A DNA stretch of 64,000 bases from Ignavibacteriales bacterium (GCA_016214905.1 JACRMQ010000001.1:1-64000); one strand, 5' to 3'; positions 1-64,000 are shown, counted from the stretch's first letter. The notes: generated from the sequence alone by a model not told the origin. Program-made: numbers and translations.

Positions 1-138
1 GAACAAGAAGCCGGTTCATACCAGATGGAATGGAATGCCGTAGATGCACACAATCAGGTTGTGCCTACTGGTATCTACTTCGTCCGTATGACTGCCGATA
101 ACTTCTCTGCTGTTCAAAAAATTATGCTGATGAAGTAA
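1..138 (+). CDS. C-terminal end of a T9SS-sorted secreted protein (partial)
   Basis: Open from the first base of the window and ends with TAA at 136-138, giving 45 residues. They match the end of a type A T9SS sorting domain: a GxYxxxWxA block, then VPTGIYFVRM and a final QKIMLMK. In this family the domain directs export through the T9SS and attachment at the cell surface. The same ending style is seen in the proteins that stop at 18538 and 62566. The function of the missing part cannot be inferred. A hairpin terminator follows at 158-190. Confidence 0.75.
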   Translation, partial: EQEAGSYQMEWNAVDAHNQVVPTGIYFVRMTADNFSAVQKIMLMK

Positions 139-157
139 AATATTTCATCATATCATT

Positions 158-190
158 AAGCCTGAACATTAAATGGTTCAGGCTTTTTTA
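158..190 (+). terminator. Intrinsic terminator after the T9SS protein
   Basis: A perfect 10-bp stem (AAGCCTGAAC with GTTCAGGCTT, 158-167 and 176-185) with an 8-nt loop is followed by a run of T. It lies 20 nt after the stop codon at 138 and separates this gene from dusB. Confidence 0.85.
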
Positions 191-229
191 TTTCCCAAAT
201 AATTTCTACGTATATTTTAATTAAACAAT

Positions 230-1216
230 ATGACTAAGAAATTATTCGATATAAATAAAGCAATCGCCCTTGCACCGATGGAGAAAGTCACAGATATATC
301 TTTCCGACTATTATGTAAAAAATTCGGCGCCGACATCGTTTACACGGAATTTATTAATTCAGAAGGATTAATCCGCAATTCGGCTAAAGCCAAAAAGAAA
401 ATGACATTTTTCCCGGAAGAACGACCTATCGGTATTCAATTGTATGGTGCTTTAGATTCTTCTATGGAACAAGCGGCGAAACTTGCCGAAGAACTTCAAC
501 CAGACTTGATAGATATCAATGCCGGGTGCTGGGTCCGAAATGTAGTCGGACATGGCGCTGGAGCCGGTTTACTTAAGGATTTAAAAAATCTTTACAAGAT
601 CGTGAACACTGTTGTAAAGGCAGTTGACTTGCCGGTTACAGTAAAAACGCGACTCGGTTGGGATGAAAAATCGATTGAAATTATTGAAACCGTAAAAATC
701 ATTCAGGATGCAGGTGCACAGGCAGTTACAATCCATTGCCGTACTCGATCACAAGGGCACGACGGTTCTCCCGATTACAACTGGATCTCATCAGTTAAAG
801 ATGTTGTATCAATTCCAATTATCGTTAATGGAGGAATTACAACCCCACAAATCGCAAATCAGGTTTTTGAATCCACACGTTGCGATGGCATCATGATTGC
901 GCGTGGAGCGATCAACAATCCTTTTATCTTCAAAGAGATAAAATATTTTATGGAAAATGGGACTTTATTGCCACCTCCCTCCCTATCCGAAAGAGTAAAT
1001 CTTCTAATTGAACATTTAAATTATTCAGTCGAGTTTAAAGGAGAACGACGAGCATGCTTAGAAATCCGCAAACACTACAGTGGCTATCTTCGCGATGCAC
1101 CGAACATTTCGAAACTTAGGATGAAATTGATGGAATTCACCGAAGCACCACCTATTATCGATAAATTGCTTGAGTATCAAAATCAAGGATTCCATTTGGA
1201 TGAATTCAATAATTAA
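230..1216 (+). CDS. dusB: tRNA-dihydrouridine synthase (DusB family)
   Basis: FMN- and NADPH-dependent enzyme that reduces uridines in the tRNA D-loop; cytoplasmic. The 328 residues show the Dus TIM barrel: APMEKVTD near residue 15 (FMN binding), the active-site cysteine C100 in DINAGC, KTRLGWD near 139, an IHCRTRSQGHDG segment near 168 and IVNGGI near 200. Length is normal for DusB. Oddity: the motif after the catalytic cysteine is GCW, where most Dus proteins have GCP, and GRTR is replaced by CRTR. The cysteine itself is kept, so activity is likely. A standalone ATG start; it is followed by 124 bp before the next gene. Confidence 0.92.
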   Translation: MTKKLFDINKAIALAPMEKVTDISFRLLCKKFGADIVYTEFINSEGLIRNSAKAKKKMTFFPEERPIGIQLYGALDSSMEQAAKLAEELQPDLIDINAGCWVRNVVGHGAGAGLLKDLKNLYKIVNTVVKAVDLPVTVKTRLGWDEKSIEIIETVKIIQDAGAQAVTIHCRTRSQGHDGSPDYNWISSVKDVVSIPIIVNGGITTPQIANQVFESTRCDGIMIARGAINNPFIFKEIKYFMENGTLLPPPSLSERVNLLIEHLNYSVEFKGERRACLEIRKHYSGYLRDAPNISKLRMKLMEFTEAPPIIDKLLEYQNQGFHLDEFNN

Positions 1217-1340
1217 ACACTTTAGAGATAGAATAATAATTTGTAACATAGATTAACTTCAATCGTAAATCAGATATACAATAAATCCCGAACAATCTAT
1301 TATCATTCAATAAATATTTTTTAGAAAGAGATTTTATAAA

Positions 1341-1919
1341 ATGCGAAATTTATTTGGAGGATTGGTCTTAATAACATTCGGTACCCTTTTCCTTCTCGAT
1401 AATTTAGACGTTGCCGATTTCGGAGAAATCATAGGCAATTACTGGCCATTGATTTTGATATTTTGGGGCGCGAGTATTTTAATCAACCCGGGGAAAAAAC
1501 GATCGTCAACTACTCAAATTAATAATTCTGTTGTCAATCAACAATATTCATCAGATATTATTCATCAATCGAATGTCTTCGGCGATGTGAATTCTCAAAT
1601 ATCATCTACAAATTTTAAAGGAGGATCTATTTCGACTGTTTTCGGGGATTGCTCGGTTGATCTGACAAGTGCGTCCTGGTCAGACGGTGAGCATGAGCTA
1701 AAAATTCACGGTGTTTTTGGCGATACTAATATCATACTCCCGAAAGGTTCGGCGGTAACTATAAATGCAAATTCTACTCTTGGATCGCTGATGATTTTCG
1801 GACAAAGTAAAAATGGTTTTTCCTCCGACTTACGTACAAAAACTCCCGAATATGAATCTGCGACCGGAAAATTGATTATTAGGATCACGAAAGTTTTAGG
1901 TGATGTCAGAGTTGAATAA
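1341..1919 (+). CDS. LiaF-like membrane protein (LiaI/LiaF transmembrane plus C-terminal adhesin-like domain)
   Basis: 192 residues. Two short hydrophobic segments at about residues 4-20 and 33-48 match the LiaI-LiaF-like transmembrane region. They are followed by a Ser/Asn-rich linker and, from about residue 80, a beta-rich C-terminal domain with repeated VFGD motifs, as in the cell-wall-active antibiotics response (YvqF/LiaF) family. In Firmicutes, LiaF holds the LiaSR two-component system in check. No LiaRS-type genes are present here, so the role in this organism is open; envelope-stress sensing is only a family-based guess. The gene abuts nth with no gap (TAA at 1917-1919, ATG at 1920), so they are probably co-transcribed. 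Confidence 0.75.
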   Translation: MRNLFGGLVLITFGTLFLLDNLDVADFGEIIGNYWPLILIFWGASILINPGKKRSSTTQINNSVVNQQYSSDIIHQSNVFGDVNSQISSTNFKGGSISTVFGDCSVDLTSASWSDGEHELKIHGVFGDTNIILPKGSAVTINANSTLGSLMIFGQSKNGFSSDLRTKTPEYESATGKLIIRITKVLGDVRVE

Positions 1920-2573
1920 ATGATTCGTACTGATACTATTCATCCGGAGGAGACACAAAGAGCCGGTAGAATATTTCATATTTTAAAACGCAGTTATACT
2001 GAAGACGAAACCGCATTAAATCATCGAACTGCACTCGATTTACTTGTTGCCACAATTCTTTCTGCTCAATGCACTGATAAGAGAGTTAACTTAGTAACGG
2101 AAAAGTTATTCAAAGAATATCACTCGGTAAAAGATTATGCAAATGCCGATGTAAATCACTTAGAAATGATGATTAAATCGACAGGTTTTTATCATGTAAA
2201 AGCGAGGCATATCGTCCAGACATGTCAAAAATTAATTTCCGATTTCAACGGTATAATTCCCTCAACGATGAAAGAACTTCTCACACTACCGGGTATAGGC
2301 AGGAAAACCGCGAATGTAATATTGAGCAATTATTTTAAAAAGACAGAAGGTATCGTAGTTGATACACATGTTAGGCGTGTTTCTATTAGATTACATTTTT
2401 CACACCAATCTTCACCCGAAAATATTGAGCGGGATTTGATGACTCTCTTTCCAAAAAAAGACTGGATAACTTTTGGAAATATTTTTGTCCTGCATGGCAG
2501 GTACATTTGTAAATCCAGAAAACCATTATGTCCCGGTTGTAAAATAGCACGTTACTGTCCGTCCCGGTTATAA
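1920..2573 (+). CDS. nth: Endonuclease III (DNA glycosylase/AP lyase)
   Basis: Base-excision repair enzyme that removes oxidised pyrimidines and nicks the abasic site. All hallmarks are visible in 217 residues: helix-hairpin-helix LPGIGRKTANVIL with the catalytic lysine K129, the catalytic aspartate D148 in VDTHVRR, and a C-terminal [4Fe-4S] ligand set C197-x6-C204-x2-C207-x5-C213. The ATG directly follows the stop of the LiaF-like gene, indicating translational coupling. The downstream neighbour hsp20 converges on it. Confidence 0.96.
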   Translation: MIRTDTIHPEETQRAGRIFHILKRSYTEDETALNHRTALDLLVATILSAQCTDKRVNLVTEKLFKEYHSVKDYANADVNHLEMMIKSTGFYHVKARHIVQTCQKLISDFNGIIPSTMKELLTLPGIGRKTANVILSNYFKKTEGIVVDTHVRRVSIRLHFSHQSSPENIERDLMTLFPKKDWITFGNIFVLHGRYICKSRKPLCPGCKIARYCPSRL

Positions 2574-2585
2574 AAACAAAAGTGA

Positions 2586-2619
2586 CAGGATAAATCAAAT
2601 CCTGCCACCTCTTCTTTTT
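2586..2619 (+). terminator. Weak terminator between nth and hsp20
   Basis: A 6-bp stem (CAGGAT, 2586-2591, with ATCCTG, 2599-2604) is followed by a pyrimidine- and T-rich stretch to 2619. It lies between two converging genes. The stem is short, so confidence is limited. Confidence 0.4.
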
Positions 2620-2629
2620 GTCTACGTAA

Positions 2630-3094
2630 TTACTTTAACTTAACTTCTATTTCTTTCGGTTTGGCTTCCTCAAGTTTAGGGATTGTAAGAGATAATACTC
2701 CATTTTCAAAAGAAGCATCTATTTTTTCGCCTTGAACCGAAGTCGGAAGCGGAAATGAGCGTTGAAATATACCATATGATCGTTCAACGTGATGATAATT
2801 ATCACCTTTTCTTTCGTTTTCCTGTCTCTTCTCACCCTTAATTGTAAGAACATCATCCTGGACAGTGATTTTCACATCCTTCTTTTCAACACCCGGGAGT
2901 TCAACTTTGATATTATATTCATTTTCCCGTTCGATTATATCAACCACGGGCATAAGTGTTTTTGATCCTTCCACACCTAGAATGTCACTCCTGAAATTAT
3001 TGAACACTCTATCTATTTCCCTTTGCATGTTTTCGAATGATACAGGATGCCATGCTGAGACATCTCTTAACGGATTCCATCTGATTAATGTCAT
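2630..3094 (-). CDS. Hsp20/alpha-crystallin family small heat shock protein
   Basis: ATP-independent holdase chaperone of the cytoplasm. 154 residues: an N-terminal arm (RWNPLRDV), an alpha-crystallin domain from about residue 45 to 140 with the ELPGVEKKDVKI strand and the conserved FENGVLSLTIPK near the end, then a short charged tail. Monocistronic: nth converges from the left, and 289 bp without a gene separate it from trxB. That upstream region holds a sigma54-like promoter and a long palindrome, entered separately. No CIRCE element was seen. Confidence 0.95.
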   Translation of the reverse strand: MTLIRWNPLRDVSAWHPVSFENMQREIDRVFNNFRSDILGVEGSKTLMPVVDIIERENEYNIKVELPGVEKKDVKITVQDDVLTIKGEKRQENERKGDNYHHVERSYGIFQRSFPLPTSVQGEKIDASFENGVLSLTIPKLEEAKPKEIEVKLK

Positions 3095-3165
3095 AACTCG
3101 ATTCCTTTCTCAATAATATATTTTTTTAATTATGTTTCTTCTTTTTATGAATTTCAAGAAATAAT

Positions 3166-3185
3166 AAATCAACTCGCGTGCCAGA
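3166..3185 (-). promoter_or_regulatory. Sigma54-like promoter of hsp20
   Basis: On the minus strand the site reads TGGCAC, five bases, TTGA (3183 down to 3169). The sigma54 consensus is TGGCAC-N5-TTGCW; the -24 half is perfect and the -12 half has A in place of C. Expected transcription start is near 3157, about 60 nt before the hsp20 ATG at 3094. The palindrome at 3244-3300 lies 90-140 bp upstream of that start, a usual distance for an enhancer-binding activator. This is inference from sequence match; no sigma54 gene is in the window. Confidence 0.5.
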
Positions 3186-3243
3186 AATATTATCTAATAA
3201 ATGAAAGAATTATGAAGGGTAAATTATTTTTTTAAAAAATAAA

Positions 3244-3300
3244 TTGCCATTTTGTCAGATGACAGCAGACTATTTTCTGAAACATCCGACAAACTGGCAA
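3244..3300. repeat. Long imperfect palindrome upstream of hsp20 (candidate activator/operator site)
   Basis: Arms 3244-3261 and 3283-3300 are inverted copies that agree at 16 of 18 positions (TTGCCA-T/G-TTTGTC-A/G-GATG). The left arm also contains TGTCA-GA-TGACA, and a second TGGCA lies just to the right, near 3307. The 21-bp centre can form a further short hairpin. The shape suggests binding of a dimeric or oligomeric regulator rather than a terminator, since no T-run follows. Confidence 0.6.
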
Positions 3301-3383
3301 AAATATGGCAGAACATTTCATCTCAGACAGTAACTAAATATAAATATTCGTTCAATACCAAAAGAAATTATAAAATATCCTTT

Positions 3384-4322
3384 TTATGATTCTAAAAATC
3401 TTTCAGCATCAATGGCAGCTGCACACCCAGAACCTGCGGCTGTTATAGCTTGTCGATAAACATGATCCGCAACATCACCCGCGGCAAATACACCAGGTAT
3501 GTTTGTGTATGTACTACCGGGTTTTGTGATTATGTATCCGCTTTGATTTAGTTCAAGCTGCCCTTCAAACAATTTTGTATTTGGTTGATGACCAATTCCT
3601 ACAAAATATCCACCCGCATCGAACACTGATACATCACCCGTCCTGGTATTTTTTACTTTAATTCCGGTGATGGTTTTCTTTCCACTTTCAGTTTTTCCAA
3701 GAATTTCAACTATTTCTGAATTCCAGAGGAAAGCAATTTTAGTATTATTCTTTGCTCTCTCTTGCATTATTTTCGACGCACGCAATTGATCTCTTCTGTG
3801 AACAATGGTCACCTTCGAAGCAAACTTTGTTAAAAATGTTGCCTCTTCTATAGCCGTATCTCCTCCACCTACAACTACCACTTCAAGACCTTTGAAAAAG
3901 AATCCATCGCAGGTTGCACAACCTGATACACCGTGACCCATATATTCTTTTTCAGAAGGCAATCCTAACCACTTTGCTGAGGCACCTGTTGCAACAATAA
4001 GTGTATCTGAAGTATACTCTTTATCGTTTGAATAAATTTTAAACGGTCGTTCCGACAGATCAACTCTTGTTACATCCTGGAACAGCGTCTTTGCTGAAAA
4101 TTTTTCTGCCTGTCTCCTGAACAAATCCATCAACTCGGGACCCATTACACCATCCGGAAATCCCGGGAAATTTTCGACTTCAGTCGTGATCGTCAATTGC
4201 CCCCCAGGTTGAATACCTTCAAACACCAGCGGATTTAGATTCGCACGGCCGGTATAAATCGCAGATGTCAGACCGGCAGGTCCGGAACCGATTATGATTA
4301 CTTTATAATGATTTTCTGTCAT
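3384..4322 (-). CDS. trxB: Thioredoxin-disulfide reductase
   Basis: FAD/NADPH enzyme that reduces thioredoxin. 312 residues, normal length: FAD-binding GSGPAGL at 12-18, the redox-active C135-A-T-C138 pair inside SGCATCDG, NADPH-binding VVGGGDTAIEEA from about 150, and a C-terminal FAD motif GVFAAGDV. The gene follows queG with an 8-nt gap, so it is probably the last gene of a metallohydrolase-queG-trxB run. No thioredoxin gene lies next to it. Confidence 0.95.
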   Translation of the reverse strand: MTENHYKVIIIGSGPAGLTSAIYTGRANLNPLVFEGIQPGGQLTITTEVENFPGFPDGVMGPELMDLFRRQAEKFSAKTLFQDVTRVDLSERPFKIYSNDKEYTSDTLIVATGASAKWLGLPSEKEYMGHGVSGCATCDGFFFKGLEVVVVGGGDTAIEEATFLTKFASKVTIVHRRDQLRASKIMQERAKNNTKIAFLWNSEIVEILGKTESGKKTITGIKVKNTRTGDVSVFDAGGYFVGIGHQPNTKLFEGQLELNQSGYIITKPGSTYTNIPGVFAAGDVADHVYRQAITAAGSGCAAAIDAERFLES

Positions 4323-4330
4323 AAATACTC

Positions 4331-5263
4331 CTATTCTTTTTTATTTTGAAGAATGTTCCGAACATTTTCTTGCATCCCTTCTAATTTTCTTCTTTTGATC
4401 GGACTGTTCTCAAATAGTTTATTGAATTCAGTTTCATTCATTGATAATATTTTTTCATGCTCTATTCCAATTGAATATTCGCGGGGTACAAACTCGGGTT
4501 CATCAGTGATATTAGTATTCTTTTGATTCCAGGGACAAATGTTCTGACAAATATCGCAACCGTAAATCCAATTATCATATTTGTCCGATAAATCTTTGCT
4601 TACTTCTCCCCGATGTTCAATTGTTAAATACGAAATGCATTTGCTTGCATCCAGAAGATACGGTGTTGCGATTGCATTCGTTGGGCAAACATTGATGCAG
4701 AGTGTGCATGAACCGCACATATCTTGGGTGGAATGATCATATCGAAGTTCAATATCGGTTAATATTATTCCAAGAAAAATCCATGAACCGTACTTTTGAT
4801 TAATAATAATGGAATGTTTTCCCTGCCAACCAATACCTGCCCTATGAGCCCAAACTTTTTCCATAATGGGACCGGTATCAACTTCAATATAATTAAGCGC
4901 ACCAGGACGCTTCGAAGATATGAATTCCGATAATTCTTTTAGTTTACTTTTAAGTACAGTGTGGTAATCTGCTCCCCAAGCATACCTTGATATTTTACCT
5001 TTGCTATTGCTCGTTGATATTTCCGGTTGATAATAATTTATCGCACAAACTATTACTGATTTCGCATATGGCATTATTTTTAAAGGATTCTTTCGCTCAT
5101 CCTTCTTTTTTTCCAACCATCTCATGGTCCCATTGTATTTTCGATCTAGCCAATCGTCAAGCTTCAAACCTTCATTTATGAGAGGTTCAGCGTTGGCAAA
5201 ACCTATTAATGAAAAGCCAATATCTTTTGCACGTGCTCGAATATCTTCAGATAATTCAGTCAT
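4331..5263 (-). CDS. queG: Epoxyqueuosine reductase
   Basis: Cobalamin-dependent, iron-sulfur enzyme that makes the last step of queuosine synthesis in tRNA. 310 residues: an N-terminal cobalamin-binding region, the VDTGPIMEK segment holding the catalytic aspartate (D129), then two [4Fe-4S] clusters: C183-x2-C186-x2-C189-x3-C193-P and C236-x2-C239-x3-C243-P. Shorter than E. coli QueG, so without the C-terminal HEAT extension. Its need for B12 fits the riboswitch-controlled B12 uptake unit at 10.5-13.7 kb. Confidence 0.92.
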   Translation of the reverse strand: MTELSEDIRARAKDIGFSLIGFANAEPLINEGLKLDDWLDRKYNGTMRWLEKKKDERKNPLKIMPYAKSVIVCAINYYQPEISTSNSKGKISRYAWGADYHTVLKSKLKELSEFISSKRPGALNYIEVDTGPIMEKVWAHRAGIGWQGKHSIIINQKYGSWIFLGIILTDIELRYDHSTQDMCGSCTLCINVCPTNAIATPYLLDASKCISYLTIEHRGEVSKDLSDKYDNWIYGCDICQNICPWNQKNTNITDEPEFVPREYSIGIEHEKILSMNETEFNKLFENSPIKRRKLEGMQENVRNILQNKKE

Positions 5264-5313
5264 TCACACTCAAACCGATTTGATGCTTTATCGAGAAAAA
5301 AGATTCTTAAAAA

Positions 5314-6156
5314 CTAAATATTAATCGGGCGATCGAAGGCAAAGCCCTTCTCTGTCAGCTTAATTTTTCCTGCAGCAATTTTCGGATCATGCTCAAAGAA
5401 TAATGTCCAATCTTCGTCAACTGCTTGTTTGAATATCTTTTTTTTATCTGCCAGTGTATCCAGCGGTTGAAGATCGAAACCCATTATGTAAGGCAACGGA
5501 ATATGAGATGTGAATGGTGCTAAGTCCGCGGGATAAAACAAAGTCGAACTTCCATCTGTAATTTTTAGCATCTGAAGTGCGGGTGTATGTCCGCTTGAAA
5601 CTAATACTGATATACCATCGAATAATTCTTTTTCACCCTCTACAAGATTGAGTACTCCATGTTCTTGAAGTGGCAGATAATCTTTTTGAGAATAGCTTGC
5701 CCTATCTCTTTCGGTTGGTTTTAAAGAATTATCCCACTGCTTTTTTTGGACATAATATTTCGCATTCGGGAAAGCCGGTATTAATTTACCATTTTGGTTT
5801 AAGGTTGATCCACCTGCGTGATCGAAGTGAAGATGAGATAAAATTACATCTGTAACTTGATCGGTTTTTATATTATTTTTTGCAAGTGATCTCTGCAGTT
5901 CACCTGTTTCTGTTTCTAGCGTGTAAAGATCTCTGAACTTTTCTGTAATTTTATTTCCGTTGCCATTATCCATCAAAATTCTTTTACCGTTTCCCACAAT
6001 CATCAAACACCTTGCCGCAAGTTGAACACGGTTTCGGTCATCGGCATTATTCGTTTTTTCCCAGAGAACTTTCGGAATCACTCCGAACATCGCACCTCCA
6101 TCAAGCCAGAACGTCCCTGTTTCAATTGGATAAATTTCGTAGGATCCGATTTTCAT
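5314..6156 (-). CDS. MBL-fold metallohydrolase (lactonase-like)
   Basis: 280 residues with the zinc motif H108-L-H110-F-D112-H113-A-G-G, a second histidine in SSGHTP, an aspartate in YPADLAP, and FEHDP near the end. These match the metallo-beta-lactamase fold of the AHL-lactonase-like branch (AttM/AiiA-type architecture). Substrate cannot be assigned from sequence; quorum-signal hydrolysis is one option only. No signal peptide, so cytoplasmic. It ends 50 bp before queG begins on the same strand. Confidence 0.8.
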   Translation of the reverse strand: MKIGSYEIYPIETGTFWLDGGAMFGVIPKVLWEKTNNADDRNRVQLAARCLMIVGNGKRILMDNGNGNKITEKFRDLYTLETETGELQRSLAKNNIKTDQVTDVILSHLHFDHAGGSTLNQNGKLIPAFPNAKYYVQKKQWDNSLKPTERDRASYSQKDYLPLQEHGVLNLVEGEKELFDGISVLVSSGHTPALQMLKITDGSSTLFYPADLAPFTSHIPLPYIMGFDLQPLDTLADKKKIFKQAVDEDWTLFFEHDPKIAAGKIKLTEKGFAFDRPINI

Positions 6157-6249
6157 GTTTTCACCTCTTATTGTTACTCTCTTACCAACTGGAAGTTATT
6201 CATTTTGTTCTTTTCTCGTTTTGTGTAACTGATGTGAAGTTAAATTAAA

Positions 6250-6274
6250 AAGGTCGGTTAAAATGACCGACCTT
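6250..6274 (-). terminator. Intrinsic terminator of the ferredoxin gene
   Basis: A perfect 9-bp stem (AAGGTCGGT, 6250-6258, with ACCGACCTT, 6266-6274) has a 7-nt loop. On the minus strand it is followed by TTTTTAATTT. It sits 25 bp after the ferredoxin stop codon. Confidence 0.8.
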
Positions 6275-6298
6275 CAATTATTTGTCTCCCCAAACATT

Positions 6299-6670
<372 letters not shown>

Positions 6671-6737
6671 TTAAATCTAGATAATGGGTACCAACAGAAA
6701 TTCTGTCTGACCTAATATTGATAATTTCTTGATGTAT

Positions 6738-6766
6738 AGTATAAGAAAAAGTTGGATGAAAATCAA
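6738..6766 (-). promoter_or_regulatory. Sigma70-type promoter of the ferredoxin gene
   Basis: On the minus strand TTGATT (6766-6761), 17-bp spacer, TATACT (6743-6738). The expected start lies about 95 nt upstream of the ferredoxin ATG at 6637. Confidence 0.6.
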
Positions 6767-6779
6767 AGAAATTCGACTC

Positions 6780-7811
6780 TTATTTTTCGACCGAATGAGC
6801 CGGTTCTAATTCTTTGATCACATCGGTAACAAACGAAATAGCATATACAGCAAAACCGTTAGAGCGAGTTGTCAGCATAATCTGATGTTCGCCATACACA
6901 CGATTTTTGACGATATTGTATACGCGCGCATCATTAACAACAAAATAACTTTTCCCTTCTTCATCGTATCGAATATCTACTCCTTTGTCACCTCTAGAAA
7001 TCGGCATACCATCTTGAACTACAAACACTTGGAAACCTTTCTCCCCTTCAGGTTTTATAACCGCATCAACCTCTTTGGCTTGATAAAGAAATGTAAGATA
7101 TCCGCCTCCCGGATCAGTTGTATTTAACTTTAAATAATTTCTATCATTAAACCAGTCACCCTCCAAATATAATCTGCCATCAACATGATATCGCGGATCC
7201 TTGTAATGAATTGTAGATTCCGGTGAATACCCCTCAACATTTCCAATCGTTCCCCGTTGCCACCCCGTTAGAATTTCGGGCGTTTCTCGGTAGCAAATTA
7301 CACCCGGTCGGTCTGTTTCTCTTATCGGCTCCATCACTATTGGCAGATCAATATCATAATTTATCCCTGCCAGCAGAGATTGAATAGCATGTTCAAAATT
7401 CTGATATTGCCCTTCTCCCGGATGTACATATCTGATAAATCCGTTCTTGTCGACCAATATTTTTGTTGGCCAATTAGTCGAGCGAAATCCGTTCCAAATT
7501 AAATAATCATTATCCATTACAACCGGATATTTTATATTTAATTTATCGACTGCCTTTCTAACATTAATTGGATCTCTCGAGAATGGAAAACGAGGTGTAT
7601 GAATCCCGATTAGAATTAAACCTGTATCTGAATAACGGATAAACCATTCATTGAGATATGATAATGTTCTTATACATTTCACACAAGTATAATCCCAGAA
7701 ATCTATCAGTATAACATGACCGCGTAATGCACCAAGTGTTATAGGTTCACTGTTGAGCCAGTAATCACCGTAAATTTCAGGTACACGAAATTGCTGAGGC
7801 AATAGTTCCAT
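6780..7811 (-). CDS. Thioredoxin-fold redoxin with DipZ-like C-terminal domain
   Basis: 343 residues. The N-terminal half is a TlpA/AhpC-type thioredoxin fold with the redox pair C43-V-K-C46 in FWDYTCVKCIRTL, and a cis-proline loop (NWPTKILVDKNG). The C-terminal half (about 180-335) is beta-rich and resembles the C-terminal domain of DipZ-type thioredoxin-like proteins. There is no signal peptide or membrane segment, although relatives are often membrane-anchored or periplasmic. It stands alone between the ferredoxin gene and the rsmI-type gene. Exact substrate unknown; disulfide or peroxide chemistry is the family role. Confidence 0.75.
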   Translation of the reverse strand: MELLPQQFRVPEIYGDYWLNSEPITLGALRGHVILIDFWDYTCVKCIRTLSYLNEWFIRYSDTGLILIGIHTPRFPFSRDPINVRKAVDKLNIKYPVVMDNDYLIWNGFRSTNWPTKILVDKNGFIRYVHPGEGQYQNFEHAIQSLLAGINYDIDLPIVMEPIRETDRPGVICYRETPEILTGWQRGTIGNVEGYSPESTIHYKDPRYHVDGRLYLEGDWFNDRNYLKLNTTDPGGGYLTFLYQAKEVDAVIKPEGEKGFQVFVVQDGMPISRGDKGVDIRYDEEGKSYFVVNDARVYNIVKNRVYGEHQIMLTTRSNGFAVYAISFVTDVIKELEPAHSVEK

Positions 7812-7948
7812 ATTCGATTAATAATTATCTAAAATAATATTGAGATTTTTATTTATAGGTTCAATAGACGTTGGTTCACGATGATAGGACGGTATGCATA
7901 AAGTCGAAGGTTTTCACAATTCATATCAAATATCTCAATTCTTATCCT

Positions 7949-8668
7949 TCATTCTTCATCCTTTATCCCTCCCAATTCATCCTTCCTCTTTCTGATCCCT
8001 TCAACCAAAACTACGAATTCTCCTTTTATTTTATTTATTGTAAAACGGTTACATAACTCCTCTGCCGTTCCGCGATATATTTGCTCATCCGGCATTGTTA
8101 AGTTGTATGCTATACATAATCTCCGCTCTGTCCCAAAAACTTTCGACATATCACTTAAGAGTTGCACAAGACGATACGGCGCATCAAGAAAGATAATCGT
8201 CCTTTCCTGAGATTTTAAGGAATGTAATTCACCTAAACGTATTTCTCTTTTCTGAGATAGAAAGCCATAAAAGAAAAATTCGTTTGTTGCAAACCCAGAT
8301 AAAATAAGCGCAGGCACTATTGAGGATGCGCCAGGAATTGGAATGATATTTATATTATTTTCGATCGCCATTTTCACTAATGTTTGTCCGGGGTCGGAGA
8401 ACACCGGAGTTCCTGCATCGGAGATGAGAGCTACATTTTTCTCGTGTTTCAGGTAACTGATGATTCGTGCGCTCGATTCATTCTCATTATGCTCATTCAA
8501 TATTTCAGCTATCTTTTCAGGAACATCATAGCGAGACATCAACCTTCTTCCTTCACGATGTTCTTCGTACACAATAAGATCAACTTCTTTCAAAATTCTT
8601 AATGCACGAAATGTAATATCGTCCCAATTCCCTATAGGTGTTGCGACAAGATAAAGTATTCCACTCAT
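7949..8668 (-). CDS. rsmI: Tetrapyrrole-methylase-fold methyltransferase, RsmI-like
   Basis: 239 residues. YLVATPIGNWDDIT at the N-terminus, SDAGTPVFSDPG near 80 and IPIPGASSI near 110 are the SAM-binding signatures of RsmI, which 2'-O-methylates C1402 of 16S rRNA. Oddity: the EDTRxT segment that follows the first strands in typical RsmI is here EEHREGRRL, so this could be a paralogous branch with another substrate. The ATG overlaps the stop of the AI-2E permease gene by ATGA. The stop codon lies within a purine-rich repeat-like tract, so the last residues may be recent. Confidence 0.75.
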   Translation of the reverse strand: MSGILYLVATPIGNWDDITFRALRILKEVDLIVYEEHREGRRLMSRYDVPEKIAEILNEHNENESSARIISYLKHEKNVALISDAGTPVFSDPGQTLVKMAIENNINIIPIPGASSIVPALILSGFATNEFFFYGFLSQKREIRLGELHSLKSQERTIIFLDAPYRLVQLLSDMSKVFGTERRLCIAYNLTMPDEQIYRGTAEELCNRFTINKIKGEFVVLVEGIRKRKDELGGIKDEE

Positions 8669-9909
8669 GAAGAAATATTTTCCGATATTGATATCGCTAT
8701 CTTCTTATCTTTCCATAACTTAACCGACATGATAATGATAGCGGTTGTAGGCACTGCGATTAATAATCCTACAAATCCAAAAAAGTGTGAGAAAATAAAT
8801 AGTGAGATAATTAATAATACCGGATGAAGTCCAACTTTTTCACCGATGATTTTAGGAGCAAGTATTGTATTTTCAAAAATCTTTTGTGAAAGATACATAA
8901 TTATAACTCCTATTACCCTTCCAGTCATTGGATCTCCGCTGAACATCGCCGCGAGTGTCGCTACAATCATACTGATAATCAAACCTACGTATGGTATAAA
9001 ATCTAGCAAAGCGGTCATGATTCCCAGAACCAACGCGTACTTTACTCCCAATAAAGATAGAACAATAGTAGAAATAATACCTTGTATGATCGCAACTATT
9101 ATTGCACCCCTTAGATAATCACTTAATACTTCATCTACCTTAATAAAATAGTTGATTATTTTTTGTTTCTGACTCTCAGGTATAAATGATTGAACGGTAT
9201 CCAATACATCTGGAAAATCTTTTAAAAGATAAAATGCGACAAACGGTATTATAACAATATTTAGAAGTTGTGTGATAATAATCGATATGCTGGATATGAG
9301 ACCAAACGCTCCTTCGAAAAGTGATTTCAATATTGATTCAAGTCTGGAAGGAAGTTCTTTTTCAAGGATTTCTCGAAGTGATTCGACGGGAAATCCGGCT
9401 TGTCGTAACAAATCAAAGAGTGTACCTTGCTTCAACGAATCAACCGTGTTCAGAACGAAACCGGAGATATTTCCTATCATACTCTGAAACTGATTTAGTA
9501 CAATTGGCATCGCGATGATAAAGAAAAGAATTATAGCTCCCACGAGGCCGGACATAATGACAATTGAGGAGAGCCAACGCGGGATATTTTTCTTTTCAAG
9601 ACGATTTACCATCGGATTTAAAATGTATGCTAATATAAAAGCGATGATAAAGGGAATCAATACACCTATCAGCGTGCTTGATAACCAAATAATAAATATT
9701 ATCGTGGTTAACCAGATTAATCTTCTAACATATTCATTTTGACGAAATGGAAATAAGAGGAATAATACAGCACCGAAAAGAACAAACGGAGAAAGAAAGG
9801 GTATCGTCAGATAGATCAATAGAAAAAGAAATGCAACACCGGCTATTAAGAAAATAGTCGCGAAAGTTTTATTAATACTTTCTTTATTTTCAATATCCTT
9901 CAAGTTCAT
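8665..9909 (-). CDS. AI-2E family transporter (PerM-type membrane protein)
   Basis: 414 residues with about eight hydrophobic segments: two pairs at the N-terminus, a long amphipathic stretch (about 150-210), then the conserved C-terminal membrane half with GIISTIVLSLLGVKYALVLG and DFIPYVGL, the family signature. Family members act as autoinducer-2 exporters or sodium/proton antiporters; substrate cannot be read from sequence. It is the middle gene of dut-permease-rsmI, with a 3-nt gap after dut and a 4-nt overlap with rsmI. Confidence 0.88.
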   Translation of the reverse strand: MNLKDIENKESINKTFATIFLIAGVAFLFLLIYLTIPFLSPFVLFGAVLFLLFPFRQNEYVRRLIWLTTIIFIIWLSSTLIGVLIPFIIAFILAYILNPMVNRLEKKNIPRWLSSIVIMSGLVGAIILFFIIAMPIVLNQFQSMIGNISGFVLNTVDSLKQGTLFDLLRQAGFPVESLREILEKELPSRLESILKSLFEGAFGLISSISIIITQLLNIVIIPFVAFYLLKDFPDVLDTVQSFIPESQKQKIINYFIKVDEVLSDYLRGAIIVAIIQGIISTIVLSLLGVKYALVLGIMTALLDFIPYVGLIISMIVATLAAMFSGDPMTGRVIGVIIMYLSQKIFENTILAPKIIGEKVGLHPVLLIISLFIFSHFFGFVGLLIAVPTTAIIIMSVKLWKDKKIAISISENISS

Positions 9910-9912
9910 CTC

Positions 9913-10374
9913 TCACTTACCTGTATGGCCGAAACCTCCTGAACCACGTTTTGTTTCGTCAAGCGACTCTACTTCAATCCAATTTGCCTGCACAACAGGG
10001 GCAATAACCATTTGAGCGATCCTATCTCCCTTGTTAATCTTGAAATCTTCCTTGCCGAAATTAGTGAGTATCACTTTCACTTCGCCACGATAATCGGAAT
10101 CAATAGTCCCCGGTGAGTTAAGAACACCGATTCCATATTTTACCGCAAGTCCGCTACGGGGTCTGATTTGTGCTTCATATCCCTGCGGGATTTCAATTAT
10201 GAAACCTGTGGGTACTAATGCGGTTTCTCCTTTTTTTAAAACCAGATCTGAATCAATATTGGCACAGATATCCATTCCCGATGATCCTGATGTGGCATAC
10301 GACGGTAAAGGTGTATTGTTGTTCTCCAGATTTACCCGTGAGATTCGAATGTTTATTTTTGAAATCGAATTCAT
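9913..10374 (-). CDS. dut: dUTP diphosphatase
   Basis: Trimeric enzyme that hydrolyses dUTP to dUMP, keeping uracil out of DNA and feeding thymidylate synthesis. All five motifs are present in 153 residues: [24 protein letters not shown] (catalytic Asp and Tyr), GDRIAQMV and the C-terminal lid [10 protein letters not shown]. First gene of a three-gene operon with its own promoter at 10420-10447. Confidence 0.96.
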
Positions 10375-10419
10375 TATTAAACTTTTTTATACTGTGATGT
10401 TTTATATTAGAATTTGATA

Positions 10420-10447
10420 AATATACAGAATTTTCTTGCCAATTCAA
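10420..10447 (-). promoter_or_regulatory. Sigma70-type promoter of the dut operon
   Basis: On the minus strand TTGAAT (10447-10442), 16-bp spacer, TATATT (10425-10420), about 46 bp upstream of the dut ATG. Confidence 0.55.
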
Positions 10448-10454
10448 TCTTTTT

Positions 10455-10485
10455 ATTAATTAAAAAGCCGACTGATAGTCGGCTT
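10455..10485 (-). terminator. Intrinsic terminator of the B12 uptake unit
   Basis: A 9-bp stem AAGCCGACT/AGTCGGCTT (10465-10473 and 10477-10485) with a 3-nt loop, followed on the minus strand by TTTTTAATTAAT. It ends the riboswitch-btuB-DUF6580 transcript. Confidence 0.85.
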
Positions 10486-10494
10486 TGTTTATTC

Positions 10495-11019
10495 TTATTT
10501 TATAACTTTGCTTGTTTTTAATTGAAGCGATGGTATCAATCTTTTCGCAAGCTCATACAACCCGAACATCGCACCAACATAGAATAGATCACCTATCACA
10601 GTGTTGCGGAAGAATGGTATTGCTGCAACGTAACAGGCGATAAGTCCGTCAACCGTGCGCGGATACAAATACATTGGTGAGTACCAAACGCCGAAATTAG
10701 TCACGATGAAGAAGACGATCGAGCCGGCAAGTGCGGCACCAATTGTTTTAATAATACTATTATTATTTCTTAACCATAAACCGATCAATCCGATTATAAC
10801 AAAACTTGCATAAACCCAAATGATTTCCGAATGGAAACCGATGAAATAATCGCTTATTAGCATTGCAGCTATTGGGACAACAAAAGTATGTTTTTTATCG
10901 AGATAAACGGCACCGAATAATGCTATTGCGGTTATCGGAGAAATATTTGGCATATGCGGTAGCAAACGAGATAATGCTGCCAACAGAATTAATGCGAATG
11001 TGAAAATATATTTTGACAT
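10495..11019 (-). CDS. DUF6580 family membrane protein, candidate cobalamin transporter component
   Basis: 174 residues with about five to six hydrophobic segments (residues 3-20, 28-42, 47-60, 66-80, 92-112, 140-160). It has the compact layout of ECF-type substrate-binding (S) components and matches what I recall of DUF6580, a putative transport family. It lies 80 bp downstream of the riboswitch-controlled BtuB-like receptor, on the same strand, before the unit's terminator. Inference: it moves cobalamin or a precursor across the inner membrane after the receptor brings it over the outer membrane. No BtuCD or ECF ATPase gene is in the window, so this role is unproven. Confidence 0.7.
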   Translation of the reverse strand: MSKYIFTFALILLAALSRLLPHMPNISPITAIALFGAVYLDKKHTFVVPIAAMLISDYFIGFHSEIIWVYASFVIIGLIGLWLRNNNSIIKTIGAALAGSIVFFIVTNFGVWYSPMYLYPRTVDGLIACYVAAIPFFRNTVIGDLFYVGAMFGLYELAKRLIPSLQLKTSKVIK

Positions 11020-11099
11020 ATTATTTCCTTACTGCTTATTTATTTTTTAATATTTGAATTATACTCATTTCATTTTTTGTATGCAAATAGATAACACTT

Positions 11100-13271
11100 T
11101 TAGATCGATAAATTCAGATTTAGATATAGCCCCCTTCCACGAGTAGAATACCCTTTTATTTCTCTGTATTTCGTGTTAAACAGATTTTCGATCTTTAAAC
11201 CGGCATTGACATTGGGTGAGAAAAGATATTTTGCATAGAAATCTACTATCGAATAATCTTCGACAGGAATTGTACCTAGAGCGCCGTAGGGACCAAGATT
11301 TGAATCGTAATAAACATCTCCTCTTCGTCCAATATACTTTAAGTTGATGTCAAGAAATAATTCTTTAATCGGTAAATAAGATAATCGGATATTTGCACTG
11401 CTCGGACGACGAACCAGTCCAATATATTCCGATTCTTTATTCATGAATGCACCTGTACCGAAGATTTGAACATGATTTCCTTGGGTGACAGACTGATCAA
11501 CAACATTCGGATTGTATTTAATTTTTCCATCAACGATTGATACGTTACCATCTATGAATATTTCATCACTAATTTGTTGTTTGACAGATAACTCAATCCC
11601 TTTAATTGATTGATCTCCGAGATTTAGGTAAGTATCACCCCGATAATCATTCCGAGACCAGTCGTTCCCAAGTGTATCTAAGCCGACGTTCTTATCCCAC
11701 AGATAAACATATTCGATCACATTTTTAGTCTTACTCTCGAAATAGGAAATACCAAACTCCAGATCCAAGATCGAGTGTTTTAATCCGATCTCGAATGAAG
11801 TAGTATATTCAGGAAATATATTTTTATTACCGCGTGTTATTCCCGATGTATAATCGATATTCGGAGAATAAAGTTGATATAAAGAAGGAGAGTTAAATCC
11901 TGTTCCATAAGAACCATACAATAACGTAAACGGAGTTAATTTTATTGATGGATTTAATTCATAAACGAATTCTGTACCGAAGGAAGAGTGTTTGAGAATT
12001 CTCCAACCGAAAGAGAGTGATAATAATCCAAGTTCATCACTTATCAAACTGCCATTTACCATACTATGTGAATAAATGCTCGCCGTTGATGCATCCAGAT
12101 CGAGAGTATCAAGATCTGTTAATGATTCGTATGGTCCCCAGCTACCGTTTAAATAAATGTATTGCCTTGACGACATATTTTCATTATATAAACTCCCTCC
12201 GAGTAATAATTCGAATTCAGAAGATTTATAATTTGCCTGAATTTCGTTTGAAGACACACTGCCCCTGTAACGTTCATCGTTATACGAATGATCATAGTTT
12301 CCAAACCAATCTATTTTTGATGAATCATCTATCGCCGTCCTTTTCATATCGGTATATCCACCGACAAATCTCAGATCTAATTCCTTAATCATACGATACG
12401 ATAAACCATAGGTAAATATATTCCTGTAATAATCTAAACTGTAATTGTCGTCATCTATATAAGCCCGTTTGTCTAAATCTTTCTTTTGATCGGTATTTTT
12501 ATACGAAGCGTAAATATCCAACATGTCGTCTACATAACCTACCATCCCAGTAAAATCACGATGTCGGAATCCATCACGATCCCTGTTTTTAAAATCTGTC
12601 AAAGATAAAACAGTGTCATCAGTTGCATCAATACCTTTCACAGATAAGTTATTCAGTTCAGTATTTATATAAAATCCTTCAGAGAATGTATAGTTTATAA
12701 ATAGATCTTGATTCAATGATGAAGTTGATTTACCAAAAGTGCCCGCACCAAAATTAAGATCAACATTTAAACCTGCATCTTGTTTTTTCCGGCTCAACAA
12801 GTTTACAACACCACCGATTGCAGATGAACCATAAAGTGAGCTGTTCAGTCCACTAACTATTTCAACTCGCTCAATATTTGATGTCGATAACTCAGATAAA
12901 TCAGGTGTGTTGTTTACGGATGATGGATCTGTGATCCGCACATTATCGATCATAATCACGGTTTGATTACTGTTTGCGCCTCGCATAAAGATCGACTGGT
13001 TCATTCCATAATTTTGACCCTCGCCGACAACGAATATGCTATTTTTTGAAGACAATGAACCGGATAAACTTTTCATAAAAGAATCGTTCAATTGCTCACG
13101 AGTAATTATTGATACGCTTTTACCGATATCTTTTATATTTTTTTCACTCCTTGTTGCAGTCACTACAAATTCTTTCATTGAATAAGTCATAAGAGAATCG
13201 GCAGATATCTGTTGAGAATTCAGGTAAGAATAAAAGAATATTGTGGAAACAATTATTAAAACGATTTTCAT
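11100..13271 (-). CDS. btuB: TonB-dependent outer-membrane receptor, BtuB-like (cobalamin uptake)
   Basis: 723 residues. A signal peptide (about 1-19), a TonB box/plug region with EFVVTATRSEKNIKDIG and NQTVIMIDNVRITDPS, GLNSSLYGSSAIGGVVNL closing the plug, then a 22-strand type barrel ending in FNTKYREIKGYSTRGRGLYLNLNLSI with the family's C-terminal aromatic/hydrophobic strand. It lacks a carboxypeptidase-like N-terminal domain, unlike the SusC-like receptor at 29784. The assignment to vitamin B12 rests mainly on the cobalamin riboswitch directly upstream (13405-13607). The start is ATG, 32 bp from the terminator of the expression platform. Confidence 0.85.
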   Translation of the reverse strand: MKIVLIIVSTIFFYSYLNSQQISADSLMTYSMKEFVVTATRSEKNIKDIGKSVSIITREQLNDSFMKSLSGSLSSKNSIFVVGEGQNYGMNQSIFMRGANSNQTVIMIDNVRITDPSSVNNTPDLSELSTSNIERVEIVSGLNSSLYGSSAIGGVVNLLSRKKQDAGLNVDLNFGAGTFGKSTSSLNQDLFINYTFSEGFYINTELNNLSVKGIDATDDTVLSLTDFKNRDRDGFRHRDFTGMVGYVDDMLDIYASYKNTDQKKDLDKRAYIDDDNYSLDYYRNIFTYGLSYRMIKELDLRFVGGYTDMKRTAIDDSSKIDWFGNYDHSYNDERYRGSVSSNEIQANYKSSEFELLLGGSLYNENMSSRQYIYLNGSWGPYESLTDLDTLDLDASTASIYSHSMVNGSLISDELGLLSLSFGWRILKHSSFGTEFVYELNPSIKLTPFTLLYGSYGTGFNSPSLYQLYSPNIDYTSGITRGNKNIFPEYTTSFEIGLKHSILDLEFGISYFESKTKNVIEYVYLWDKNVGLDTLGNDWSRNDYRGDTYLNLGDQSIKGIELSVKQQISDEIFIDGNVSIVDGKIKYNPNVVDQSVTQGNHVQIFGTGAFMNKESEYIGLVRRPSSANIRLSYLPIKELFLDINLKYIGRRGDVYYDSNLGPYGALGTIPVEDYSIVDFYAKYLFSPNVNAGLKIENLFNTKYREIKGYSTRGRGLYLNLNLSI

Positions 13272-13302
13272 CGATGAACCCTTTCTATAGATTATAGGTT
13301 AT

Positions 13303-13348
13303 AAAAAACCCCAACCTTCATCGCCATAAGCGGATTAAAAGTTGGGGT
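13303..13348 (-). terminator. Riboswitch expression-platform terminator
   Basis: A perfect 8-bp stem ACCCCAAC/GTTGGGGT (13308-13315 and 13341-13348; read on the minus strand) is followed by TTTTTTAT. It sits between the cobalamin aptamer and the btuB ATG. B12 binding would therefore stop transcription ahead of the receptor gene. Confidence 0.85.
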
Positions 13349-13404
13349 CATACCAATAAAATCATCGATACTACCGCAACCTTCCCTCGAAGGTAATCTG
13401 AGGT

Positions 13405-13607
13405 CAAAATGCTGGTCGGTCTCCTGGCTTTCCCGATACTCAGTCAGTCTTCCCATCACACTTTTCGTATGACAGTGACCATAATTGACTGAATATACAA
13501 TCTCATCATAAACAAGATCGGGATTACAGTTGCGGGGCAGCTTCCGAATTTAACGGAATTCCCTGTTCCGGTTAAATTTTTCAATTCAACGGAACACCAA
13601 CATTGAT
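13405..13607 (-). ncRNA. Cobalamin riboswitch aptamer
   Basis: On the minus strand the two most conserved blocks of the class are present: GCTGCCCCGCAACTGTAA (core) and AGCCAGGAGACCGACC (B12 box). The outer P1 stem closes between AATGTTGGT (13604-13596) and ACCAGCATT (13416-13408), with one G-U pair. A promoter lies just upstream and an intrinsic terminator just downstream, giving a complete transcription-control unit for the btuB-like gene and the DUF6580 gene. Confidence 0.95.
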
Positions 13608-13631
13608 TATTTAAAAGAACAAGTTTTGAAT

Positions 13632-13660
13632 AATATATGTGAAATAGATTTGATAGTCAA
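13632..13660 (-). promoter_or_regulatory. Promoter of the cobalamin riboswitch/btuB unit
   Basis: On the minus strand TTGACT (13660-13655), 17-bp spacer, TATATT (13637-13632). The predicted start near 13625 is about 20 nt before the aptamer's first paired base. Confidence 0.75.
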
Positions 13661-13675
13661 GAACTATTTTAATAA

Positions 13676-14818
13676 TTAAAAGTTAATTCTAACTCCCCCA
13701 CCAACCTGATGTGTTTGGAAACTGCCTGCGTCGTTTGTTTCTGGCAGGTTTGTTTTATTTCGTGAGTATTGATAAAGAAAATATAAATCAATTTTCTTAG
13801 TCAAATCGTATGATAGTTCAGTCGATAGTTTGTAATATTTGTCCTTTCGGCCATAATGATATTTATCCCCATAGCTGAGTGGATTGCCTAAACGGTCGAC
13901 TGTATCGATAGGATTCTTAGATGAAAGGTATTTTTGAAATTCGTAATTCAAATTGCATTTTAAACTAATCGGTATTTTTATGATTGAACGAAGATGAAGA
14001 TTAAATCCTATTTCTATTTCATTAGATCGATATGAGATATCGGAGATAGTGCTATCATAATTTTCTCTCCCTCTCGCTTTAGAAAGTGTATTTTGATAGC
14101 CAAGATCAAACGAGATGATACGGCTTGGATTGATGTCTACATTCCCTTTAATGATATGGGCACTGCTGTTTCTCTCGCTGAATTCACGATTGTAGTCTGA
14201 ATAAGCATAACCATAACCAACCTCAAACTGCACTAATTTGTTAAATTTTCGTCCTACATTAAGTGAAACGGATTGTTTATTTAAAAATGCTTCGACATAT
14301 CTCGAGAATAAACGATAAGGATTACGTTCAGGGATTTGATGATACCAGAAATTTCTCAAGTAAAAACGCGGCAGATTAGAATATGTAATATTGAGATAAT
14401 TCTTTCTTATAAAATACTGTTTTAAATCAATTTGATAAGAATTATAATTTCTGATGCTACTGGCACCATAAATATATTGGTTCCATTTTAAAGTTAGAGA
14501 TGTAGGATTATTTTTAAATATATTTATTTTTGTCCCATATTTGAATTTAAGATTCGTTACATTATCACTTATCCGCGCAATTGAATATTTTTTTAGATTC
14601 GACGGACTATATTTCGTCAAATCATATTTAATAATATCTAGCGGTGAATAATCAAGTATGTTGTCATCATACATCTCGGAAATATCCACTCTACCATGAA
14701 ATGTTAACTCATATTTGTTCTGTGTTGTCTGACCATAATTTATTGCTGTGGTGACAAAGATTAAGAAAATCACATAAACAATTCGATGATTAAAGTACAT
14801 CTTCATTTTATTCCTCAT
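13676..14818 (-). CDS. Putative outer-membrane beta-barrel protein of the PGA locus
   Basis: 380 residues. Signal peptide at about 8-30 (VYVIFLIFVTTAINYGQ), then alternating polar/aromatic strands (for example FEVGYGYAYSDYNRE, KIDLYFLYQYSRNKTN) to a C-terminal strand ending VGGGVRINF, with the aromatic final residue usual for barrel proteins. No family recognised. Its start overlaps the stop of the upstream gene (14808-15719) by 11 bp, so the two are translated together and probably work together. Last gene of the run pgsB-pgsC-pgsW-periplasmic protein-barrel, so a role in passing or anchoring poly-gamma-glutamate at the outer membrane is plausible but inferred from position alone. Confidence 0.6.
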   Translation of the reverse strand: MRNKMKMYFNHRIVYVIFLIFVTTAINYGQTTQNKYELTFHGRVDISEMYDDNILDYSPLDIIKYDLTKYSPSNLKKYSIARISDNVTNLKFKYGTKINIFKNNPTSLTLKWNQYIYGASSIRNYNSYQIDLKQYFIRKNYLNITYSNLPRFYLRNFWYHQIPERNPYRLFSRYVEAFLNKQSVSLNVGRKFNKLVQFEVGYGYAYSDYNREFSERNSSAHIIKGNVDINPSRIISFDLGYQNTLSKARGRENYDSTISDISYRSNEIEIGFNLHLRSIIKIPISLKCNLNYEFQKYLSSKNPIDTVDRLGNPLSYGDKYHYGRKDKYYKLSTELSYDLTKKIDLYFLYQYSRNKTNLPETNDAGSFQTHQVGGGVRINF

Positions 14819-15719
14819 TATTCATATCTTTTTTAGGTATTGAAAACTTGAACGCAATTGAGTGAGCAGCGGTTTCCTCTAATTTTATCTTGTATAAATG
14901 TTCACCTGAAGGGATATCTAAATTAATTTTATCCGGTTTCCCAGGTACAACATCCAACATATCTTGATATGTTATGCCGAGAGATTTAGTAGTCGTTAAC
15001 GGTTTCATCAATATTCTGGTATCATTCTCCCAAATTGATACTGAATACGTCTGCAGACCTTTCATAGCACTGTCAAAGTTTAACCTTCCAACCACCTGCA
15101 ATTTAGTTGGACCTACGATTCTTATTTGAACACTCTTCTGTTTGGAACAAGTGTAATAGGTAATCAATTTTTCCTTAATCACTGCTGTAACTACTTTATC
15201 ATAAACAAGAGGTTGCAAATCAACTTCCGATGATCTATTTTTTTTATTTTTCGAATTGACGCTGAATTTTAAAGCAGCCATACTGAAATCTTTCGAATCC
15301 AAAGATAAATCATATGTGTGCATACCGATTGGCACATCGAGCGAGAACTTTCTACTTTTCCCAGGTATAATATTTAAATTTTTAAATGATGCATCTGATT
15401 TTGAGGTGGTGGTTGAATATAACTTCACAACTTTGTTTTGCTCAGAAACTTTTATGGAATATATACCTTCTGAAGAATTATCACTCTTAAGACCCAATCT
15501 TGTTAGAATCTCCAATTTCGTTGGTCCACCCACTTTGATCTTAATAGGAGTATCCTTTGACAGTAAGTAATAAGTTTTTTCTTTCCCGTTTATTATTAAT
15601 TTAGTCTCTTTTCCGTTAACCGGTGATAACGGAATAGTTTTCCCTGCAAAACATAAAAATGGCATTGCAAGATAGAGTATAAATACGCCGTAAATCGTCT
15701 TCATAATATATTTATTCAT
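14808..15719 (-). CDS. Secreted protein with two copies of an unknown domain, PGA locus
   Basis: 303 residues from the ATG at 15719; the frame stays open to a TTG at 15728 but has no better start. Signal peptide at about residues 6-26 (TIYGVFILYLAMPFLCFAG). The mature part is an internal duplication: copy 1 (about 40-155) has VGGPTKLEILTRLG, a TTTSKS segment, VIPGK-like turn and a PIGMHTYDLSL strand; copy 2 (about 175-295) has IVGPTKLQVVGRLN, TTTKS, VVPGKPDKINLDIPSGEHLYKI. I do not recognise the domain. It overlaps the barrel gene downstream and follows pgsW by 31 bp, so it likely serves the PGA system in the periplasm. Confidence 0.6.
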   Translation of the reverse strand: MNKYIMKTIYGVFILYLAMPFLCFAGKTIPLSPVNGKETKLIINGKEKTYYLLSKDTPIKIKVGGPTKLEILTRLGLKSDNSSEGIYSIKVSEQNKVVKLYSTTTSKSDASFKNLNIIPGKSRKFSLDVPIGMHTYDLSLDSKDFSMAALKFSVNSKNKKNRSSEVDLQPLVYDKVVTAVIKEKLITYYTCSKQKSVQIRIVGPTKLQVVGRLNFDSAMKGLQTYSVSIWENDTRILMKPLTTTKSLGITYQDMLDVVPGKPDKINLDIPSGEHLYKIKLEETAAHSIAFKFSIPKKDMNNEE

Positions 15720-15750
15720 GATATTCAAATATAATAATCATTAAATATGG

Positions 15751-16872
15751 TTAGATATTTTTATTTTCTATTTTCTTTTTTTTAAATAGATAATGTTTAA
15801 CATCAATCCGGATCATGACAAAAACAATCAGCCCTAATAATATTGTCAGCATAATTGTGTTTGACACCGAATATCTGTCTTTGAAAAATAAAGTACCTTC
15901 TCCCAACTTTGGCGCTGTCTCGGCTACTTCAACAGGGAAATCATATTTTAGCGCAATCTTTTCCACTTCCAGTAAATTGATAACCGGCATACCTTGCTCA
16001 GCCATTTGATTTATCACTGCACGCACAGGAAAGTTTTTTATTGCAAGATGGTGTGTTAAACCCGGTGGTATTAACCGCGAGTTCTGAGATCCTCCAACCG
16101 AAGCAACTCCTCCTCCAATATTGATGTAACAAGCAATTGGTTTACCTTTACTTTCCGATTTATATATCTCCATCCTGGCATTGATATTATTTTCAAGAGC
16201 AGTTTCACTAATCAATCGTACATTATTTCGCTGAATCGCATCTTTAATCAAATTTCTTCCCTCCGGTGAGAGTCCACGTCCATTGTCTGATCCTCCTCCA
16301 ATCGATGCTGCGATAGATTTGAATTGGAATATTCCTTTTTGTCTTAATATTTCTTCCATATCAAGCCAGGTTAGATTAGGAACATTTGCGCCCCAATCAG
16401 ATGCACCAACAGAAGAAATGATAATTGGCTGAAGCTCCATTACTTTACAAGCAGCCAAGAATGAAATATTCCATGCCGGGAATGAACCTGTCATACCAAC
16501 TGCTACTGTACTATGCTTTTTAATTTTTGCTTTTATCAACATATCAACAAAAACCGCGGCATAATTTGGATTAGTAGATAAAATCTTGGAAGTTACCACT
16601 CCTCGGTCTGAAGTAATCAGTGTATTTTCTTGACCAATAATTCCAGTAGAATACGGATCGTTTTGCTTGTCGATTTTAAGTCCCAAATTTTCACTATGGT
16701 TTTTAATTGTTTGAAGCGCTACAAGCGAGAGTTGAGAGGCTTCAAGTTTTTTATCGAAATTAGGTTGTCTTTCGGGTTGAGCTGTTTGTTCAGCCACATA
16801 AAATATTGCAATCGACAATAACGTAAGTGCAATCAGCAACGTGTTCGATGGTTTTCCTTCAATCCATTTCAT
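15751..16872 (-). CDS. pgsW: Poly-gamma-glutamate system protein PgsW
   Basis: 373 residues from ATG at 16872, which overlaps the pgsC stop as ATGA; an upstream in-frame TTG at 16881 is too close to the purine-rich site to be preferred. One membrane segment near residues 10-28 (TLLIALTLLSIAIFYVA) and another near the C-terminus (IMLTILLGLIVFVMI) flank a large soluble domain with glycine-rich motifs (SIGGGSDNGRG, INIGGGVASVGG). It matches the poly-gamma-glutamate system protein family that accompanies pgsB and pgsC in Gram-negative bacteria. Its biochemical role is not established. Confidence 0.85.
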   Translation of the reverse strand: MKWIEGKPSNTLLIALTLLSIAIFYVAEQTAQPERQPNFDKKLEASQLSLVALQTIKNHSENLGLKIDKQNDPYSTGIIGQENTLITSDRGVVTSKILSTNPNYAAVFVDMLIKAKIKKHSTVAVGMTGSFPAWNISFLAACKVMELQPIIISSVGASDWGANVPNLTWLDMEEILRQKGIFQFKSIAASIGGGSDNGRGLSPEGRNLIKDAIQRNNVRLISETALENNINARMEIYKSESKGKPIACYINIGGGVASVGGSQNSRLIPPGLTHHLAIKNFPVRAVINQMAEQGMPVINLLEVEKIALKYDFPVEVAETAPKLGEGTLFFKDRYSVSNTIMLTILLGLIVFVMIRIDVKHYLFKKKKIENKNI

Positions 16873-17360
16873 ATGATCCAATCCTCTCGTAGAAATACCT
16901 CACCTCCGGTTATGATCATTAAAATAAGTCTAATCATGATGGCAGCAATAATCATTGTGCTGATGGTTTTAACGACTCCTTGTCTTTCCATCCAGTTTGC
17001 GATTAAACCGGGGATAATTAGACCTATCGTTTGCAGTTCAACTGTCAGGTAATTTGTTTGTATAACCAATATTTCGCGCGATAACCATCCGAATAAAAAT
17101 CCAACCAAGATCACCATGACAGTTCGCCTTCGTCCATATATGAACATATAGTTTGAAAGAAATTTTATCGCGAGGAATGTCAACAAGCTTACCAATATTG
17201 TTCCGACAATCCTTAACGGATGATGAAGCATCAGGGCTACATAACCCGGCACAACCATTCCTCCGGCTGCCAACCCCAATGTTTCAGTGAAAATCAAACT
17301 AAGAATTAAGCCAACCCCTACCGATTGGATAATTATATCTTTTGCGGCTTCAGTATACAA
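16869..17360 (-). CDS. pgsC: Poly-gamma-glutamate synthesis membrane subunit PgsC/CapC
   Basis: About 163 residues, roughly the usual 150 of the family, with four to five hydrophobic segments. The conserved PgsC start region, IIQSVGVGLILSLIFTETLG then AAGGMVVPGYVAL, is intact. PgsC forms the PGA synthase with PgsB in the inner membrane. There is no ATG in frame: I chose TTG at 17360, which has AAAGGA 7 nt upstream inside the end of pgsB; the frame stays open to other TTG codons as far as 17423. It overlaps pgsB by 11 bp and pgsW by 4 bp, so all three are translationally coupled. Confidence 0.85.
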   Translation of the reverse strand: MYTEAAKDIIIQSVGVGLILSLIFTETLGLAAGGMVVPGYVALMLHHPLRIVGTILVSLLTFLAIKFLSNYMFIYGRRRTVMVILVGFLFGWLSREILVIQTNYLTVELQTIGLIIPGLIANWMERQGVVKTISTMIIAAIMIRLILMIITGGEVFLREDWII

Positions 17361-18525
17361 GTTCTTTTCCTTTGTTTGTGAAATGAAGTAATAGTTCTTC
17401 GCCAAAACCAACGATGTTGCCAACGCCTAAGACTGTAGTTGCTGAATTTGTTAGTGCAACAACGTGTTGAAATACTTCCTCCGGTGGATTTGAAGAGAAG
17501 TCTGATATTGATTTTGCGGGTAAGCCAAGTGAAATTGCTTTATTATACAAAGCAGAAGTAAATTCACCGACTAATATAAAATGATCCGCAGGTAATTTCT
17601 TAGCAATTAATTCAGCAAGACTCTCGGTCCTCTGGATTCGATCTTTTCGACAATTTACAATTACTACAATTTTTTCTTCTTCGGATATATAACTTTTGAG
17701 GAGATCCCATATTATCAAATATGAATCAGGATCGTTCGCGGCAAAGGCGTTAACAAACTTTATCTCTTTTTCGAAATAATGAATTTTATAAATCCTCAAC
17801 ACACCAGGATCAGGTAAGGATTCGTGCATCCCCTTCAAGGCTTCAGTGCTCGATACTCCGGCATGTTCACAGACTGCTAAAGCCAATGCCACATTATCTT
17901 TATGCTCAACGTAAGAAAATCCTCTCATCATTTCATCAGTTATCTTATCAGATTGGACTAATCGTATTTGAGAATTTCTTTTTTTACCAACGTCATCAAA
18001 AATCGGTAAGTAGGTTTTCTCGGATGTAAATAGAACCGCATTATTCGGAACCGTGTTTGATAGAGATTGCGCCACATCCTTTATAGTCGGTCCCATCTCA
18101 TCAAGATGATCGGCACGAACATTCGTTATAACTCCGGTTGTTGCGTGAATCATCTGATGTTCCGCAATCATTTGATTCGGGGGCATTACTGCCATACACT
18201 CAATCACGAGAGCATCTACTTTTTCATCCAAAGCTTTATCCACAATTTTTAATTGCTCAATAATATTTGCTTTGCCGACCCTTGTAATTGGAATTTCCGA
18301 ACCATCAGGATGAATCATGCGGGCTTTTGTTCCTGTAGTTTTAGCGAATGTTCTAATTCCACCGCCTCTCAATCCCCCTGCGATTAAGCGAGTCACGGAA
18401 GATTTACCCCTTGTTCCGTTAACATGAATTCTTATCGGTATCTGCTTAACCTTTTGTTGATGAGTTCTGAATTCCCATACTCCAAGCCCAATCAATAATA
18501 TTAAAAGACCGACTGCAAAGATCAT
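17350..18525 (-). CDS. pgsB: Poly-gamma-glutamate synthase PgsB/CapB
   Basis: ATP-dependent amide ligase of the Mur ligase superfamily that polymerises glutamate through the gamma-carboxyl. 391 residues: an N-terminal membrane anchor (residues 1-17), the P-loop HVNGTRGKSSVTRLI with K41, the Mur-type VIECMAVMP near 105 and GVITNVRADHLDEMG near 130. Length and order match CapB/PgsB. It is 12 bp downstream of the T9SS beta-propeller gene and overlaps pgsC. Confidence 0.93.
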   Translation of the reverse strand: MIFAVGLLILLIGLGVWEFRTHQQKVKQIPIRIHVNGTRGKSSVTRLIAGGLRGGGIRTFAKTTGTKARMIHPDGSEIPITRVGKANIIEQLKIVDKALDEKVDALVIECMAVMPPNQMIAEHQMIHATTGVITNVRADHLDEMGPTIKDVAQSLSNTVPNNAVLFTSEKTYLPIFDDVGKKRNSQIRLVQSDKITDEMMRGFSYVEHKDNVALALAVCEHAGVSSTEALKGMHESLPDPGVLRIYKIHYFEKEIKFVNAFAANDPDSYLIIWDLLKSYISEEEKIVVIVNCRKDRIQRTESLAELIAKKLPADHFILVGEFTSALYNKAISLGLPAKSISDFSSNPPEEVFQHVVALTNSATTVLGVGNIVGFGEELLLHFTNKGKELVY

Positions 18526-18537
18526 ATTATTTCCGAG

Positions 18538-21500
18538 TTATTTTATTAAGAGCATTTTACTTGAAGACCGAGTTAACATTTGATTCGTTTCCAAATCAAA
18601 AGCTTTAAGAATAACAAAATAAACTCCGCTCGGTTGGTTTTGTCCGTCCCATTGAACCGTTCTGTAACCTTGATCCTGCACATCATCAACTAACGTGGAA
18701 ACAACTTGCCCTGCAACATTGATGATATTTAATTGCACCCTTGCACTTCTGGGAATTGAATAGCCGATAGAAGTTGCTGGATTAAATGGATTAGGATAAT
18801 TCTGCTCCAAAATAAATTTATCCGCTATCTGCTTATCACCTGTTTGATGTGAGGAAAGATAAATTCGTGAGATGTTGGATAAATCAATAATCGTTGTCCC
18901 CTTGCCTGAGATTTTATGCTCATGAAATCGATTATCACCGTCAATTACATTAATTTGGTATCTGACGTTTATATCTCTAACATCCCACGATATATTCAGC
19001 ACACTCTCATCGGAAACAATATTTATCGGAATAGTTTGAATATCTTTTGTGAAGATCTCTGCAAACCGTTGAGTTGAATATCTTACATCAAAACATCCTG
19101 CGGGTGGATTTGGTGGTATTGAATTTCTTTCTAATCCTTCGGTATTATTATCGAAAGAAAAATATAAAGTTCTTTCTCCCTGAGAATTTTTAAAACTAAT
19201 TCGATTCATGTTAGAGACGTTGCCGCTTTGTGTTTCCGAATAGGATAAACATTTTTCGCTGGTCTTTGATAATCCACCGATAGGAGTTGAGAGGATAATT
19301 TTACCGCCCTGGTTGACTTTAACCCAATATCCCTTACCGGGAATAATTGTATCAGACCGTGCATAGCCTGAACCATTCGAATAACCGAAATAATTTGTAA
19401 GAATTGTTACGGGAGATATAGGGGTTATATTTCCGATCGGAATCTTATGATACAAAGATCCAATGATATTCCAGTTTGGCAGAACGTCTATTGTATCATT
19501 AACAACTTTTAGTCCACCTATGCTCATATTATTTGAATTGGGAAATTTTAACCAATATCCGTGTCCTATCCGTAAAGTATCGTTGAGATTGTAGCTATTG
19601 GAATATGAAAAAGCGGGTGAATTCGCTGTGGGGAATAATGCTACTTTACGAAAATCACCAACATTCAATGGAACTGAGATAAGATTCCATCCAACTTCGA
19701 CCGGTATATCCAACATTGCCGATGTAGTTGTATCCAAAACATTTATTGAAACTTTTTGACTATCCAGTAAAATTCCATCTGACGCATAAATGGTTAGGTT
19801 ATACAGACCAATTTGTGATTGCAATGGATTCCAACTAAATAAGGCGTGTCCATTCGAACTATCGAAAAATATTGCACCTACCGGGAGATTCGCAGCACTC
19901 AAGGTTGGGATTGGACCATCAGGATCAGATGAAAATATACTAAAATTTAACAACGATCCGGGCAGTACAACCTTACTTCCTATTACGTCTATTTTGGGAG
20001 GATGATTTACATTTTGATATGTTGTGTGAAAAATACCGTGACTACCTGTACCGACATAAAGATTTAATGGATCCGCATCATCGCTTTCAATTGAGTAGAT
20101 TTCTAAATCCGGCAATCCTGTATTATATGTGGTCCAGTGGGCTCCACTATCAATACTCATAAATATTCCGTCACCAAACGTTCCGACGAAGAATATATTT
20201 CGATAAAGGGGATGCTGAAGAATAGACCTTACAGAATGGGTAACAGGTAACTGGTAGTGTAAATTCCACCCTGCGCCAGAATTTATGCTTTTATAAATTC
20301 GCCCGCTGTCAGATCCAACATATATGATATTGCTTAGTTGGTTATCAATGGTGATAGTCCTTATAAATCTATCCTGAAGAAGAAATCCGTTAACGTTCGT
20401 AATTTGTACCCAACTATTTCCACCGTCGGTAGATTTGAATAGATAACTCGAATCTGAACCAGCATAAATATTGTTCAGATTATTATGATCTAAGCTCAAA
20501 GATCTAATTGACGTTAATGACGGTATTCCAACACTTGACGATGTCCAACTCAATCCACCATTAACAGTTTTATAAATTCCGTTCCCAGTTCCAGCATAAA
20601 CGATATTTGAATTTGAAGGATGAACCGCAAGACTTCTGACAAATTTATTTATCGTTGTTGAATCGGTAACCGACCACACATGCCCTCCGTTTATGCTCTT
20701 AAAAACTCCACTACCATAGCTACTTGCATATAGAACTGCATTATCATTGGTTATTTCAATGGAGGTAATCGAGTTTGATGTTTTTAATGTATCGGTTTTA
20801 ACCCAACTCGAAGTTTGATCTGAGGACAACCAGATTCCGTCACCAAAATCAGTTCCAGCTATTATATTACCATTACCGTTAATTCTGAGGACTCTTCCAC
20901 CGGTTCCTAGCATTCCATTATTACTGCTCTGCCATGTGAATCCAGAATCAATGCTACGATATATCCCCCTTCCTTCTGTTGCGGCGTAAACATTATTCTT
21001 TGACAACGAATGAATGTCAATATCATTTATTGGGGCTTGTGTGCCAGGTAAACCTGCCGCCGATAACCAGCCGTTATTAATATCCCCAATCGGTCGGTAA
21101 TAAAACTTCCCCAATGAATCCGTCCCGGCGTATCTATATTTCTCTGTGAATGCGACTGAATTAATTTGCAAATCAAGAATCGGATTGGGAGTAGCTCCAG
21201 CGTTTATTTCTGTCCAATTTGTTCCTGCGTTTGTTGACTTATAAACTCCTTGAGCCGCAGTGCCAATAATCAAACTTGAATCTGGCTTATTGGAACTGAT
21301 GGCTACTGATTTTACACTGCTTCTAATCCCGGTGGGCCATTGCAGTTGAACCCAATTAGTCCCCCCATTCCTCGATCTGAATAATGCCCCACCCTGATTG
21401 ATATCGGCTATAGATCCACCGACATAAATTGAGTCACGTCCGTAAATCGCCACCGACCATAAATGTGGCATTGTTTCTGATGTTACAGGATCGTGTACGG

Positions 21501-21975
21501 TTATATTCGTCCATGTGGTGCCAAGATCGGTAGTCTTGAATAAACCACTTCCATAAGAAGCCGAATACACATTTCCGGAATATTTATCGTAAGCGATACT
21601 CCGGATTGAATTCACTGTTGAGAGCGATAAGGTCCAGCTTATACCACCATTTATAGTTTTGTATACTCCATCATTTGTTCCTGCAAATACAACCGTATCG
21701 GAAAGAGATAAGAGTGAACGGATGTGAGCATTTGTCAAACCGTTCCGATAATTAATCCATGTAACTCCACCATCGGTACTTTTAAAAACTCCCCAGCCGA
21801 AGGCACCTGCATACAATATATTCTGATTATTCGGAGAATGAGTTATTGCTTTAATATTTTTATGATAAGGTCCATTACCAATCCAGGTCTGTCCATTCAA
21901 CCCTGAGAATATCGAAGTGGTGCTTATTGTCAGAATAATATATAAACGATAGTTTTTTAATCTTTGAAAAAACAT
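18538..21975 (-). CDS. T9SS-secreted beta-propeller (BNR/sortilin-like) surface protein upstream of pgsB
   Basis: 1145 residues from ATG at 21975, which has AAGGAG 6 nt upstream. A signal peptide (to about residue 30) is followed by some 14 BNR/sortilin-like repeats (SxDGGxTW, FKSTDGG, YAGTxxGVYKT) filling about residues 40-650 and likely forming two propellers. Next come an Ig/cadherin-like domain near 660-745, a linker region, and a T9SS type A sorting domain with EQNYPNPFNPATSI and final MLLIK. So it is exported and anchored on the surface. It lies 12 bp upstream of pgsB on the same strand; such close linkage suggests one transcript, yet similar proteins are common in this lineage, so a role in PGA is unproven. 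Confidence 0.85.
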   Translation of the reverse strand: MFFQRLKNYRLYIILTISTTSIFSGLNGQTWIGNGPYHKNIKAITHSPNNQNILYAGAFGWGVFKSTDGGVTWINYRNGLTNAHIRSLLSLSDTVVFAGTNDGVYKTINGGISWTLSLSTVNSIRSIAYDKYSGNVYSASYGSGLFKTTDLGTTWTNITVHDPVTSETMPHLWSVAIYGRDSIYVGGSIADINQGGALFRSRNGGTNWVQLQWPTGIRSSVKSVAISSNKPDSSLIIGTAAQGVYKSTNAGTNWTEINAGATPNPILDLQINSVAFTEKYRYAGTDSLGKFYYRPIGDINNGWLSAAGLPGTQAPINDIDIHSLSKNNVYAATEGRGIYRSIDSGFTWQSSNNGMLGTGGRVLRINGNGNIIAGTDFGDGIWLSSDQTSSWVKTDTLKTSNSITSIEITNDNAVLYASSYGSGVFKSINGGHVWSVTDSTTINKFVRSLAVHPSNSNIVYAGTGNGIYKTVNGGLSWTSSSVGIPSLTSIRSLSLDHNNLNNIYAGSDSSYLFKSTDGGNSWVQITNVNGFLLQDRFIRTITIDNQLSNIIYVGSDSGRIYKSINSGAGWNLHYQLPVTHSVRSILQHPLYRNIFFVGTFGDGIFMSIDSGAHWTTYNTGLPDLEIYSIESDDADPLNLYVGTGSHGIFHTTYQNVNHPPKIDVIGSKVVLPGSLLNFSIFSSDPDGPIPTLSAANLPVGAIFFDSSNGHALFSWNPLQSQIGLYNLTIYASDGILLDSQKVSINVLDTTTSAMLDIPVEVGWNLISVPLNVGDFRKVALFPTANSPAFSYSNSYNLNDTLRIGHGYWLKFPNSNNMSIGGLKVVNDTIDVLPNWNIIGSLYHKIPIGNITPISPVTILTNYFGYSNGSGYARSDTIIPGKGYWVKVNQGGKIILSTPIGGLSKTSEKCLSYSETQSGNVSNMNRISFKNSQGERTLYFSFDNNTEGLERNSIPPNPPAGCFDVRYSTQRFAEIFTKDIQTIPINIVSDESVLNISWDVRDINVRYQINVIDGDNRFHEHKISGKGTTIIDLSNISRIYLSSHQTGDKQIADKFILEQNYPNPFNPATSIGYSIPRSARVQLNIINVAGQVVSTLVDDVQDQGYRTVQWDGQNQPSGVYFVILKAFDLETNQMLTRSSSKMLLIK

Positions 21976-22310
21976 TATCAACTCCTTGATGTAGAGTTAT
22001 TAACAAATAAAATTGGATTTATATTTTTGAGACTTGGAGGAAATGACTTATCATGGGGGTCGGTGCAGATAAGAATACCGAAACATGATATTGGCCGAAT
22101 GTTGAGTAAAAAAGCGGGATGAAATCATCATCTATTCCTTAATAGTTTGGTATATAGATCATTTGAATCTAAAACGAAGAAACTTAAAGTAAAGTTCCAA
22201 TCATGTTTATGATCCATTCAGTATCGACATTTTATTATTTTGATATTATGATATTGAATATTTCCGCTTGTATCAAGATATTGTAGATAATCTGTGTTTT
22301 TTGGCACACA
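21976..22310 (-). other. Intergenic leader before the T9SS propeller/pgs operon
   Basis: 335 bp without a gene. Besides the promoter at 22248-22276, a second weaker candidate lies nearer the gene: TTCAAA, 17 bp, TATTAA on the minus strand, around 22139-22168. An imperfect hairpin with arms 22049-22064 and 22077-22090 (TATCATG and TCGGT against ACCGA and CATGATA) falls in the presumed 5' untranslated region. No known riboswitch signature was recognised. Confidence 0.4.
22248..22276 (-). promoter_or_regulatory. Sigma70-type promoter candidate for the propeller/pgs operon
   Basis: On the minus strand TTGATA (22276-22271), 17-bp spacer, TATCAT (22253-22248). It would give a leader of about 265 nt before the ATG at 21975. 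Confidence 0.5.
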
Positions 22311-23999
22311 TCAATACCCTTTTGCAGATCCACCCTCCCTGAAATCAGGGTTCGCATAAATCATTTTCTTTTCCGGATCAATCATTATCGCCTGAACTGC
22401 TCCATAGTAATTTTCTTTTTCACATGGATTATGACCTTTAATTTTCAAATTCTGATTAACATCAATCGGTAAACAGAATTTTTCATAAAATAATGTATCA
22501 GGCATCCATTGGTGATGAAAACGAAAAGTATTGACAGCGCTTGAGATATCCATCTTAAAATCAATCACGTTAATTATGGTTTGAAGTACTGAAGTGATAA
22601 TCGCCGATCCACCTCGCGCTCCTAAAATCATTATCGGTTTCCCGTCTTTTGTAACAATTGTCGGAGTCATGGAACTGAGAGGACGTTTCCGGGGCTCTAT
22701 AGAATTAGCATATCCGCCAATCAATCCGTAACTATTCGGAATTCCTGGTTTTGAACTGAAATCGTCCATCTCATCATTTAGAAAAAATCCGGCACCAGCC
22801 ACTATCACCTGACTACCAAATATATCATTGATCGTGTAAGTTACAGATACACAATTTCCCAAAGAATCAATCACTGCATAATGAGTGGTATTTGGATGGT
22901 CTTTCATATCAACAATTCCGGGCTTAATACTTCCAGATATAGCCGATTTCATCGTGTCAATATCTGACGATCTTTCCACCGCATATTTTTTTGATATCAG
23001 GATATCTGTTGGTACTCTTGTAAATTCAGGATCACCTAAATATTCCGATCTATCTGAATATACCCTCTTCATCGCTTCGCTTATGACATGAACCGATTTT
23101 GAGGAATGAAACCCCATAGCGTGAAGATTATAATTCTCCAGAATATTGAGCATCTCAATCAGACATACTCCACCTGAACTCGGTGGTGGTATGGAGATAA
23201 TTTCATATCCACGATAAGATCCGCGAAGTGGTTCCCTGATCTTCGGTGTATAATTCTTCAGATCCTCCTTCGTGATCAAACCGCCATCATTTTGCATCTG
23301 ATTAAGAATCATATTTGCAGTTTCGCCGGCATAAAATTCATCAACACCGTGATTTCTAATGCGTCTTAATGTTTTTGCCAGATCGGGCTGCACTAAAGTA
23401 TCTCCCGCAACGTATCGATTTCCATTTTTAAAAAATGCTTTTATGGTTGAAGGGTATGCTCTTAAATCTGTCTCATATTCAAGTATTTTTTCCTCCAACC
23501 TTCGATTGACGATAAATCCATTTTCAGCGATGTCGATAGCCGGGGTTATTACATCGCCGGTGCTCATAGTACCGTAATCTTTCAAGGCTTTCAATAAACC
23601 TGCAACAGTACCGGGTACACCTGCAGACAGAACTCCTCTCACAGAATTTTTTGAGACATTATTGAGGCTATCGAGATACATATCCCGCCAAGCGCTTTTC
23701 GGTGAGGTCTCCCGAAAATCGATGACAACCGATTTTCCGGTATTCTCCCTGATAAGCATAAATCCTCCGCCGCCGATATTCCCGGCTTCCGGAAAAACAA
23801 CCGCTAATGTGAAGCCGATAGCTACCGCCGCATCAACTGCATTCCCACCTTTTTTCAATATGGAAAGCCCTACTTCCGATGCTAATCGGTCGGCAGAAAC
23901 AACCATTCCATTTTTTGATTGTTCAGATTGTGCATTGATTGTTGATGCTGAGTAAAAACAAATTAACGAAAGTACCAGCAGACAACGGCACAGACGAAT
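22311..23999 (-). CDS. ggt: Gamma-glutamyltransferase/CapD-family enzyme, possible PGA hydrolase or transferase
   Basis: Ntn-hydrolase that splits itself and transfers or hydrolyses gamma-glutamyl bonds. Counting from the first ATG (23906): GGNAVDAAVA near 20, GGGGFMLI near 45, RETSP near 65 (glutamate-binding arginine), the self-cleavage/nucleophile threonine T340 in HPNTTHYAVIDSLG, and KRPLSSMTPTIV. That ATG would leave out the signal peptide, yet the upstream frame encodes a good one (CLLVLSLICFYSASTINAQ) with no ATG, GTG or TTG. I extend to the ATT codon at 23997-23999, 23 bp after the ssb stop. Because PGA is gamma-linked and the pgs genes follow on the same strand, a CapD-like or PGA-degrading role is attractive; glutathione turnover is the alternative. 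Confidence 0.85.
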   Translation of the reverse strand: MRLCRCLLVLSLICFYSASTINAQSEQSKNGMVVSADRLASEVGLSILKKGGNAVDAAVAIGFTLAVVFPEAGNIGGGGFMLIRENTGKSVVIDFRETSPKSAWRDMYLDSLNNVSKNSVRGVLSAGVPGTVAGLLKALKDYGTMSTGDVITPAIDIAENGFIVNRRLEEKILEYETDLRAYPSTIKAFFKNGNRYVAGDTLVQPDLAKTLRRIRNHGVDEFYAGETANMILNQMQNDGGLITKEDLKNYTPKIREPLRGSYRGYEIISIPPPSSGGVCLIEMLNILENYNLHAMGFHSSKSVHVISEAMKRVYSDRSEYLGDPEFTRVPTDILISKKYAVERSSDIDTMKSAISGSIKPGIVDMKDHPNTTHYAVIDSLGNCVSVTYTINDIFGSQVIVAGAGFFLNDEMDDFSSKPGIPNSYGLIGGYANSIEPRKRPLSSMTPTIVTKDGKPIMILGARGGSAIITSVLQTIINVIDFKMDISSAVNTFRFHHQWMPDTLFYEKFCLPIDVNQNLKIKGHNPCEKENYYGAVQAIMIDPEKKMIYANPDFREGGSAKGY

Positions 24000-24022
24000 T
24001 GCAAGATTTTCGAAACTATATT

Positions 24023-24439
24023 TTAAAATGGAAGATCGTCTTTTTCCGGAGCAGCGGTTTCTTCTCGCTGAGGAATATCCATTTCTCCTCCGCCTTGCCC
24101 TTTTGAATCTAACATTATCAAATTATCGGCAATAATTTCAGTCGTGTACCGCTTCACTCCGGTATTTTTATCATCCCACGAACGAGTTTGCAAACGGCCT
24201 TCGAGATACGCTTTGCTACCCTTTTTTAAATATTGACCGCATATTTCTGCAAGCTTTCTCCAAACAACAATATTATGCCATTCTGTTCGTTCTTGCAAAT
24301 TTCCATCCTGGTCTTTCCAGCTTTCATTCGTCGCGATCGAAAATTTTCCGACTGCAACACCTGATGCAGTGTAGCTTACTTCAGGATCTTTTCCCAAATG
24401 TCCGATCAGCATGACCTTATTTAAACTCTTGCCTGCCAT
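24023..24439 (-). CDS. ssb: Single-stranded DNA-binding protein
   Basis: 138 residues: OB-fold with the usual N-terminus ([15 protein letters not shown]), [23 protein letters not shown] in the middle and [15 protein letters not shown] closing the fold, then a short linker and the acidic tip DDLPF that binds repair and replication partners. Standard length. No replication or ribosomal genes flank it, unlike many ssb loci; ggt follows. Confidence 0.96.
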
Positions 24440-24502
24440 AATATTTTGAACTCCTTATTGTGTTATAGTTACTTTAATTCTGTTGTATAATATAATAATT
24501 TT

Positions 24503-25393
24503 TCATTTGAATAAAATATCTACCGGGATACCAATGAGTTCTTTACGTGATAAAAGGTATAAAATCTTATTTTGATATTTTATATCGACCGGTTCATCAT
24601 AATCCTTTAGATCTTCAATTGTTTCTAATCTTTTAACCGAGGTAATAACTCCTTCTTTTCTCATTTTTACCAGCTTACAACTATCGATTACTATTATCTC
24701 ATTATCATACATACAAAATGATATCATACTCTTAACTGAATCATCAGCAATAGTCGAAATATAATTACCTAATTGATCGAAAACGATTATCCGATTATTA
24801 TCCTGAACAAAAATGTTTCCAATATTATTGACACGAATTCTTTTCGGATTCAACAACCTTCCTTTCCCTGCATCGAATCCACCAAATGTTCTCTCGACTT
24901 TCTGTGAATGACCAATCTTTACAATACGATTATTTTCTCCATCGATAAGGTATAACTTACCGAGATGATCAATATCGATACTTTTAGGATAACGGAATAT
25001 ATTATTCATTGATGAATATTGATTGTCCGATTGCCAGATGGCGGTTACATTCAAAGAGCGGTCATATTGGATAATCCGGTGGTTAGTATAATCAGAAAGA
25101 AATAAATCCAGATCGCTGGGCGAACAGATATCGGTAGGTTCTGCAAAACTATTTTTACTCAAAGCGAATCCGCTTAAAGTGGCTAGCGATTCACCCGCTG
25201 ATGAATATTTTAAAATTGCATTCCGGGATTTTTCGTAAACATAAATAATCCCACCCGGACTGATTGTGATAAATCGAGCATCATGTAATTGTTTAATAAA
25301 TACCCGGTCAGAAGTTGGCGTATTTTGGCAAAGAATGGAGATAGTTGAGAATACCAACACAAATAAAAGAAACAGTATTCGCCTCCGTTTCAT
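24503..25393 (-). CDS. Secreted six-bladed beta-propeller (NHL-repeat) protein
   Basis: 296 residues. Signal peptide at about 4-22 (ILFLLFVLVFSTISILC, followed by QN). The rest carries NHL-type blades: ISPGGIIYVYEKSRNAILKY, PTDICSPSDLDLFLSDYTNHRII, FRYPKSIDIDHLGKLYLIDGENNRIVKI, LLNPKRIRVNNIGNIFVQDNNRIIVF, followed by weaker ones. Such propellers usually bind protein or ligand; no catalytic motif is seen. It follows the PorV-like gene terminator, so it is probably transcribed separately. Function unknown. Confidence 0.75.
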   Translation of the reverse strand: MKRRRILFLLFVLVFSTISILCQNTPTSDRVFIKQLHDARFITISPGGIIYVYEKSRNAILKYSSAGESLATLSGFALSKNSFAEPTDICSPSDLDLFLSDYTNHRIIQYDRSLNVTAIWQSDNQYSSMNNIFRYPKSIDIDHLGKLYLIDGENNRIVKIGHSQKVERTFGGFDAGKGRLLNPKRIRVNNIGNIFVQDNNRIIVFDQLGNYISTIADDSVKSMISFCMYDNEIIVIDSCKLVKMRKEGVITSVKRLETIEDLKDYDEPVDIKYQNKILYLLSRKELIGIPVDILFK

Positions 25394-25411
25394 ATTACTA
25401 ATTCACAATAC

Positions 25412-25444
25412 AAAATGGTTCCGCAGTTAGGAAACTGCGGAACC
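25412..25444 (-). terminator. Intrinsic terminator after the PorV/PorQ-family gene
   Basis: A 12-bp stem with ends GGTTCCGCAG and CTGCGGAACC (25417-25428 and 25433-25444), followed on the minus strand by ATTTTG. It closes the TonB receptor/T9SS protein/PorV-like operon. Confidence 0.75.
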
Positions 25445-25472
25445 AAAGATATTATTTCTACTCGATCAATAA

Positions 25473-26507
25473 TTACAATGTAAATTTAACCGTGAACCAT
25501 TGATTTGCATTGAAGTAATCGGCATGACGATATGCATAATCGAAAATAATTGTAGAACCTTCAACCGGTATGTTTATACCCGCACCGAATGTCGGTCCAT
25601 AAATATTATCCTCATTATTTTGCCCATACATCATATAACCGCCGCGGACGAAAAACAAATTATTGAATCCGTACTCAACACCAAATCGGTATTCATCATT
25701 TCCGAAATTAGTATTTTGGAAATCGCCTGAGAATGTTAACATATGTTCATCAGCCACTTTGTAATCGTAGCCGAGACCTATTTCCAATGTTGATGGTAGT
25801 TCAAATTCCGCACCCGGTAATCTTAAAGCACGTTGACGCGAACCTGGTTCCTGACCGGGAATACTAACAAAGCTTTCGAGATCCGGTCCGTCAAATGTCA
25901 TGCTTGCTCCAAGGTTTTTTAACGCCACGCCTAATTTTAAGCCGATGTCTTTCGAGATATATTGTACACCGAGATCAAAGGCAAAACCGTAAGCGCTTGT
26001 CCGTACTATTTTCTCACTTATCATTTTCGCCGTCACGCCGCCGTGGATACGATCGGTGAAAGCACGAGAATAAGTCAATGAGCCGGTGATAAAGTTCGGA
26101 GAATAATTACCACCTGTACCTTCGGGTAAATTTGTGGTTGTAATCGGAATATCTCCGAAGTTTAGCGAGCGTATTGCAAAACCAAAAGTACCTACATCAC
26201 CGAATGAAGATGAAACCGCGAAGTAGCTAAGATTGATATCTGCGATATAAGAGAGAGAAGAGAACATAACTTCTACACTCCCTTGGTTTGAGACACCTGC
26301 GGGATTCCAATGAATTGCTTCAACTCCAGATGCAAGTGCGTTAATTGAACCCGAAAGAGCAGAACCACGGGATCCAACCGGAATGATTAATTCCGATGCA
26401 CCTGCAGTGCCAACGCGTTTATCTGATCCGCCGTAGAGTAAACCGACAGAGAATAAAAGCGGCACCAAAAGGAGGAGAATAACGGTAACATAATTTCGTT
26501 TTTTCAT
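25473..26507 (-). CDS. PorV/PorQ-family outer-membrane protein
   Basis: 344 residues from the ATG at 26507, which has AGGAGA 7 nt upstream; the frame runs on to 26543 without a better start. Signal peptide NYVTVILLLLVPLLFSVGLLYG, then the family hallmark GTAGASELIIPVGSRGSALSG and HWNPAGVS, followed by FadL-like barrel strands and a final FTVKFTL. PorV and its relatives shuttle or tether T9SS cargo at the outer membrane. Here it follows a large T9SS-type protein and a TonB-dependent receptor, so it may serve that pair specifically. Confidence 0.88.
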   Translation of the reverse strand: MKKRNYVTVILLLLVPLLFSVGLLYGGSDKRVGTAGASELIIPVGSRGSALSGSINALASGVEAIHWNPAGVSNQGSVEVMFSSLSYIADINLSYFAVSSSFGDVGTFGFAIRSLNFGDIPITTTNLPEGTGGNYSPNFITGSLTYSRAFTDRIHGGVTAKMISEKIVRTSAYGFAFDLGVQYISKDIGLKLGVALKNLGASMTFDGPDLESFVSIPGQEPGSRQRALRLPGAEFELPSTLEIGLGYDYKVADEHMLTFSGDFQNTNFGNDEYRFGVEYGFNNLFFVRGGYMMYGQNNEDNIYGPTFGAGINIPVEGSTIIFDYAYRHADYFNANQWFTVKFTL

Positions 26508-26560
26508 TTTAAACTCTCCTGTTAAATATTCATTTATTATCATAATATTTAATTAATCGA

Positions 26561-29500
26561 TTAGAAATTATCTAATCGTTCTTCAGCCATTATAATTGCA
26601 ACTTTCAGAATTTTTTCACCAATACCCGGCATCTCGATATGTACGATATACATACCACTTGCCACCGGCAGGTTATTTTTATTCCTGAGATCCCAATCTG
26701 TCGTTGTTAGATTGTCATCTTTATCAATCACTCGCACCATATCAGATGCAAGATTGAAAATTCTTATAGTTGCAGTCTTCGGAAGGTTTGTAAATCTGAT
26801 TATTCTTCCGAACTGATTTTGTTCATAAGCATTAGCACCAAAGTATGGATTAGGAACTGCCATGATATTTTTGATATCATCTTTTTGTAATTCCGCATTC
26901 TCAACGGGCTTGGAAGTCGTAATTTCATAGACATCATTAGCCCCTAAAGGTATCAATGGTATTACTGTAATCTGACTTGCCACTTCACCTAGAGTATGTC
27001 CGGTTTTTAATCCAAAAGACATTCCATACATAATATCAGATTCGGTACTTGCAGTGGCAACATCAGACCAATCCGCAGCAACATGCCCAGATGCATTTTG
27101 ATACAGCCATTGATTGCCATCTGGGTTGTATGTTCTATAATAAATAAATGCTATTTCAAGTTCATCGTTTCCTTCTGACGGATTGAATAATGCATCATTT
27201 GTCTGATCACGCCATGCTACGGTGAGTTGTCGTTTATTTAAGGGATCCGTTATGTCCCATACTGTGAAAGGAACGTCAACAAATGGATTTGTCTCTTGAA
27301 TCACATAAGCTGTACCTACACCACCAGTACGACGCATCCTATATGCCTTTTGAGTTTCTCCTGTTCCAAATTTAATCTCAATTGGGACCGAGTTTGCTGG
27401 ATCAAAAGTTGTTTCAACATGACCAAGATAGTTTGGTAGATCAGTACCAATGGTAATAACACCAAGATCGTTACCAGTCGGATCGATAACCTGTGGTCCA
27501 CCCGGTATTTCCCATCTGTATGCTTCCATCCATGTGTTATCTTTATCTAAGCTAAAAACCGACCTTACCGGATCTGGGACTGGTTGGAAATCATAAACTG
27601 CCCATTGGATACCATCTTTTTCGGGCCATTGATAAACATTTCCATCATAATTAGGACCAAGGTTTGTATATTTTAATAATATCGAATCACGGCTAAGCGA
27701 GGCATTTAACGATAGATCACGTAACATCCACCCTATCTTTGATCCTCCGGTTGTATCCACACTAATCTGATATGTGTGGCCCGTTAAGGATGAAGGATCG
27801 ATAACCTTCGGTACGATTATAGCACTTGCCCTACCTGTTTTATGTATGATGTTTGTAGTTGTATCGCCATATGCCGCCGATAACCTTACTCCAGGTATTT
27901 TTGTAGGACGAACTGTTATGACCTTGAACGAACTCTCTAAAGTTTTAGGAACGCTCTCAAGATTATATGAATATGCTGTAACTACAAAATAATAATCTTT
28001 ATCATTTAATAATTTATCGCCTGTATATTTATCACTTAATATCTGAATCGTTCGACGAACTTCTTTATCCGAGCCAGGTTTCACAACTTTTACAATCATT
28101 CCATATCTGGAATCATATACTAAGTCTGAAACTTCTTTCACATTGTTGACTATGTCATATATTGCGATCAAACGGGGATCTTCTCCGGATGTATTCGCGA
28201 CCTGATAAACAGCGTATCCTTCGAAATCATAATAAGTATCTGAGGCACCACCTGAAGCGGCTAAAGTATCGAAAGCGGTAAAATGTTCGATGTCTGTAGC
28301 AAGAGCATCATTTTCACCCCATGATAAAACAACCTTATTTTCCAATCCAACCCCAACAACATCGGGGGCAGGCGGTGGTGGTGCGAGCGTGAAGTTAATA
28401 TCATATGCAGTCTGTACTAATTTATCAGCATTCTTCAATGCTGTCACACTATTCTTAGCGCTATTACCTTGAGCAATAAGATTTCCTGCAACAATCTCTT
28501 GACTGTCACCAGGTGCCATATTGAATGGACCTGCGCTCATCATAAACCGTCGGTCACCACCAGCTTCACTTTCAATCCAATTAGTTAATGAGAGATCAAA
28601 ATTTGGATCGCCCGGATACATGAACTTAGAAGGAAGATGAGTTGTGTCATCAAGAATAGCATCGCCATTTCTATCTAATCCTAACATGTAATTGTAAACT
28701 TCCTGACCATTGTTCGGATTTCCAAGCTTGGTTGCATCGTTGCTATATTTTAAATAAGAAGTCATTTTCAAGAATTTATATCCCGGAGCTATTCTACCAT
28801 CAGGATATTTTGCCGTATCTGTTGGTAAACCCGGTACTACCGGACCTTGCAAGAAATCAAAACCAACTGCGGGTGGACTGCTACCATACACTCCATCATC
28901 AGGATCAGCATTGTATGTAAATCCGAGACCGAGAGTAGTATCGCATCCATCATAATCATCACCTGAATCGCCGAGGTCAGGATCAGCCCAGATTGAAACG
29001 TAGGCATCCTTGATATCACGTCCGCCTTTGTTAATAAGTTTCCATTTATAATATATGGTATTTCCCAGCGCGTCTGATCGATTAAATGCGAATGCAGTGA
29101 GTTGCACTTCGATACCGAGCGGAAGAGTATTCATATTGGTATGACGTAAAACATTATTGTCATTGAATACGGCAAAAATTGTCATATCTCCGATCAACTT
29201 TGGTACTTTAATACCATCAGCATCGTACTTCCAGGGTGCACCATCTTCGATAGGCCAATTCGCATAATCTAAATTATTGAGTGCATCGTCTCCGATTTTA
29301 ATCTTATAGACTTTCCAGCGGGGATCTTCCGGATTAACACCTGCAGCTATTGGACCGGCGTCAAATTCATAGGCAAACTCAGCAACTGCAACACGGGGTG
29401 TATCATCAACTAATCCACCAAGCCATATTCCTGATGCATAAATCGCAGTATTGCCGGTTCCTTTGGGCCATTCGAAAGCCGAATTTCCGGTGCCGGGATC

Positions 29501-29707
29501 TCGATTGAATGATCCATTATTTCGAATCGCCGTCGAGATATTATTGACGTCGAAGATAACGTAATCTCCTCGTGTTGTAATATCAGACGGTTTATATAAC
29601 TGTTTCTTATCCTTGTTATTAACGCGTTCTCCACTTATAAGCACCGTTGTGCTTAGCAACGTCAGCGCAATCAATAACATGATTGAAGCATAACATATTT
29701 TTTTCAT
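26561..29707 (-). CDS. Large secreted protein with C-terminal T9SS-type domain
   Basis: 1048 residues. Signal peptide (about 4-25, YASIMLLIALTLLSTTVLISG). Recognisable pieces: a GIWLGGLVDD segment near 95, EVQLTAFAFNRSDA and a DPDLGDSGDDYDGCDT acidic stretch in the first half, an FN3-like region near 450-600, and at the end AVPNPYFGANAYEQNQFGRI, a turn motif IRIFNLASD and NLPVASGMYIVHIEMPG, which is a sorting-domain variant without NYPNPFNP. Proteins of this kind are common in Ignavibacteria-type genomes and of unknown function. It lies between a TonB receptor (gap 76 bp) and the PorV-like protein (53 bp). Confidence 0.75.
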   Translation of the reverse strand: MKKICYASIMLLIALTLLSTTVLISGERVNNKDKKQLYKPSDITTRGDYVIFDVNNISTAIRNNGSFNRDPGTGNSAFEWPKGTGNTAIYASGIWLGGLVDDTPRVAVAEFAYEFDAGPIAAGVNPEDPRWKVYKIKIGDDALNNLDYANWPIEDGAPWKYDADGIKVPKLIGDMTIFAVFNDNNVLRHTNMNTLPLGIEVQLTAFAFNRSDALGNTIYYKWKLINKGGRDIKDAYVSIWADPDLGDSGDDYDGCDTTLGLGFTYNADPDDGVYGSSPPAVGFDFLQGPVVPGLPTDTAKYPDGRIAPGYKFLKMTSYLKYSNDATKLGNPNNGQEVYNYMLGLDRNGDAILDDTTHLPSKFMYPGDPNFDLSLTNWIESEAGGDRRFMMSAGPFNMAPGDSQEIVAGNLIAQGNSAKNSVTALKNADKLVQTAYDINFTLAPPPPAPDVVGVGLENKVVLSWGENDALATDIEHFTAFDTLAASGGASDTYYDFEGYAVYQVANTSGEDPRLIAIYDIVNNVKEVSDLVYDSRYGMIVKVVKPGSDKEVRRTIQILSDKYTGDKLLNDKDYYFVVTAYSYNLESVPKTLESSFKVITVRPTKIPGVRLSAAYGDTTTNIIHKTGRASAIIVPKVIDPSSLTGHTYQISVDTTGGSKIGWMLRDLSLNASLSRDSILLKYTNLGPNYDGNVYQWPEKDGIQWAVYDFQPVPDPVRSVFSLDKDNTWMEAYRWEIPGGPQVIDPTGNDLGVITIGTDLPNYLGHVETTFDPANSVPIEIKFGTGETQKAYRMRRTGGVGTAYVIQETNPFVDVPFTVWDITDPLNKRQLTVAWRDQTNDALFNPSEGNDELEIAFIYYRTYNPDGNQWLYQNASGHVAADWSDVATASTESDIMYGMSFGLKTGHTLGEVASQITVIPLIPLGANDVYEITTSKPVENAELQKDDIKNIMAVPNPYFGANAYEQNQFGRIIRFTNLPKTATIRIFNLASDMVRVIDKDDNLTTTDWDLRNKNNLPVASGMYIVHIEMPGIGEKILKVAIIMAEERLDNF

Positions 29708-29783
29708 GATTTGTCTTCTCCTAAATATTTTCTGAAGAATTTCTAATTAGCATATTATTTTTTTTCGCTTAATCAGATATTGC

Positions 29784-32639
29784 TTAATATTCAATCCGTA
29801 AACCAAGACGCAATTGTCGCGGTATTCCGTAATTTGCCGGATCATGTTCACGAGCCGTAAAAACATCAACCGCTTCCTGGCCATATCTTCCGGCCCATTC
29901 TTGCCCTTCACGTGTCGATAACCATCCTGAATTATCTGCTTCGCCTGTGCCACGATAAATTGTTCCGGCTAATCCAGCCGCAGAATATCCGTTACCAAAT
30001 ACATTCTTTGAGTTCAAAGCGTTCAGGACATAAAGCGATACTGTCATATTAAGTGGTCCTGCTGTAAAACTTCTGTCAACACGAAGGTCGATACGAGAAG
30101 TCCATGGGGTGTATGCTTGATTTACTCCACCTGCAGGTGGAACTTCTGTTACACCGCCAAAGAACGGATTAAATATCACGCTCCGAGTGTAAGGAACACC
30201 GCTTGTGAATGAGAAGAGTAAATTTATACCGGTTCGTTCAAAGATGAAAATATCTCCGAGCTTCGGACCTTCATTAGCCGGTAGTCTATAGTCTAAGTTG
30301 AGAGACCCGACATGTCTTCTATCAAAATCAAGTGGGGAAACCAACTTTGGATTTTCTGTTTGTATCCAGGAAATCCTTGATTGGGCTTGAGGATCAGATC
30401 CAGTTCCATTTGCAAATCCAAGTGTATAATTTAAAGTTGCGGCAAAATTCTTAGTTCGTCTAAGATCGAAAATTATATCAAAACCTTTCACAGTTCCGAA
30501 GTCAACATTTTCATAAGATTCGTAATTATTCGGGTAAGCGGCTTCTGTTTTAGAACCGAAATTGCGCGCTTGAATCAGGTCTTTTATTTCTTTATAAAAA
30601 CCTGTAACAGTGATTGCAGAATTATCGCCAATCATCTGACGATATCCTATTTCGTAAGAAATTGTTCGTTCAGGTTTCAGATTAGGATTCGGGATTTGAG
30701 CGGAGAATGGAGAATCACCCATCATCCTGTCTTCCCATGTCTTACTTATTAAAACATTTTGTAGTGGAGGCATTTGCAAGAACGTTCCGTATTGAGCATG
30801 GAAATTCGCGCGGTCTGTTACCGGGAATGAGAATCCAAACCGAGGACTTATGGCTGTAAATCCTTTTGAATCTTCTAGATCATCGGCGCCAAAAACACCT
30901 CCACCGACTGTACCACGTTTTCCGAATGGATTATACGGATCTTTTACTACTTGCTCATTCGCATTGAAATAATCCATACGAAGACCAAGGTTCAATACTA
31001 AGTCAGACAATTCAATTTTATCTTGTAAATATCCGGCAAAATAAACTGGTGTCTTGGGTCCTTCTTTACGATTGGTGAAGAAATCATTCACATCACTTGC
31101 ATCACCATCGTACTCAGATTTGCCGTCAAATGTGTAACCGTAATATTGGAAATTATTATTACGGTAACCATCCCAACCGGCATCTGCTCCGGTACTTGGA
31201 ATTGCAAGCCCCATAGGATTTCCTGAATAGCGTCTAATCTTGTGAGCTCTGTATTCAAAACCGGCTTTGAGAAGATGAACACCTTCTTGTCGGTTTATAT
31301 CTGCCTTGTATGTAAATATTTCAGATTTCGATTTTAAAAATTGGTCGTTTACCGCACCGAGTGCATCGATTGTGCTGAACACTCGGCCAGGATTTGTTCC
31401 AACGCTTGTTAATGCAGGATTCTTTGCCGTAGATCCGTATGATAACAGATCGTCGAACCAGACACCGTCACCTTGTTTGATATTCTCATTAAAATAACCG
31501 AATTGAACTTCATAGAAAGTATTCGGGTCGATATTATGAGTTAATCGTGCGAAAGCGGAGATAGTAGAATTATCAAATCTCAATTGATGATCTGCATTCC
31601 GGAATCGTCGTAAATTATCCCAGTTGCTTCCTGACCGATCATATATCATACCGCCGACCTTCACATCTAAAGTCGATATCGGTCTGAATACGAGTTTTCC
31701 GTTCCAGTTCCAACTTTTCGTCGTGGAATTGGCTTTGAAACCGCCAATCGCACGAGGATCATTATCTGTCAAATATTGACGTTCGCCTGTAAGATAGAAA
31801 GTCAACATATTATCATCGGGTATTACCGGTCCACCAAGTGCAAAAGTATAAATACTCTGACCAAATGTAGAAGTGTTCCCAACTTTTGTTTTCTGATAAT
31901 GATCTGTGATAACTTCAGCAGCTGCGGTATATTTTGAACTTCCTTGCTTGGTGTTCAAATTAATAACACCAGACATTGCCGACCCATACTCGGCATTGAA
32001 ACCGCCGGTTTGGATTTGGAGTTCTTCAATCGCATTTTGGTTTATGTTATTGAATGCAGCACTTGCGTTTCCGGAAAGAGGATTGTTCACACTAACTCCG
32101 TCAACGAGATAGCTGACTTCTTCAGACCTACCACCACGAATGTAGAGTAAGTTAGATCCTTCGTTCTTTACAACAGATGCTTGCAATGCTGCAACGTTTG
32201 CAGTTCCGCGAATCGGGAGAGTATTAATTTCATCTGCAGTTGTTACGCGAAGTGTGTTGGTTTGGTCTTTCTTTACCAACGGTCGGTCTGCTATAATTAC
32301 GACCTGCGGTACCTGAACTGCTTCGGGCGGCAAGTCGAAATTTAATTCAGTTGTCAAACCGGTACTCACACGAACATTTGATATCGTAATAGTTTGATAT
32401 CCGACGTAGCTGGATTTAACCACGTACGCTCCGGGTGGAACACCTAAAATTATAAAATGTCCTTCGATATCCGAAACGGCTCCTAATGTCGTTCCATCGA
32501 CCGAGACATTAGCACTGACTAATGGTTCCTTTGTTTCTCTGTCAACGATTTTACCGGAAATTTTTCCGGTCTGTGCAAACAGCAAAACTGGCACCAGCAG
32601 TGCGACAAGAATAAACAGTAACTTCTTCAGCATATGCAT
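29784..32639 (-). CDS. TonB-dependent receptor with carboxypeptidase-like regulatory domain
   Basis: 951 residues. Signal peptide (LLFILVALLVPVLLFAQ), a carboxypeptidase D regulatory-like domain at about 23-100 (GKISGKIVDRETKEPLVSANV), the plug from about 115 (VPQVVIIADRPLV, LYIRGGRSEEVSYLVDG) and a barrel from about 220 ending GIPRQLRLGLRIEY. An outer-membrane transporter for a large or rare nutrient; substrate unknown. The start may be the ATG at 32633, which has the better distance from AAAGGA. A consensus promoter lies 195 bp upstream. Confidence 0.88.
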   Translation of the reverse strand: MHMLKKLLFILVALLVPVLLFAQTGKISGKIVDRETKEPLVSANVSVDGTTLGAVSDIEGHFIILGVPPGAYVVKSSYVGYQTITISNVRVSTGLTTELNFDLPPEAVQVPQVVIIADRPLVKKDQTNTLRVTTADEINTLPIRGTANVAALQASVVKNEGSNLLYIRGGRSEEVSYLVDGVSVNNPLSGNASAAFNNINQNAIEELQIQTGGFNAEYGSAMSGVINLNTKQGSSKYTAAAEVITDHYQKTKVGNTSTFGQSIYTFALGGPVIPDDNMLTFYLTGERQYLTDNDPRAIGGFKANSTTKSWNWNGKLVFRPISTLDVKVGGMIYDRSGSNWDNLRRFRNADHQLRFDNSTISAFARLTHNIDPNTFYEVQFGYFNENIKQGDGVWFDDLLSYGSTAKNPALTSVGTNPGRVFSTIDALGAVNDQFLKSKSEIFTYKADINRQEGVHLLKAGFEYRAHKIRRYSGNPMGLAIPSTGADAGWDGYRNNNFQYYGYTFDGKSEYDGDASDVNDFFTNRKEGPKTPVYFAGYLQDKIELSDLVLNLGLRMDYFNANEQVVKDPYNPFGKRGTVGGGVFGADDLEDSKGFTAISPRFGFSFPVTDRANFHAQYGTFLQMPPLQNVLISKTWEDRMMGDSPFSAQIPNPNLKPERTISYEIGYRQMIGDNSAITVTGFYKEIKDLIQARNFGSKTEAAYPNNYESYENVDFGTVKGFDIIFDLRRTKNFAATLNYTLGFANGTGSDPQAQSRISWIQTENPKLVSPLDFDRRHVGSLNLDYRLPANEGPKLGDIFIFERTGINLLFSFTSGVPYTRSVIFNPFFGGVTEVPPAGGVNQAYTPWTSRIDLRVDRSFTAGPLNMTVSLYVLNALNSKNVFGNGYSAAGLAGTIYRGTGEADNSGWLSTREGQEWAGRYGQEAVDVFTAREHDPANYGIPRQLRLGLRIEY

Positions 32640-32987
32640 GGATCCTTTCAGTTAATTGATTACGTATACCACGAATGTTGATTTTTATTATCTATAAAAT
32701 TTATATTATTACAATCTTATTTGGGGGTGGTATAGATCTGAGAAAATATTGGTAAGATCATATTTTTTTCCACCCTGCATTTTAACACAATACTTATGTT
32801 TACACTGTTTTCTATCGAGTTAATTCTGAAGGAAATATACTAAATCCATTTCGGGTTGTCAAGTACTTTACTCTAAAAAAAGCCATTTTCTCAATTTTCG
32901 TAATTATTTCATCGAAATTGGTTAATAAACGCGAATAATGGAGACAATATAATTGGCACTTTTTTGTTTTTTTTAGTCACTTATTCA
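32640..32987 (-). other. Intergenic region upstream of the TonB receptor operon
   Basis: 348 bp without a gene, holding the promoter at 32834-32862 and a leader of about 190 nt. Two short arms, GGGTGG near 32733 and CCACCC near 32772, could pair in the leader RNA, but the stem is only six pairs. The part next to the aminotransferase gene is AT-rich, with T-runs near 32963-32976 that could end transcription. Confidence 0.4.
32834..32862 (-). promoter_or_regulatory. Consensus sigma70 promoter of the TonB receptor/T9SS/PorV operon
   Basis: On the minus strand TTGACA (32862-32857), exactly 17 bp, TATATT (32839-32834). This is close to the E. coli consensus and is the strongest promoter match in the window. 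Confidence 0.8.
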
Positions 32988-34106
32988 TTATGATAATTTT
33001 CCCCCTTTTCCGACACGGCTAATTACTTCCGATAATGCCTTAAGAGCGATAGTTACATTTTTATCATCCTGAAAACCGATATGAGCGATCCGAAATATTT
33101 TATCTACATATTCGCCTTGACCCTTTGCGAAATAGATTGAATATTTTTTCCGGAGAATATCATGAAATATTTTTGATTCAATATTCGGAGGTAAAATCAC
33201 TGTAGTCACTGCATCAGAAGGATATCTCGAAAATAATTTCAATCCTAATGAATCAACACCCGCACGAACTGCTTCAGCTCGGATTGAGTGATGATGCCAT
33301 CTTGATTCGATTCCTTCTTCTTTAATCATCTCCAACGATGCATCTAATCCTTGTATCAAAGTAATAGCCGGAGTCCAAGGTGTATCATTTTTTAAATATG
33401 ATTCGAGCGCTTTATTTAAATCAAAATAATATTTTGGAATTGAAGATGATTTTATCGACTCAATCGCGCGATCGCTCAACGCAATAAAAGCCAAACCCGG
33501 TGGAACCATTAAACCTTTTTGTGATGATGTTACACAAACATCTAACTCCCATTCATCAAATCTCAACTCCATACCACCCACAGAGCAAACTCCATCCACA
33601 CAAACAAGAGCAGATGATTCATTGTGAATTATTTTTGATATTGAACGAATGTCTGTATATGTCCCCGTTGATGTTTCGCAATGGACGAGATAAACTGCCT
33701 TAGCATCCGGATGTTGTTGTAAAACATTTGATATATCTTCTGGTGAAGGTGCATCTCCCCATTCATAATGTAGTTCAATAACATTTAAACCGAAAGTTCT
33801 CGGCATCGCAACCCATCGCTCCCCGAATTTTCCATTGTTAACACTTATAATTTTATCACCTGGTGAGAACAAGTTGACAAATGTCGCTTCCATCGCACCG
33901 GTACCTGATGATGACAGCGTTAACACGGGTTGAGATGTTTGGAAGAGGTATTGAAGATTGGCATTCACTCTCTTGAATACAGCACGAAACTCATCACTCC
34001 TGTGGTGAATGATTGGTACTGCCATCCTCTTCATCACTTTTTCTGGGATCGGCGTGGGTCCGGGTGTAAATAAATATATTCTCCCCTGTTTAGGTTCTTT
34101 GGGCAT
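32988..34106 (-). CDS. Class V aminotransferase (alanine-glyoxylate/serine-pyruvate type)
   Basis: PLP enzyme of 372 residues. FTPGPTPIPEKV at the N-terminus, SSSGTGAMEATF (phosphate binding), VDGVCSVGGMELRFDEWELDV and the Schiff-base lysine K197 in VTSSQKGLMVPPG mark the subgroup IV aminotransferases, which include alanine-glyoxylate and serine-glyoxylate enzymes and the phosphoserine-like archaeal form. The amino donor cannot be fixed from sequence. It lies 11 bp downstream of the amidohydrolase gene, so the two form an operon. Confidence 0.88.
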   Translation of the reverse strand: MPKEPKQGRIYLFTPGPTPIPEKVMKRMAVPIIHHRSDEFRAVFKRVNANLQYLFQTSQPVLTLSSSGTGAMEATFVNLFSPGDKIISVNNGKFGERWVAMPRTFGLNVIELHYEWGDAPSPEDISNVLQQHPDAKAVYLVHCETSTGTYTDIRSISKIIHNESSALVCVDGVCSVGGMELRFDEWELDVCVTSSQKGLMVPPGLAFIALSDRAIESIKSSSIPKYYFDLNKALESYLKNDTPWTPAITLIQGLDASLEMIKEEGIESRWHHHSIRAEAVRAGVDSLGLKLFSRYPSDAVTTVILPPNIESKIFHDILRKKYSIYFAKGQGEYVDKIFRIAHIGFQDDKNVTIALKALSEVISRVGKGGKLS

Positions 34107-34117
34107 ATCTAATCGAT

Positions 34118-35794
34118 CTATCGTTTGTACACTATCTTGCCGCCTACCATCGTCATTTCAACTTGGGTTGAATAAATTTCATTCTCTTTGCATTTCATCA
34201 TATCGCGATCAATGATGGTCAAATCTGCCCACTTCCCTGCTTCAATTACACCTTTCATACTTTCTTGAAAAGCTCCGTACGATGGTGAACTTGAAAAAGA
34301 TTTAAGGGCTTCAAGTCGTGACATTTTCTGTTCGGGGTACCAGCCGCCTTTCGGTTCACCATTTTGATGCTGCCGTGTAACGGCAGAATATAAACCGTAA
34401 AATGGATTAACAGATTCAACAGGGAAATCGGAGCCGCTTATAATCTCTGTGCCAGTGTCAAGAATCGATCTCCAGGCGTAAGCACCATGTATCCGTTCGG
34501 GTCCAATTCTTTTTTCAGCCCAATCCATATCGGATGTAGCGTGAGTTGGCTGCATACTCGGGAGAACACCCAATCGTTTAAACCTCGGTATATCGTTTTG
34601 AGCAAGAACCTGGACATGCTCAATTCGCCAACGATTTTGTTTTAACGAATCTGAATTCTTGGGGAGTACTTTTTCGTAAACATCGAGTGTAATCGAGTTA
34701 GCCCTATCACCAATGGCATGTGTGCAGACTTGAAATCCTTTTGCCAATGCGTTGCTGCAAACCGATTCCATTTCTTTTTCGCTCATCATAGTCAATCCGC
34801 GATTTCCCGGATCATCCGCATACTCGTCAAAAAAAGCCGCACCTCTTGATCCGAGCGCTCCATCCATATAAAGTTTAACTGTTCGTACGGTCAGCATTCC
34901 ATCATTATGCCCGATCATCGGTCCTGTTTGTAAGAACTGGTTCCATGTTTCACTTGGATAATCGATCGCGGCATAAATCCGTATCGGACATTTCCCTTCA
35001 TCAATTAACTTCTTGTAGATTTGGATTGTTTTGTCATCAACACCCATATCGTGGACTTCAGTTAAACCTAAAGATGCGCATTCGTTCATCGCGAGTAAAA
35101 GTCGCCGTTCAATATCTTCATCGGTTAGCGAGGGGATAATTTTATTCACAAACTCCATAGCATTATCAACGAGTATTCCGGTTGGATTTCCGTTCTTATC
35201 TCGTACAATTTTTCCACCTGCAGTGTCCTTTGTTGAAGCATCTATACCCGCAAGTTGTAGTGCCTTTGTATTTGCCCAACATGCGTGTCCATCCACTCTC
35301 CTTAAAAATACAGGACGATCACCTGATACTTTGTCTAACATTTCCTTCGTAGGGAATTGCTTAACCTGCCACGAATTTTGGTCCCATCCTCTTCCTAATA
35401 TCCAATCTCCTTCTTTAGATTTTTTAATTCTTTCCGCTACCATCGTTACAATTTGCTCAGGTGATATTGTACCATTTAAATCAATGTTTTCTAATTTACC
35501 CCCCTCACCCAGAATGTGTGCATGTCCGTCAACAAGTCCGGGCAGAACAGTTTTACCTTTCAAGTCTATTACCTCTCGTGCAGAAAACACTTCACTCAGC
35601 CTCTCAGATTTGCCGACACCAACAATCATTGAACCCTGAATGGCAACTGCATCTACGATTGAGTTTTTTGAATCAGATGTATAAATATTTCCATTGATTA
35701 GAAGTTCATCTATTTCACGTGGCGATTTATTCATAAGAAAGTATATGATGATGATTAATAATACAGCAATGAGTGATATGAGTATTTTTTTCAT
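34118..35794 (-). CDS. Membrane-anchored amidohydrolase (YtcJ-like)
   Basis: 558 residues. An N-terminal hydrophobic anchor (residues 4-22) precedes a metal-dependent hydrolase fold of the YtcJ-like amidohydrolase_3 branch: VLPGLVDGHAHILGEGG near 88, GRGWDQNSW near 140, CTHAIGDRAN near 365, ISGSDFPVES near 445 and a final SPSYGAF segment. Likely hydrolyses an N-acyl or amide substrate outside the inner membrane; substrate unknown. First gene of a two-gene operon with the aminotransferase, with a promoter that nearly abuts the mazG promoter. Confidence 0.82.
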   Translation of the reverse strand: MKKILISLIAVLLIIIIYFLMNKSPREIDELLINGNIYTSDSKNSIVDAVAIQGSMIVGVGKSERLSEVFSAREVIDLKGKTVLPGLVDGHAHILGEGGKLENIDLNGTISPEQIVTMVAERIKKSKEGDWILGRGWDQNSWQVKQFPTKEMLDKVSGDRPVFLRRVDGHACWANTKALQLAGIDASTKDTAGGKIVRDKNGNPTGILVDNAMEFVNKIIPSLTDEDIERRLLLAMNECASLGLTEVHDMGVDDKTIQIYKKLIDEGKCPIRIYAAIDYPSETWNQFLQTGPMIGHNDGMLTVRTVKLYMDGALGSRGAAFFDEYADDPGNRGLTMMSEKEMESVCSNALAKGFQVCTHAIGDRANSITLDVYEKVLPKNSDSLKQNRWRIEHVQVLAQNDIPRFKRLGVLPSMQPTHATSDMDWAEKRIGPERIHGAYAWRSILDTGTEIISGSDFPVESVNPFYGLYSAVTRQHQNGEPKGGWYPEQKMSRLEALKSFSSSPSYGAFQESMKGVIEAGKWADLTIIDRDMMKCKENEIYSTQVEMTMVGGKIVYKR

Positions 35795-35837
35795 GACCGA
35801 ATCTCGATAACATGTTTTCGATAATTCATTAGGAGGG

Positions 35838-35865
35838 AATATAAAACAATTGCATCCGTTTTCAA
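35838..35865 (-). promoter_or_regulatory. Sigma70-type promoter of the amidohydrolase operon
   Basis: On the minus strand TTGAAA (35865-35860), 16-bp spacer, TATATT (35843-35838). Its -35 box is only 2 bp from that of the divergent mazG promoter. Confidence 0.55.
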
Positions 35866-35867
35866 AA

Positions 35868-35896
35868 TTGCATTTCGATTGAGTTTTGGGTATGTT
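35868..35896 (+). promoter_or_regulatory. Sigma70-type promoter of mazG
   Basis: TTGCAT (35868-35873), 17-bp spacer, TATGTT (35891-35896), then the strong ribosome site AAAAGGAGA ahead of the ATG at 35920. Confidence 0.5.
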
Positions 35897-35919
35897 TTAA
35901 AAATCGAAAAGGAGAATAA

Positions 35920-36681
35920 ATGGTTGAAAAAGAATTTTTAAAATTTGTTGAAATTACTAAACGACTGAGAAAAGAATGTCCATGGGACAAAGAGCAGACC
36001 CACACTTCAATAAGACACAGTTTGATTGAAGAGACTTACGAGGTGGTTGAAGCGCTTGATAATAACGATATGAATGAATTAAAGCGCGAGCTCGGCGATT
36101 TGCTTTTGCACGTTGTTTTCCACGCGAACATTGCAGAGGAAAAGAATGAATTCACACTCACAGAAGTAATCGACCTTATAAGCGCTAAACTTATCTTCCG
36201 GCACCCTCACATTTTCGGAGATACGAAGGTAAAAGATACAGACCAGATAATTCATAACTGGGAAAAATTGAAGATGAAAGAAGGACGGGAATCGTTGATG
36301 GACGGAGTTCCGAAAGAATTACCCGCACTTTTACGCGCTCATCGATTAACCGACAAAGCCGCCCGTGTTGGCTTTGATTGGGAGAAAAAAGAAGATGCTT
36401 GGAAAAAAGTTGATGAAGAGATGATTGAATTGCATCAGGCAATTGAACAGGGTGACCAAGAAAAGGTGGAAGAAGAATTTGGTGATCTGTTATTCGCGAT
36501 GGTTAATTACTCCCGTTTTATAAAAGTCAACCCCGAAAATGCACTCAGGCAAACTGTTGATAAGTTTATTTCACGTTTTCAATATATTGAGAAACGATTA
36601 AAAGAGATGGGAAAAGATATTCACTCTTCGTCGTTGGAGGAGATGGATGGGCTGTGGAATGAGGCGAAACTTTTGAAATAA
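35920..36681 (+). CDS. mazG: Nucleoside triphosphate pyrophosphohydrolase MazG
   Basis: House-cleaning enzyme that hydrolyses NTPs, including aberrant ones, to NMP and pyrophosphate. 253 residues with the two tandem MazG folds: RKECPWDKEQTHTSIRHSLIEETYE with ELGDLLLHVVFHA in the first, and EEMIELHQAIE with EEFGDLLFAMVNYSR in the second, holding the metal-binding glutamates. Ends in DGLWNEAK. The only isolated plus-strand gene in the middle of the window. Confidence 0.95.
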   Translation: MVEKEFLKFVEITKRLRKECPWDKEQTHTSIRHSLIEETYEVVEALDNNDMNELKRELGDLLLHVVFHANIAEEKNEFTLTEVIDLISAKLIFRHPHIFGDTKVKDTDQIIHNWEKLKMKEGRESLMDGVPKELPALLRAHRLTDKAARVGFDWEKKEDAWKKVDEEMIELHQAIEQGDQEKVEEEFGDLLFAMVNYSRFIKVNPENALRQTVDKFISRFQYIEKRLKEMGKDIHSSSLEEMDGLWNEAKLLK

Positions 36682-36792
36682 ATTTCAACAGATTATTTAT
36701 ATGAACTGTTGAACGACCGATTTCCATATATATCATAATCGTCCGAAGATTCTGTCTGTTCCCGGTAGTTCGTATCCTATAATTCTATCAAA

Positions 36793-37200
36793 TTAGAATG
36801 TTCCCCTATTTCGCAGCATTAACAAATACATAATTAAGAAAAACAAACCAAATGTGAGAATAATGTAAAGCAATGTATAAATAGCCCCACGTTTTTTCTC
36901 CTCCATTGTCTCCTCTTTAAATTGCTTTTCGATTTCGATATATTTCTTTTTATGAATAAATACAAAATAAAGAGCAATTAAATATGCAACAAATATAATA
37001 ATTTGTTTGGGTAGCGAATCGAATGGCAAACGGAAATTATGTTCTACACAAAGATTGATCAGTGCCAAAAAGGTTAAAATATTGAGAATTAAGAATATTG
37101 ACACGGTGATCATCGCCGTCCATTCGGGTGTACTATCTAAGCCCAGAATCTTTGCCCATCGATATAGTTTATAGAAGACATATTTGTAGAAACGACTCAC
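36793..37200 (-). CDS. Small integral membrane protein, unknown
   Basis: 135 residues starting with GTG at 37200, with AAAGG 9 nt upstream. Three hydrophobic segments, at about 28-48 (MITVSIFLILNILTFLALI), 63-82 (IIIFVAYLIALYFVFI) and 107-128 (IYTLLYIILTFGLFFLIMYL), separated by lysine/glutamate-rich stretches. No family recognised. It follows phoH by 64 bp on the same strand and may be co-transcribed with it. Confidence 0.6.
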   Translation of the reverse strand: MSRFYKYVFYKLYRWAKILGLDSTPEWTAMITVSIFLILNILTFLALINLCVEHNFRLPFDSLPKQIIIFVAYLIALYFVFIHKKKYIEIEKQFKEETMEEKKRGAIYTLLYIILTFGLFFLIMYLLMLRNRGTF

Positions 37201-37264
37201 AGCATATTACCTTTCTTGAACTATTTGTTGTATCTACTCAGAACTGATCGATGCTAATACTGCC

Positions 37265-38233
37265 TCATTCCGTTTTCGTATTTATTTCCGACTTTCCGTT
37301 GGTGTGATATTTATCGTACGCATCGATGATATCTTTTACAAGCTTATGCCGCACAACATCGTTGCGATCAAAATAACAAAATTCAACACCGTCAATTTTG
37401 TGAAGTATTTCCTGAATCTGAACCAAACCCGATGTTGTCTTGGTAGGTAAATCTATTTGAGTGATATCTCCGGTTATTATCGCTTTAGAATTCGCGCCAA
37501 GCCGCGTTAAAAACATTTTCATCTGCAAACTGGTTGCGTTCTGTGCCTCGTCGAGTATAACGAACGCATTATTCAATGTCCGCCCTCGCATATATGCAAG
37601 CGGTACCACCTCTATAACTCTTCGCTCAATATACGCTTTCAATTTGTCGGGAGGAATCATATCATCAAGCGCATCGTAAAGCGGACGCAAATACGGATCG
37701 ACTTTTTCTTTTAAATCTCCCGGCAAAAATCCTAAACTCTCGCCCGCTTCGACAGCCGGACGCGCGAGTATGATCTTTGTAATCTCACGATTCTTTAATG
37801 CGGATACAGCCATTGCAACAGCAAGGTATGTTTTGCCTGTCCCTGCCGGACCAATGGAGAATACGATATCGTTTCTTTTTATCTGATAAATATATTCTCT
37901 TTGTCCAGGTGTTTTCGCGCGGATGATACCGTTTCTGGTGAAAAGAACTGCATCTTCAGTATCCTCAGCGCCTGACTGAGAAACCACACCTTTGGGTAAA
38001 GCCGGTTCACCGTTCACTTTCACAAGATCGATGATTGTTTCAACATCATTAACAGACAGGTTTCCGTTTTTATTTAAGATATATATCAACTCTTTGAAAA
38101 TTTTTTCAAGCTGATCTACTTCTTGCTGATTTCCACGGCAGGTAATTTGGTCTCCCCTGACTGTAACAGTCGCGCTGAACTGTTCTTCCAATATGCGCAG
38201 ATTAGCATCGTTTAAACCGAGTAACCTGAGCAT
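37265..38233 (-). CDS. phoH: PhoH-family ATPase/RNA-associated protein
   Basis: 322 residues from ATG at 38233, which has GAAGGAG 5 nt upstream; the frame extends to a TTG at 38269 with a poorer site. The N-terminal region (about 20-70) looks like a KH-type RNA-binding fold; the P-loop ATPase core follows, with SIGPAGTGKTYLAVAMAV, the Walker B VILDEAQNA and TGDITQIDLP. Bacterial PhoH/YbeZ proteins take part in rRNA maturation, commonly beside ybeY; ybeY is not seen here. Confidence 0.9.
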   Translation of the reverse strand: MLRLLGLNDANLRILEEQFSATVTVRGDQITCRGNQQEVDQLEKIFKELIYILNKNGNLSVNDVETIIDLVKVNGEPALPKGVVSQSGAEDTEDAVLFTRNGIIRAKTPGQREYIYQIKRNDIVFSIGPAGTGKTYLAVAMAVSALKNREITKIILARPAVEAGESLGFLPGDLKEKVDPYLRPLYDALDDMIPPDKLKAYIERRVIEVVPLAYMRGRTLNNAFVILDEAQNATSLQMKMFLTRLGANSKAIITGDITQIDLPTKTTSGLVQIQEILHKIDGVEFCYFDRNDVVRHKLVKDIIDAYDKYHTNGKSEINTKTE

Positions 38234-38304
38234 ATCCACTCCTTCGGCTTTTATTTTTTTATCGACCAATTATTCAGTTCTCTCCTTTTTAATAACTGTT
38301 TATA

Positions 38305-38349
38305 AAAGAAAGAAACCCTTCTCTCATAAAAAATGAGGAAGGGTTTCTC
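38305..38349 (-). terminator. Intrinsic terminator after the LysM protein gene
   Basis: A stem of 15 or more pairs, including GAAACCCTTC/GAAGGGTTTC and CTCAT/ATGAG (about 38312-38348), ends on the minus strand in TTCTTTTA. It separates the lipoprotein-LysM pair from phoH. Confidence 0.9.
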
Positions 38350-38402
38350 ATATATAATGCTTATGTAAACAAACTATTTATTTTGACCGACGCTCGCGCG
38401 AT

Positions 38403-39173
38403 TTATGGTTTCTTTTCTTCTACCGGTGCTGCTTCAACCGGCGCAGCAGCTACTTTTTGTCTGTAATACCGATTTGCTGCCGATTTCTCTTCTTTGCTTA
38501 ATTCCTTTCCATCAGGAATCTTTAATACCCATTTTGGTTTAATTACATCAGGGTCTTTAATCTTATCGCGGTTACCCTGCCAGATTTTGGGCCACATCCA
38601 TGCGTTGGCATAGATATCTTTTTTCTTGGCAATGTTCCAGAGGCAATCTCTGTCTCTGCCCCATGTACCGACGGTATAGGTTTTTTCTTTCTGGATACTG
38701 TTCATCAAACCGGTAATTTTATCCTGCAAAGCTTTTACTCTATCGCCATAACGAGGTATTAAAGAAATCTTGCTTGCCGCCATTTCCTTTATCCGGGCAT
38801 CCAATTTTTCTAATTCATCTTTATAATTGACGAGTTCAGCATCGGACATACGTTGAAGTTCAGCAATCCGATTTTCCATCTGAGTTAATTCTTTATCGAA
38901 TGCTTCCACATCAGCACGCGTAACACCGAGTGATGCGTATAAAGCATCTTCGCAAGCCAATATATCAACATCAAGTTTCTGAGATTGGATCTTCAATCCA
39001 TCAACTTCACCTGTTAATTTTGTAAGTTCCGCCTGCAAATTAGCTTGCTTCTCTTTCAAAGTTTTCATCTGCTCTTGCCATTGTTCTTTGGTCATCTCTT
39101 CTTGAGCAATCAATGGAGTAACCGTTACGAAAAGAACGAACACGAATAACGAAAGTAATAAGATCTTTTTCAT
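38403..39173 (-). CDS. Periplasmic coiled-coil protein with LysM-like domain
   Basis: 256 residues. Signal peptide at about 3-23 (ILLLSLFVFVLFVTVTPLIAQ). Residues 30-165 are heptad-rich coiled coil (TLKEKQANLQAELTKLTGEV and ELTQMENRIAELQR). A LysM-like domain follows at about 168-225 with YTVGTWGRDRDCLWNIAKK, ANAWMWPKIWQGN, and PKWVLKIPDG, the usual spacing of the motif. The tail is Ala/Pro/Val-rich with PVEAAPVEEKKP. LysM suggests peptidoglycan contact. It starts 1 bp after the small lipoprotein gene, so they form a pair, probably linking outer membrane and wall. Confidence 0.78.
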   Translation of the reverse strand: MKKILLLSLFVFVLFVTVTPLIAQEEMTKEQWQEQMKTLKEKQANLQAELTKLTGEVDGLKIQSQKLDVDILACEDALYASLGVTRADVEAFDKELTQMENRIAELQRMSDAELVNYKDELEKLDARIKEMAASKISLIPRYGDRVKALQDKITGLMNSIQKEKTYTVGTWGRDRDCLWNIAKKKDIYANAWMWPKIWQGNRDKIKDPDVIKPKWVLKIPDGKELSKEEKSAANRYYRQKVAAAPVEAAPVEEKKP

Positions 39174-39174
39174 A

Positions 39175-39435
39175 TTATTGACCTAATCCTTTCTTCACGG
39201 CTTCCTGATCGGATTGGCATTGCTGAAGCTTACCGTTCTTCTCAGCCACTTGCTTTTCAATGGAAGCTTTTTCCGATTTTTTCTCTTTTATTTGATTCTC
39301 AAGAGCACTGACCTGTGCTTTTAAAGAATTTAGCTGCTGCAGCTCTTCTTCGGATGGGGAGCTGGAACAACTGGAAATCAGCATCCCACCCGTAATAAGC
39401 GAAACAACGAGTGTTAGTTTAACGAATTTTTTCAT
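39175..39435 (-). CDS. Small coiled-coil lipoprotein (Lpp-like)
   Basis: 86 residues. Signal peptide with lipobox ISSC (the cysteine near residue 23, followed by SSSPSEEE), then a continuous heptad coiled coil (LNSLKAQVSALENQIKEKK and following). Same plan as Lpp/Braun-type or SlyB-like small lipoproteins, but no C-terminal lysine for peptidoglycan attachment (it ends KKGLGQ). Followed immediately by the LysM/coiled-coil gene; own promoter at 39483-39511. Confidence 0.8.
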   Translation of the reverse strand: MKKFVKLTLVVSLITGGMLISSCSSSPSEEELQQLNSLKAQVSALENQIKEKKSEKASIEKQVAEKNGKLQQCQSDQEAVKKGLGQ

Positions 39436-39482
39436 GAAACTCTCCTATATTAGTTCCTATATCCTGTATCAAATTGTAATTG

Positions 39483-39511
39483 AAAATAAGAAATAAATTG
39501 AATTTTGTCAA
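39483..39511 (-). promoter_or_regulatory. Sigma70-type promoter of the lipoprotein/LysM pair
   Basis: On the minus strand TTGACA (39511-39506), 17-bp spacer, TATTTT (39488-39483), about 48 bp upstream of the ATG at 39435. Confidence 0.7.
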
Positions 39512-39545
39512 GGTTTCCACAAAATAAAGTTTTCAACACCCTTTT

Positions 39546-40265
39546 CTATAAAAGTCCTTTTTCAGCAAAACTGGCGTATTTATCGCGTGCAAGGATAATA
39601 TGATCGTTTAAAGGAATTCCGAGTATTTTACCAGCCTCGCCAATTTGACGTGTAATTTGGATATCATCGGCGCTTGGTTCCGGATTTCCGCTTGGATGAT
39701 TATGCAATATTATGATGCTTGCCGCAGTCTCGATTATGGCATGTTTAAATACTTCGCGCGGGTGCACTAGAGAACTATTTAATATTCCAGTTGTGATAAT
39801 TTTATCAGAAAGTAAATGATTCGCGCTATCCAATAAAAGAACCTTGAAGATTTCTTGCTGCGCATCTTGTAATAGTGGTTGGTACAAAGCTACAACGTCG
39901 ATCGGAGAAGAAATAGTAATACGTTTTTTTTCTTTTTCGATTGCCGAGCGTCTGCCTATCTCAAATGCGGCAACAAGTGCGATCGCTTTCGATTTTCCCA
40001 TTCCTTTGAATTTCTGCAGTTCATTATATGTCCGCTTGGCTAACCTATCTAGCGTATCATATTCTTTTAAGACCGTCTTCCCGAGATCAACCGCCGTAAT
40101 TTTGCCGGCTCCGGTCCTAAATAATATCGCGAGCAGTTCCGCATCTGATAGCGCTTCACTGCCGTGACGCATAAGTTTTTCACGAGGACGCTCCTCAATC
40201 GGCCAGTCTGTAATTTTTTGATGGTAAGATGACGGCTCGCTGACTTTTTTTATTTTTGTAGTCAC
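39546..40265 (-). CDS. radC: RadC-family JAB-domain protein
   Basis: 239 residues starting with GTG at 40265 behind a strong GGGGAG site. N-terminal UPF0758/HhH region with DWPIEERPREKLMRHGSEAL, DAELLAILFRTGAG and FKGMGKSKAIAL, then the JAB/MPN metalloprotease-like domain with ILHNHPSGNPEPSADDI (metal-binding His, His, Asp). The name RadC is historical; its repair role is unproven. It begins 21 bp after the LivJ-like gene ends on the same strand. Nothing around it suggests a mobile element. Confidence 0.93.
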   Translation of the reverse strand: MTTKIKKVSEPSSYHQKITDWPIEERPREKLMRHGSEALSDAELLAILFRTGAGKITAVDLGKTVLKEYDTLDRLAKRTYNELQKFKGMGKSKAIALVAAFEIGRRSAIEKEKKRITISSPIDVVALYQPLLQDAQQEIFKVLLLDSANHLLSDKIITTGILNSSLVHPREVFKHAIIETAASIIILHNHPSGNPEPSADDIQITRQIGEAGKILGIPLNDHIILARDKYASFAEKGLL

Positions 40266-40285
40266 AACACTCCCCTTTCTTTAAA

Positions 40286-42094
40286 TCATTTTAATTCATC
40301 GAAAGATATATCTTCTAATTTTTCAATTTCACCATTAATAAATTGCATGATGTACATCTCATCATTAATGCGGTTTTCGGTAAACGATATCCTCCGGTGA
40401 ATACCTTGAAATTGTTTTCCGCTTTGTAAGGAATGAACTACTGCCTCGCGTGTGATATTTCCATCGGATATTTTGTTTAAAATAAGCCGACAAGCATCGT
40501 ATCCGATTATGGAATAACGCGAAGGCCGCTTTTTCATTTCATGAATAAATATATTCTCAACCGATTTGTATCTCGAATCGTTTTCATCAAAATATGAATC
40601 GGTAATAAATATGATTCCGTTCAGGTAACGCTTGTTCGCCTCAAGATTTCCCGGTGCATACCATTCATTGCTGCCGAACAATTGCGTCTTGATATTAAAA
40701 TAATTGATCTGTGAAGCGAGAACTCCGATATCTTCCTGATCAGAAATTGCTAAGAACAATCCTTGAATTGAAGTAATAGGAATCTTTAAATTTTCTTCGG
40801 ACTTTTTACTTCCCTGTAAAGCCAAACCGCTTTTCCTGATATTATAAAATTGTTCGCTTAAGTCGGTGGAACCTTTTGCATAATACTGAATGTCCGCTAT
40901 CTTTGCGCCTAACTTTTCCGCTTCCTTCCTGAATGCATCTGCCGAAGATTTGCCGACTGTTTCACCTGAAGCAAGAATAGCGATTGTTTTTAATTTCAGC
41001 TTCTTGACAATATAACGTGCTAGCAGTCTGCCCCGTACTTCATAATCGGGATTTAGCTGGAAAACATATTTTCCTTTTGAAGCAATTCCCACGGCAGTTG
41101 CGGTTGGAGCGAATAGGGGCATGCTCAATCTGGCAGATTCTTCTGCAATCCGCATTGTCTCGTCACTACCCAACGATCCGATTACAGAGATTACATCTTC
41201 GTCATCTGCGAGTTTTCTAAATTCTTTAACCGCAACCGATAAATTCCTGTCGGTATCACGAACATCCAATAATGCTTGTGGTGCTGTACTGTTTTGTATA
41301 GTGTACTCACTCAACGCGAATTTTATTCCATCCAACAACTCATTTGAGATAACCTGCATGCTGCCACCGCTTGTCTGTTTGGAAAATGGAAGCAATACAC
41401 CGATTTTTATACTCTTCCCTGTTTGCAGACGGAAATCTAATCGTTGATATAGACCTGTATAATAACTGCTACTGTCTCTCTGTAGAACTTCCTTAACAAG
41501 CTTTTGAGCATCGTTTATCTTTCCGATGTGGTAATATTTCTCGGCTAATTTCAAATGTATGAAATCAACCATACGAATTGCCTTTGTGCTTTTTAGGATA
41601 TTATTCAAATCATCAGCGGTGAGATATTTATCGGTTATCTCATTCAATAATTTTTCCGATTTCGAACTCAACGAAGTATCGTCCCCGCTTTCGATGCAAT
41701 CGCGCAAGGCGATAGCTGATTCATAATTCTTTTGAAGGTATAAGTAATCCACCGCGAGCGTGAATAACGCATCGCTTGAGTAAGACGATGATGGAAATAA
41801 TTTCAATAAATCTTTCAAGATCAAGATGGATGCTTTGAATCTCTTCATCTTTTGCAACGTTTTCCCGGCCATCATGTACGATCCGGTTGTTCTTTGATGA
41901 ATTGTTTTTTGATTCATTAAAGAATCAAAGATGTTGAATGCTTCTTCGTATCGTTTGTTTTGAAAATACTTTAAACCGGTGGTGAAATATTTCTCTGCCA
42001 CAGCGTCGTAATGGAATTTATCCTGTGCATCGCAGTAATAACAGGAGAGCAGAATAAAAACAATTATTGATATTTTGGATAATTTATATTTCAT
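40286..42094 (-). CDS. LivJ/LppC-like periplasmic binding protein with N-terminal TPR region
   Basis: 602 residues. Signal peptide (ISIIVFILLSCYYCDAQ), possibly a lipoprotein if the LLSC cysteine is modified. Residues about 25-215 form TPR-like helices (GLKYFQNKRYEEAFNIF, AEKYYHIGKINDAQKLV). The rest is a type I periplasmic-binding fold beginning IKIGVLLPFSKQTSGGSMQ, with VISVIGSLGSDETMRIAE and LPLFAPTATAVG-like segments. The plan recalls LppC/LpoA-type activators of penicillin-binding proteins, but no permease partner of branched-amino-acid type is nearby; the ABC pair upstream (42131-44532) looks unrelated to LivHM. Confidence 0.78.
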   Translation of the reverse strand: MKYKLSKISIIVFILLSCYYCDAQDKFHYDAVAEKYFTTGLKYFQNKRYEEAFNIFDSLMNQKTIHQRTTGSYMMAGKTLQKMKRFKASILILKDLLKLFPSSSYSSDALFTLAVDYLYLQKNYESAIALRDCIESGDDTSLSSKSEKLLNEITDKYLTADDLNNILKSTKAIRMVDFIHLKLAEKYYHIGKINDAQKLVKEVLQRDSSSYYTGLYQRLDFRLQTGKSIKIGVLLPFSKQTSGGSMQVISNELLDGIKFALSEYTIQNSTAPQALLDVRDTDRNLSVAVKEFRKLADDEDVISVIGSLGSDETMRIAEESARLSMPLFAPTATAVGIASKGKYVFQLNPDYEVRGRLLARYIVKKLKLKTIAILASGETVGKSSADAFRKEAEKLGAKIADIQYYAKGSTDLSEQFYNIRKSGLALQGSKKSEENLKIPITSIQGLFLAISDQEDIGVLASQINYFNIKTQLFGSNEWYAPGNLEANKRYLNGIIFITDSYFDENDSRYKSVENIFIHEMKKRPSRYSIIGYDACRLILNKISDGNITREAVVHSLQSGKQFQGIHRRISFTENRINDEMYIMQFINGEIEKLEDISFDELK

Positions 42095-42130
42095 CTAAAA
42101 ATATTACAGAAATTATCGGATATTTCCAAT

Positions 42131-43816
42131 CTAATAATCACGTCTCATTGTCCTGATCCCTGTTATAAGGAAAAAGGATCCAACTACTCCGGATACCAGG
42201 ATAAACGAAGCGGTTGAGATGAATAACGAATTTAATTCAAACGGCACACCTTTCAGCATGTAAGCAAAGAACCCGTTTAAAGGAATAAATGTTGATGCGA
42301 CTAATAACGTCAGATATATGATGCTTAACAAAAATATCAACGTGGCATTTTGCGACGATGCAATCCGTATAGGATTTTTCTCTTTAAAATCGGCAAAATA
42401 AGATCCCATTCCAAGATTCATACTTACAGAAATAAACGCCACCGACGCTGTAAGAAGAGCGGCGGAATTTACCAGAACAGGAAATTCCATCAAAGATCTG
42501 TGAGAAAATAAAACCAATAATTCACTTAACAATAAAACAGGCACAAACCAAATCCAATATTTCAGCATAAATATTTTATTCCGCTTGACCGGAGAAGATA
42601 ATACCGACCAGAAATTCGGTCCCTCTATGCTCATGCTGGGATATATAAATCTCAACGCAATAGATACAATTAGAAAAGAATTGAATAAAAGAACTACCAT
42701 ATATGAAACAGTTTGTAGAAATGGCATATTCTGTTTAAGGTTTATGTTTGAGATGCTCACCATAAATAAAAGTACTAGCAGAGTGATTATACCAGAGTGA
42801 ATCCATTGGCTTGGTTCACGTACGAACTGCCAGAATTCTTTCTTCAACAGGACACTCGATTGTAAATTGATTTTAGATTTTCGCTCTAAAGAGAATACGC
42901 GCGGTTTTTCTCGTTTCGTGTTTCCTGATGCGCTAAATTCCAATGAAGCTAACCAACTCGTGAAAAATATTTTTTTTCCAACCAATACCATTGCGCAGAA
43001 CAAAATAATCGTTGTTATAAGAATTAGAATTGTGTACGAAAATGCCAAAGCATGATCCCCTTTCATCGTCCAATACAATGACTCGGCAATCCAATAATTT
43101 GGCAAATATTTTGTCATCCAGTGGTCGAGATAACCGAAATATTGATCGAGATTGGGATAATGCTGTAATATTCTCGCGACGAGTTTGAGCGGACTCGTTA
43201 TGGTAAAATAACCGGTGAGAAATCCGATATACAACATTGTTAAAAGAGCAACTAATTTTTTAACTCCGATTCGCCCAGCATATCTTACCAAAAATAATAT
43301 CAGTATCACCGCGAGACATCCTGCTATCAGCATGAACGGAATCAACATCAAAAATAATGTCCGTAAATAGAACAGCCAATCCATGTGGAAATGCGATCCG
43401 TAACCAAGAAGCACTGCGAACGCTATGATAAAAAATGCCGATGAGCTGTAAAAAAAGTTATCGAAGAATTTTATCAAAAATAGTTCGGTATGGCTCACCG
43501 GTTTTGTCATGTAATATTGGACCTCGCTGGAACGGTAAAAAGTGGCGTACGATACGATAATATTTCCGACATTGATCGACACAAAATAGACGAAAAGTAT
43601 CATCGAGAGAAAACGATGAAGCAGGAATGAACCTAATTTTGCCGTATCCAACAAGTAATCTGTTCCAACACGAGTAGCGTAAAATGCACCTAACGCAAAA
43701 CCACCGAATATTATTGCAGACGCGAGATTCCGGAAAATATTTTTTACCTTCAACTCAAACGACTGTTTCAGAAACGATAATATTTTAAAACGCGCGATGT
43801 GAATTAAGATTTTCAT
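42131..43816 (-). CDS. ABC transporter permease (exporter type)
   Basis: 561 residues with about twelve hydrophobic segments in two groups, residues 30-260 and 335-555, separated by a charged region near 285-320 (GNTKREKPRVFSLERKSKI). Resembles the large ABC-2 type permease family that pairs with single ATPases in export. Substrate unknown. The ATG overlaps the stop of the ATPase gene as ATGA, so the two proteins form one transporter. Confidence 0.82.
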   Translation of the reverse strand: MKILIHIARFKILSFLKQSFELKVKNIFRNLASAIIFGGFALGAFYATRVGTDYLLDTAKLGSFLLHRFLSMILFVYFVSINVGNIIVSYATFYRSSEVQYYMTKPVSHTELFLIKFFDNFFYSSSAFFIIAFAVLLGYGSHFHMDWLFYLRTLFLMLIPFMLIAGCLAVILILFLVRYAGRIGVKKLVALLTMLYIGFLTGYFTITSPLKLVARILQHYPNLDQYFGYLDHWMTKYLPNYWIAESLYWTMKGDHALAFSYTILILITTIILFCAMVLVGKKIFFTSWLASLEFSASGNTKREKPRVFSLERKSKINLQSSVLLKKEFWQFVREPSQWIHSGIITLLVLLFMVSISNINLKQNMPFLQTVSYMVVLLFNSFLIVSIALRFIYPSMSIEGPNFWSVLSSPVKRNKIFMLKYWIWFVPVLLLSELLVLFSHRSLMEFPVLVNSAALLTASVAFISVSMNLGMGSYFADFKEKNPIRIASSQNATLIFLLSIIYLTLLVASTFIPLNGFFAYMLKGVPFELNSLFISTASFILVSGVVGSFFLITGIRTMRRDY

Positions 43817-44532
43817 TTCGTTAGCTCAAGAAAAACCGATTCAAATTTACCATCCCCGCTTTTTTCAACCATTTTTATGTCATTTGTCGGTCCTTCATAT
43901 ATTAATCTGCCATCCTTTATAATTCCTATCCTATCACATAACTCCTCGGCAACAGGTAAGCTGTGAGTTGACATGAATATCGTAATACCCTTTTTTGATT
44001 TTTCTTTGAAGGTAGTTTTTACAATATGAGCGCTGCGCGGGTCGAGTCCAACCATCGGTTCGTCTATCACTAAGACTCGTGGTTCGTGCAACAGTGCCGC
44101 TGCTATAACCACTCTCTGGCGCATCCCTTGAGAATAATTTTCTGTCCGCTGATCTATCCAAGAACCGATTTCAAATAATTCCAATAACTCCTTAATTTTC
44201 TTAGTTGCCTTGTCATGATCAACGCTGTACAATCCGGCACTAAAATATAAAAATTCTCTTCCTGTCAATTTTTCGTATAAGAACGGTTGATCAGGAATGT
44301 ACCCTATCTTATGCTTCGCCTCAAGTGGTTGTTTCAGGATATCGTAACCATCGACTACAATCGAACCGGAAGTTGGAATGAATAAACCGGTCATCATTTT
44401 AATCGTCGTTGTTTTACCCGCTCCGTTTGGTCCAAGGAAACCATAAAATTCCCCCGTTCCGATATTGATCGATAAATCGTTTACTGCCGTAAAATTGCCG
44501 AATCTTTTTGTTAATTTTGATATTTGAATCAT
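43813..44532 (-). CDS. ABC transporter ATP-binding protein
   Basis: 239 residues: Walker A GPNGAGKTTTIKMM, Q-loop IPDQPFLYEKLTG, ABC signature YSQGMRQRVVIAAAL, Walker B RVLVIDEPMVGLD, and the switch histidine in FMSTHSL. Closest in type to the ABC-2 exporter ATPases (CcmA/DrrA-like). Overlaps the permease gene by 4 bp. Confidence 0.94.
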   Translation of the reverse strand: MIQISKLTKRFGNFTAVNDLSINIGTGEFYGFLGPNGAGKTTTIKMMTGLFIPTSGSIVVDGYDILKQPLEAKHKIGYIPDQPFLYEKLTGREFLYFSAGLYSVDHDKATKKIKELLELFEIGSWIDQRTENYSQGMRQRVVIAAALLHEPRVLVIDEPMVGLDPRSAHIVKTTFKEKSKKGITIFMSTHSLPVAEELCDRIGIIKDGRLIYEGPTNDIKMVEKSGDGKFESVFLELTK

Positions 44533-44592
44533 CTCGTCTCAATCTTTTTTATTTAATGTTTCAAATATTTTTGAAAGATGCAAAAATCAACA

Positions 44593-47004
44593 TCATTCCT
44601 TGCGCCATTGTATTGTCTGCCATCTAAATCCATCCGATTCCATAATTATCGCACCATCTATATCGGTTCGATGAGTTGTTATCGACCGTTCCTTAAATCT
44701 ATTTAACACAGTTGGTGATGGATGACCGAATTTGTTATATTTACCAACCGATATTATTGCTGAAGATGGTTTTATGTATTCTAATAATTCATCTGTCGAA
44801 CCTGTTTTACTTCCGTGATGAGATACTTTCAACAGTTCGCTCTTCAGCCATCCACCATATATTTTTGTAACATTTTTATCAATCTCTTTTTCCGCATCTC
44901 CCATCAGCAACAAGGAATTATTTTTGTGAATAATCCGCAAGACTATTGAAGCATTGTTTACATTTTTATTGTCAATACCTGAATCAGACGGTGAAACGGT
45001 GTAAACTCGGACCGTGGATGATGAGTATAGATTCATACCCCGGTGAATTATCTTTCGATTTAATCCAAGAGAATCTGTTAAACTGATATATTCTTCGCAT
45101 AAAGTCGATGAACATTTCATACTTGATTCGTATATCTGACTGACCGGTATCTGACGTAAAAGACTAGGCACTCCACCCAAATGGTCTGCATCCGGATGAG
45201 TTATAACGAGACGATCGATTTTTTGCACTTGTCGATATTTTAATAATGGCAGTATGAATCTATTAGCTGCATCAATATTGAAAGTTCGTGGACCGGCATC
45301 AATCAGCATATTACTACCCTCAGGATATTCAATATAAATTGCATCACCCTGCCCAACATCAAGAAATGTGACACGTAAAGGTTTTTCTTTAAGCGTACTT
45401 ATTAAAGATGAAATCATCATCACGTTCAATAAAATAAGTGTGACTATCGCTAATTTCCCTCGCAGTCCTTTTTTATAAAAATTAAAAATAACAACTATGA
45501 AAATGTAAAAATATATCGCATCGATAGTTTGTAATCTTAAATCGGAGAAGGCATACGGTATTGAACCGAACCAATCAACCATTTTCAACATAATTTGGGT
45601 GCACAGTTTGGCACTTTCGGCATAGATCGATCCTATCCAATTAGATGCAAATGAGAAAGCAACCGAGGTCATTCCGATGATAAGGATAAGATTGGAAAGC
45701 GGGACTATTATCAGGTTTGCGGCAAAACTTATTATTGATATTTTTCCGAAGTAGATTGATGTGAATGGAAGCGTTCCTATTCCGGCGGCGAGAGTAACTC
45801 CAAACGACAGAATCAGGAAGTTCACCAATCTATTGGATATTATTTTTTCAGGCAGGTATTTTTTTACGTATATGATTTTGGGATAAAGATAGACCATTGA
45901 TAATACTGCCATATATGAAAGTTGAAAACCGGGAAGCAGCAATTGCTTGGAATCGATTACGAGTAAGATTACAGCAGAAACGGCAAGAGTATTATAAATA
46001 TCTGTTTTTTGTTCCAAAAGTTTGCCGATCAAGAAGACAACCGCCATGATAACAGATCGGCTGACAGATGGTGAGTTTCCTGTGAGATAATTGTAATAGA
46101 CAAGAGCCAAGCAAGTAATTAGAATGCTTGCTTTCTCAGGTAATCGCATCAATTGTAAAACCGCAAGAAGAATAAGCACAATAATCGCAACATGTAAACC
46201 CGAGACTGCAAGTATGTGCATAACACCGCTGTTGATGAATGCGGTTTTAACTTCCGCAGATATTTCACTCCTCTCTCCAACAATCAACCCTTTTAAAAAT
46301 TTCGCTTCCTCCCCGCCTATCAACAAATCCAACTTTTCAGTAACCGCTTTTCTGACAGGATATACGAATAAAGAATTGAATGTATTTTGTTCAATCCCTA
46401 CAAGCGAACTGTCATCAAGTTTTTCAGGGAAGAATCTCGCGTGTATATCCAAAAGACTTAGATAATATTTTAAATCAAACTCACCCGGATTACGGGCAGT
46501 TCGTACCGTGGACATTTCCCCCTTTAATCTGAGCCGCACACCGTAATTGAGTTTCGCTTTTGCAGATTCATCGACAGCAGAATTTAACACTGAGACGTAC
46601 AGATCACCTGATACATTTCTCATCTGTGAATCGATTACGATTTTTTGAACATTCAGAATAAAACGAATCGATTGGGCACTCTTCCTCGGCAACTCCACAA
46701 CAATTCCTTCTACGATTACAGGACGTGCAATATTGGAATATTCAGAAATATCATCAATCGACCTGTAGTTTGAATCGAAAGACATCTTTGATGAACCGAA
46801 TAAAATTAAAAGAACGAAAATAATAATTTGTCTTTTATCTTTTGTCCGATTGACCATACCGGCTATAAAATAGATCGCGACAACTGCGCAGCTAATTAAA
46901 AGCAGGATAAGTAGAGGAATGTTGTAATAGTAAGATAATATAATTCCGATGCAATACGGTATCAGGAACTTCATCGCAGGTTTCGTATTGAACATCGCCC
47001 CCAT
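44593..47004 (-). CDS. comEC: DNA internalisation competence protein ComEC/Rec2
   Basis: 803 residues, inner-membrane channel that carries single-stranded DNA into the cell during transformation. N-terminal membrane segments, an extracytoplasmic OB-like region (about 85-215), the competence channel domain with SGVMHILAVSGLHVAIIVLI near 255, and a C-terminal metallo-beta-lactamase domain with TFLDVGQGDAIYIEYP, VITHPDADHLGG and KVSHHGSKTGSTDE near the end. All three domains are present, so it looks functional. No other competence or type IV pilus gene lies in the window. Confidence 0.95.
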   Translation of the reverse strand: MGAMFNTKPAMKFLIPYCIGIILSYYYNIPLLILLLISCAVVAIYFIAGMVNRTKDKRQIIIFVLLILFGSSKMSFDSNYRSIDDISEYSNIARPVIVEGIVVELPRKSAQSIRFILNVQKIVIDSQMRNVSGDLYVSVLNSAVDESAKAKLNYGVRLRLKGEMSTVRTARNPGEFDLKYYLSLLDIHARFFPEKLDDSSLVGIEQNTFNSLFVYPVRKAVTEKLDLLIGGEEAKFLKGLIVGERSEISAEVKTAFINSGVMHILAVSGLHVAIIVLILLAVLQLMRLPEKASILITCLALVYYNYLTGNSPSVSRSVIMAVVFLIGKLLEQKTDIYNTLAVSAVILLVIDSKQLLLPGFQLSYMAVLSMVYLYPKIIYVKKYLPEKIISNRLVNFLILSFGVTLAAGIGTLPFTSIYFGKISIISFAANLIIVPLSNLILIIGMTSVAFSFASNWIGSIYAESAKLCTQIMLKMVDWFGSIPYAFSDLRLQTIDAIYFYIFIVVIFNFYKKGLRGKLAIVTLILLNVMMISSLISTLKEKPLRVTFLDVGQGDAIYIEYPEGSNMLIDAGPRTFNIDAANRFILPLLKYRQVQKIDRLVITHPDADHLGGVPSLLRQIPVSQIYESSMKCSSTLCEEYISLTDSLGLNRKIIHRGMNLYSSSTVRVYTVSPSDSGIDNKNVNNASIVLRIIHKNNSLLLMGDAEKEIDKNVTKIYGGWLKSELLKVSHHGSKTGSTDELLEYIKPSSAIISVGKYNKFGHPSPTVLNRFKERSITTHRTDIDGAIIMESDGFRWQTIQWRKE

Positions 47005-47017
47005 TACAGTACTTACC

Positions 47018-47935
47018 TCATGATTTCAGGAACTCTAAAATTGCAGGGGTTACATCTGTAATTTTCTTTATTGTTTTCGTCAACAGATGATGATTTTTGC
47101 CGAATGCGAAAAACGGAACTGGGTTTCTTGTATGACTTTTTGTTGAAAGATCTTCAATATTTCCATGATCGCTGGTAATTACCAACACCATTTTATTCTG
47201 ATCCATATTCTCAACGATCTGCCCGATAAATGAATCAATTTTTTCTAACACACTAACTGCCTGATGCATTGACTGGCTATGCCCCGCATGATCTGTATAA
47301 AAATATTCAAACAGAACAAAATTGCATCGTTCGGCAATTTTAATAAATCGTTTTGCCGCTTGTCCAACGGTGATTGGAGTAATATCTGGATATCCGAGAT
47401 TATCCCATCTATCGTTCGTAATATCCGCAGACAATCCATGATGATTTCTAAGGGTTTCAGCATCGTTTAATGGTGATCCTGTCGATCTCCACGCGTATGA
47501 TATTGCCGCGTCGCGATTGTGTGTGGCTATGTAATCGAAGTATTGTCTCGGAAAAGCGTTCGCGTAACATGATCGATAACCATCATCACGCAATTGCCGG
47601 AATATATTCTTCTCTTCTACGATCGATTTTAAAGAGGAATAAAGATACGGACCGAAATGTTTACCTATAACTTTTGCCGTGTTCACACCTGTTAATAATG
47701 CCGATTGTCCCGTACCGCTTTGCGGTAACCCTGATACACCCAGTGTTGCATTGATTGCGACATAAGAACATTCTTCATTCCTGAAATGATTCGATTTCTT
47801 AGATGGGATATTTCCATCGAAATATTTGTTTAAAGAATTCATGTTAGCATTAAAGCAAGGATTTATCTTTGGATTCTTCGATCCTACTCCTAATCCATCA
47901 ACAAAAACCATCATCACATGTTTATCCGATTTCAT
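47018..47935 (-). CDS. Metalloenzyme-superfamily protein (phosphopentomutase/alkaline phosphatase-like)
   Basis: 305 residues. MMVFVDGLGVGSKNPKINP at the start, GLPQSGTGQSALLTGVN with a threonine/serine where the superfamily has its phosphorylated residue, FEYFYTDHAGH and ITSDHGNIEDLSTKSHTRNP are the metal-binding motifs shared with phosphoglycerate mutase iPGM, phosphopentomutase and alkaline phosphatase. Shorter than those enzymes, and the exact substrate is not clear. Overlaps the upstream peptidase-MA-like gene by ATGA and precedes comEC by 13 bp. Confidence 0.82.
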   Translation of the reverse strand: MKSDKHVMMVFVDGLGVGSKNPKINPCFNANMNSLNKYFDGNIPSKKSNHFRNEECSYVAINATLGVSGLPQSGTGQSALLTGVNTAKVIGKHFGPYLYSSLKSIVEEKNIFRQLRDDGYRSCYANAFPRQYFDYIATHNRDAAISYAWRSTGSPLNDAETLRNHHGLSADITNDRWDNLGYPDITPITVGQAAKRFIKIAERCNFVLFEYFYTDHAGHSQSMHQAVSVLEKIDSFIGQIVENMDQNKMVLVITSDHGNIEDLSTKSHTRNPVPFFAFGKNHHLLTKTIKKITDVTPAILEFLKS

Positions 47936-48666
47936 TCCCGAACCGGATTTTTTAAATCAAGTATCCACGCTTTTTCAATTTCCCTCATCGACTCGTTGAA
48001 GACAGCCGGAAATGTTTCCTCAATGGTTTTCCCTTCGCGGAATCTTTTTATCGTAGCATCAACTTTTTGCTCGCCAAACCTTTCTAACAGGAACTGGATT
48101 GTCGATCCCAGCTTAGCGTAAAGATCTCTTAAACCTTTTTTATCCAATGTTCTGGCGTAATCCTCACCTAGGTCGGCTAAGGTAGATATATTCAATTGAA
48201 CAGGTCTGCCGAATTTCTCCACATCGTTTCCTGCCATTAATGAATACGCTTCGGCGAACCATGGCGGGCAAGCAGGTATCTGATCAAGTAAAGCGCGTGA
48301 AATGATCTTGCACAAAACATTATCGATATTTTCCCTTTTCTCTCTTTCATCGAAAGACACAACATAAAGTTTATCGTTTTTATAATCGCCGTCTTCAAAA
48401 ACTTTCGAACCCGATTCATATTTCATTCGTGCTGCGGTTGCCAGGATAAATAAAGTTTTCTTTTCTAAAAATCCAAACCCGAATTTGCTCCGGTAACGTT
48501 CATATATTTTTTCGGATGACGAAATGATATTTCTTAACTCATCCTTCGGTATCGATTTTTCAAACTTAATATTAAAATATTTAGATGACGTTGATTGCAG
48601 CACCCTGAGTTGAGGAAATACAACCTGAGAAAACAGCAATATCACAATCATTAATCGCATCAGCAT
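47932..48666 (-). CDS. Secreted peptidase-MA-like protein without the HExxH motif
   Basis: 244 residues. Signal peptide (IVILLFSQVVFPQ). The overall layout, and especially PPWFAEAYSLMAGNDVEKFG, resembles the gluzincin peptidase MA family, in which HExxH sits about 20 residues before (P)xWFxEGxA. In that place this protein has CKIISRALLDQIPACPPW, with no histidine pair, so if related it is probably inactive as a protease. The downstream metalloenzyme gene overlaps it by 4 bp; dtd ends 25 bp upstream. Function unknown. Confidence 0.55.
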   Translation of the reverse strand: MLMRLMIVILLFSQVVFPQLRVLQSTSSKYFNIKFEKSIPKDELRNIISSSEKIYERYRSKFGFGFLEKKTLFILATAARMKYESGSKVFEDGDYKNDKLYVVSFDEREKRENIDNVLCKIISRALLDQIPACPPWFAEAYSLMAGNDVEKFGRPVQLNISTLADLGEDYARTLDKKGLRDLYAKLGSTIQFLLERFGEQKVDATIKRFREGKTIEETFPAVFNESMREIEKAWILDLKNPVRE

Positions 48667-48691
48667 TTTATTCCTTTCAAATTGAATATCG

Positions 48692-49138
48692 TTATTTACT
48701 CTCGATCATTACTGTTACAGGACCGTCATTTATGAGGTGTACGTTCATCATTGCGCGGAATTTACCTGTTTTGACTTTATCTTCGCCAAGTTCATTGCGC
48801 AAATGATAAACAAATTTATCGTACAATGATTCAGCCAGTCCCGGTTGAGCGGCTGTGCTGTAACTGGGTCTGTTACCGCGTGTTGTATCGCCGTAAAGTG
48901 TAAATTGCGAAATTACCAACGCTTCACCTTGGATATCTTTCACAGATAAATTCATTTTATCTCCGTTATCTTCAAATATCCTCAGATTACTGCAGCGCGA
49001 AGCAAGGTAGCGGGCTTCTTCTTCAGTGTCGTTGTGTTTAACGCCAAGTAATATCAAAATACCTCTGCCGATCGCACCAATCATTCCACCATCCACATCA
49101 ACGCTCGATTGTTTAACTCTTTGGATCAATACTCTCAT
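48692..49138 (-). CDS. dtd: D-aminoacyl-tRNA deacylase
   Basis: Removes D-amino acids wrongly attached to tRNA. 148 residues: MRVLIQRVKQSSVDVDGG at the start, the catalytic SQFTLYGDTTRGNRP near 78 and the cross-subunit motif NDGPVTVMIES at the end, both conserved in the DTD fold. It follows prmC with a 3-nt gap, so the two are co-translated. Confidence 0.96.
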   Translation of the reverse strand: MRVLIQRVKQSSVDVDGGMIGAIGRGILILLGVKHNDTEEEARYLASRCSNLRIFEDNGDKMNLSVKDIQGEALVISQFTLYGDTTRGNRPSYSTAAQPGLAESLYDKFVYHLRNELGEDKVKTGKFRAMMNVHLINDGPVTVMIESK

Positions 49139-49141
49139 TTA

Positions 49142-50023
49142 TTAGCTTCGCCCTGCTTTCACAACTCTTTTGATTCCGTTATAATCCTTGAAAGATTCGA
49201 TTTCAGAATATTTATCATTCTCAAATATTCTTTTGACTACCTCTGCCTGGTTATAACCGACCTCCACGAATATCGATCCGGTATTATTTAAGACCGTATG
49301 ACCTAACTTAGAAATCATTCGATAAAAAGATAGTCCATCGCCATAATCGGTGTAAGAATATTCGGGTTCAAAAAGCCGGACTTCCGGTTGAAGTGTTTCG
49401 AGTTCGTTCTTCGGTATGTATGGTGGATTTGAAACGATGATATCAAATTTATCTTGCGCGAATCTTTCGTTCATGAAATCGGTTTGAACAAATTTTACTC
49501 TATCAGAAACACCCGCTAACGTTGCGTTCTGTTTCGCAACCTCAAGCGCATCCGCACTTCTATCGATAGCAGTAACCACGGAATCAGGAATCATTTTTGC
49601 CAAGCTGATCGCGATGCAACCCGATCCGGTGCCGATATCTAAGATGGAGATATTTTTCAATATTGATGTTTTGCAATGGTTTAAAACAGATACAACCAAT
49701 ACTTCTGTGTCGGGACGTGGAATGAGAACTGCAGGATTAACCTCGAACCGAATTCCCATAAACTCAGTATAGCCGAGGATATACTGCACCGGTTCGTGTT
49801 TCAATCTTCTATTGAAAAATGATTTATATTTTGCTAACTCATCAGGTGATAAGATTTTGTCAAACTTCAGGTACAAATCGATCCTCTTAAGATCAAGCGT
49901 ATGGGCAAGCATCAACTCCGCATTGAGCCGTGCATCATCGATTCCTTTTTCTGAAAGATAATTCGCGCTCCATTCAATGAGCTTGAGTATAGTCCAGTTT
50001 TGTTCTTCTTCTCTTTTCATCAT
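49142..50023 (-). CDS. prmC: Peptide chain release factor N5-glutamine methyltransferase
   Basis: 293 residues from the first of two adjacent ATGs at 50023, with AAGGA close upstream; the frame extends to TTG at 50068 but that segment is hydrophobic and unlike PrmC. The N-terminal helical domain has ARLNAELMLAHTL; the Rossmann domain has DIGTGSGCIAISLA (SAM) and VSNPPYIP (glutamine binding). It methylates the GGQ glutamine of release factors 1 and 2. First gene of the prmC-dtd-MA-like-metalloenzyme-comEC run. Confidence 0.95.
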   Translation of the reverse strand: MMKREEEQNWTILKLIEWSANYLSEKGIDDARLNAELMLAHTLDLKRIDLYLKFDKILSPDELAKYKSFFNRRLKHEPVQYILGYTEFMGIRFEVNPAVLIPRPDTEVLVVSVLNHCKTSILKNISILDIGTGSGCIAISLAKMIPDSVVTAIDRSADALEVAKQNATLAGVSDRVKFVQTDFMNERFAQDKFDIIVSNPPYIPKNELETLQPEVRLFEPEYSYTDYGDGLSFYRMISKLGHTVLNNTGSIFVEVGYNQAEVVKRIFENDKYSEIESFKDYNGIKRVVKAGRS

Positions 50024-50110
50024 AATTCCTTGTGGAATGAAGATAATAAGGAAGGAGAAATAAAACAAACCGACGGCTGGAAGGAAGATCGTCCACCCAC
50101 CTTTACATTA

Positions 50111-50279
50111 AAACCTCCGGTATCTTTCTCGTTACTCTTTTGAAGATATTGGAGGTCTAACAGGTTAGCTTTCAATCTCCCCATCTACGAGGGGGAGATT
50201 ATAGAAGGGGTCGAAATAAATAAGCAAATAAAATCTCCAACATTTTCTTGAGACCACCCAAATTAAATAACGGAGGTTT
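50111..50279. repeat. Inverted-repeat-bounded intergenic segment
   Basis: In the 264 bp between prmC and the SpoIIE gene, AAACCTCCGGTAT (50111-50123) and ATAACGGAGGTTT (50267-50279) are inverted copies with one mismatch, bounding 169 bp. Inside are a 9-bp hairpin, AATCTCCCC/GGGGAGATT (50174-50182 and 50192-50200), and an extra CTCC/GGAG arm near 50151. No open reading frame of note. It may be a MITE-like or other dispersed element; copy number cannot be seen here. Confidence 0.45.
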
Positions 50280-50287
50280 GCGTAAAT

Positions 50288-52024
50288 TCAATTTGCTTTC
50301 AACACAACAATCGTAATATCATCGGATTGAGAGGTATTAGCACTGTGCAGTTTTACAGAATCGACAAGGTTATTAAGAACCGTCTCAGCATCATCAGTCC
50401 GATGCTGCGTTACTAATGAGCACAGACGTTCGTCACCGAATTCTACATTATCGCTGTTCATAGATTCATTTACGCCGTCTGTAAACAGTACAAGCAAATC
50501 GTCTTTCTCTAAAGTTACTTCGCCATCATTGTATGATATACCGGTGTTCATAATACCAAGTATCATTCCACCTTTGTCGAGCAATTCCAACGAGCCATCA
50601 GCGTGAACAAGTATCGGCGGATTATGTCCGGCGTTCACATATTTGAATATCTTCGACTCGGTATCTAATATCCCCCAGAAAAATGTAATGAATCTGCCAT
50701 TCGATGTGTTTTCATAGATAAGATCGTTCACGCGCTTAGTCAATTCCGAAAGCGACAGTCCAAGCGGCACCAACGCCCTAATTGTTGCTTGCAAACTTGC
50801 CATTAAGAGTGATGCCGGAGTCCCTTTGCCCGATACATCGCCAATCGCGATTACGAAATGCTTGGAACTCAGTTTGATAACATCGTAATAATCGCCACCC
50901 ACTTGCTTGGAAGATATATTTACGGCGGCAATATCGAATGACGGAATTTTTGGTAAAACTGCCGGTAATAACCCTTTTTGAATCTCCCTCGCGATTATCA
51001 ATTCATCTTCCATCTTTTGCTTCTCGATAGCATCGTTGAATAATCTAACGTTATCGAGCGATATCATCGCCAAATTGCCGAGTGAAGAGAGAAACTCCAA
51101 ATCTTTTTGAGTGTATGTGTCTTGGTTTAACTTCTCACCGAGTGCCAACAATCCTTTTGTTTGCTGTTGAAGCTGCAACGGAATGATCGCTTCTATCCCG
51201 GCATTCTCAAGCCATCCCTGCCATTTCTTTTCTGTTTTACTGTTCATCTCGCTAACGAGCATCGGCCTGGTTAACGATGGAATATATTGACAAACATCCT
51301 CCCTATTTTTTCTGTCAAGTTTTTCTGCGACCACATTCATCGTTCCGTTCTCTTCAAGACAAAGGAAGTAGCGGTTAACTCCGATTTGTCCCATTACCGA
51401 GAATATTAAAAGTTTGATAAGTCTGTTCTTCTCTAAAACAGAATTGAATTCTTTCCCCACTTCAAAAAGAGTATTCAACTCCTGGATCTTCCTGTCGAGT
51501 TGACGGTTTACAACGCTCAATTCTTGTATGAACAAACCTTTTTCAATAGCGACTGCGGCAATATTCGCGATAGATTTGATGTAAAGAATTTCTTTATCTG
51601 TCAACTTTGTTCTGTTCCCGGGAGTGATGCCGGCAATTCCAACGATACGGTCACGCGCCACTAACGGTATCAGCATAGTAATGCCGATAGTTTGAAAATC
51701 TTTTATCCATTGATAACGTCGTTTATCTTCTTTACCGACGAAAATAATCCGTTTGGGGATTTTAGAAATCTTCCATTCTGTCTTTGATGAATCGGTGTGT
51801 ATTCCTTTAGCAATTTCTGTTTTGAAAATATTGGTACGATTTTCGAGAATGACTATCCCTTTTAGGGACAGAAATTTCCCCATCATGGTAAGAAGAAAAT
51901 GATTAAAGATAAATGTAAGATCGAGCGAAGCATTCACGACTGAACTGAACTCGAAGAGAGATGTCAGCTCAAACGCGTTTTCAGTTTTGATTTGATTTTT
52001 GGATTTTTCCTTCATTGCCGCCAT
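50288..52024 (-). CDS. GAF-domain SpoIIE/RsbU-type PP2C phosphatase
   Basis: 578 residues. Two GAF-like sensory domains, at about 20-165 and 185-330, then a short coiled linker (IEKQKMEDELIIAREIQKGLLP) and the PP2C/SpoIIE domain from about 345 with VGGDYYDVIKLS, VAIGDVSGKGTPASLLMA, AGHNPPILV, FTDGVNESMN and DDITIVVLK, holding the metal-binding aspartates. It presumably dephosphorylates the STAS protein encoded two genes upstream. No membrane segment. Last gene of the partner-switching operon, 1 bp after the kinase gene. Confidence 0.9.
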   Translation of the reverse strand: MAAMKEKSKNQIKTENAFELTSLFEFSSVVNASLDLTFIFNHFLLTMMGKFLSLKGIVILENRTNIFKTEIAKGIHTDSSKTEWKISKIPKRIIFVGKEDKRRYQWIKDFQTIGITMLIPLVARDRIVGIAGITPGNRTKLTDKEILYIKSIANIAAVAIEKGLFIQELSVVNRQLDRKIQELNTLFEVGKEFNSVLEKNRLIKLLIFSVMGQIGVNRYFLCLEENGTMNVVAEKLDRKNREDVCQYIPSLTRPMLVSEMNSKTEKKWQGWLENAGIEAIIPLQLQQQTKGLLALGEKLNQDTYTQKDLEFLSSLGNLAMISLDNVRLFNDAIEKQKMEDELIIAREIQKGLLPAVLPKIPSFDIAAVNISSKQVGGDYYDVIKLSSKHFVIAIGDVSGKGTPASLLMASLQATIRALVPLGLSLSELTKRVNDLIYENTSNGRFITFFWGILDTESKIFKYVNAGHNPPILVHADGSLELLDKGGMILGIMNTGISYNDGEVTLEKDDLLVLFTDGVNESMNSDNVEFGDERLCSLVTQHRTDDAETVLNNLVDSVKLHSANTSQSDDITIVVLKAN

Positions 52025-52025
52025 A

Positions 52026-52454
52026 TCATCCCACAGCGGTCGACATCTTTTTCATAAGATGAACTTCACATTTTTTATCGTCACGGATTTTATATTCAAC
52101 ACTATCCATCAGCAAACGCATAAGGTGAATTCCCAAACCGCCGCGCCGTGGATGCACGAGGTATTCTTTCATATCCGGCGATTTTATTAATTTCGGATCG
52201 AGCAATTTCCCCTGATGGGTAATAATCACCTCGAACTGTTGTTTATTAGTCAATACCTTTATCTCCAATTCCTTATTGGGTGCGTATTCATACGCATGTT
52301 TGATGATGTTGGTGCATGCCTCATCAACAGCGAGCGATATTTTACTCACCGTCTCATCATCGAAACCGAAATTGCGCGCGGCGTCGGATACAAATTCGCG
52401 CACAACACTCAGTTTTTCGGTATTGCTTGATATATTCAATATAGATGTTATCAT
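52026..52454 (-). CDS. RsbW-type serine kinase/anti-sigma factor
   Basis: 142 residues of the HATPase_c (GHKL) fold: N box EACTNIIKHAYEYAP near 48, a G1-type HPRRGGLGIHLMRLLMDSVEY near the C-terminus. It phosphorylates the STAS antagonist and may sequester a sigma factor or another partner. It lies 45 bp downstream of the STAS gene and 1 bp before the SpoIIE gene. Confidence 0.9.
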   Translation of the reverse strand: MITSILNISSNTEKLSVVREFVSDAARNFGFDDETVSKISLAVDEACTNIIKHAYEYAPNKELEIKVLTNKQQFEVIITHQGKLLDPKLIKSPDMKEYLVHPRRGGLGIHLMRLLMDSVEYKIRDDKKCEVHLMKKMSTAVG

Positions 52455-52499
52455 TTCTATTGTCTCATCACTTTCCGGGCATTAAGTATTTCTTAATGA

Positions 52500-52853
52500 T
52501 TATTTTATCGAACAAAATTTTTGAATCGCCTCCGCTTCGTCCGATGTAATATCATACAAGAGCGGAAATCCCAATAAATCGAAAACATTATATATCTTTG
52601 AAGACATATTCGACAGTTTTATATCTCCGTTGTTTTTTCTAACGTCTTCAATGTACGCCATGAAAACGCCCAAACCCGCGCTGCTGATGTAGTTCAGGTC
52701 TTTGCAATTCACAACGATATTAAAGACTTTTTTATCGATGAGAGTTTGAAATAATTTTTCTAACTCGGGTGCCGTATGCGCATCGAGATAACCTTTTAAA
52801 TCTACCACTTGTATTTTTTGATTCTCTCGAATTGCGACTTTAAAATTACTCAT
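52500..52853 (-). CDS. STAS-domain anti-sigma factor antagonist
   Basis: 117 residues from ATG at 52853, preceded by TGGAG with a 6-nt gap; an upstream ATG at 52865 overlaps that site and is less likely. The STAS fold is clear: VAIRENQKIQVVDLKGYLDAHTA at the start and the phosphorylation loop VNCKDLNYISSAGLGVFMAY, whose serine is the target of the kinase. Encoded between the two phosphatases and beside the kinase, a full partner switch. Confidence 0.93.
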   Translation of the reverse strand: MSNFKVAIRENQKIQVVDLKGYLDAHTAPELEKLFQTLIDKKVFNIVVNCKDLNYISSAGLGVFMAYIEDVRKNNGDIKLSNMSSKIYNVFDLLGFPLLYDITSDEAEAIQKFCSIK

Positions 52854-52870
52854 AATTGACTCCATTTATT

Positions 52871-54988
52871 TTATTTTTTCCATTTCAACACAACTATTGT
52901 CAAATCGTCTTCGGGGGGTTCATGCATCATGTGCGAATCGACCGCAGTGATCAGGGCATCGCGAATGTGCATCGAAGATTTCTGCATAACACCTACAACA
53001 ACCTCCTGCAAGCGTTCGTAACCAAATTCGGGTACACCATCGGGGCGTGCTTCAGTTACACCATCGGTGTAAAATACCGCAACATCACCGCTTTCCAATT
53101 GGATTTCTATCTGCGTGATTGTCCGCTCGAATATTTCAACGCTGCCCATTCCCAAACCGAGACCGATCGATTTTATATATCCTGCATTAGACTTTGATAC
53201 GTGAAGAATGGGGCAATGCCCCGCTCTGGCAACTTTCATCAAACCCGTTTTCACATTAACCACTGCGTAAACAACACTGATGAAAGAACGGCTATCAATC
53301 GTTTCTATGAGTGCGCGTTGAGCTTCTATTAAAAACTTTCTCGGTTCAGTATAGATTTTGCTGAGCGATTGGAATATTCCTTTCATCTCAGCCATATAAA
53401 ACGCGGCAGAAACTCCTTTTCCAGAAACATCTCCGACTAAAATACCTAAATGCTCATTATCGATCATCAAGAAATCATAGTAATCGCCGCCCACTTCGAA
53501 TGCCGGAGTGGAAAGCGCTTCTAAATCGATATTCTCAAGTTCCGGAATACGCTGAGGCAAAAGCTTCCGTTGCATCTCTTGTGCGAGCATCATCTCGCGC
53601 ATCAATCGTTCTCTCTCTAGAGATTTCTCGATCAATCTTGAATTTTCAATTGCGACTGTCGCCTGATCGGCAAATGCCGAAATAACATCTATATCGTCTT
53701 TATCAAAACCGTATTCAACATCTTTCGTGGCATATAAAATACCGATAACGTTTTCATGGGAGACAAGCGGAACTATCGCCATCGAACTGAATTTATTAAC
53801 AGACATTTTTATTCCCTGAGTCCTCTTATCATCTCCGATACTATCGATAATAATTGGTTTGCCATGATCAAGTACCGATTGTCTGATGGAAGGGCGAATA
53901 GCTTCCATAATAATTTCTGTTTCTTCTTGAGAAATATTTTTCAACCCCGCGATTGCCACATCATTTTCGTGAATTGCAGAATTATTCATGTATTTTTTTG
54001 AATTGTGCAGTGCGATAATTTCTAACCATGCACTTTTCGCCTCGCACACTTGAAGTGTCATCGCCGTGACCGTTTCAACCAGTTCATTGAAATCGAAAAC
54101 TTGCGTAACCAACTTACTTAGATTGTGCAGGGACGCTACCTCGCTAATTTTCCTGTCGAATGCCTCGGCAGTCGGAAGATGAAACAAGGTGCTGATAAAT
54201 GTCATACCGAAATATATAGTCGCGAAGAGAGCTACATCCTTGATGAATGTTTGTAGAGGCGGTGAATAAAATAAAATCGATTGACCCACCACCGTCTGCC
54301 CACGGGCTAAAACTATATCGAAGCCGATGAATATTAAAAATAGGAAGAATCCATAAACGATGCTGAGAATTTTTTCTCTCTTGGTCAGATAAACTATCCA
54401 GGAAACACGGAAAGAATTCCACAGCATGGCTGCCAGAGTGATAAATGTAAGAATCGTTGATATAGTTCCATACTCCATCGGACGATAAAACAGAGCCGTT
54501 ACAGATGAAACGATGATTAGAATTATGAGAATGATGAAATTCCTCTTTGTTCCTTTTCTTCTTTTTGAAAATAGAATATCGCGAAGTATCATTACAAGCA
54601 GAACCATCGTGACACCAAGGACTATACTTGCAAGATTCGCCCAGAATACTGAATCGAATCCGAGCGGTAAAAGATATTCGTTCTTCACCTCAAAACCGCT
54701 CGGCGAGATAATGAACATCATCGCTGTAGCTGTTGCGGCAACCAAACTTAAAACAAGGGCGAAACCTAATTTCTTGGAAGGTGTTTGTTCCCGTTTCCAA
54801 GTCGATTCAAGCATGATAAATAGAGTTGCGAAGGCAGCCAATATGAGAATTTCACGAAGTAAAATTATCCAACCGATTTCTATATCTACACTCTGCCGTA
54901 TGATATCGACAACGAAAACGATGAATAAAATAAATCCGGTCGTTCCCAGAAGCAGTGCTTTTTTAAATTTTTTCAAAATCGATTTCAT
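52871..54988 (-). CDS. Membrane SpoIIE/RsbU-type PP2C phosphatase with GAF domain
   Basis: 705 residues. About eight membrane segments fill residues 10-275, then a GAF domain at about 285-445 (VTAMTLQVCEAKSAW, MAIVPLVSHENVIGILYATK), a coiled linker (EKSLERERLMREMMLAQEMQ) and a SpoIIE domain from about 465 with VGGDYYDFLMIDNE, ILVGDVSGKGVSAAFYMAE, ARAGHCPILHV, FYTDGVTEARP and DDLTIVVLKW. A membrane-signal input to the same switch, in contrast to the soluble phosphatase at 50288. It follows the MATE gene by 7 bp. Confidence 0.9.
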   Translation of the reverse strand: MKSILKKFKKALLLGTTGFILFIVFVVDIIRQSVDIEIGWIILLREILILAAFATLFIMLESTWKREQTPSKKLGFALVLSLVAATATAMMFIISPSGFEVKNEYLLPLGFDSVFWANLASIVLGVTMVLLVMILRDILFSKRRKGTKRNFIILIILIIVSSVTALFYRPMEYGTISTILTFITLAAMLWNSFRVSWIVYLTKREKILSIVYGFFLFLIFIGFDIVLARGQTVVGQSILFYSPPLQTFIKDVALFATIYFGMTFISTLFHLPTAEAFDRKISEVASLHNLSKLVTQVFDFNELVETVTAMTLQVCEAKSAWLEIIALHNSKKYMNNSAIHENDVAIAGLKNISQEETEIIMEAIRPSIRQSVLDHGKPIIIDSIGDDKRTQGIKMSVNKFSSMAIVPLVSHENVIGILYATKDVEYGFDKDDIDVISAFADQATVAIENSRLIEKSLERERLMREMMLAQEMQRKLLPQRIPELENIDLEALSTPAFEVGGDYYDFLMIDNEHLGILVGDVSGKGVSAAFYMAEMKGIFQSLSKIYTEPRKFLIEAQRALIETIDSRSFISVVYAVVNVKTGLMKVARAGHCPILHVSKSNAGYIKSIGLGLGMGSVEIFERTITQIEIQLESGDVAVFYTDGVTEARPDGVPEFGYERLQEVVVGVMQKSSMHIRDALITAVDSHMMHEPPEDDLTIVVLKWKK

Positions 54989-54995
54989 TCTTTTT

Positions 54996-56345
54996 TCACA
55001 ACCGTATTTGGATCCAGCTATCTGAGCGAAATTTAAAATAGTTCATCAACGTGTATGCGATAATATAAATTGGAAGCGCTAACCAAGCGCCTGCGGCACC
55101 TCCACCGAAAGTTATTCCGAATAAATATGTGAGCGGAAGGAAAATAATCCAATGTGTGAGAACTTCCACAAACATAACATATATAGTCGCTCCTCCTGCT
55201 TGTAACGCGCTCGCGAATATTATTCCCGAGCCATAAAATATCTGAGCAACACCGGCAATCTGCAAGATGGGAGTGGCCATTTCGATTACAATTGATTCAC
55301 CCGTCAACACATGCAACACCGCACGGGGAAATAAAACGAATATTATTCCGATAGTTACAGTGAAATATGTTCCCAATTTTGCGGTCTCAAAACCGTATGC
55401 GTGAGCCATACGGTTGCTCCCTTTACCGATAGATTGTCCGACTAACGTCTGAGCCGCGATCCCAAATCCGAAACATGGCATTATGGAAAGGAACAATGCG
55501 TTTATAACGACATTACTTGCGGCTTGTTCAACAGTTCCAATAATTCCGACTATGGCGACAAAAACCAAAAAACCTAGGAGAATGAGTATATTTTGAAGGG
55601 AAACAGGTATTGATATTTTAATTATCTGGTTTATCACCTCTTTAGATATTCGAAAATGAGAATAGTACCGATATTGTTTTCGATATTCGCGCAAAAATGT
55701 TACAGAGAAGAAAAACAGCCAACCAAGAAACATGCTGAGAGTATATCCGACTCCGGCGCCGGCTAAGTTCAGTTTTGGGAAACCCAACGCACCGAACATC
55801 AATAAATAATTAAAAATGATATTGAACAGGTTAATCAATATCGCCGATATCATAAATATCTTCGTATGACCGATACCGAAGAAGAATCCGCGGTATGATA
55901 CGATCATCAAAAAGAAAGGTAATCCTACAAACTGCCATCGCATATATTCCGCGCCTGCAGCCGTAACAGAATCGTTTGCTGAGAAAAAATTTATGATTGA
56001 GTATGAAGAATAAAATCCGATCACACCGAAGATCGTACCGAGGATAAAACAGAGAAAGAGAGAACTTATAAGAACTTCCCCAACCCCTTGCGGATTGTTT
56101 TCTCCATGTTTTCTCGCGATCAGCACATGAGTTCCGGTGCTCATGCTCGAGAAGAAGCTCGTGATGGCCATGGTTCCAAGAAATCCCAAGCCCATTGCGG
56201 CAAGTTGAACGTGGGTATTCTCAAGCCGTCCAACCATAGAAGTATTCACTAACGAAACAATCATCTGTGATGAGAGTCCCGCTATTGCCGGCAGCGCAAT
56301 GTGCAGAATATTTTTAGATAAAATTTTGTTGAGACTGAAAAACAT
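54996..56345 (-). CDS. MATE family efflux transporter
   Basis: 449 residues with twelve predicted membrane segments in two pseudo-symmetric halves; MVSLVNTSMVGRL near residue 30 and FGFGIAAQTLVGQSIGKGSNRMA near 300 are characteristic of the MATE/NorM type. Exports drugs or metabolites by sodium or proton antiport; substrate unknown. It sits 7 bp upstream of the membrane SpoIIE gene. Confidence 0.93.
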   Translation of the reverse strand: MFFSLNKILSKNILHIALPAIAGLSSQMIVSLVNTSMVGRLENTHVQLAAMGLGFLGTMAITSFFSSMSTGTHVLIARKHGENNPQGVGEVLISSLFLCFILGTIFGVIGFYSSYSIINFFSANDSVTAAGAEYMRWQFVGLPFFLMIVSYRGFFFGIGHTKIFMISAILINLFNIIFNYLLMFGALGFPKLNLAGAGVGYTLSMFLGWLFFFSVTFLREYRKQYRYYSHFRISKEVINQIIKISIPVSLQNILILLGFLVFVAIVGIIGTVEQAASNVVINALFLSIMPCFGFGIAAQTLVGQSIGKGSNRMAHAYGFETAKLGTYFTVTIGIIFVLFPRAVLHVLTGESIVIEMATPILQIAGVAQIFYGSGIIFASALQAGGATIYVMFVEVLTHWIIFLPLTYLFGITFGGGAAGAWLALPIYIIAYTLMNYFKFRSDSWIQIRL

Positions 56346-56418
56346 TAATCACGATATTATTTGTTTAACAGAAAATGTTATTCAAAGTAATCGATTCAAA
56401 TATTAATCTCCATGATAA

Positions 56419-56455
56419 ATAAAAAACCCACTCTTTCATCGATTTAGAGTGGGTT
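56419..56455 (-). terminator. Intrinsic terminator of the TPR protein gene
   Basis: A perfect 10-bp stem AACCCACTCT/AGAGTGGGTT (56425-56434 and 56446-56455), followed on the minus strand by TTTTATTT. Confidence 0.88.
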
Positions 56456-56476
56456 TATCAATATCATATGAGGATA

Positions 56477-57181
56477 TCAGGAAGAAAATTGACTGATATA
56501 CCGATCCACCTCGCGCGCGACCTGACTTTTCGGAAATTCTTTTTTGATCCGCTTGAGGATAGTGATTGCCTTTTCTTTATTGCCTATCTTACCGTAACAT
56601 AATGCAGCTGAGTTTAAATATTCCGGCGTGGTGTTTTGGTCGGATGCGATCTTTGCTGCTTTCTCATAATACGATGCAGCTTCATCGAATTCGTTTTTCC
56701 TCTCATAACATGCTGCCACACCGGCTTCAGCTGAAGCCGACAGAATTTCATTATCACTGCTGAAGCTGTTGAAATTTTTTAGCGCTTCGTCTACTTTATC
56801 GAGATTCAGATATGCCTGAGCCAAATAAAAGCGGGCTATCTCACCTGATGTGGTGCTGCCGTAATTGTCAACAATTGTTTTCAAACCCGTTAGGCCCCGC
56901 TCCGGCTGTCCATCGATGGCAATTTGATATTGACGCGGATCGGTTGTCCCTCTGTCGTATATAGAAAATATTTTCCCAAGCTCAGTAGCCGCTTTTTCAT
57001 CGTTCGCTTTTTTGTTGTTCACATAAACCACAATGATAATTATTACGGCAATAAGTCCAGTGATACCATAATTGATATACTTTTTGTATGTATCATAGTA
57101 CGATGTTAATTTCGCATAAGACGTTAACAATGTGTCTTGTTTGATTTCGGTTTTGGTTAGTTTCTTTTTGGGTTTTAACAT
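56477..57181 (-). CDS. Membrane-anchored TPR protein
   Basis: 234 residues. A lysine-rich cytoplasmic start (MLKPKKKLTKTEIK) precedes one membrane helix at about 38-55 (YGITGLIAVIIIIVVYV); the remainder is four or five TPR units (GEIARFYLAQAYLNLDKVDEA, AEAGVAACYERKNEFDEAA, EYLNSAALCYGKIGNKEKA). The plan resembles YfgM/Tol-Pal-type periplasmic chaperone partners. Ends before its own terminator; the tRNA-Arg gene lies upstream. Confidence 0.8.
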   Translation of the reverse strand: MLKPKKKLTKTEIKQDTLLTSYAKLTSYYDTYKKYINYGITGLIAVIIIIVVYVNNKKANDEKAATELGKIFSIYDRGTTDPRQYQIAIDGQPERGLTGLKTIVDNYGSTTSGEIARFYLAQAYLNLDKVDEALKNFNSFSSDNEILSASAEAGVAACYERKNEFDEAASYYEKAAKIASDQNTTPEYLNSAALCYGKIGNKEKAITILKRIKKEFPKSQVAREVDRYISQFSS

Positions 57182-57221
57182 TTTGCGATCACCAATTTAA
57201 TGATAAAAATATTTTATTGAG

Positions 57222-57295
57222 TACGCCCGGCGCGATTCGAACGCGCGACCTACAGCTCCGGAGGCTGTCGCTCTATCCATCTGAGCTACGGGCGC
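57222..57295 (-). tRNA. tRNA-Arg (CCG anticodon)
   Basis: On the minus strand a full cloverleaf: acceptor GCGCCCG with CGGGCGT, D-arm GCTC..GAGC, anticodon stem ACAGC/GCTGT with loop CTCCGGA (anticodon CCG, reading CGG), T-arm with GTTCGAATC. 74 nt without CCA, which is not encoded. It lies between tsaC and the TPR gene on the same strand. Confidence 0.97.
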
Positions 57296-57386
57296 AGAAG
57301 AAAACGCTTTCCGAACGCTTTTTGCAACATATTTACGAATTTTGCAGTTCTAATGTACAAATTTTTAGTTTCAGTATCAAGGATAT

Positions 57387-58040
57387 TCAACCGTCGATTA
57401 TCGAGCTGATCTCTTCCTTCTTTATCACTCCTTCACGAACAACGACCGGTGTTTCCGACGTAACATCAACGATCGTGGATGGAATGATATCCTCAAAATC
57501 GCCGTTGTCAATGATGAGATTGACTTTGCCAATAAATAATTTCTTCAAATCAGAAATCTTACTGCTGGTTTGGACACCAGATAGATTGGCGCTTGTTGAG
57601 ACAACCGGTGTATTACTTTGATCGATCATAGAAAGACAAAATTGATTGTTAGGTATCCGTATCCCAATTTTTTTATCTTCCGAAATTAACAACCGTGACA
57701 TTTTTTTCTTAGATCTGAATAATAAAGTCAACGGACCGGGCCAAAACTTTTTCATCAAGTCGAGAGCAATCGGAGATATTCCTTCAACTAAACTCTCAAC
57801 CATCAACACAGATGAGGCGAGCATTAACGCAGGATTTGTTTCAGATCGTTTTTTAATGGTGAATATTTTTCCGACGGCATCTTCATTAGACGCATCACAA
57901 CCGATACCATAGATTGTATCTGTTGGATATAATATTACTCCTCCTTCACAGATCGATCGAGCCGCTTCATGTGCGATCTCAATATCGTTCTTGCCGCATT
58001 CAAGTATTTCTATCTTTGTCTTCAAACTGTTGACAATCAA
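57387..58040 (-). CDS. tsaC: L-threonylcarbamoyladenylate synthase (TsaC/YrdC/Sua5 type)
   Basis: Makes the activated intermediate for t6A37 in ANN-decoding tRNAs. 217 residues: VILYPTDTIYGIGCDASN near 35, KKRSETNPALMLAS (ATP/carbonate pocket lysine-arginine), FWPGPLTLLFRSKK and VVSTSANLSG are all present. It starts with TTG at 58040, which overlaps the stop of the heptosyltransferase gene (TTGA); no ATG is available. The YrdC domain alone, with no Sua5 C-terminal domain. Confidence 0.92.
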   Translation of the reverse strand: MIVNSLKTKIEILECGKNDIEIAHEAARSICEGGVILYPTDTIYGIGCDASNEDAVGKIFTIKKRSETNPALMLASSVLMVESLVEGISPIALDLMKKFWPGPLTLLFRSKKKMSRLLISEDKKIGIRIPNNQFCLSMIDQSNTPVVSTSANLSGVQTSSKISDLKKLFIGKVNLIIDNGDFEDIIPSTIVDVTSETPVVVREGVIKKEEISSIIDG

Positions 58041-59092
58041 TTATTTCGTGTGGAATTATTTTCTAATAACGATAGGATTGATTTTAAGACATGATCTGAA
58101 GTAATATTTTTCATGCAATCGAATGTACCGGTCGGACATTTTTTACCGCCATGTATACCGCACGGTCTGCACGCCAAACCACCGGTTTCAACAATACGGT
58201 ATGGTTCATCATAAGGACCGAAACCATATTCCGGAGCAGTCGCACCGAAGATTGCAACAACAGGCACCCTCATCGAGGTAGCGATGTGTAACGGTGCTGA
58301 ATCGTTCGTTACAAGCAGCCGGCAACGCGCTATCATATCTGCAGATTGAAGAAAGCTTAATTTACCCGCCAGATTGTGAACATGCTTCGATGCAACCATA
58401 TTTTCGATTTTCTTACATAACTCGTAATCATCGGAACTACCGAGCAACAGAATGTGAAATCCTCTTTTCGTCAGTTTTTCTATCAACTCAGCAAACCGTT
58501 CATCGAGCCAACGCTTCGTTGCCCAAACAGATCCGGGAGCGATTCCTATTAATGAATTTAGATGCTGTGCACCGATTTCTGAAAGTATCAATCCTACCTT
58601 TTTCTTATCGTGGAATGATGGATATAGACGCGGTATCTCTTTTGGAACTTGGTTAATATCTACCGCCGCTAAAAGAGAAAGATTCCTTTCTATTTCATGG
58701 ATCGCAGATTTGTAATCGATTTTATGAGAATAAAACCATTTCGCTTTACTTTTATCGAACCCTATCCGCATCGGAATTTTCGAAAGCCAAACTAAGATCG
58801 CAGACCTGAAAGATCGATGAGGTATAAACGCCACATCATATTTCTTCACCCGCAAGAATCTAACCTTATTCATCAAGCCGGAGAAGCCGGAATCTTTTCC
58901 TCTTTTATCGTACACGATAACCTCTGAAATCGCCGGATGATTCGCGAGCAATTCAGCAGTTTTTGGAATAACAACAAAATCGATTTGAGAGGATGGATAA
59001 TGTTTCTTTAGAACCTGAGCGAGAGGTAAAGTCAGAATCAAATCGCCAGGAAAAGCAGTTTGAACTATCAGAATATTTTCTAATTGCCGCAT
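58037..59092 (-). CDS. Glycosyltransferase family 9, LPS heptosyltransferase
   Basis: 351 residues: ILIVQTAFPGDLILTLPLAQ at the start, GIAPGSVWATKRW near 185 and TNDSAPLHIATSMRVPVVAIFGAT near 265 (substrate and phosphate binding) are the GT9 signature, shared with WaaF/WaaC. Transfers heptose to the lipopolysaccharide core on the inner face of the inner membrane. 5 bp downstream of the acyltransferase gene; a cysteine-rich CRPCGIHGGKKC segment near the end is usual for this family. Confidence 0.92.
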   Translation of the reverse strand: MRQLENILIVQTAFPGDLILTLPLAQVLKKHYPSSQIDFVVIPKTAELLANHPAISEVIVYDKRGKDSGFSGLMNKVRFLRVKKYDVAFIPHRSFRSAILVWLSKIPMRIGFDKSKAKWFYSHKIDYKSAIHEIERNLSLLAAVDINQVPKEIPRLYPSFHDKKKVGLILSEIGAQHLNSLIGIAPGSVWATKRWLDERFAELIEKLTKRGFHILLLGSSDDYELCKKIENMVASKHVHNLAGKLSFLQSADMIARCRLLVTNDSAPLHIATSMRVPVVAIFGATAPEYGFGPYDEPYRIVETGGLACRPCGIHGGKKCPTGTFDCMKNITSDHVLKSILSLLENNSTRNN

Positions 59093-59097
59093 CTTAA

Positions 59098-59982
59098 TCA
59101 GTTATCTTTGGTGTGCTTCCATCTGCGGTGCATCCATAACCAGTGATCGGGATATTGGCGGATATATTTTTCAAGTATCGCCACATGGCGCCTTGTGGCT
59201 TCGGCGATGTTTTCTTCTGTTGGTTTTTCTAAATCTGAAAGATCAACAGATTCAATCGTGAGGTTATAAGTCATATCATTATTTCTTGTAAGGAAACCCA
59301 TCAACAGCGGCGCGCCGCTGCGTAACGCGAACGCTGCGGGTCCCTGATGAGTGGCAGTCTTCCGACCGAAAAATTCGAGATATAGTCCTCCTAATCTATC
59401 ACCACTCTGGTCCGGCGCTATTGCAATTACACCTTTATCGTGCAGAGTTCGGATTATTTCGCGAACAGACATCCCCATCGATACAACCTTATTCCCGTAC
59501 CAGCACCTATGTTTATTGATAGCTTCATCAACCAATCGATTATTCTGAGTTTGAACGATGATGTTGAAAGGAATTTTAGAAAGATAGGCGCCGCCGAACG
59601 CGGTCAACTCCCAATTCCCGAAATGTCCCGAAAGTAATATCAATCCCTTCCCTTTCGCGTGAGCATCCAGCAAGCAATCAAGATTTTTCGGTACGACTAA
59701 ATTCCGCATAATCTCGGGAGTGATTCGCGGGAACCAAAGCAGTTCCAAAAACGCTATTCCGAAATTCCTGAATGAACCGCGTGCTATTATTTTTATCTCA
59801 GTTTCCGATTTTTCGGGAAAAGCATAATGTAAATTCTCGAAAGCAATTTCCCTCCGCCGGGGTGACAGTTTATAACCGAGTGATCCGATGAAAGCGCCAA
59901 ATCTTTGTGCAGATTTTAACGGCATCGCCTGAACGATAAACCTCACCAATAAAAAAAAGAGATACTCTAATTTATATTGCAT
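59098..59982 (-). CDS. Lipid A biosynthesis acyltransferase (LpxL/HtrB-like)
   Basis: 294 residues. A hydrophobic N-terminal helix (EYLFFLLVRFIVQAMPL), then the acyltransferase catalytic motif with H120-F-G-N-W-E125 in LLSGHFGNWEL, and GVIAIAPDQSGDRLGGLYLEF (substrate pocket), then HWLWMHRRWK near the end. Adds a secondary acyl chain to lipid A. Beside the heptosyltransferase gene, so an envelope biosynthesis operon. Confidence 0.92.
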   Translation of the reverse strand: MQYKLEYLFFLLVRFIVQAMPLKSAQRFGAFIGSLGYKLSPRRREIAFENLHYAFPEKSETEIKIIARGSFRNFGIAFLELLWFPRITPEIMRNLVVPKNLDCLLDAHAKGKGLILLSGHFGNWELTAFGGAYLSKIPFNIIVQTQNNRLVDEAINKHRCWYGNKVVSMGMSVREIIRTLHDKGVIAIAPDQSGDRLGGLYLEFFGRKTATHQGPAAFALRSGAPLLMGFLTRNNDMTYNLTIESVDLSDLEKPTEENIAEATRRHVAILEKYIRQYPDHWLWMHRRWKHTKDN

Positions 59983-59991
59983 TCGTTTTAA

Positions 59992-61380
59992 TCAGTGCAT
60001 TTTGAGCGCATATTTTTCGTACCAGAGCTCTTCGTGCAGTTCATCGCGGTGAGTTGAGTGCATAAGCATGTAGTTTCCAATTCCTTCTCTGTCGACAAAG
60101 ACAAAAATAACCCCACCCTGTAAATTACGGTATTGCCAGACTTCATACGGATTACTGTCTGTTGAATTAGAGAACCTTTCTATGTCGTCATACATACCGT
60201 ACATAATATACACGCGCCCGCGGTCGCTTTTCCAGCCGCTTCGGAACGGTGTTGTGAAAAGTTCATCCGCTTTTTTCACACGGGCGTAATATGCCTCGTC
60301 GGCTATCGTATTTAAACCCGAGCTTTTTCTTTTCCAGAACTCGTATAGTAATTTTTGCTTCGCTTTCAGATCGGTCAATTGTTCGTACTGTTCTTTTTCA
60401 ACATCTGTGGTAATATATTTGGCGTATTCAAAATATTGATCCACTTCTTCTTCGCTCATGACGGAATATTTTGATTCGGAAACCGGCGATGATCCCGTCG
60501 TTAAGGATGAATCTAAAGGAGAGCCATGTTTGTAGATAAAAAATCTCTTCTCATTTTGGGTGAATACTTTGTTCAATGAATCGGTCAGTGAAACACGAAA
60601 CAGATAAATGCCTGTCCGCAAAGCTGAGATATTTACTGTTCCAATCTCAACACTCGCATTATACAGACGGGGTTTGATTTTATCTTTTGATATAACTTCT
60701 TTACCAACTGCATCCAGGATTGAGGTACGAACAATCACATTCTCTGAATCTCCACGCGCGCGTAAGTTATACGCGATAGTGTAATAATAAAGCACGGGCA
60801 ATCCCGTGCCATAAAGTTTGCTTGGATTCGGAATCACGTCGAGCGTATTCTTGTAAAACAACGATTGCTTATTGGTTGATGATTGAATAGATGTGCATAA
60901 TTCTATATCACTCAGATATTCCCGATCTGTAGGATAATTTGTTATGAGAAGCGGCAGCGATACACTGTCGCGTCTTGCGCTTTCATAATTATCATAAGCC
61001 GAAACAGTTAAGGTATATTCACCGGGAAGAATCGCGAAAGATTGCAAACCCACAAGCGATTGCGATGAAATTTGAGCGGTTCCGGGAACGAGGTGCGGCA
61101 CTATCCATTCTTTCTGATATTCAACTGTGCCCGCTCTTTTGATTTCCATCTTAAAATTAATTTGACCTCTTCGACCTGCTGTATCGTTTTGGTAGGTCAT
61201 CATAGATTCAGAAAAGCCGTAATAAAGTTCTACGAATGTCTGAGCAGAGTCACCGTAGAAGCGTGAATAATCGACCATAATTTTTAACGGCTCTAGTTTT
61301 GTATCGATCTCCGAAGATTGTGACCATAAAATAAATGGGACAATCATCATCAGGATTAATAGATAAGATATTCGTTTCAT
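59992..61380 (-). CDS. GWxTD-domain protein
   Basis: 462 residues with a signal peptide (YLLILMMIVPFILWSQ), beta-rich regions in the middle, then the C-terminal GWxTD domain: TPFRSGWKSDRGRVYIMYGM and YEVWQYRNLQGGVIFVFVDREG. In typical members the motif is GW-x-TD and the next segment is YGxPDE; here it is GWKSD and YGMYDD, so a slight variant. Such proteins are widespread in Chlorobi, Ignavibacteria and Acidobacteria and of unknown function, probably envelope related. 9 bp before the acyltransferase gene. Confidence 0.88.
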   Translation of the reverse strand: MKRISYLLILMMIVPFILWSQSSEIDTKLEPLKIMVDYSRFYGDSAQTFVELYYGFSESMMTYQNDTAGRRGQINFKMEIKRAGTVEYQKEWIVPHLVPGTAQISSQSLVGLQSFAILPGEYTLTVSAYDNYESARRDSVSLPLLITNYPTDREYLSDIELCTSIQSSTNKQSLFYKNTLDVIPNPSKLYGTGLPVLYYYTIAYNLRARGDSENVIVRTSILDAVGKEVISKDKIKPRLYNASVEIGTVNISALRTGIYLFRVSLTDSLNKVFTQNEKRFFIYKHGSPLDSSLTTGSSPVSESKYSVMSEEEVDQYFEYAKYITTDVEKEQYEQLTDLKAKQKLLYEFWKRKSSGLNTIADEAYYARVKKADELFTTPFRSGWKSDRGRVYIMYGMYDDIERFSNSTDSNPYEVWQYRNLQGGVIFVFVDREGIGNYMLMHSTHRDELHEELWYEKYALKMH

Positions 61381-61382
61381 AA

Positions 61383-61802
61383 TTATTCACCCATCACTTT
61401 CACTATTACACGTTTTCTTCTTTTGCCATCGAACTCTGCATAGTAGATTTGCTGCCACGGACCAAAATCGAGTTTACCCTCAGTTACCGGAACGATCACC
61501 TCGTGGTGTATCAGCAAACTTTTTAAATGAGCGTCTCCGTTCGATTCACCCGTCCGATGGTGCAGATAATTTGGATTGAATGGTGCGAGTTTCTCAAGCC
61601 ATTCATCGATGTCTTTGATCAGTCCCGATTCCGCGTCGTTTACATAAACACCTGCCGTTATATGCATCGCTGAGACCAGTACCATACCTTCTTTTACACC
61701 GCTGCGACTGACAATTGCTTGAACTTCGTCGGTTATATTCAGGTACTCACGTTCTTTCTTTGTATTGAACCAGATATATTCTGTAAAAGTTTTCATAAAC
61801 AT
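61383..61802 (-). CDS. YjbQ-family protein (secondary thiamine-phosphate synthase type)
   Basis: 139 residues: [20 protein letters not shown] with the conserved histidine, [23 protein letters not shown] and [21 protein letters not shown] are the UPF0047/YjbQ signatures. Some family members have thiamine-phosphate synthase activity and a metal-binding histidine cluster; the true role is uncertain. First gene of the operon YjbQ-GWxTD-lpxL-waaF-tsaC (2-nt gap to the GWxTD gene). ATG at 61802 or 61796. Confidence 0.9.
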
Positions 61803-61869
61803 ATATTATTATTTGAAATCAATTTATGTTAGACCTTAAATATAGTTGTTATCGTAACACCAAAAATAA

Positions 61870-61929
61870 GTCATGCCGAATTTATTTCGGTATCTGACTT
61901 TAGACCCTGAAACAAGTTCAGGGTGACTC
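61870..61929. repeat. Double-hairpin dispersed repeat, copy A
   Basis: Two adjacent hairpins: ATGCCGAA/TTCGGTAT (one G-U pair), then ACCCTGAA/TTCAGGGT with loop ACAAG. The same two-hairpin unit, with different central sequence, recurs at 62262-62344, and the two copies bracket the GIY-YIG gene. Similar repeats occur between genes in Bacteroidota and relatives as far as I recall; genome copy number cannot be checked here. Confidence 0.75.
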
Positions 61930-61936
61930 ATTTTTC

Positions 61937-62231
61937 TTATTGCCATGGTATTTCTCCTGATAGATCTAACATTTCTGGATTGATCGATTTAATGAGATTA
62001 AGTTTCCAATCACGATGCCAATTCTTAATTTGTTTTTCACGAACTATAGCGCTATACATTGATGACAGTTCTTCATAGTATACGAGAACATTTAGATTAT
62101 ACTTTGTTGTAAATTTTGACCCTAAACCTTTTTTATGCTGTTCAATTCTTCTTCCTAAATTATTTGTCACTCCTGTATATAATGTTGTTCTTTTATAATT
62201 GGTTAGAATATAAACGAATCCTTTTTTTCAT
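61937..62231 (-). pseudogene. GIY-YIG endonuclease-like protein, frameshifted near its start
   Basis: The 61937-62170 part (GTG at 62170) holds the back half of a GIY-YIG domain: TNNLGRRIEQHKKGLGSKFTTKYNLNVLVYYEE, VREKQIKNWHRDWKLNLI. Upstream in frame the missing front half reads GFVYILTNYKRTTLYTG, followed by VTNN, but a TGA blocks it. An ATG at 62231 with GAGGG 8 nt upstream would restore the whole protein if the tract of seven A (62222-62228 on the plus strand as T) were six. So the gene is either mutated, phase variable by slippage, or misread. YhbQ-like, of the URI nuclease type. Confidence 0.75.
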
Positions 62232-62261
62232 ACTTCTATCCCTCCATATTCAGACCACCGA

Positions 62262-62344
62262 GTCATGCCGAATTCATTTCGGCATCTGACGTTAGACCCT
62301 GAAACATGCCTTCGTCGCACTGAGTCGAGATGTTCAGGGTTACT
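62262..62344. repeat. Double-hairpin dispersed repeat, copy B
   Basis: First hairpin ATGCCGAA/TTCGGCAT with loop TTCAT; second hairpin is a longer form, ACCCTGAA with TTCAGGGT separated by a 29-nt insert that itself pairs ACAT with ATGT. 24 of the first 29 bases are shared with copy A. Same orientation as copy A. Confidence 0.75.
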
Positions 62345-62412
62345 CTATTGTTTTGTTTAACATATCAAAAAAGTTGAACAAAGGCAATTATGTATCAGAG
62401 CATTCATAACCC

Positions 62413-62456
62413 ACAAAATAAAACATCCCGCCACGCTATTATAGCGGGACGGGATG
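62413..62456 (-). terminator. Intrinsic terminator of the T9SS protein at the right end
   Basis: A stem with outer arms CATCCCG/CGGGATG and inner arms CGCTA/TAGCG (62424-62456), followed on the minus strand by TTTTATTTTG. It lies 110 bp after the stop at 62566. Confidence 0.8.
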
Positions 62457-62508
62457 CCATTTTGTGGATTAGTGAAAATCTTTGCCATCATTTGCATCAT
62501 CACCATTA

Positions 62509-62534
62509 TTGCCGTCCCTTTAAAGGGACGGCAA
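62509..62534. repeat. Perfect 26-bp palindrome downstream of the T9SS gene
   Basis: 13-bp arms, TTGCCGTCCCTTT and its exact complement, with no loop: a symmetric site. It lies between the stop of the T9SS gene (62566) and its terminator (62413-62456). No T-run follows it on the minus strand, so it does not look like the main terminator. Confidence 0.85.
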
Positions 62535-62565
62535 GTTTTGGCAATATGCAATGATGATTGACTTC

Positions 62566-64000
62566 TTACTTCACCAGAATCATCTTATGGACTGAATTGA
62601 ATGTGCCGGAGGTTGTTCCCTCTTCGCCTATTCCTTCAGCCGATAATCTGTAGAAGTATACACCCGAAGCAAAGCTCGATGCGCTGAACTCTACTTCTTG
62701 CGTTCCTTCACTCATTTGTTCGCGATTGAACAATGTTGCTACTTCCTGTCCGAGCAGGTTGTATACTTTCAACGTTACAAACGCTTCTTCAGGTAAGTCG
62801 AACTGTATCATTGTTGTCGGGTTGAACGGATTCGGATAGTTCTGATGTAACTTATAAGCTTCCGGTATCTGTTCCAACATCGTGTAATCCGGTACTATCT
62901 TTGCCGGTACTACACTTGAACCCTTCAAGTATGGTACGTCAATCAGCTTCTTTGCTCCTGTGAATACTAATGCGGAAGCAAAGCTGGTTGTGTCTAACTG
63001 ACCTTCGAACGCGTTGTTAATTTTGGTTACTGCCGTATTCAAAAATGCCATTACTGCCGGATCGTGGAAATGACGGCTGTATACCGGTTTACCTTTGATG
63101 ATTGTATCAACATGTGCCCAGCCCATCATCAACGAATCGACTAATGAGGCAATTTCTCTCACCATCATACCGTTAAGTACGGGAGCGCCTACTGGTGGTG
63201 TTAACGTTGCATCGTCGAACATTAATTCACCAAAACCAAGAGGTATCATTTCCAGATTACTGGCTGTGATGTTTAACTTCAACGCTATCATCTGTGCTAA
63301 CAACACGTTGTTGAACTTTGTTGGTGGCAGTGATTTTTGCATCTTCAACAACGGCTTGCCTGTGCTTGTCCAAGCATCCAAGCTATGTGCCGGTGTTGTA
63401 TGAGTGGTTTTACCATCATTCAACGTCTTTGCCACATCGCTGTACTTCTTAGCACTTAACCATCCGAACAGCTTTGTGCTATCCGGACTGCTCTTATCCA
63501 TACCGACTTGTAATCCGGTTGGGAATTGAGCTAACGCGAACAGATCGTTTACTGCATTCAACCTGTTCGGCATCGGTAAGCGCGGTTGGTTCATTGTGTA
63601 TGTACCGGCTTCCTTACCTACTGTGCCTTTTGTTGCCTTTGGTAATGTTGCCCATGAATAACCTGTCTTTACCGGTTTACCACTATAACCCCAGCCAATT
63701 ACGGTTACTACGTCGCCGCTATCGATTGCTGAGGTGGTTGCAAGCTTCGCGCTTGTCCATGTACCAACAGTATCAACACCGTTTAATACTACGCCTGTCG
63801 ACAACATTGAGAATTTGAGTGTTAACGCGGCAGTATCCGGTGCTGTTAAGTCGAATACAAACTCATCCGCGTTGGCTTTGCGAGCGATGTATTTGTATTT
63901 CAGTTTTAGATCTTTCGATTGCGCTATGCTGTCAGGATCGAATGAACGGTACATGTTGCTATAGATCGGAGGAGCATTTACGAAATCGAATATTGTGTTC
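62566..64000 (-). CDS. T9SS-sorted secreted protein, C-terminal part (partial)
   Basis: The frame is open from the right edge (codon at 63999); an ATG at 63954 is internal. About 478 residues are visible. A central region (TYTMNQPRLPMPNRLNAVND, IPLGFGELMFDD) has no recognised fold. The C-terminus is a T9SS type A sorting domain: LHQNYPNPFNPTTMIQFDLP near the end, VYNLLGQEVATLF, SFASGVYFYRLSAEG and final KMILVK. So exported and bound at the cell surface; its start is outside the window. Confidence 0.85.
   Translation of the reverse strand, partial: NTIFDFVNAPPIYSNMYRSFDPDSIAQSKDLKLKYKYIARKANADEFVFDLTAPDTAALTLKFSMLSTGVVLNGVDTVGTWTSAKLATTSAIDSGDVVTVIGWGYSGKPVKTGYSWATLPKATKGTVGKEAGTYTMNQPRLPMPNRLNAVNDLFALAQFPTGLQVGMDKSSPDSTKLFGWLSAKKYSDVAKTLNDGKTTHTTPAHSLDAWTSTGKPLLKMQKSLPPTKFNNVLLAQMIALKLNITASNLEMIPLGFGELMFDDATLTPPVGAPVLNGMMVREIASLVDSLMMGWAHVDTIIKGKPVYSRHFHDPAVMAFLNTAVTKINNAFEGQLDTTSFASALVFTGAKKLIDVPYLKGSSVVPAKIVPDYTMLEQIPEAYKLHQNYPNPFNPTTMIQFDLPEEAFVTLKVYNLLGQEVATLFNREQMSEGTQEVEFSASSFASGVYFYRLSAEGIGEEGTTSGTFNSVHKMILVK

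What the first reader, a model, noticed from the sequence alone, without database searches (positions are those of the whole stretch)
13676..23999. Poly-gamma-glutamate locus of a Gram-negative FCB bacterium with a GGT/CapD enzyme and no PgsA
Seen: on one strand, in order, a GGT/CapD-family enzyme, a T9SS surface propeller, PgsB, PgsC and PgsW with overlapping or nearly abutting genes, then two unknown envelope proteins. Known: Bacillus needs PgsA/CapA as an accessory membrane protein and CapD or PgdS to anchor or cut the polymer. Here CapA/PgsA is absent and a secreted GGT-like enzyme lies upstream. Inference: a polymer system adapted to two membranes, with the missing CapA role replaced by PgsW and the following genes.
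Basis: partly seen in the sequence, partly recalled or inferred. Interest (0 to 1): 0.75.

Follow-up and report, generated by a model that had tools for sequence, protein, structure and literature searches.

The report
CapA-less polyglutamate cassette with outer-membrane barrel
This bacterium carries genes that probably make poly-gamma-glutamate (a slimy amino-acid polymer) using a partner protein, PgsW, in place of the usual CapA, plus two linked envelope proteins found only with this cassette, one of them an outer-membrane pore that could let the polymer out; the enzyme that looked like a polymer-cutter is probably an ordinary housekeeping neighbour.

Summary
The gene order is confirmed. PgsB, PgsC and PgsW score far above curated cut-offs, and no CapA (PF09587) was found in the 99.6%-complete genome. 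Comparison with about 100 related loci changes the interpretation. (1) PgsW does occupy CapA's position. In four sampled phyla PgsC is followed by PgsW in 44 loci and by CapA in 4, never by both. PgsW's model shows no CapA-like fold. But PgsW also occurs in Clostridia, taken to be single-membrane, so it is not a two-membrane adaptation. (2) The two following proteins are the envelope-specific part. P306 (two tandem domains) and a 14-strand barrel follow PgsW in 26/26 and 24/24 loci of one PgsW clade, and P306 occurs in no other sampled genome (one 22-bit hit apart). (3) The GGT/CapD idea fails: the window's GGT carries the E. coli-type lid loop that hinders polymer use, is the genome's only GGT, is missing at this site in the closest relative, and lies elsewhere in other carriers. 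All 18 other pgs-linked GGTs lack the loop. (4) In most relatives the T9SS gene of the cassette is gingipain-like with its catalytic His changed to Glu/Gln. Best reading: PgsBC(W) synthase with its own periplasm/outer-membrane export module. Polymer and export are unproven.

The parts
17350..18525 (-). PgsB, gamma-glutamyl ligase of the Mur-ligase type with intact P-loop (HVNGTRGKSS)
   Evidence: TIGR04012 460 bits, cut-off 223; motif check
16869..17423 (-). PgsC, integral membrane partner of PgsB (start uncertain; conserved core begins near 17321)
   Evidence: TIGR04011 133.5 bits, PF14102 123.5 bits; alignment of starts
15751..16881 (-). PgsW, third subunit in CapA's place; TM helix, about 300-aa alpha/beta extracytoplasmic domain, TM helix
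   Evidence: TIGR04332 320 bits; AF2 pLDDT 93.7; no PDB fold match at E<=0.001; co-occurs with PgsC in 12/12 genomes of the phylum sample
14808..15728 (-). P306, signal-peptide protein made of two tandem homologous ~130-aa domains; proposed periplasmic link
   Evidence: no family hit; repeat halves hhalign prob 99.6, E 1.6e-24; follows PgsW in 26/26 type A loci; only in cassette genomes
13676..14818 (-). OMP, 14-strand outer-membrane beta-barrel with conserved YDDNIL(K/D)YS motif and C-terminal Phe; proposed polymer exit pore
   Evidence: AF2 pLDDT 82.7, 14 long strands; Foldseek best OmpG/CymA porins E 3e-10 to 1e-9, PgaA barrel also listed; alignment A4; follows P306 in 24/24 loci
18538..21981 (-). 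T9SS-secreted Sortilin-type propeller, holding the position that a gingipain-like (C25) T9SS protein has in most relatives
   Evidence: PF15902 80 bits, Por_Secre_tail; C25 at this place in relatives
22311..23999 (-). lid-loop gamma-glutamyltransferase; adjacent but probably not part of the system (first ATG at 23906; upstream start non-ATG)
   Evidence: TIGR00066 603 bits; E. coli GGT-like with lid loop PGIPNSYGLIGG; absent at the same site in L026
13397..13614 (-). cobalamin riboswitch of the next gene (TonB receptor); lies 61 bp past the end of OMP, so it bounds the cassette
   Evidence: RF00174 76.3 bits

Best explanation
The locus is a poly-gamma-glutamate (or closely related gamma-glutamyl polymer) synthase of the PgsB-PgsC-PgsW kind, with an attached export module. 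PgsB (cytoplasmic ATP-dependent gamma-glutamyl ligase) and PgsC (membrane) make the chain. PgsW, anchored by two helices with a large extracytoplasmic domain, takes the place that CapA/PgsA holds in Bacillus. P306 sits in the periplasm and the 14-strand OMP is the exit in the outer membrane; the T9SS-delivered propeller (a catalytically degenerate gingipain-like protein in most relatives) works at the cell surface, perhaps holding or organising the polymer. Shown: gene identities, absence of CapA, PgsW/CapA exclusivity, obligate linkage of P306 and OMP, barrel fold. Inferred: polymer identity, export path, surface role. The neighbouring GGT is not part of it.
For: PgsB/C/W above curated cut-offs with intact PgsB P-loop. 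PgsC and PgsW occur in exactly the same 12 of 395 genomes of the phylum. In four phylum samples PgsC is followed by PgsW in 44 loci and CapA in 4, never both. P306 found only in the 6 genomes with this cassette type out of 395, apart from one 22-bit hit. P306 next to PgsW in 26/26, OMP next in 24/24, all in one PgsW clade with support 100/100. OMP model is a monomeric-porin-like barrel. Precedent for barrel exit of secreted polymers: AlgE, PgaA, BcsC, EpsX (PMC9601211). A published PGA-system model has no outer-membrane component (PMC5542703), so such a part would be expected in diderms.
Against: No polymer has been shown, in the papers read, for any organism with this cassette. In Francisella a capBCA locus, whose third protein bears the name of the PgsW family in one paper, is needed for virulence but capB and capC were not needed for capsule (PMC5362203, PMC4688374). 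The OMP has 14 strands, not the 16-18 of known polymer exporters, and no sequence relative in the PDB. P306 has no recognisable fold at sequence level and its structure was not predicted. One Gemmatimonadota PgsW (L043) inside the type A clade lacks P306 and OMP.
Confidence: 0.6

Rival explanations
1. The PgsBCW cassette does not make a free capsule or slime but a short gamma-glutamyl modification (of LPS, peptidoglycan or T9SS surface proteins). P306/OMP then place or retain the modified product.
For: PgsB belongs to the Mur/FolC ligase family. A Gram-negative locus annotated the same way (Francisella capBCA) is not needed for capsule. The cassette goes with T9SS-secreted C25/propeller proteins.
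Against: Other pgsBC(W) loci sit beside PGA hydrolase or lid-less GGT genes (L137; type B), which fits a real PGA polymer. No linked glycosyl- or LPS-transfer gene was found beyond a HGSNAT-like acyltransferase in some relatives.
Confidence: 0.2
2. One reading: the GGT acts like CapD, anchoring or cutting the polymer, and the whole block from GGT to OMP is one functional unit.
For: GGT lies next to the cassette in the window and in G251/L018. GGT genes are often linked to pgsB in other (type B) loci and in CapA loci L142, L143, L146.
Against: Window and L018 GGTs have the 12-residue lid loop with its Tyr; 18 other pgs-linked GGTs lack it. Lid-loop GGTs use bulky PGA poorly (PMC8062742). Best match is E. 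coli GGT, 540 bits. Only GGT in the genome; elsewhere in four other carriers, none in L026's genome; the syntenic site in L026 is empty.
Confidence: 0.06
3. OMP is an uptake or nutrient porin and the cassette stores or recycles glutamate polymer; the linkage reflects polymer turnover rather than export.
For: Closest folds are the porins OmpG and CymA, known for passing sugars or cyclodextrins inward (general knowledge). Type B relatives carry a DctM-like permease and an AstE/AspA-type enzyme, which look catabolic.
Against: Type A cassettes lack a permease, hydrolase or lid-less GGT. OMP and P306 are never found without the synthase genes in the sample.
Confidence: 0.1

Closest known systems
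Bacillus PgsB-PgsC-PgsA (CapBCA) poly-gamma-glutamate synthase
   Same: PgsB and PgsC are orthologous by curated models; same gene order B-C-third subunit
   Different: Third gene is PgsW, unrelated in sequence and with no CapA-like fold match; no CapA in the genome; followed by P306 and an outer-membrane barrel
NCBIfam TIGR04332 'poly-gamma-glutamate system protein'
   Same: PgsW is a clear member (320 bits, cut-off 100); curators had already tied the family to Pgs systems by name
   Different: Exclusivity with CapA, the dominance over CapA, the type A/B cassettes and the model were not found in the papers searched
Fusobacterium nucleatum polyglutamate system (Candela 2009, cited in PMC3815933)
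   Same: Gram-negative producer of polyglutamate with Pgs/Cap genes
   Different: Described there as homologous to the B. subtilis machinery; no outer-membrane component named
AlgE / PgaA / EpsX outer-membrane polymer exporters
   Same: Dedicated barrel encoded with the polymer synthase and a linked envelope protein
   Different: 14 predicted strands instead of 16-18; no sequence relation; no OPX or TPR partner, P306 instead; polyamide rather than polysaccharide
CapD and lid-less Bacillus GGT
   Same: Same GGT superfamily
   Different: Window GGT has the lid loop and is E. coli-like; not conserved in the cassette

Membership tests
PgsBC gamma-glutamyl polymer synthase | PgsB and PgsC above curated equivalog cut-offs, adjacent, PgsB P-loop intact | tested here: met
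PgsBC gamma-glutamyl polymer synthase | makes poly-gamma-glutamate | not testable with these tools
   needs chemistry
Bacillus-type PgsBCA | CapA/PgsA (PF09587) beside pgsC or in the genome | tested here: not met
   0 matches in genome, 7/14 controls ring; PgsW in that position
TIGR04332 (PgsW) | score over curated cut-off, next to pgsBC | tested here: met
   320.4 bits vs 100
CapD-like / PGA-acting GGT | no lid loop over the active site | tested here: not met
   12-residue lid PGIPNSYGLIGG aligned to E. coli PGVPNVYGLVGG
CapD-like / PGA-acting GGT | conserved linkage to this cassette | tested here: not met
   only window and L018 of 26 type A loci; site empty in L026
Outer-membrane polymer exporter barrel | outer-membrane beta-barrel | tested here: met
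   AF2 14 strands, Foldseek E 3e-10 to porins
Outer-membrane polymer exporter barrel | 16-18 strands or sequence relation to AlgE/PgaA/BcsC/EpsX | tested here: not met
   14 strands; no PDB sequence hit
Gingipain peptidase C25 (the T9SS gene of most relatives' cassettes) | catalytic His and Cys | tested here: not met
   His replaced by Glu/Gln in all 24 sequences checked (some duplicate loci), Cys kept
PgsW as a two-membrane adaptation | restricted to diderms | tested here: not met
   common in Clostridia/Lachnospiraceae/Oscillospiraceae loci

The most novel reading that the evidence does not exclude
PgsBCW-P306-OMP is a dedicated two-membrane secretion machine for a poly-amino acid, with P306 as periplasmic conduit and a 14-strand barrel as exit. 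A T9SS-exported, catalytically dead gingipain (or propeller) docks the polymer on the surface. PgsW, not CapA, is the ancestral or prevailing third subunit of PgsBC enzymes.
Probability: 0.3. Interest if true: 0.85.

Novelty: new variant of a known kind. Interest (0 to 1): 0.62.

Why it matters
How Gram-negative bacteria move poly-gamma-glutamate across the outer membrane appears to be open: the published PGA capsule-finding model has no outer-membrane part. This cassette names a concrete candidate exit pore and periplasmic partner, conserved from Bacteroidota to Ignavibacteriota. It also shows that the textbook third subunit CapA is the exception beside PgsBC in the phyla sampled here, with PgsW the rule, so searches for PGA producers based on CapA would miss most of these loci.

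Tried and rejected
GGT as CapD analogue: rejected by lid loop, copy number and lack of linkage. PgsW as a hidden CapA: no profile hit in the PDB and no fold match at E<=0.001. PgsW as a diderm-only adaptation: rejected by Bacillota loci. The CapA-domain ~1000-aa proteins as a standard part: adjacent in only three cassettes (L014/L040, L015, L042), elsewhere in the genome in others. P306 and OMP by Pfam, NCBIfam and PDB sequence: nothing firm. L043's following genes as divergent P306/OMP: no. Literature on PgsW or TIGR04332: none found in the held papers; PMC3128946 not held. An automatic linkage count used narrow distance limits and a C25 model that also picks up T9SS tails; the gene maps and the motif list were used instead.

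Full report
Observation. From propeller to OMP the genes abut or overlap, as in an operon; GGT is set off by 329 bp. PF09587 (CapA) has no match in the 3.3-Mb, 99.64%-complete genome while 7 of 14 controls ring. After OMP comes a cobalamin riboswitch (13397-13614) that belongs to the next gene, a TonB receptor, so the cassette ends at 13676.

Third subunit. PgsW is a clear member of NCBIfam TIGR04332. In 395 genomes of the same phylum, PgsC and full-length PgsW occur in exactly the same 12 (chance about 4e-23, ignoring shared ancestry). In 299 genomes of a Bacillota-type phylum, 27 have PgsC; the neighbour is PgsW in 21, CapA in 4, neither in 2, of which one has a PGA hydrolase next (L137) and one is a fragment. 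In two further phylum samples 9 and 2 loci have PgsW and none CapA. So PgsW and CapA exclude each other as neighbours of PgsC (44 against 4). The PgsW model (pLDDT 93.7) has one helix at each end and an alpha/beta domain between; Foldseek finds no PDB match at E<=0.001. It is not a two-membrane trait, because Clostridia, Lachnospiraceae and Oscillospiraceae have it. That these are single-membrane is general knowledge, not tested here.

The envelope module. A named-genome scan gave 74 loci. Gene maps show two recurrent layouts. Type A is [T9SS C25 or propeller]-pgsB-pgsC-pgsW-P306-OMP-(LVIVD protein)-(HGSNAT-like acyltransferase). Type B is DctM-like permease, AstE/AspA-type enzyme, DUF6305, (GGT), pgsBCW. 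Type A is found in Bacteroidota, Ignavibacteriota and Chlorobiota MAGs and forms one PgsW clade with full support, together with one Gemmatimonadota sequence (L043) that lacks P306. P306 follows PgsW in all 26 distinct type A loci, and OMP follows P306 in all 24 that are long enough. A profile of P306 finds only the 6 type A genomes among 395, plus one 22-bit hit. P306 has a signal peptide and two tandem homologous domains. OMP has a signal peptide, a conserved YDDNIL(K/D)YS motif and a terminal Phe, and is modelled as a 14-strand barrel nearest to OmpG and CymA, with PgaA also among the hits.

The surface protein. In 19 type A loci the T9SS protein of the cassette is gingipain-like (PF01364, PF08126, Por_Secre_tail). 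It lies directly before pgsB in most, before a CapA-domain protein in L042, and after the LVIVD gene in L014 and L015. Aligned to gingipain R2 (4ief), the catalytic His of NYTGHG is Glu or Gln in every one, the Cys being kept. In the window, L018 and L026 a T9SS propeller stands before pgsB instead. In L042, L014/L040 and L015 a T9SS-tailed CapA-domain protein is also in or beside the cassette (the tail was checked in L042). A CapA domain exists somewhere in 16 of 26 type A genomes; many of these genomes are MAGs, so absences elsewhere are less certain.

The GGT. The window's GGT is E. coli-like (540 bits to 2e0w) and carries the 12-residue lid loop; so does that of L018. The 18 other GGTs near pgs genes in the loci lack the loop. 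A review reports that lid-loop GGTs prefer small substrates and that grafting the loop onto B. subtilis GGT has the same effect (PMC8062742). The closest relative L026 is 79% identical in DNA on both sides but has no GGT there. Four other type A genomes carry their only GGT elsewhere. The GGT is therefore most likely an ordinary neighbour.

Mechanism. Shown: the genes, their linkage, PgsW/CapA exclusivity, the barrel. From family knowledge: PgsB is an ATP-dependent gamma-glutamyl ligase and PgsC its membrane partner. Inferred: polymer made at the inner membrane with PgsW, passed by P306, released through OMP, handled at the surface by the T9SS protein. The main caution is that no polymer has been shown for a PgsBCW locus in the papers read. 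In Francisella a locus called capBCA, whose capA is listed as 'poly-gamma-glutamate system protein' in one paper, is needed for virulence but capB and capC were not needed for capsule. That its third protein is a PgsW was not tested here.

Known background. PGA systems are known in most phyla, with CapA treated as accessory and no outer-membrane part in the model (PMC5542703). Fusobacterium nucleatum is a reported Gram-negative producer and Cloacimonadota PGA operons are described. PgsW itself is named in NCBIfam. The exclusivity rule, the P306/OMP module and the degenerate gingipain partner were not found in the papers searched.

Noticed in passing
window 13397-13614 (-): Cobalamin riboswitch (RF00174, 76 bits) upstream of a TonB receptor (11100-13271), marking the end of the pgs cassette.
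   Followed up: yes
window 23906-24022 (-): The GGT frame has no ATG/GTG/TTG start before its signal-peptide-like stretch; only ATT (23999) and CTG codons are in frame, so an unusual start or a sequence error is likely.
   Followed up: partly
L017:12510-16286 and the same gene in L014-L016, L027-L034, L036, L038, L041, L042, L059, L090, L099: T9SS gingipain-like (C25) protein of the type A cassette has the catalytic His replaced by Glu/Gln throughout while keeping the Cys: a conserved pseudo-peptidase tied to pgs genes.
   Followed up: partly
L019-L024, L070, L078, L089, L048, L058, L060-L067, L083, L084, L096: Type B cassette: pgsBCW with a DctM-like permease, an AstE/AspA-type enzyme (PF24827), DUF6305 and often a lid-less GGT, across Ignavibacteriota, Bacillota, Aminicenantota and Spirochaetota; looks like a polymer make-and-recycle set.
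   Followed up: partly
L042:3995-7006; also L014, L015, L112-L119: About 1000-aa proteins with a PGA_cap (CapA) domain (in L042 with PKD domain and T9SS tail), in three loci part of the pgs cassette: a CapA-type domain moved to the cell surface.
   Followed up: partly
L137:2194-3039: A Bacillota-type pgsBC locus with neither PgsW nor CapA but a poly-gamma-glutamate hydrolase (PF05908) as next gene.
   Followed up: no
L030:14355-15491, L033, L034, L036, L059, L090: A HGSNAT-like membrane acyltransferase and an unknown ~290-aa protein follow the LVIVD protein in many type A cassettes; a possible polymer-modifying step.
   Followed up: no
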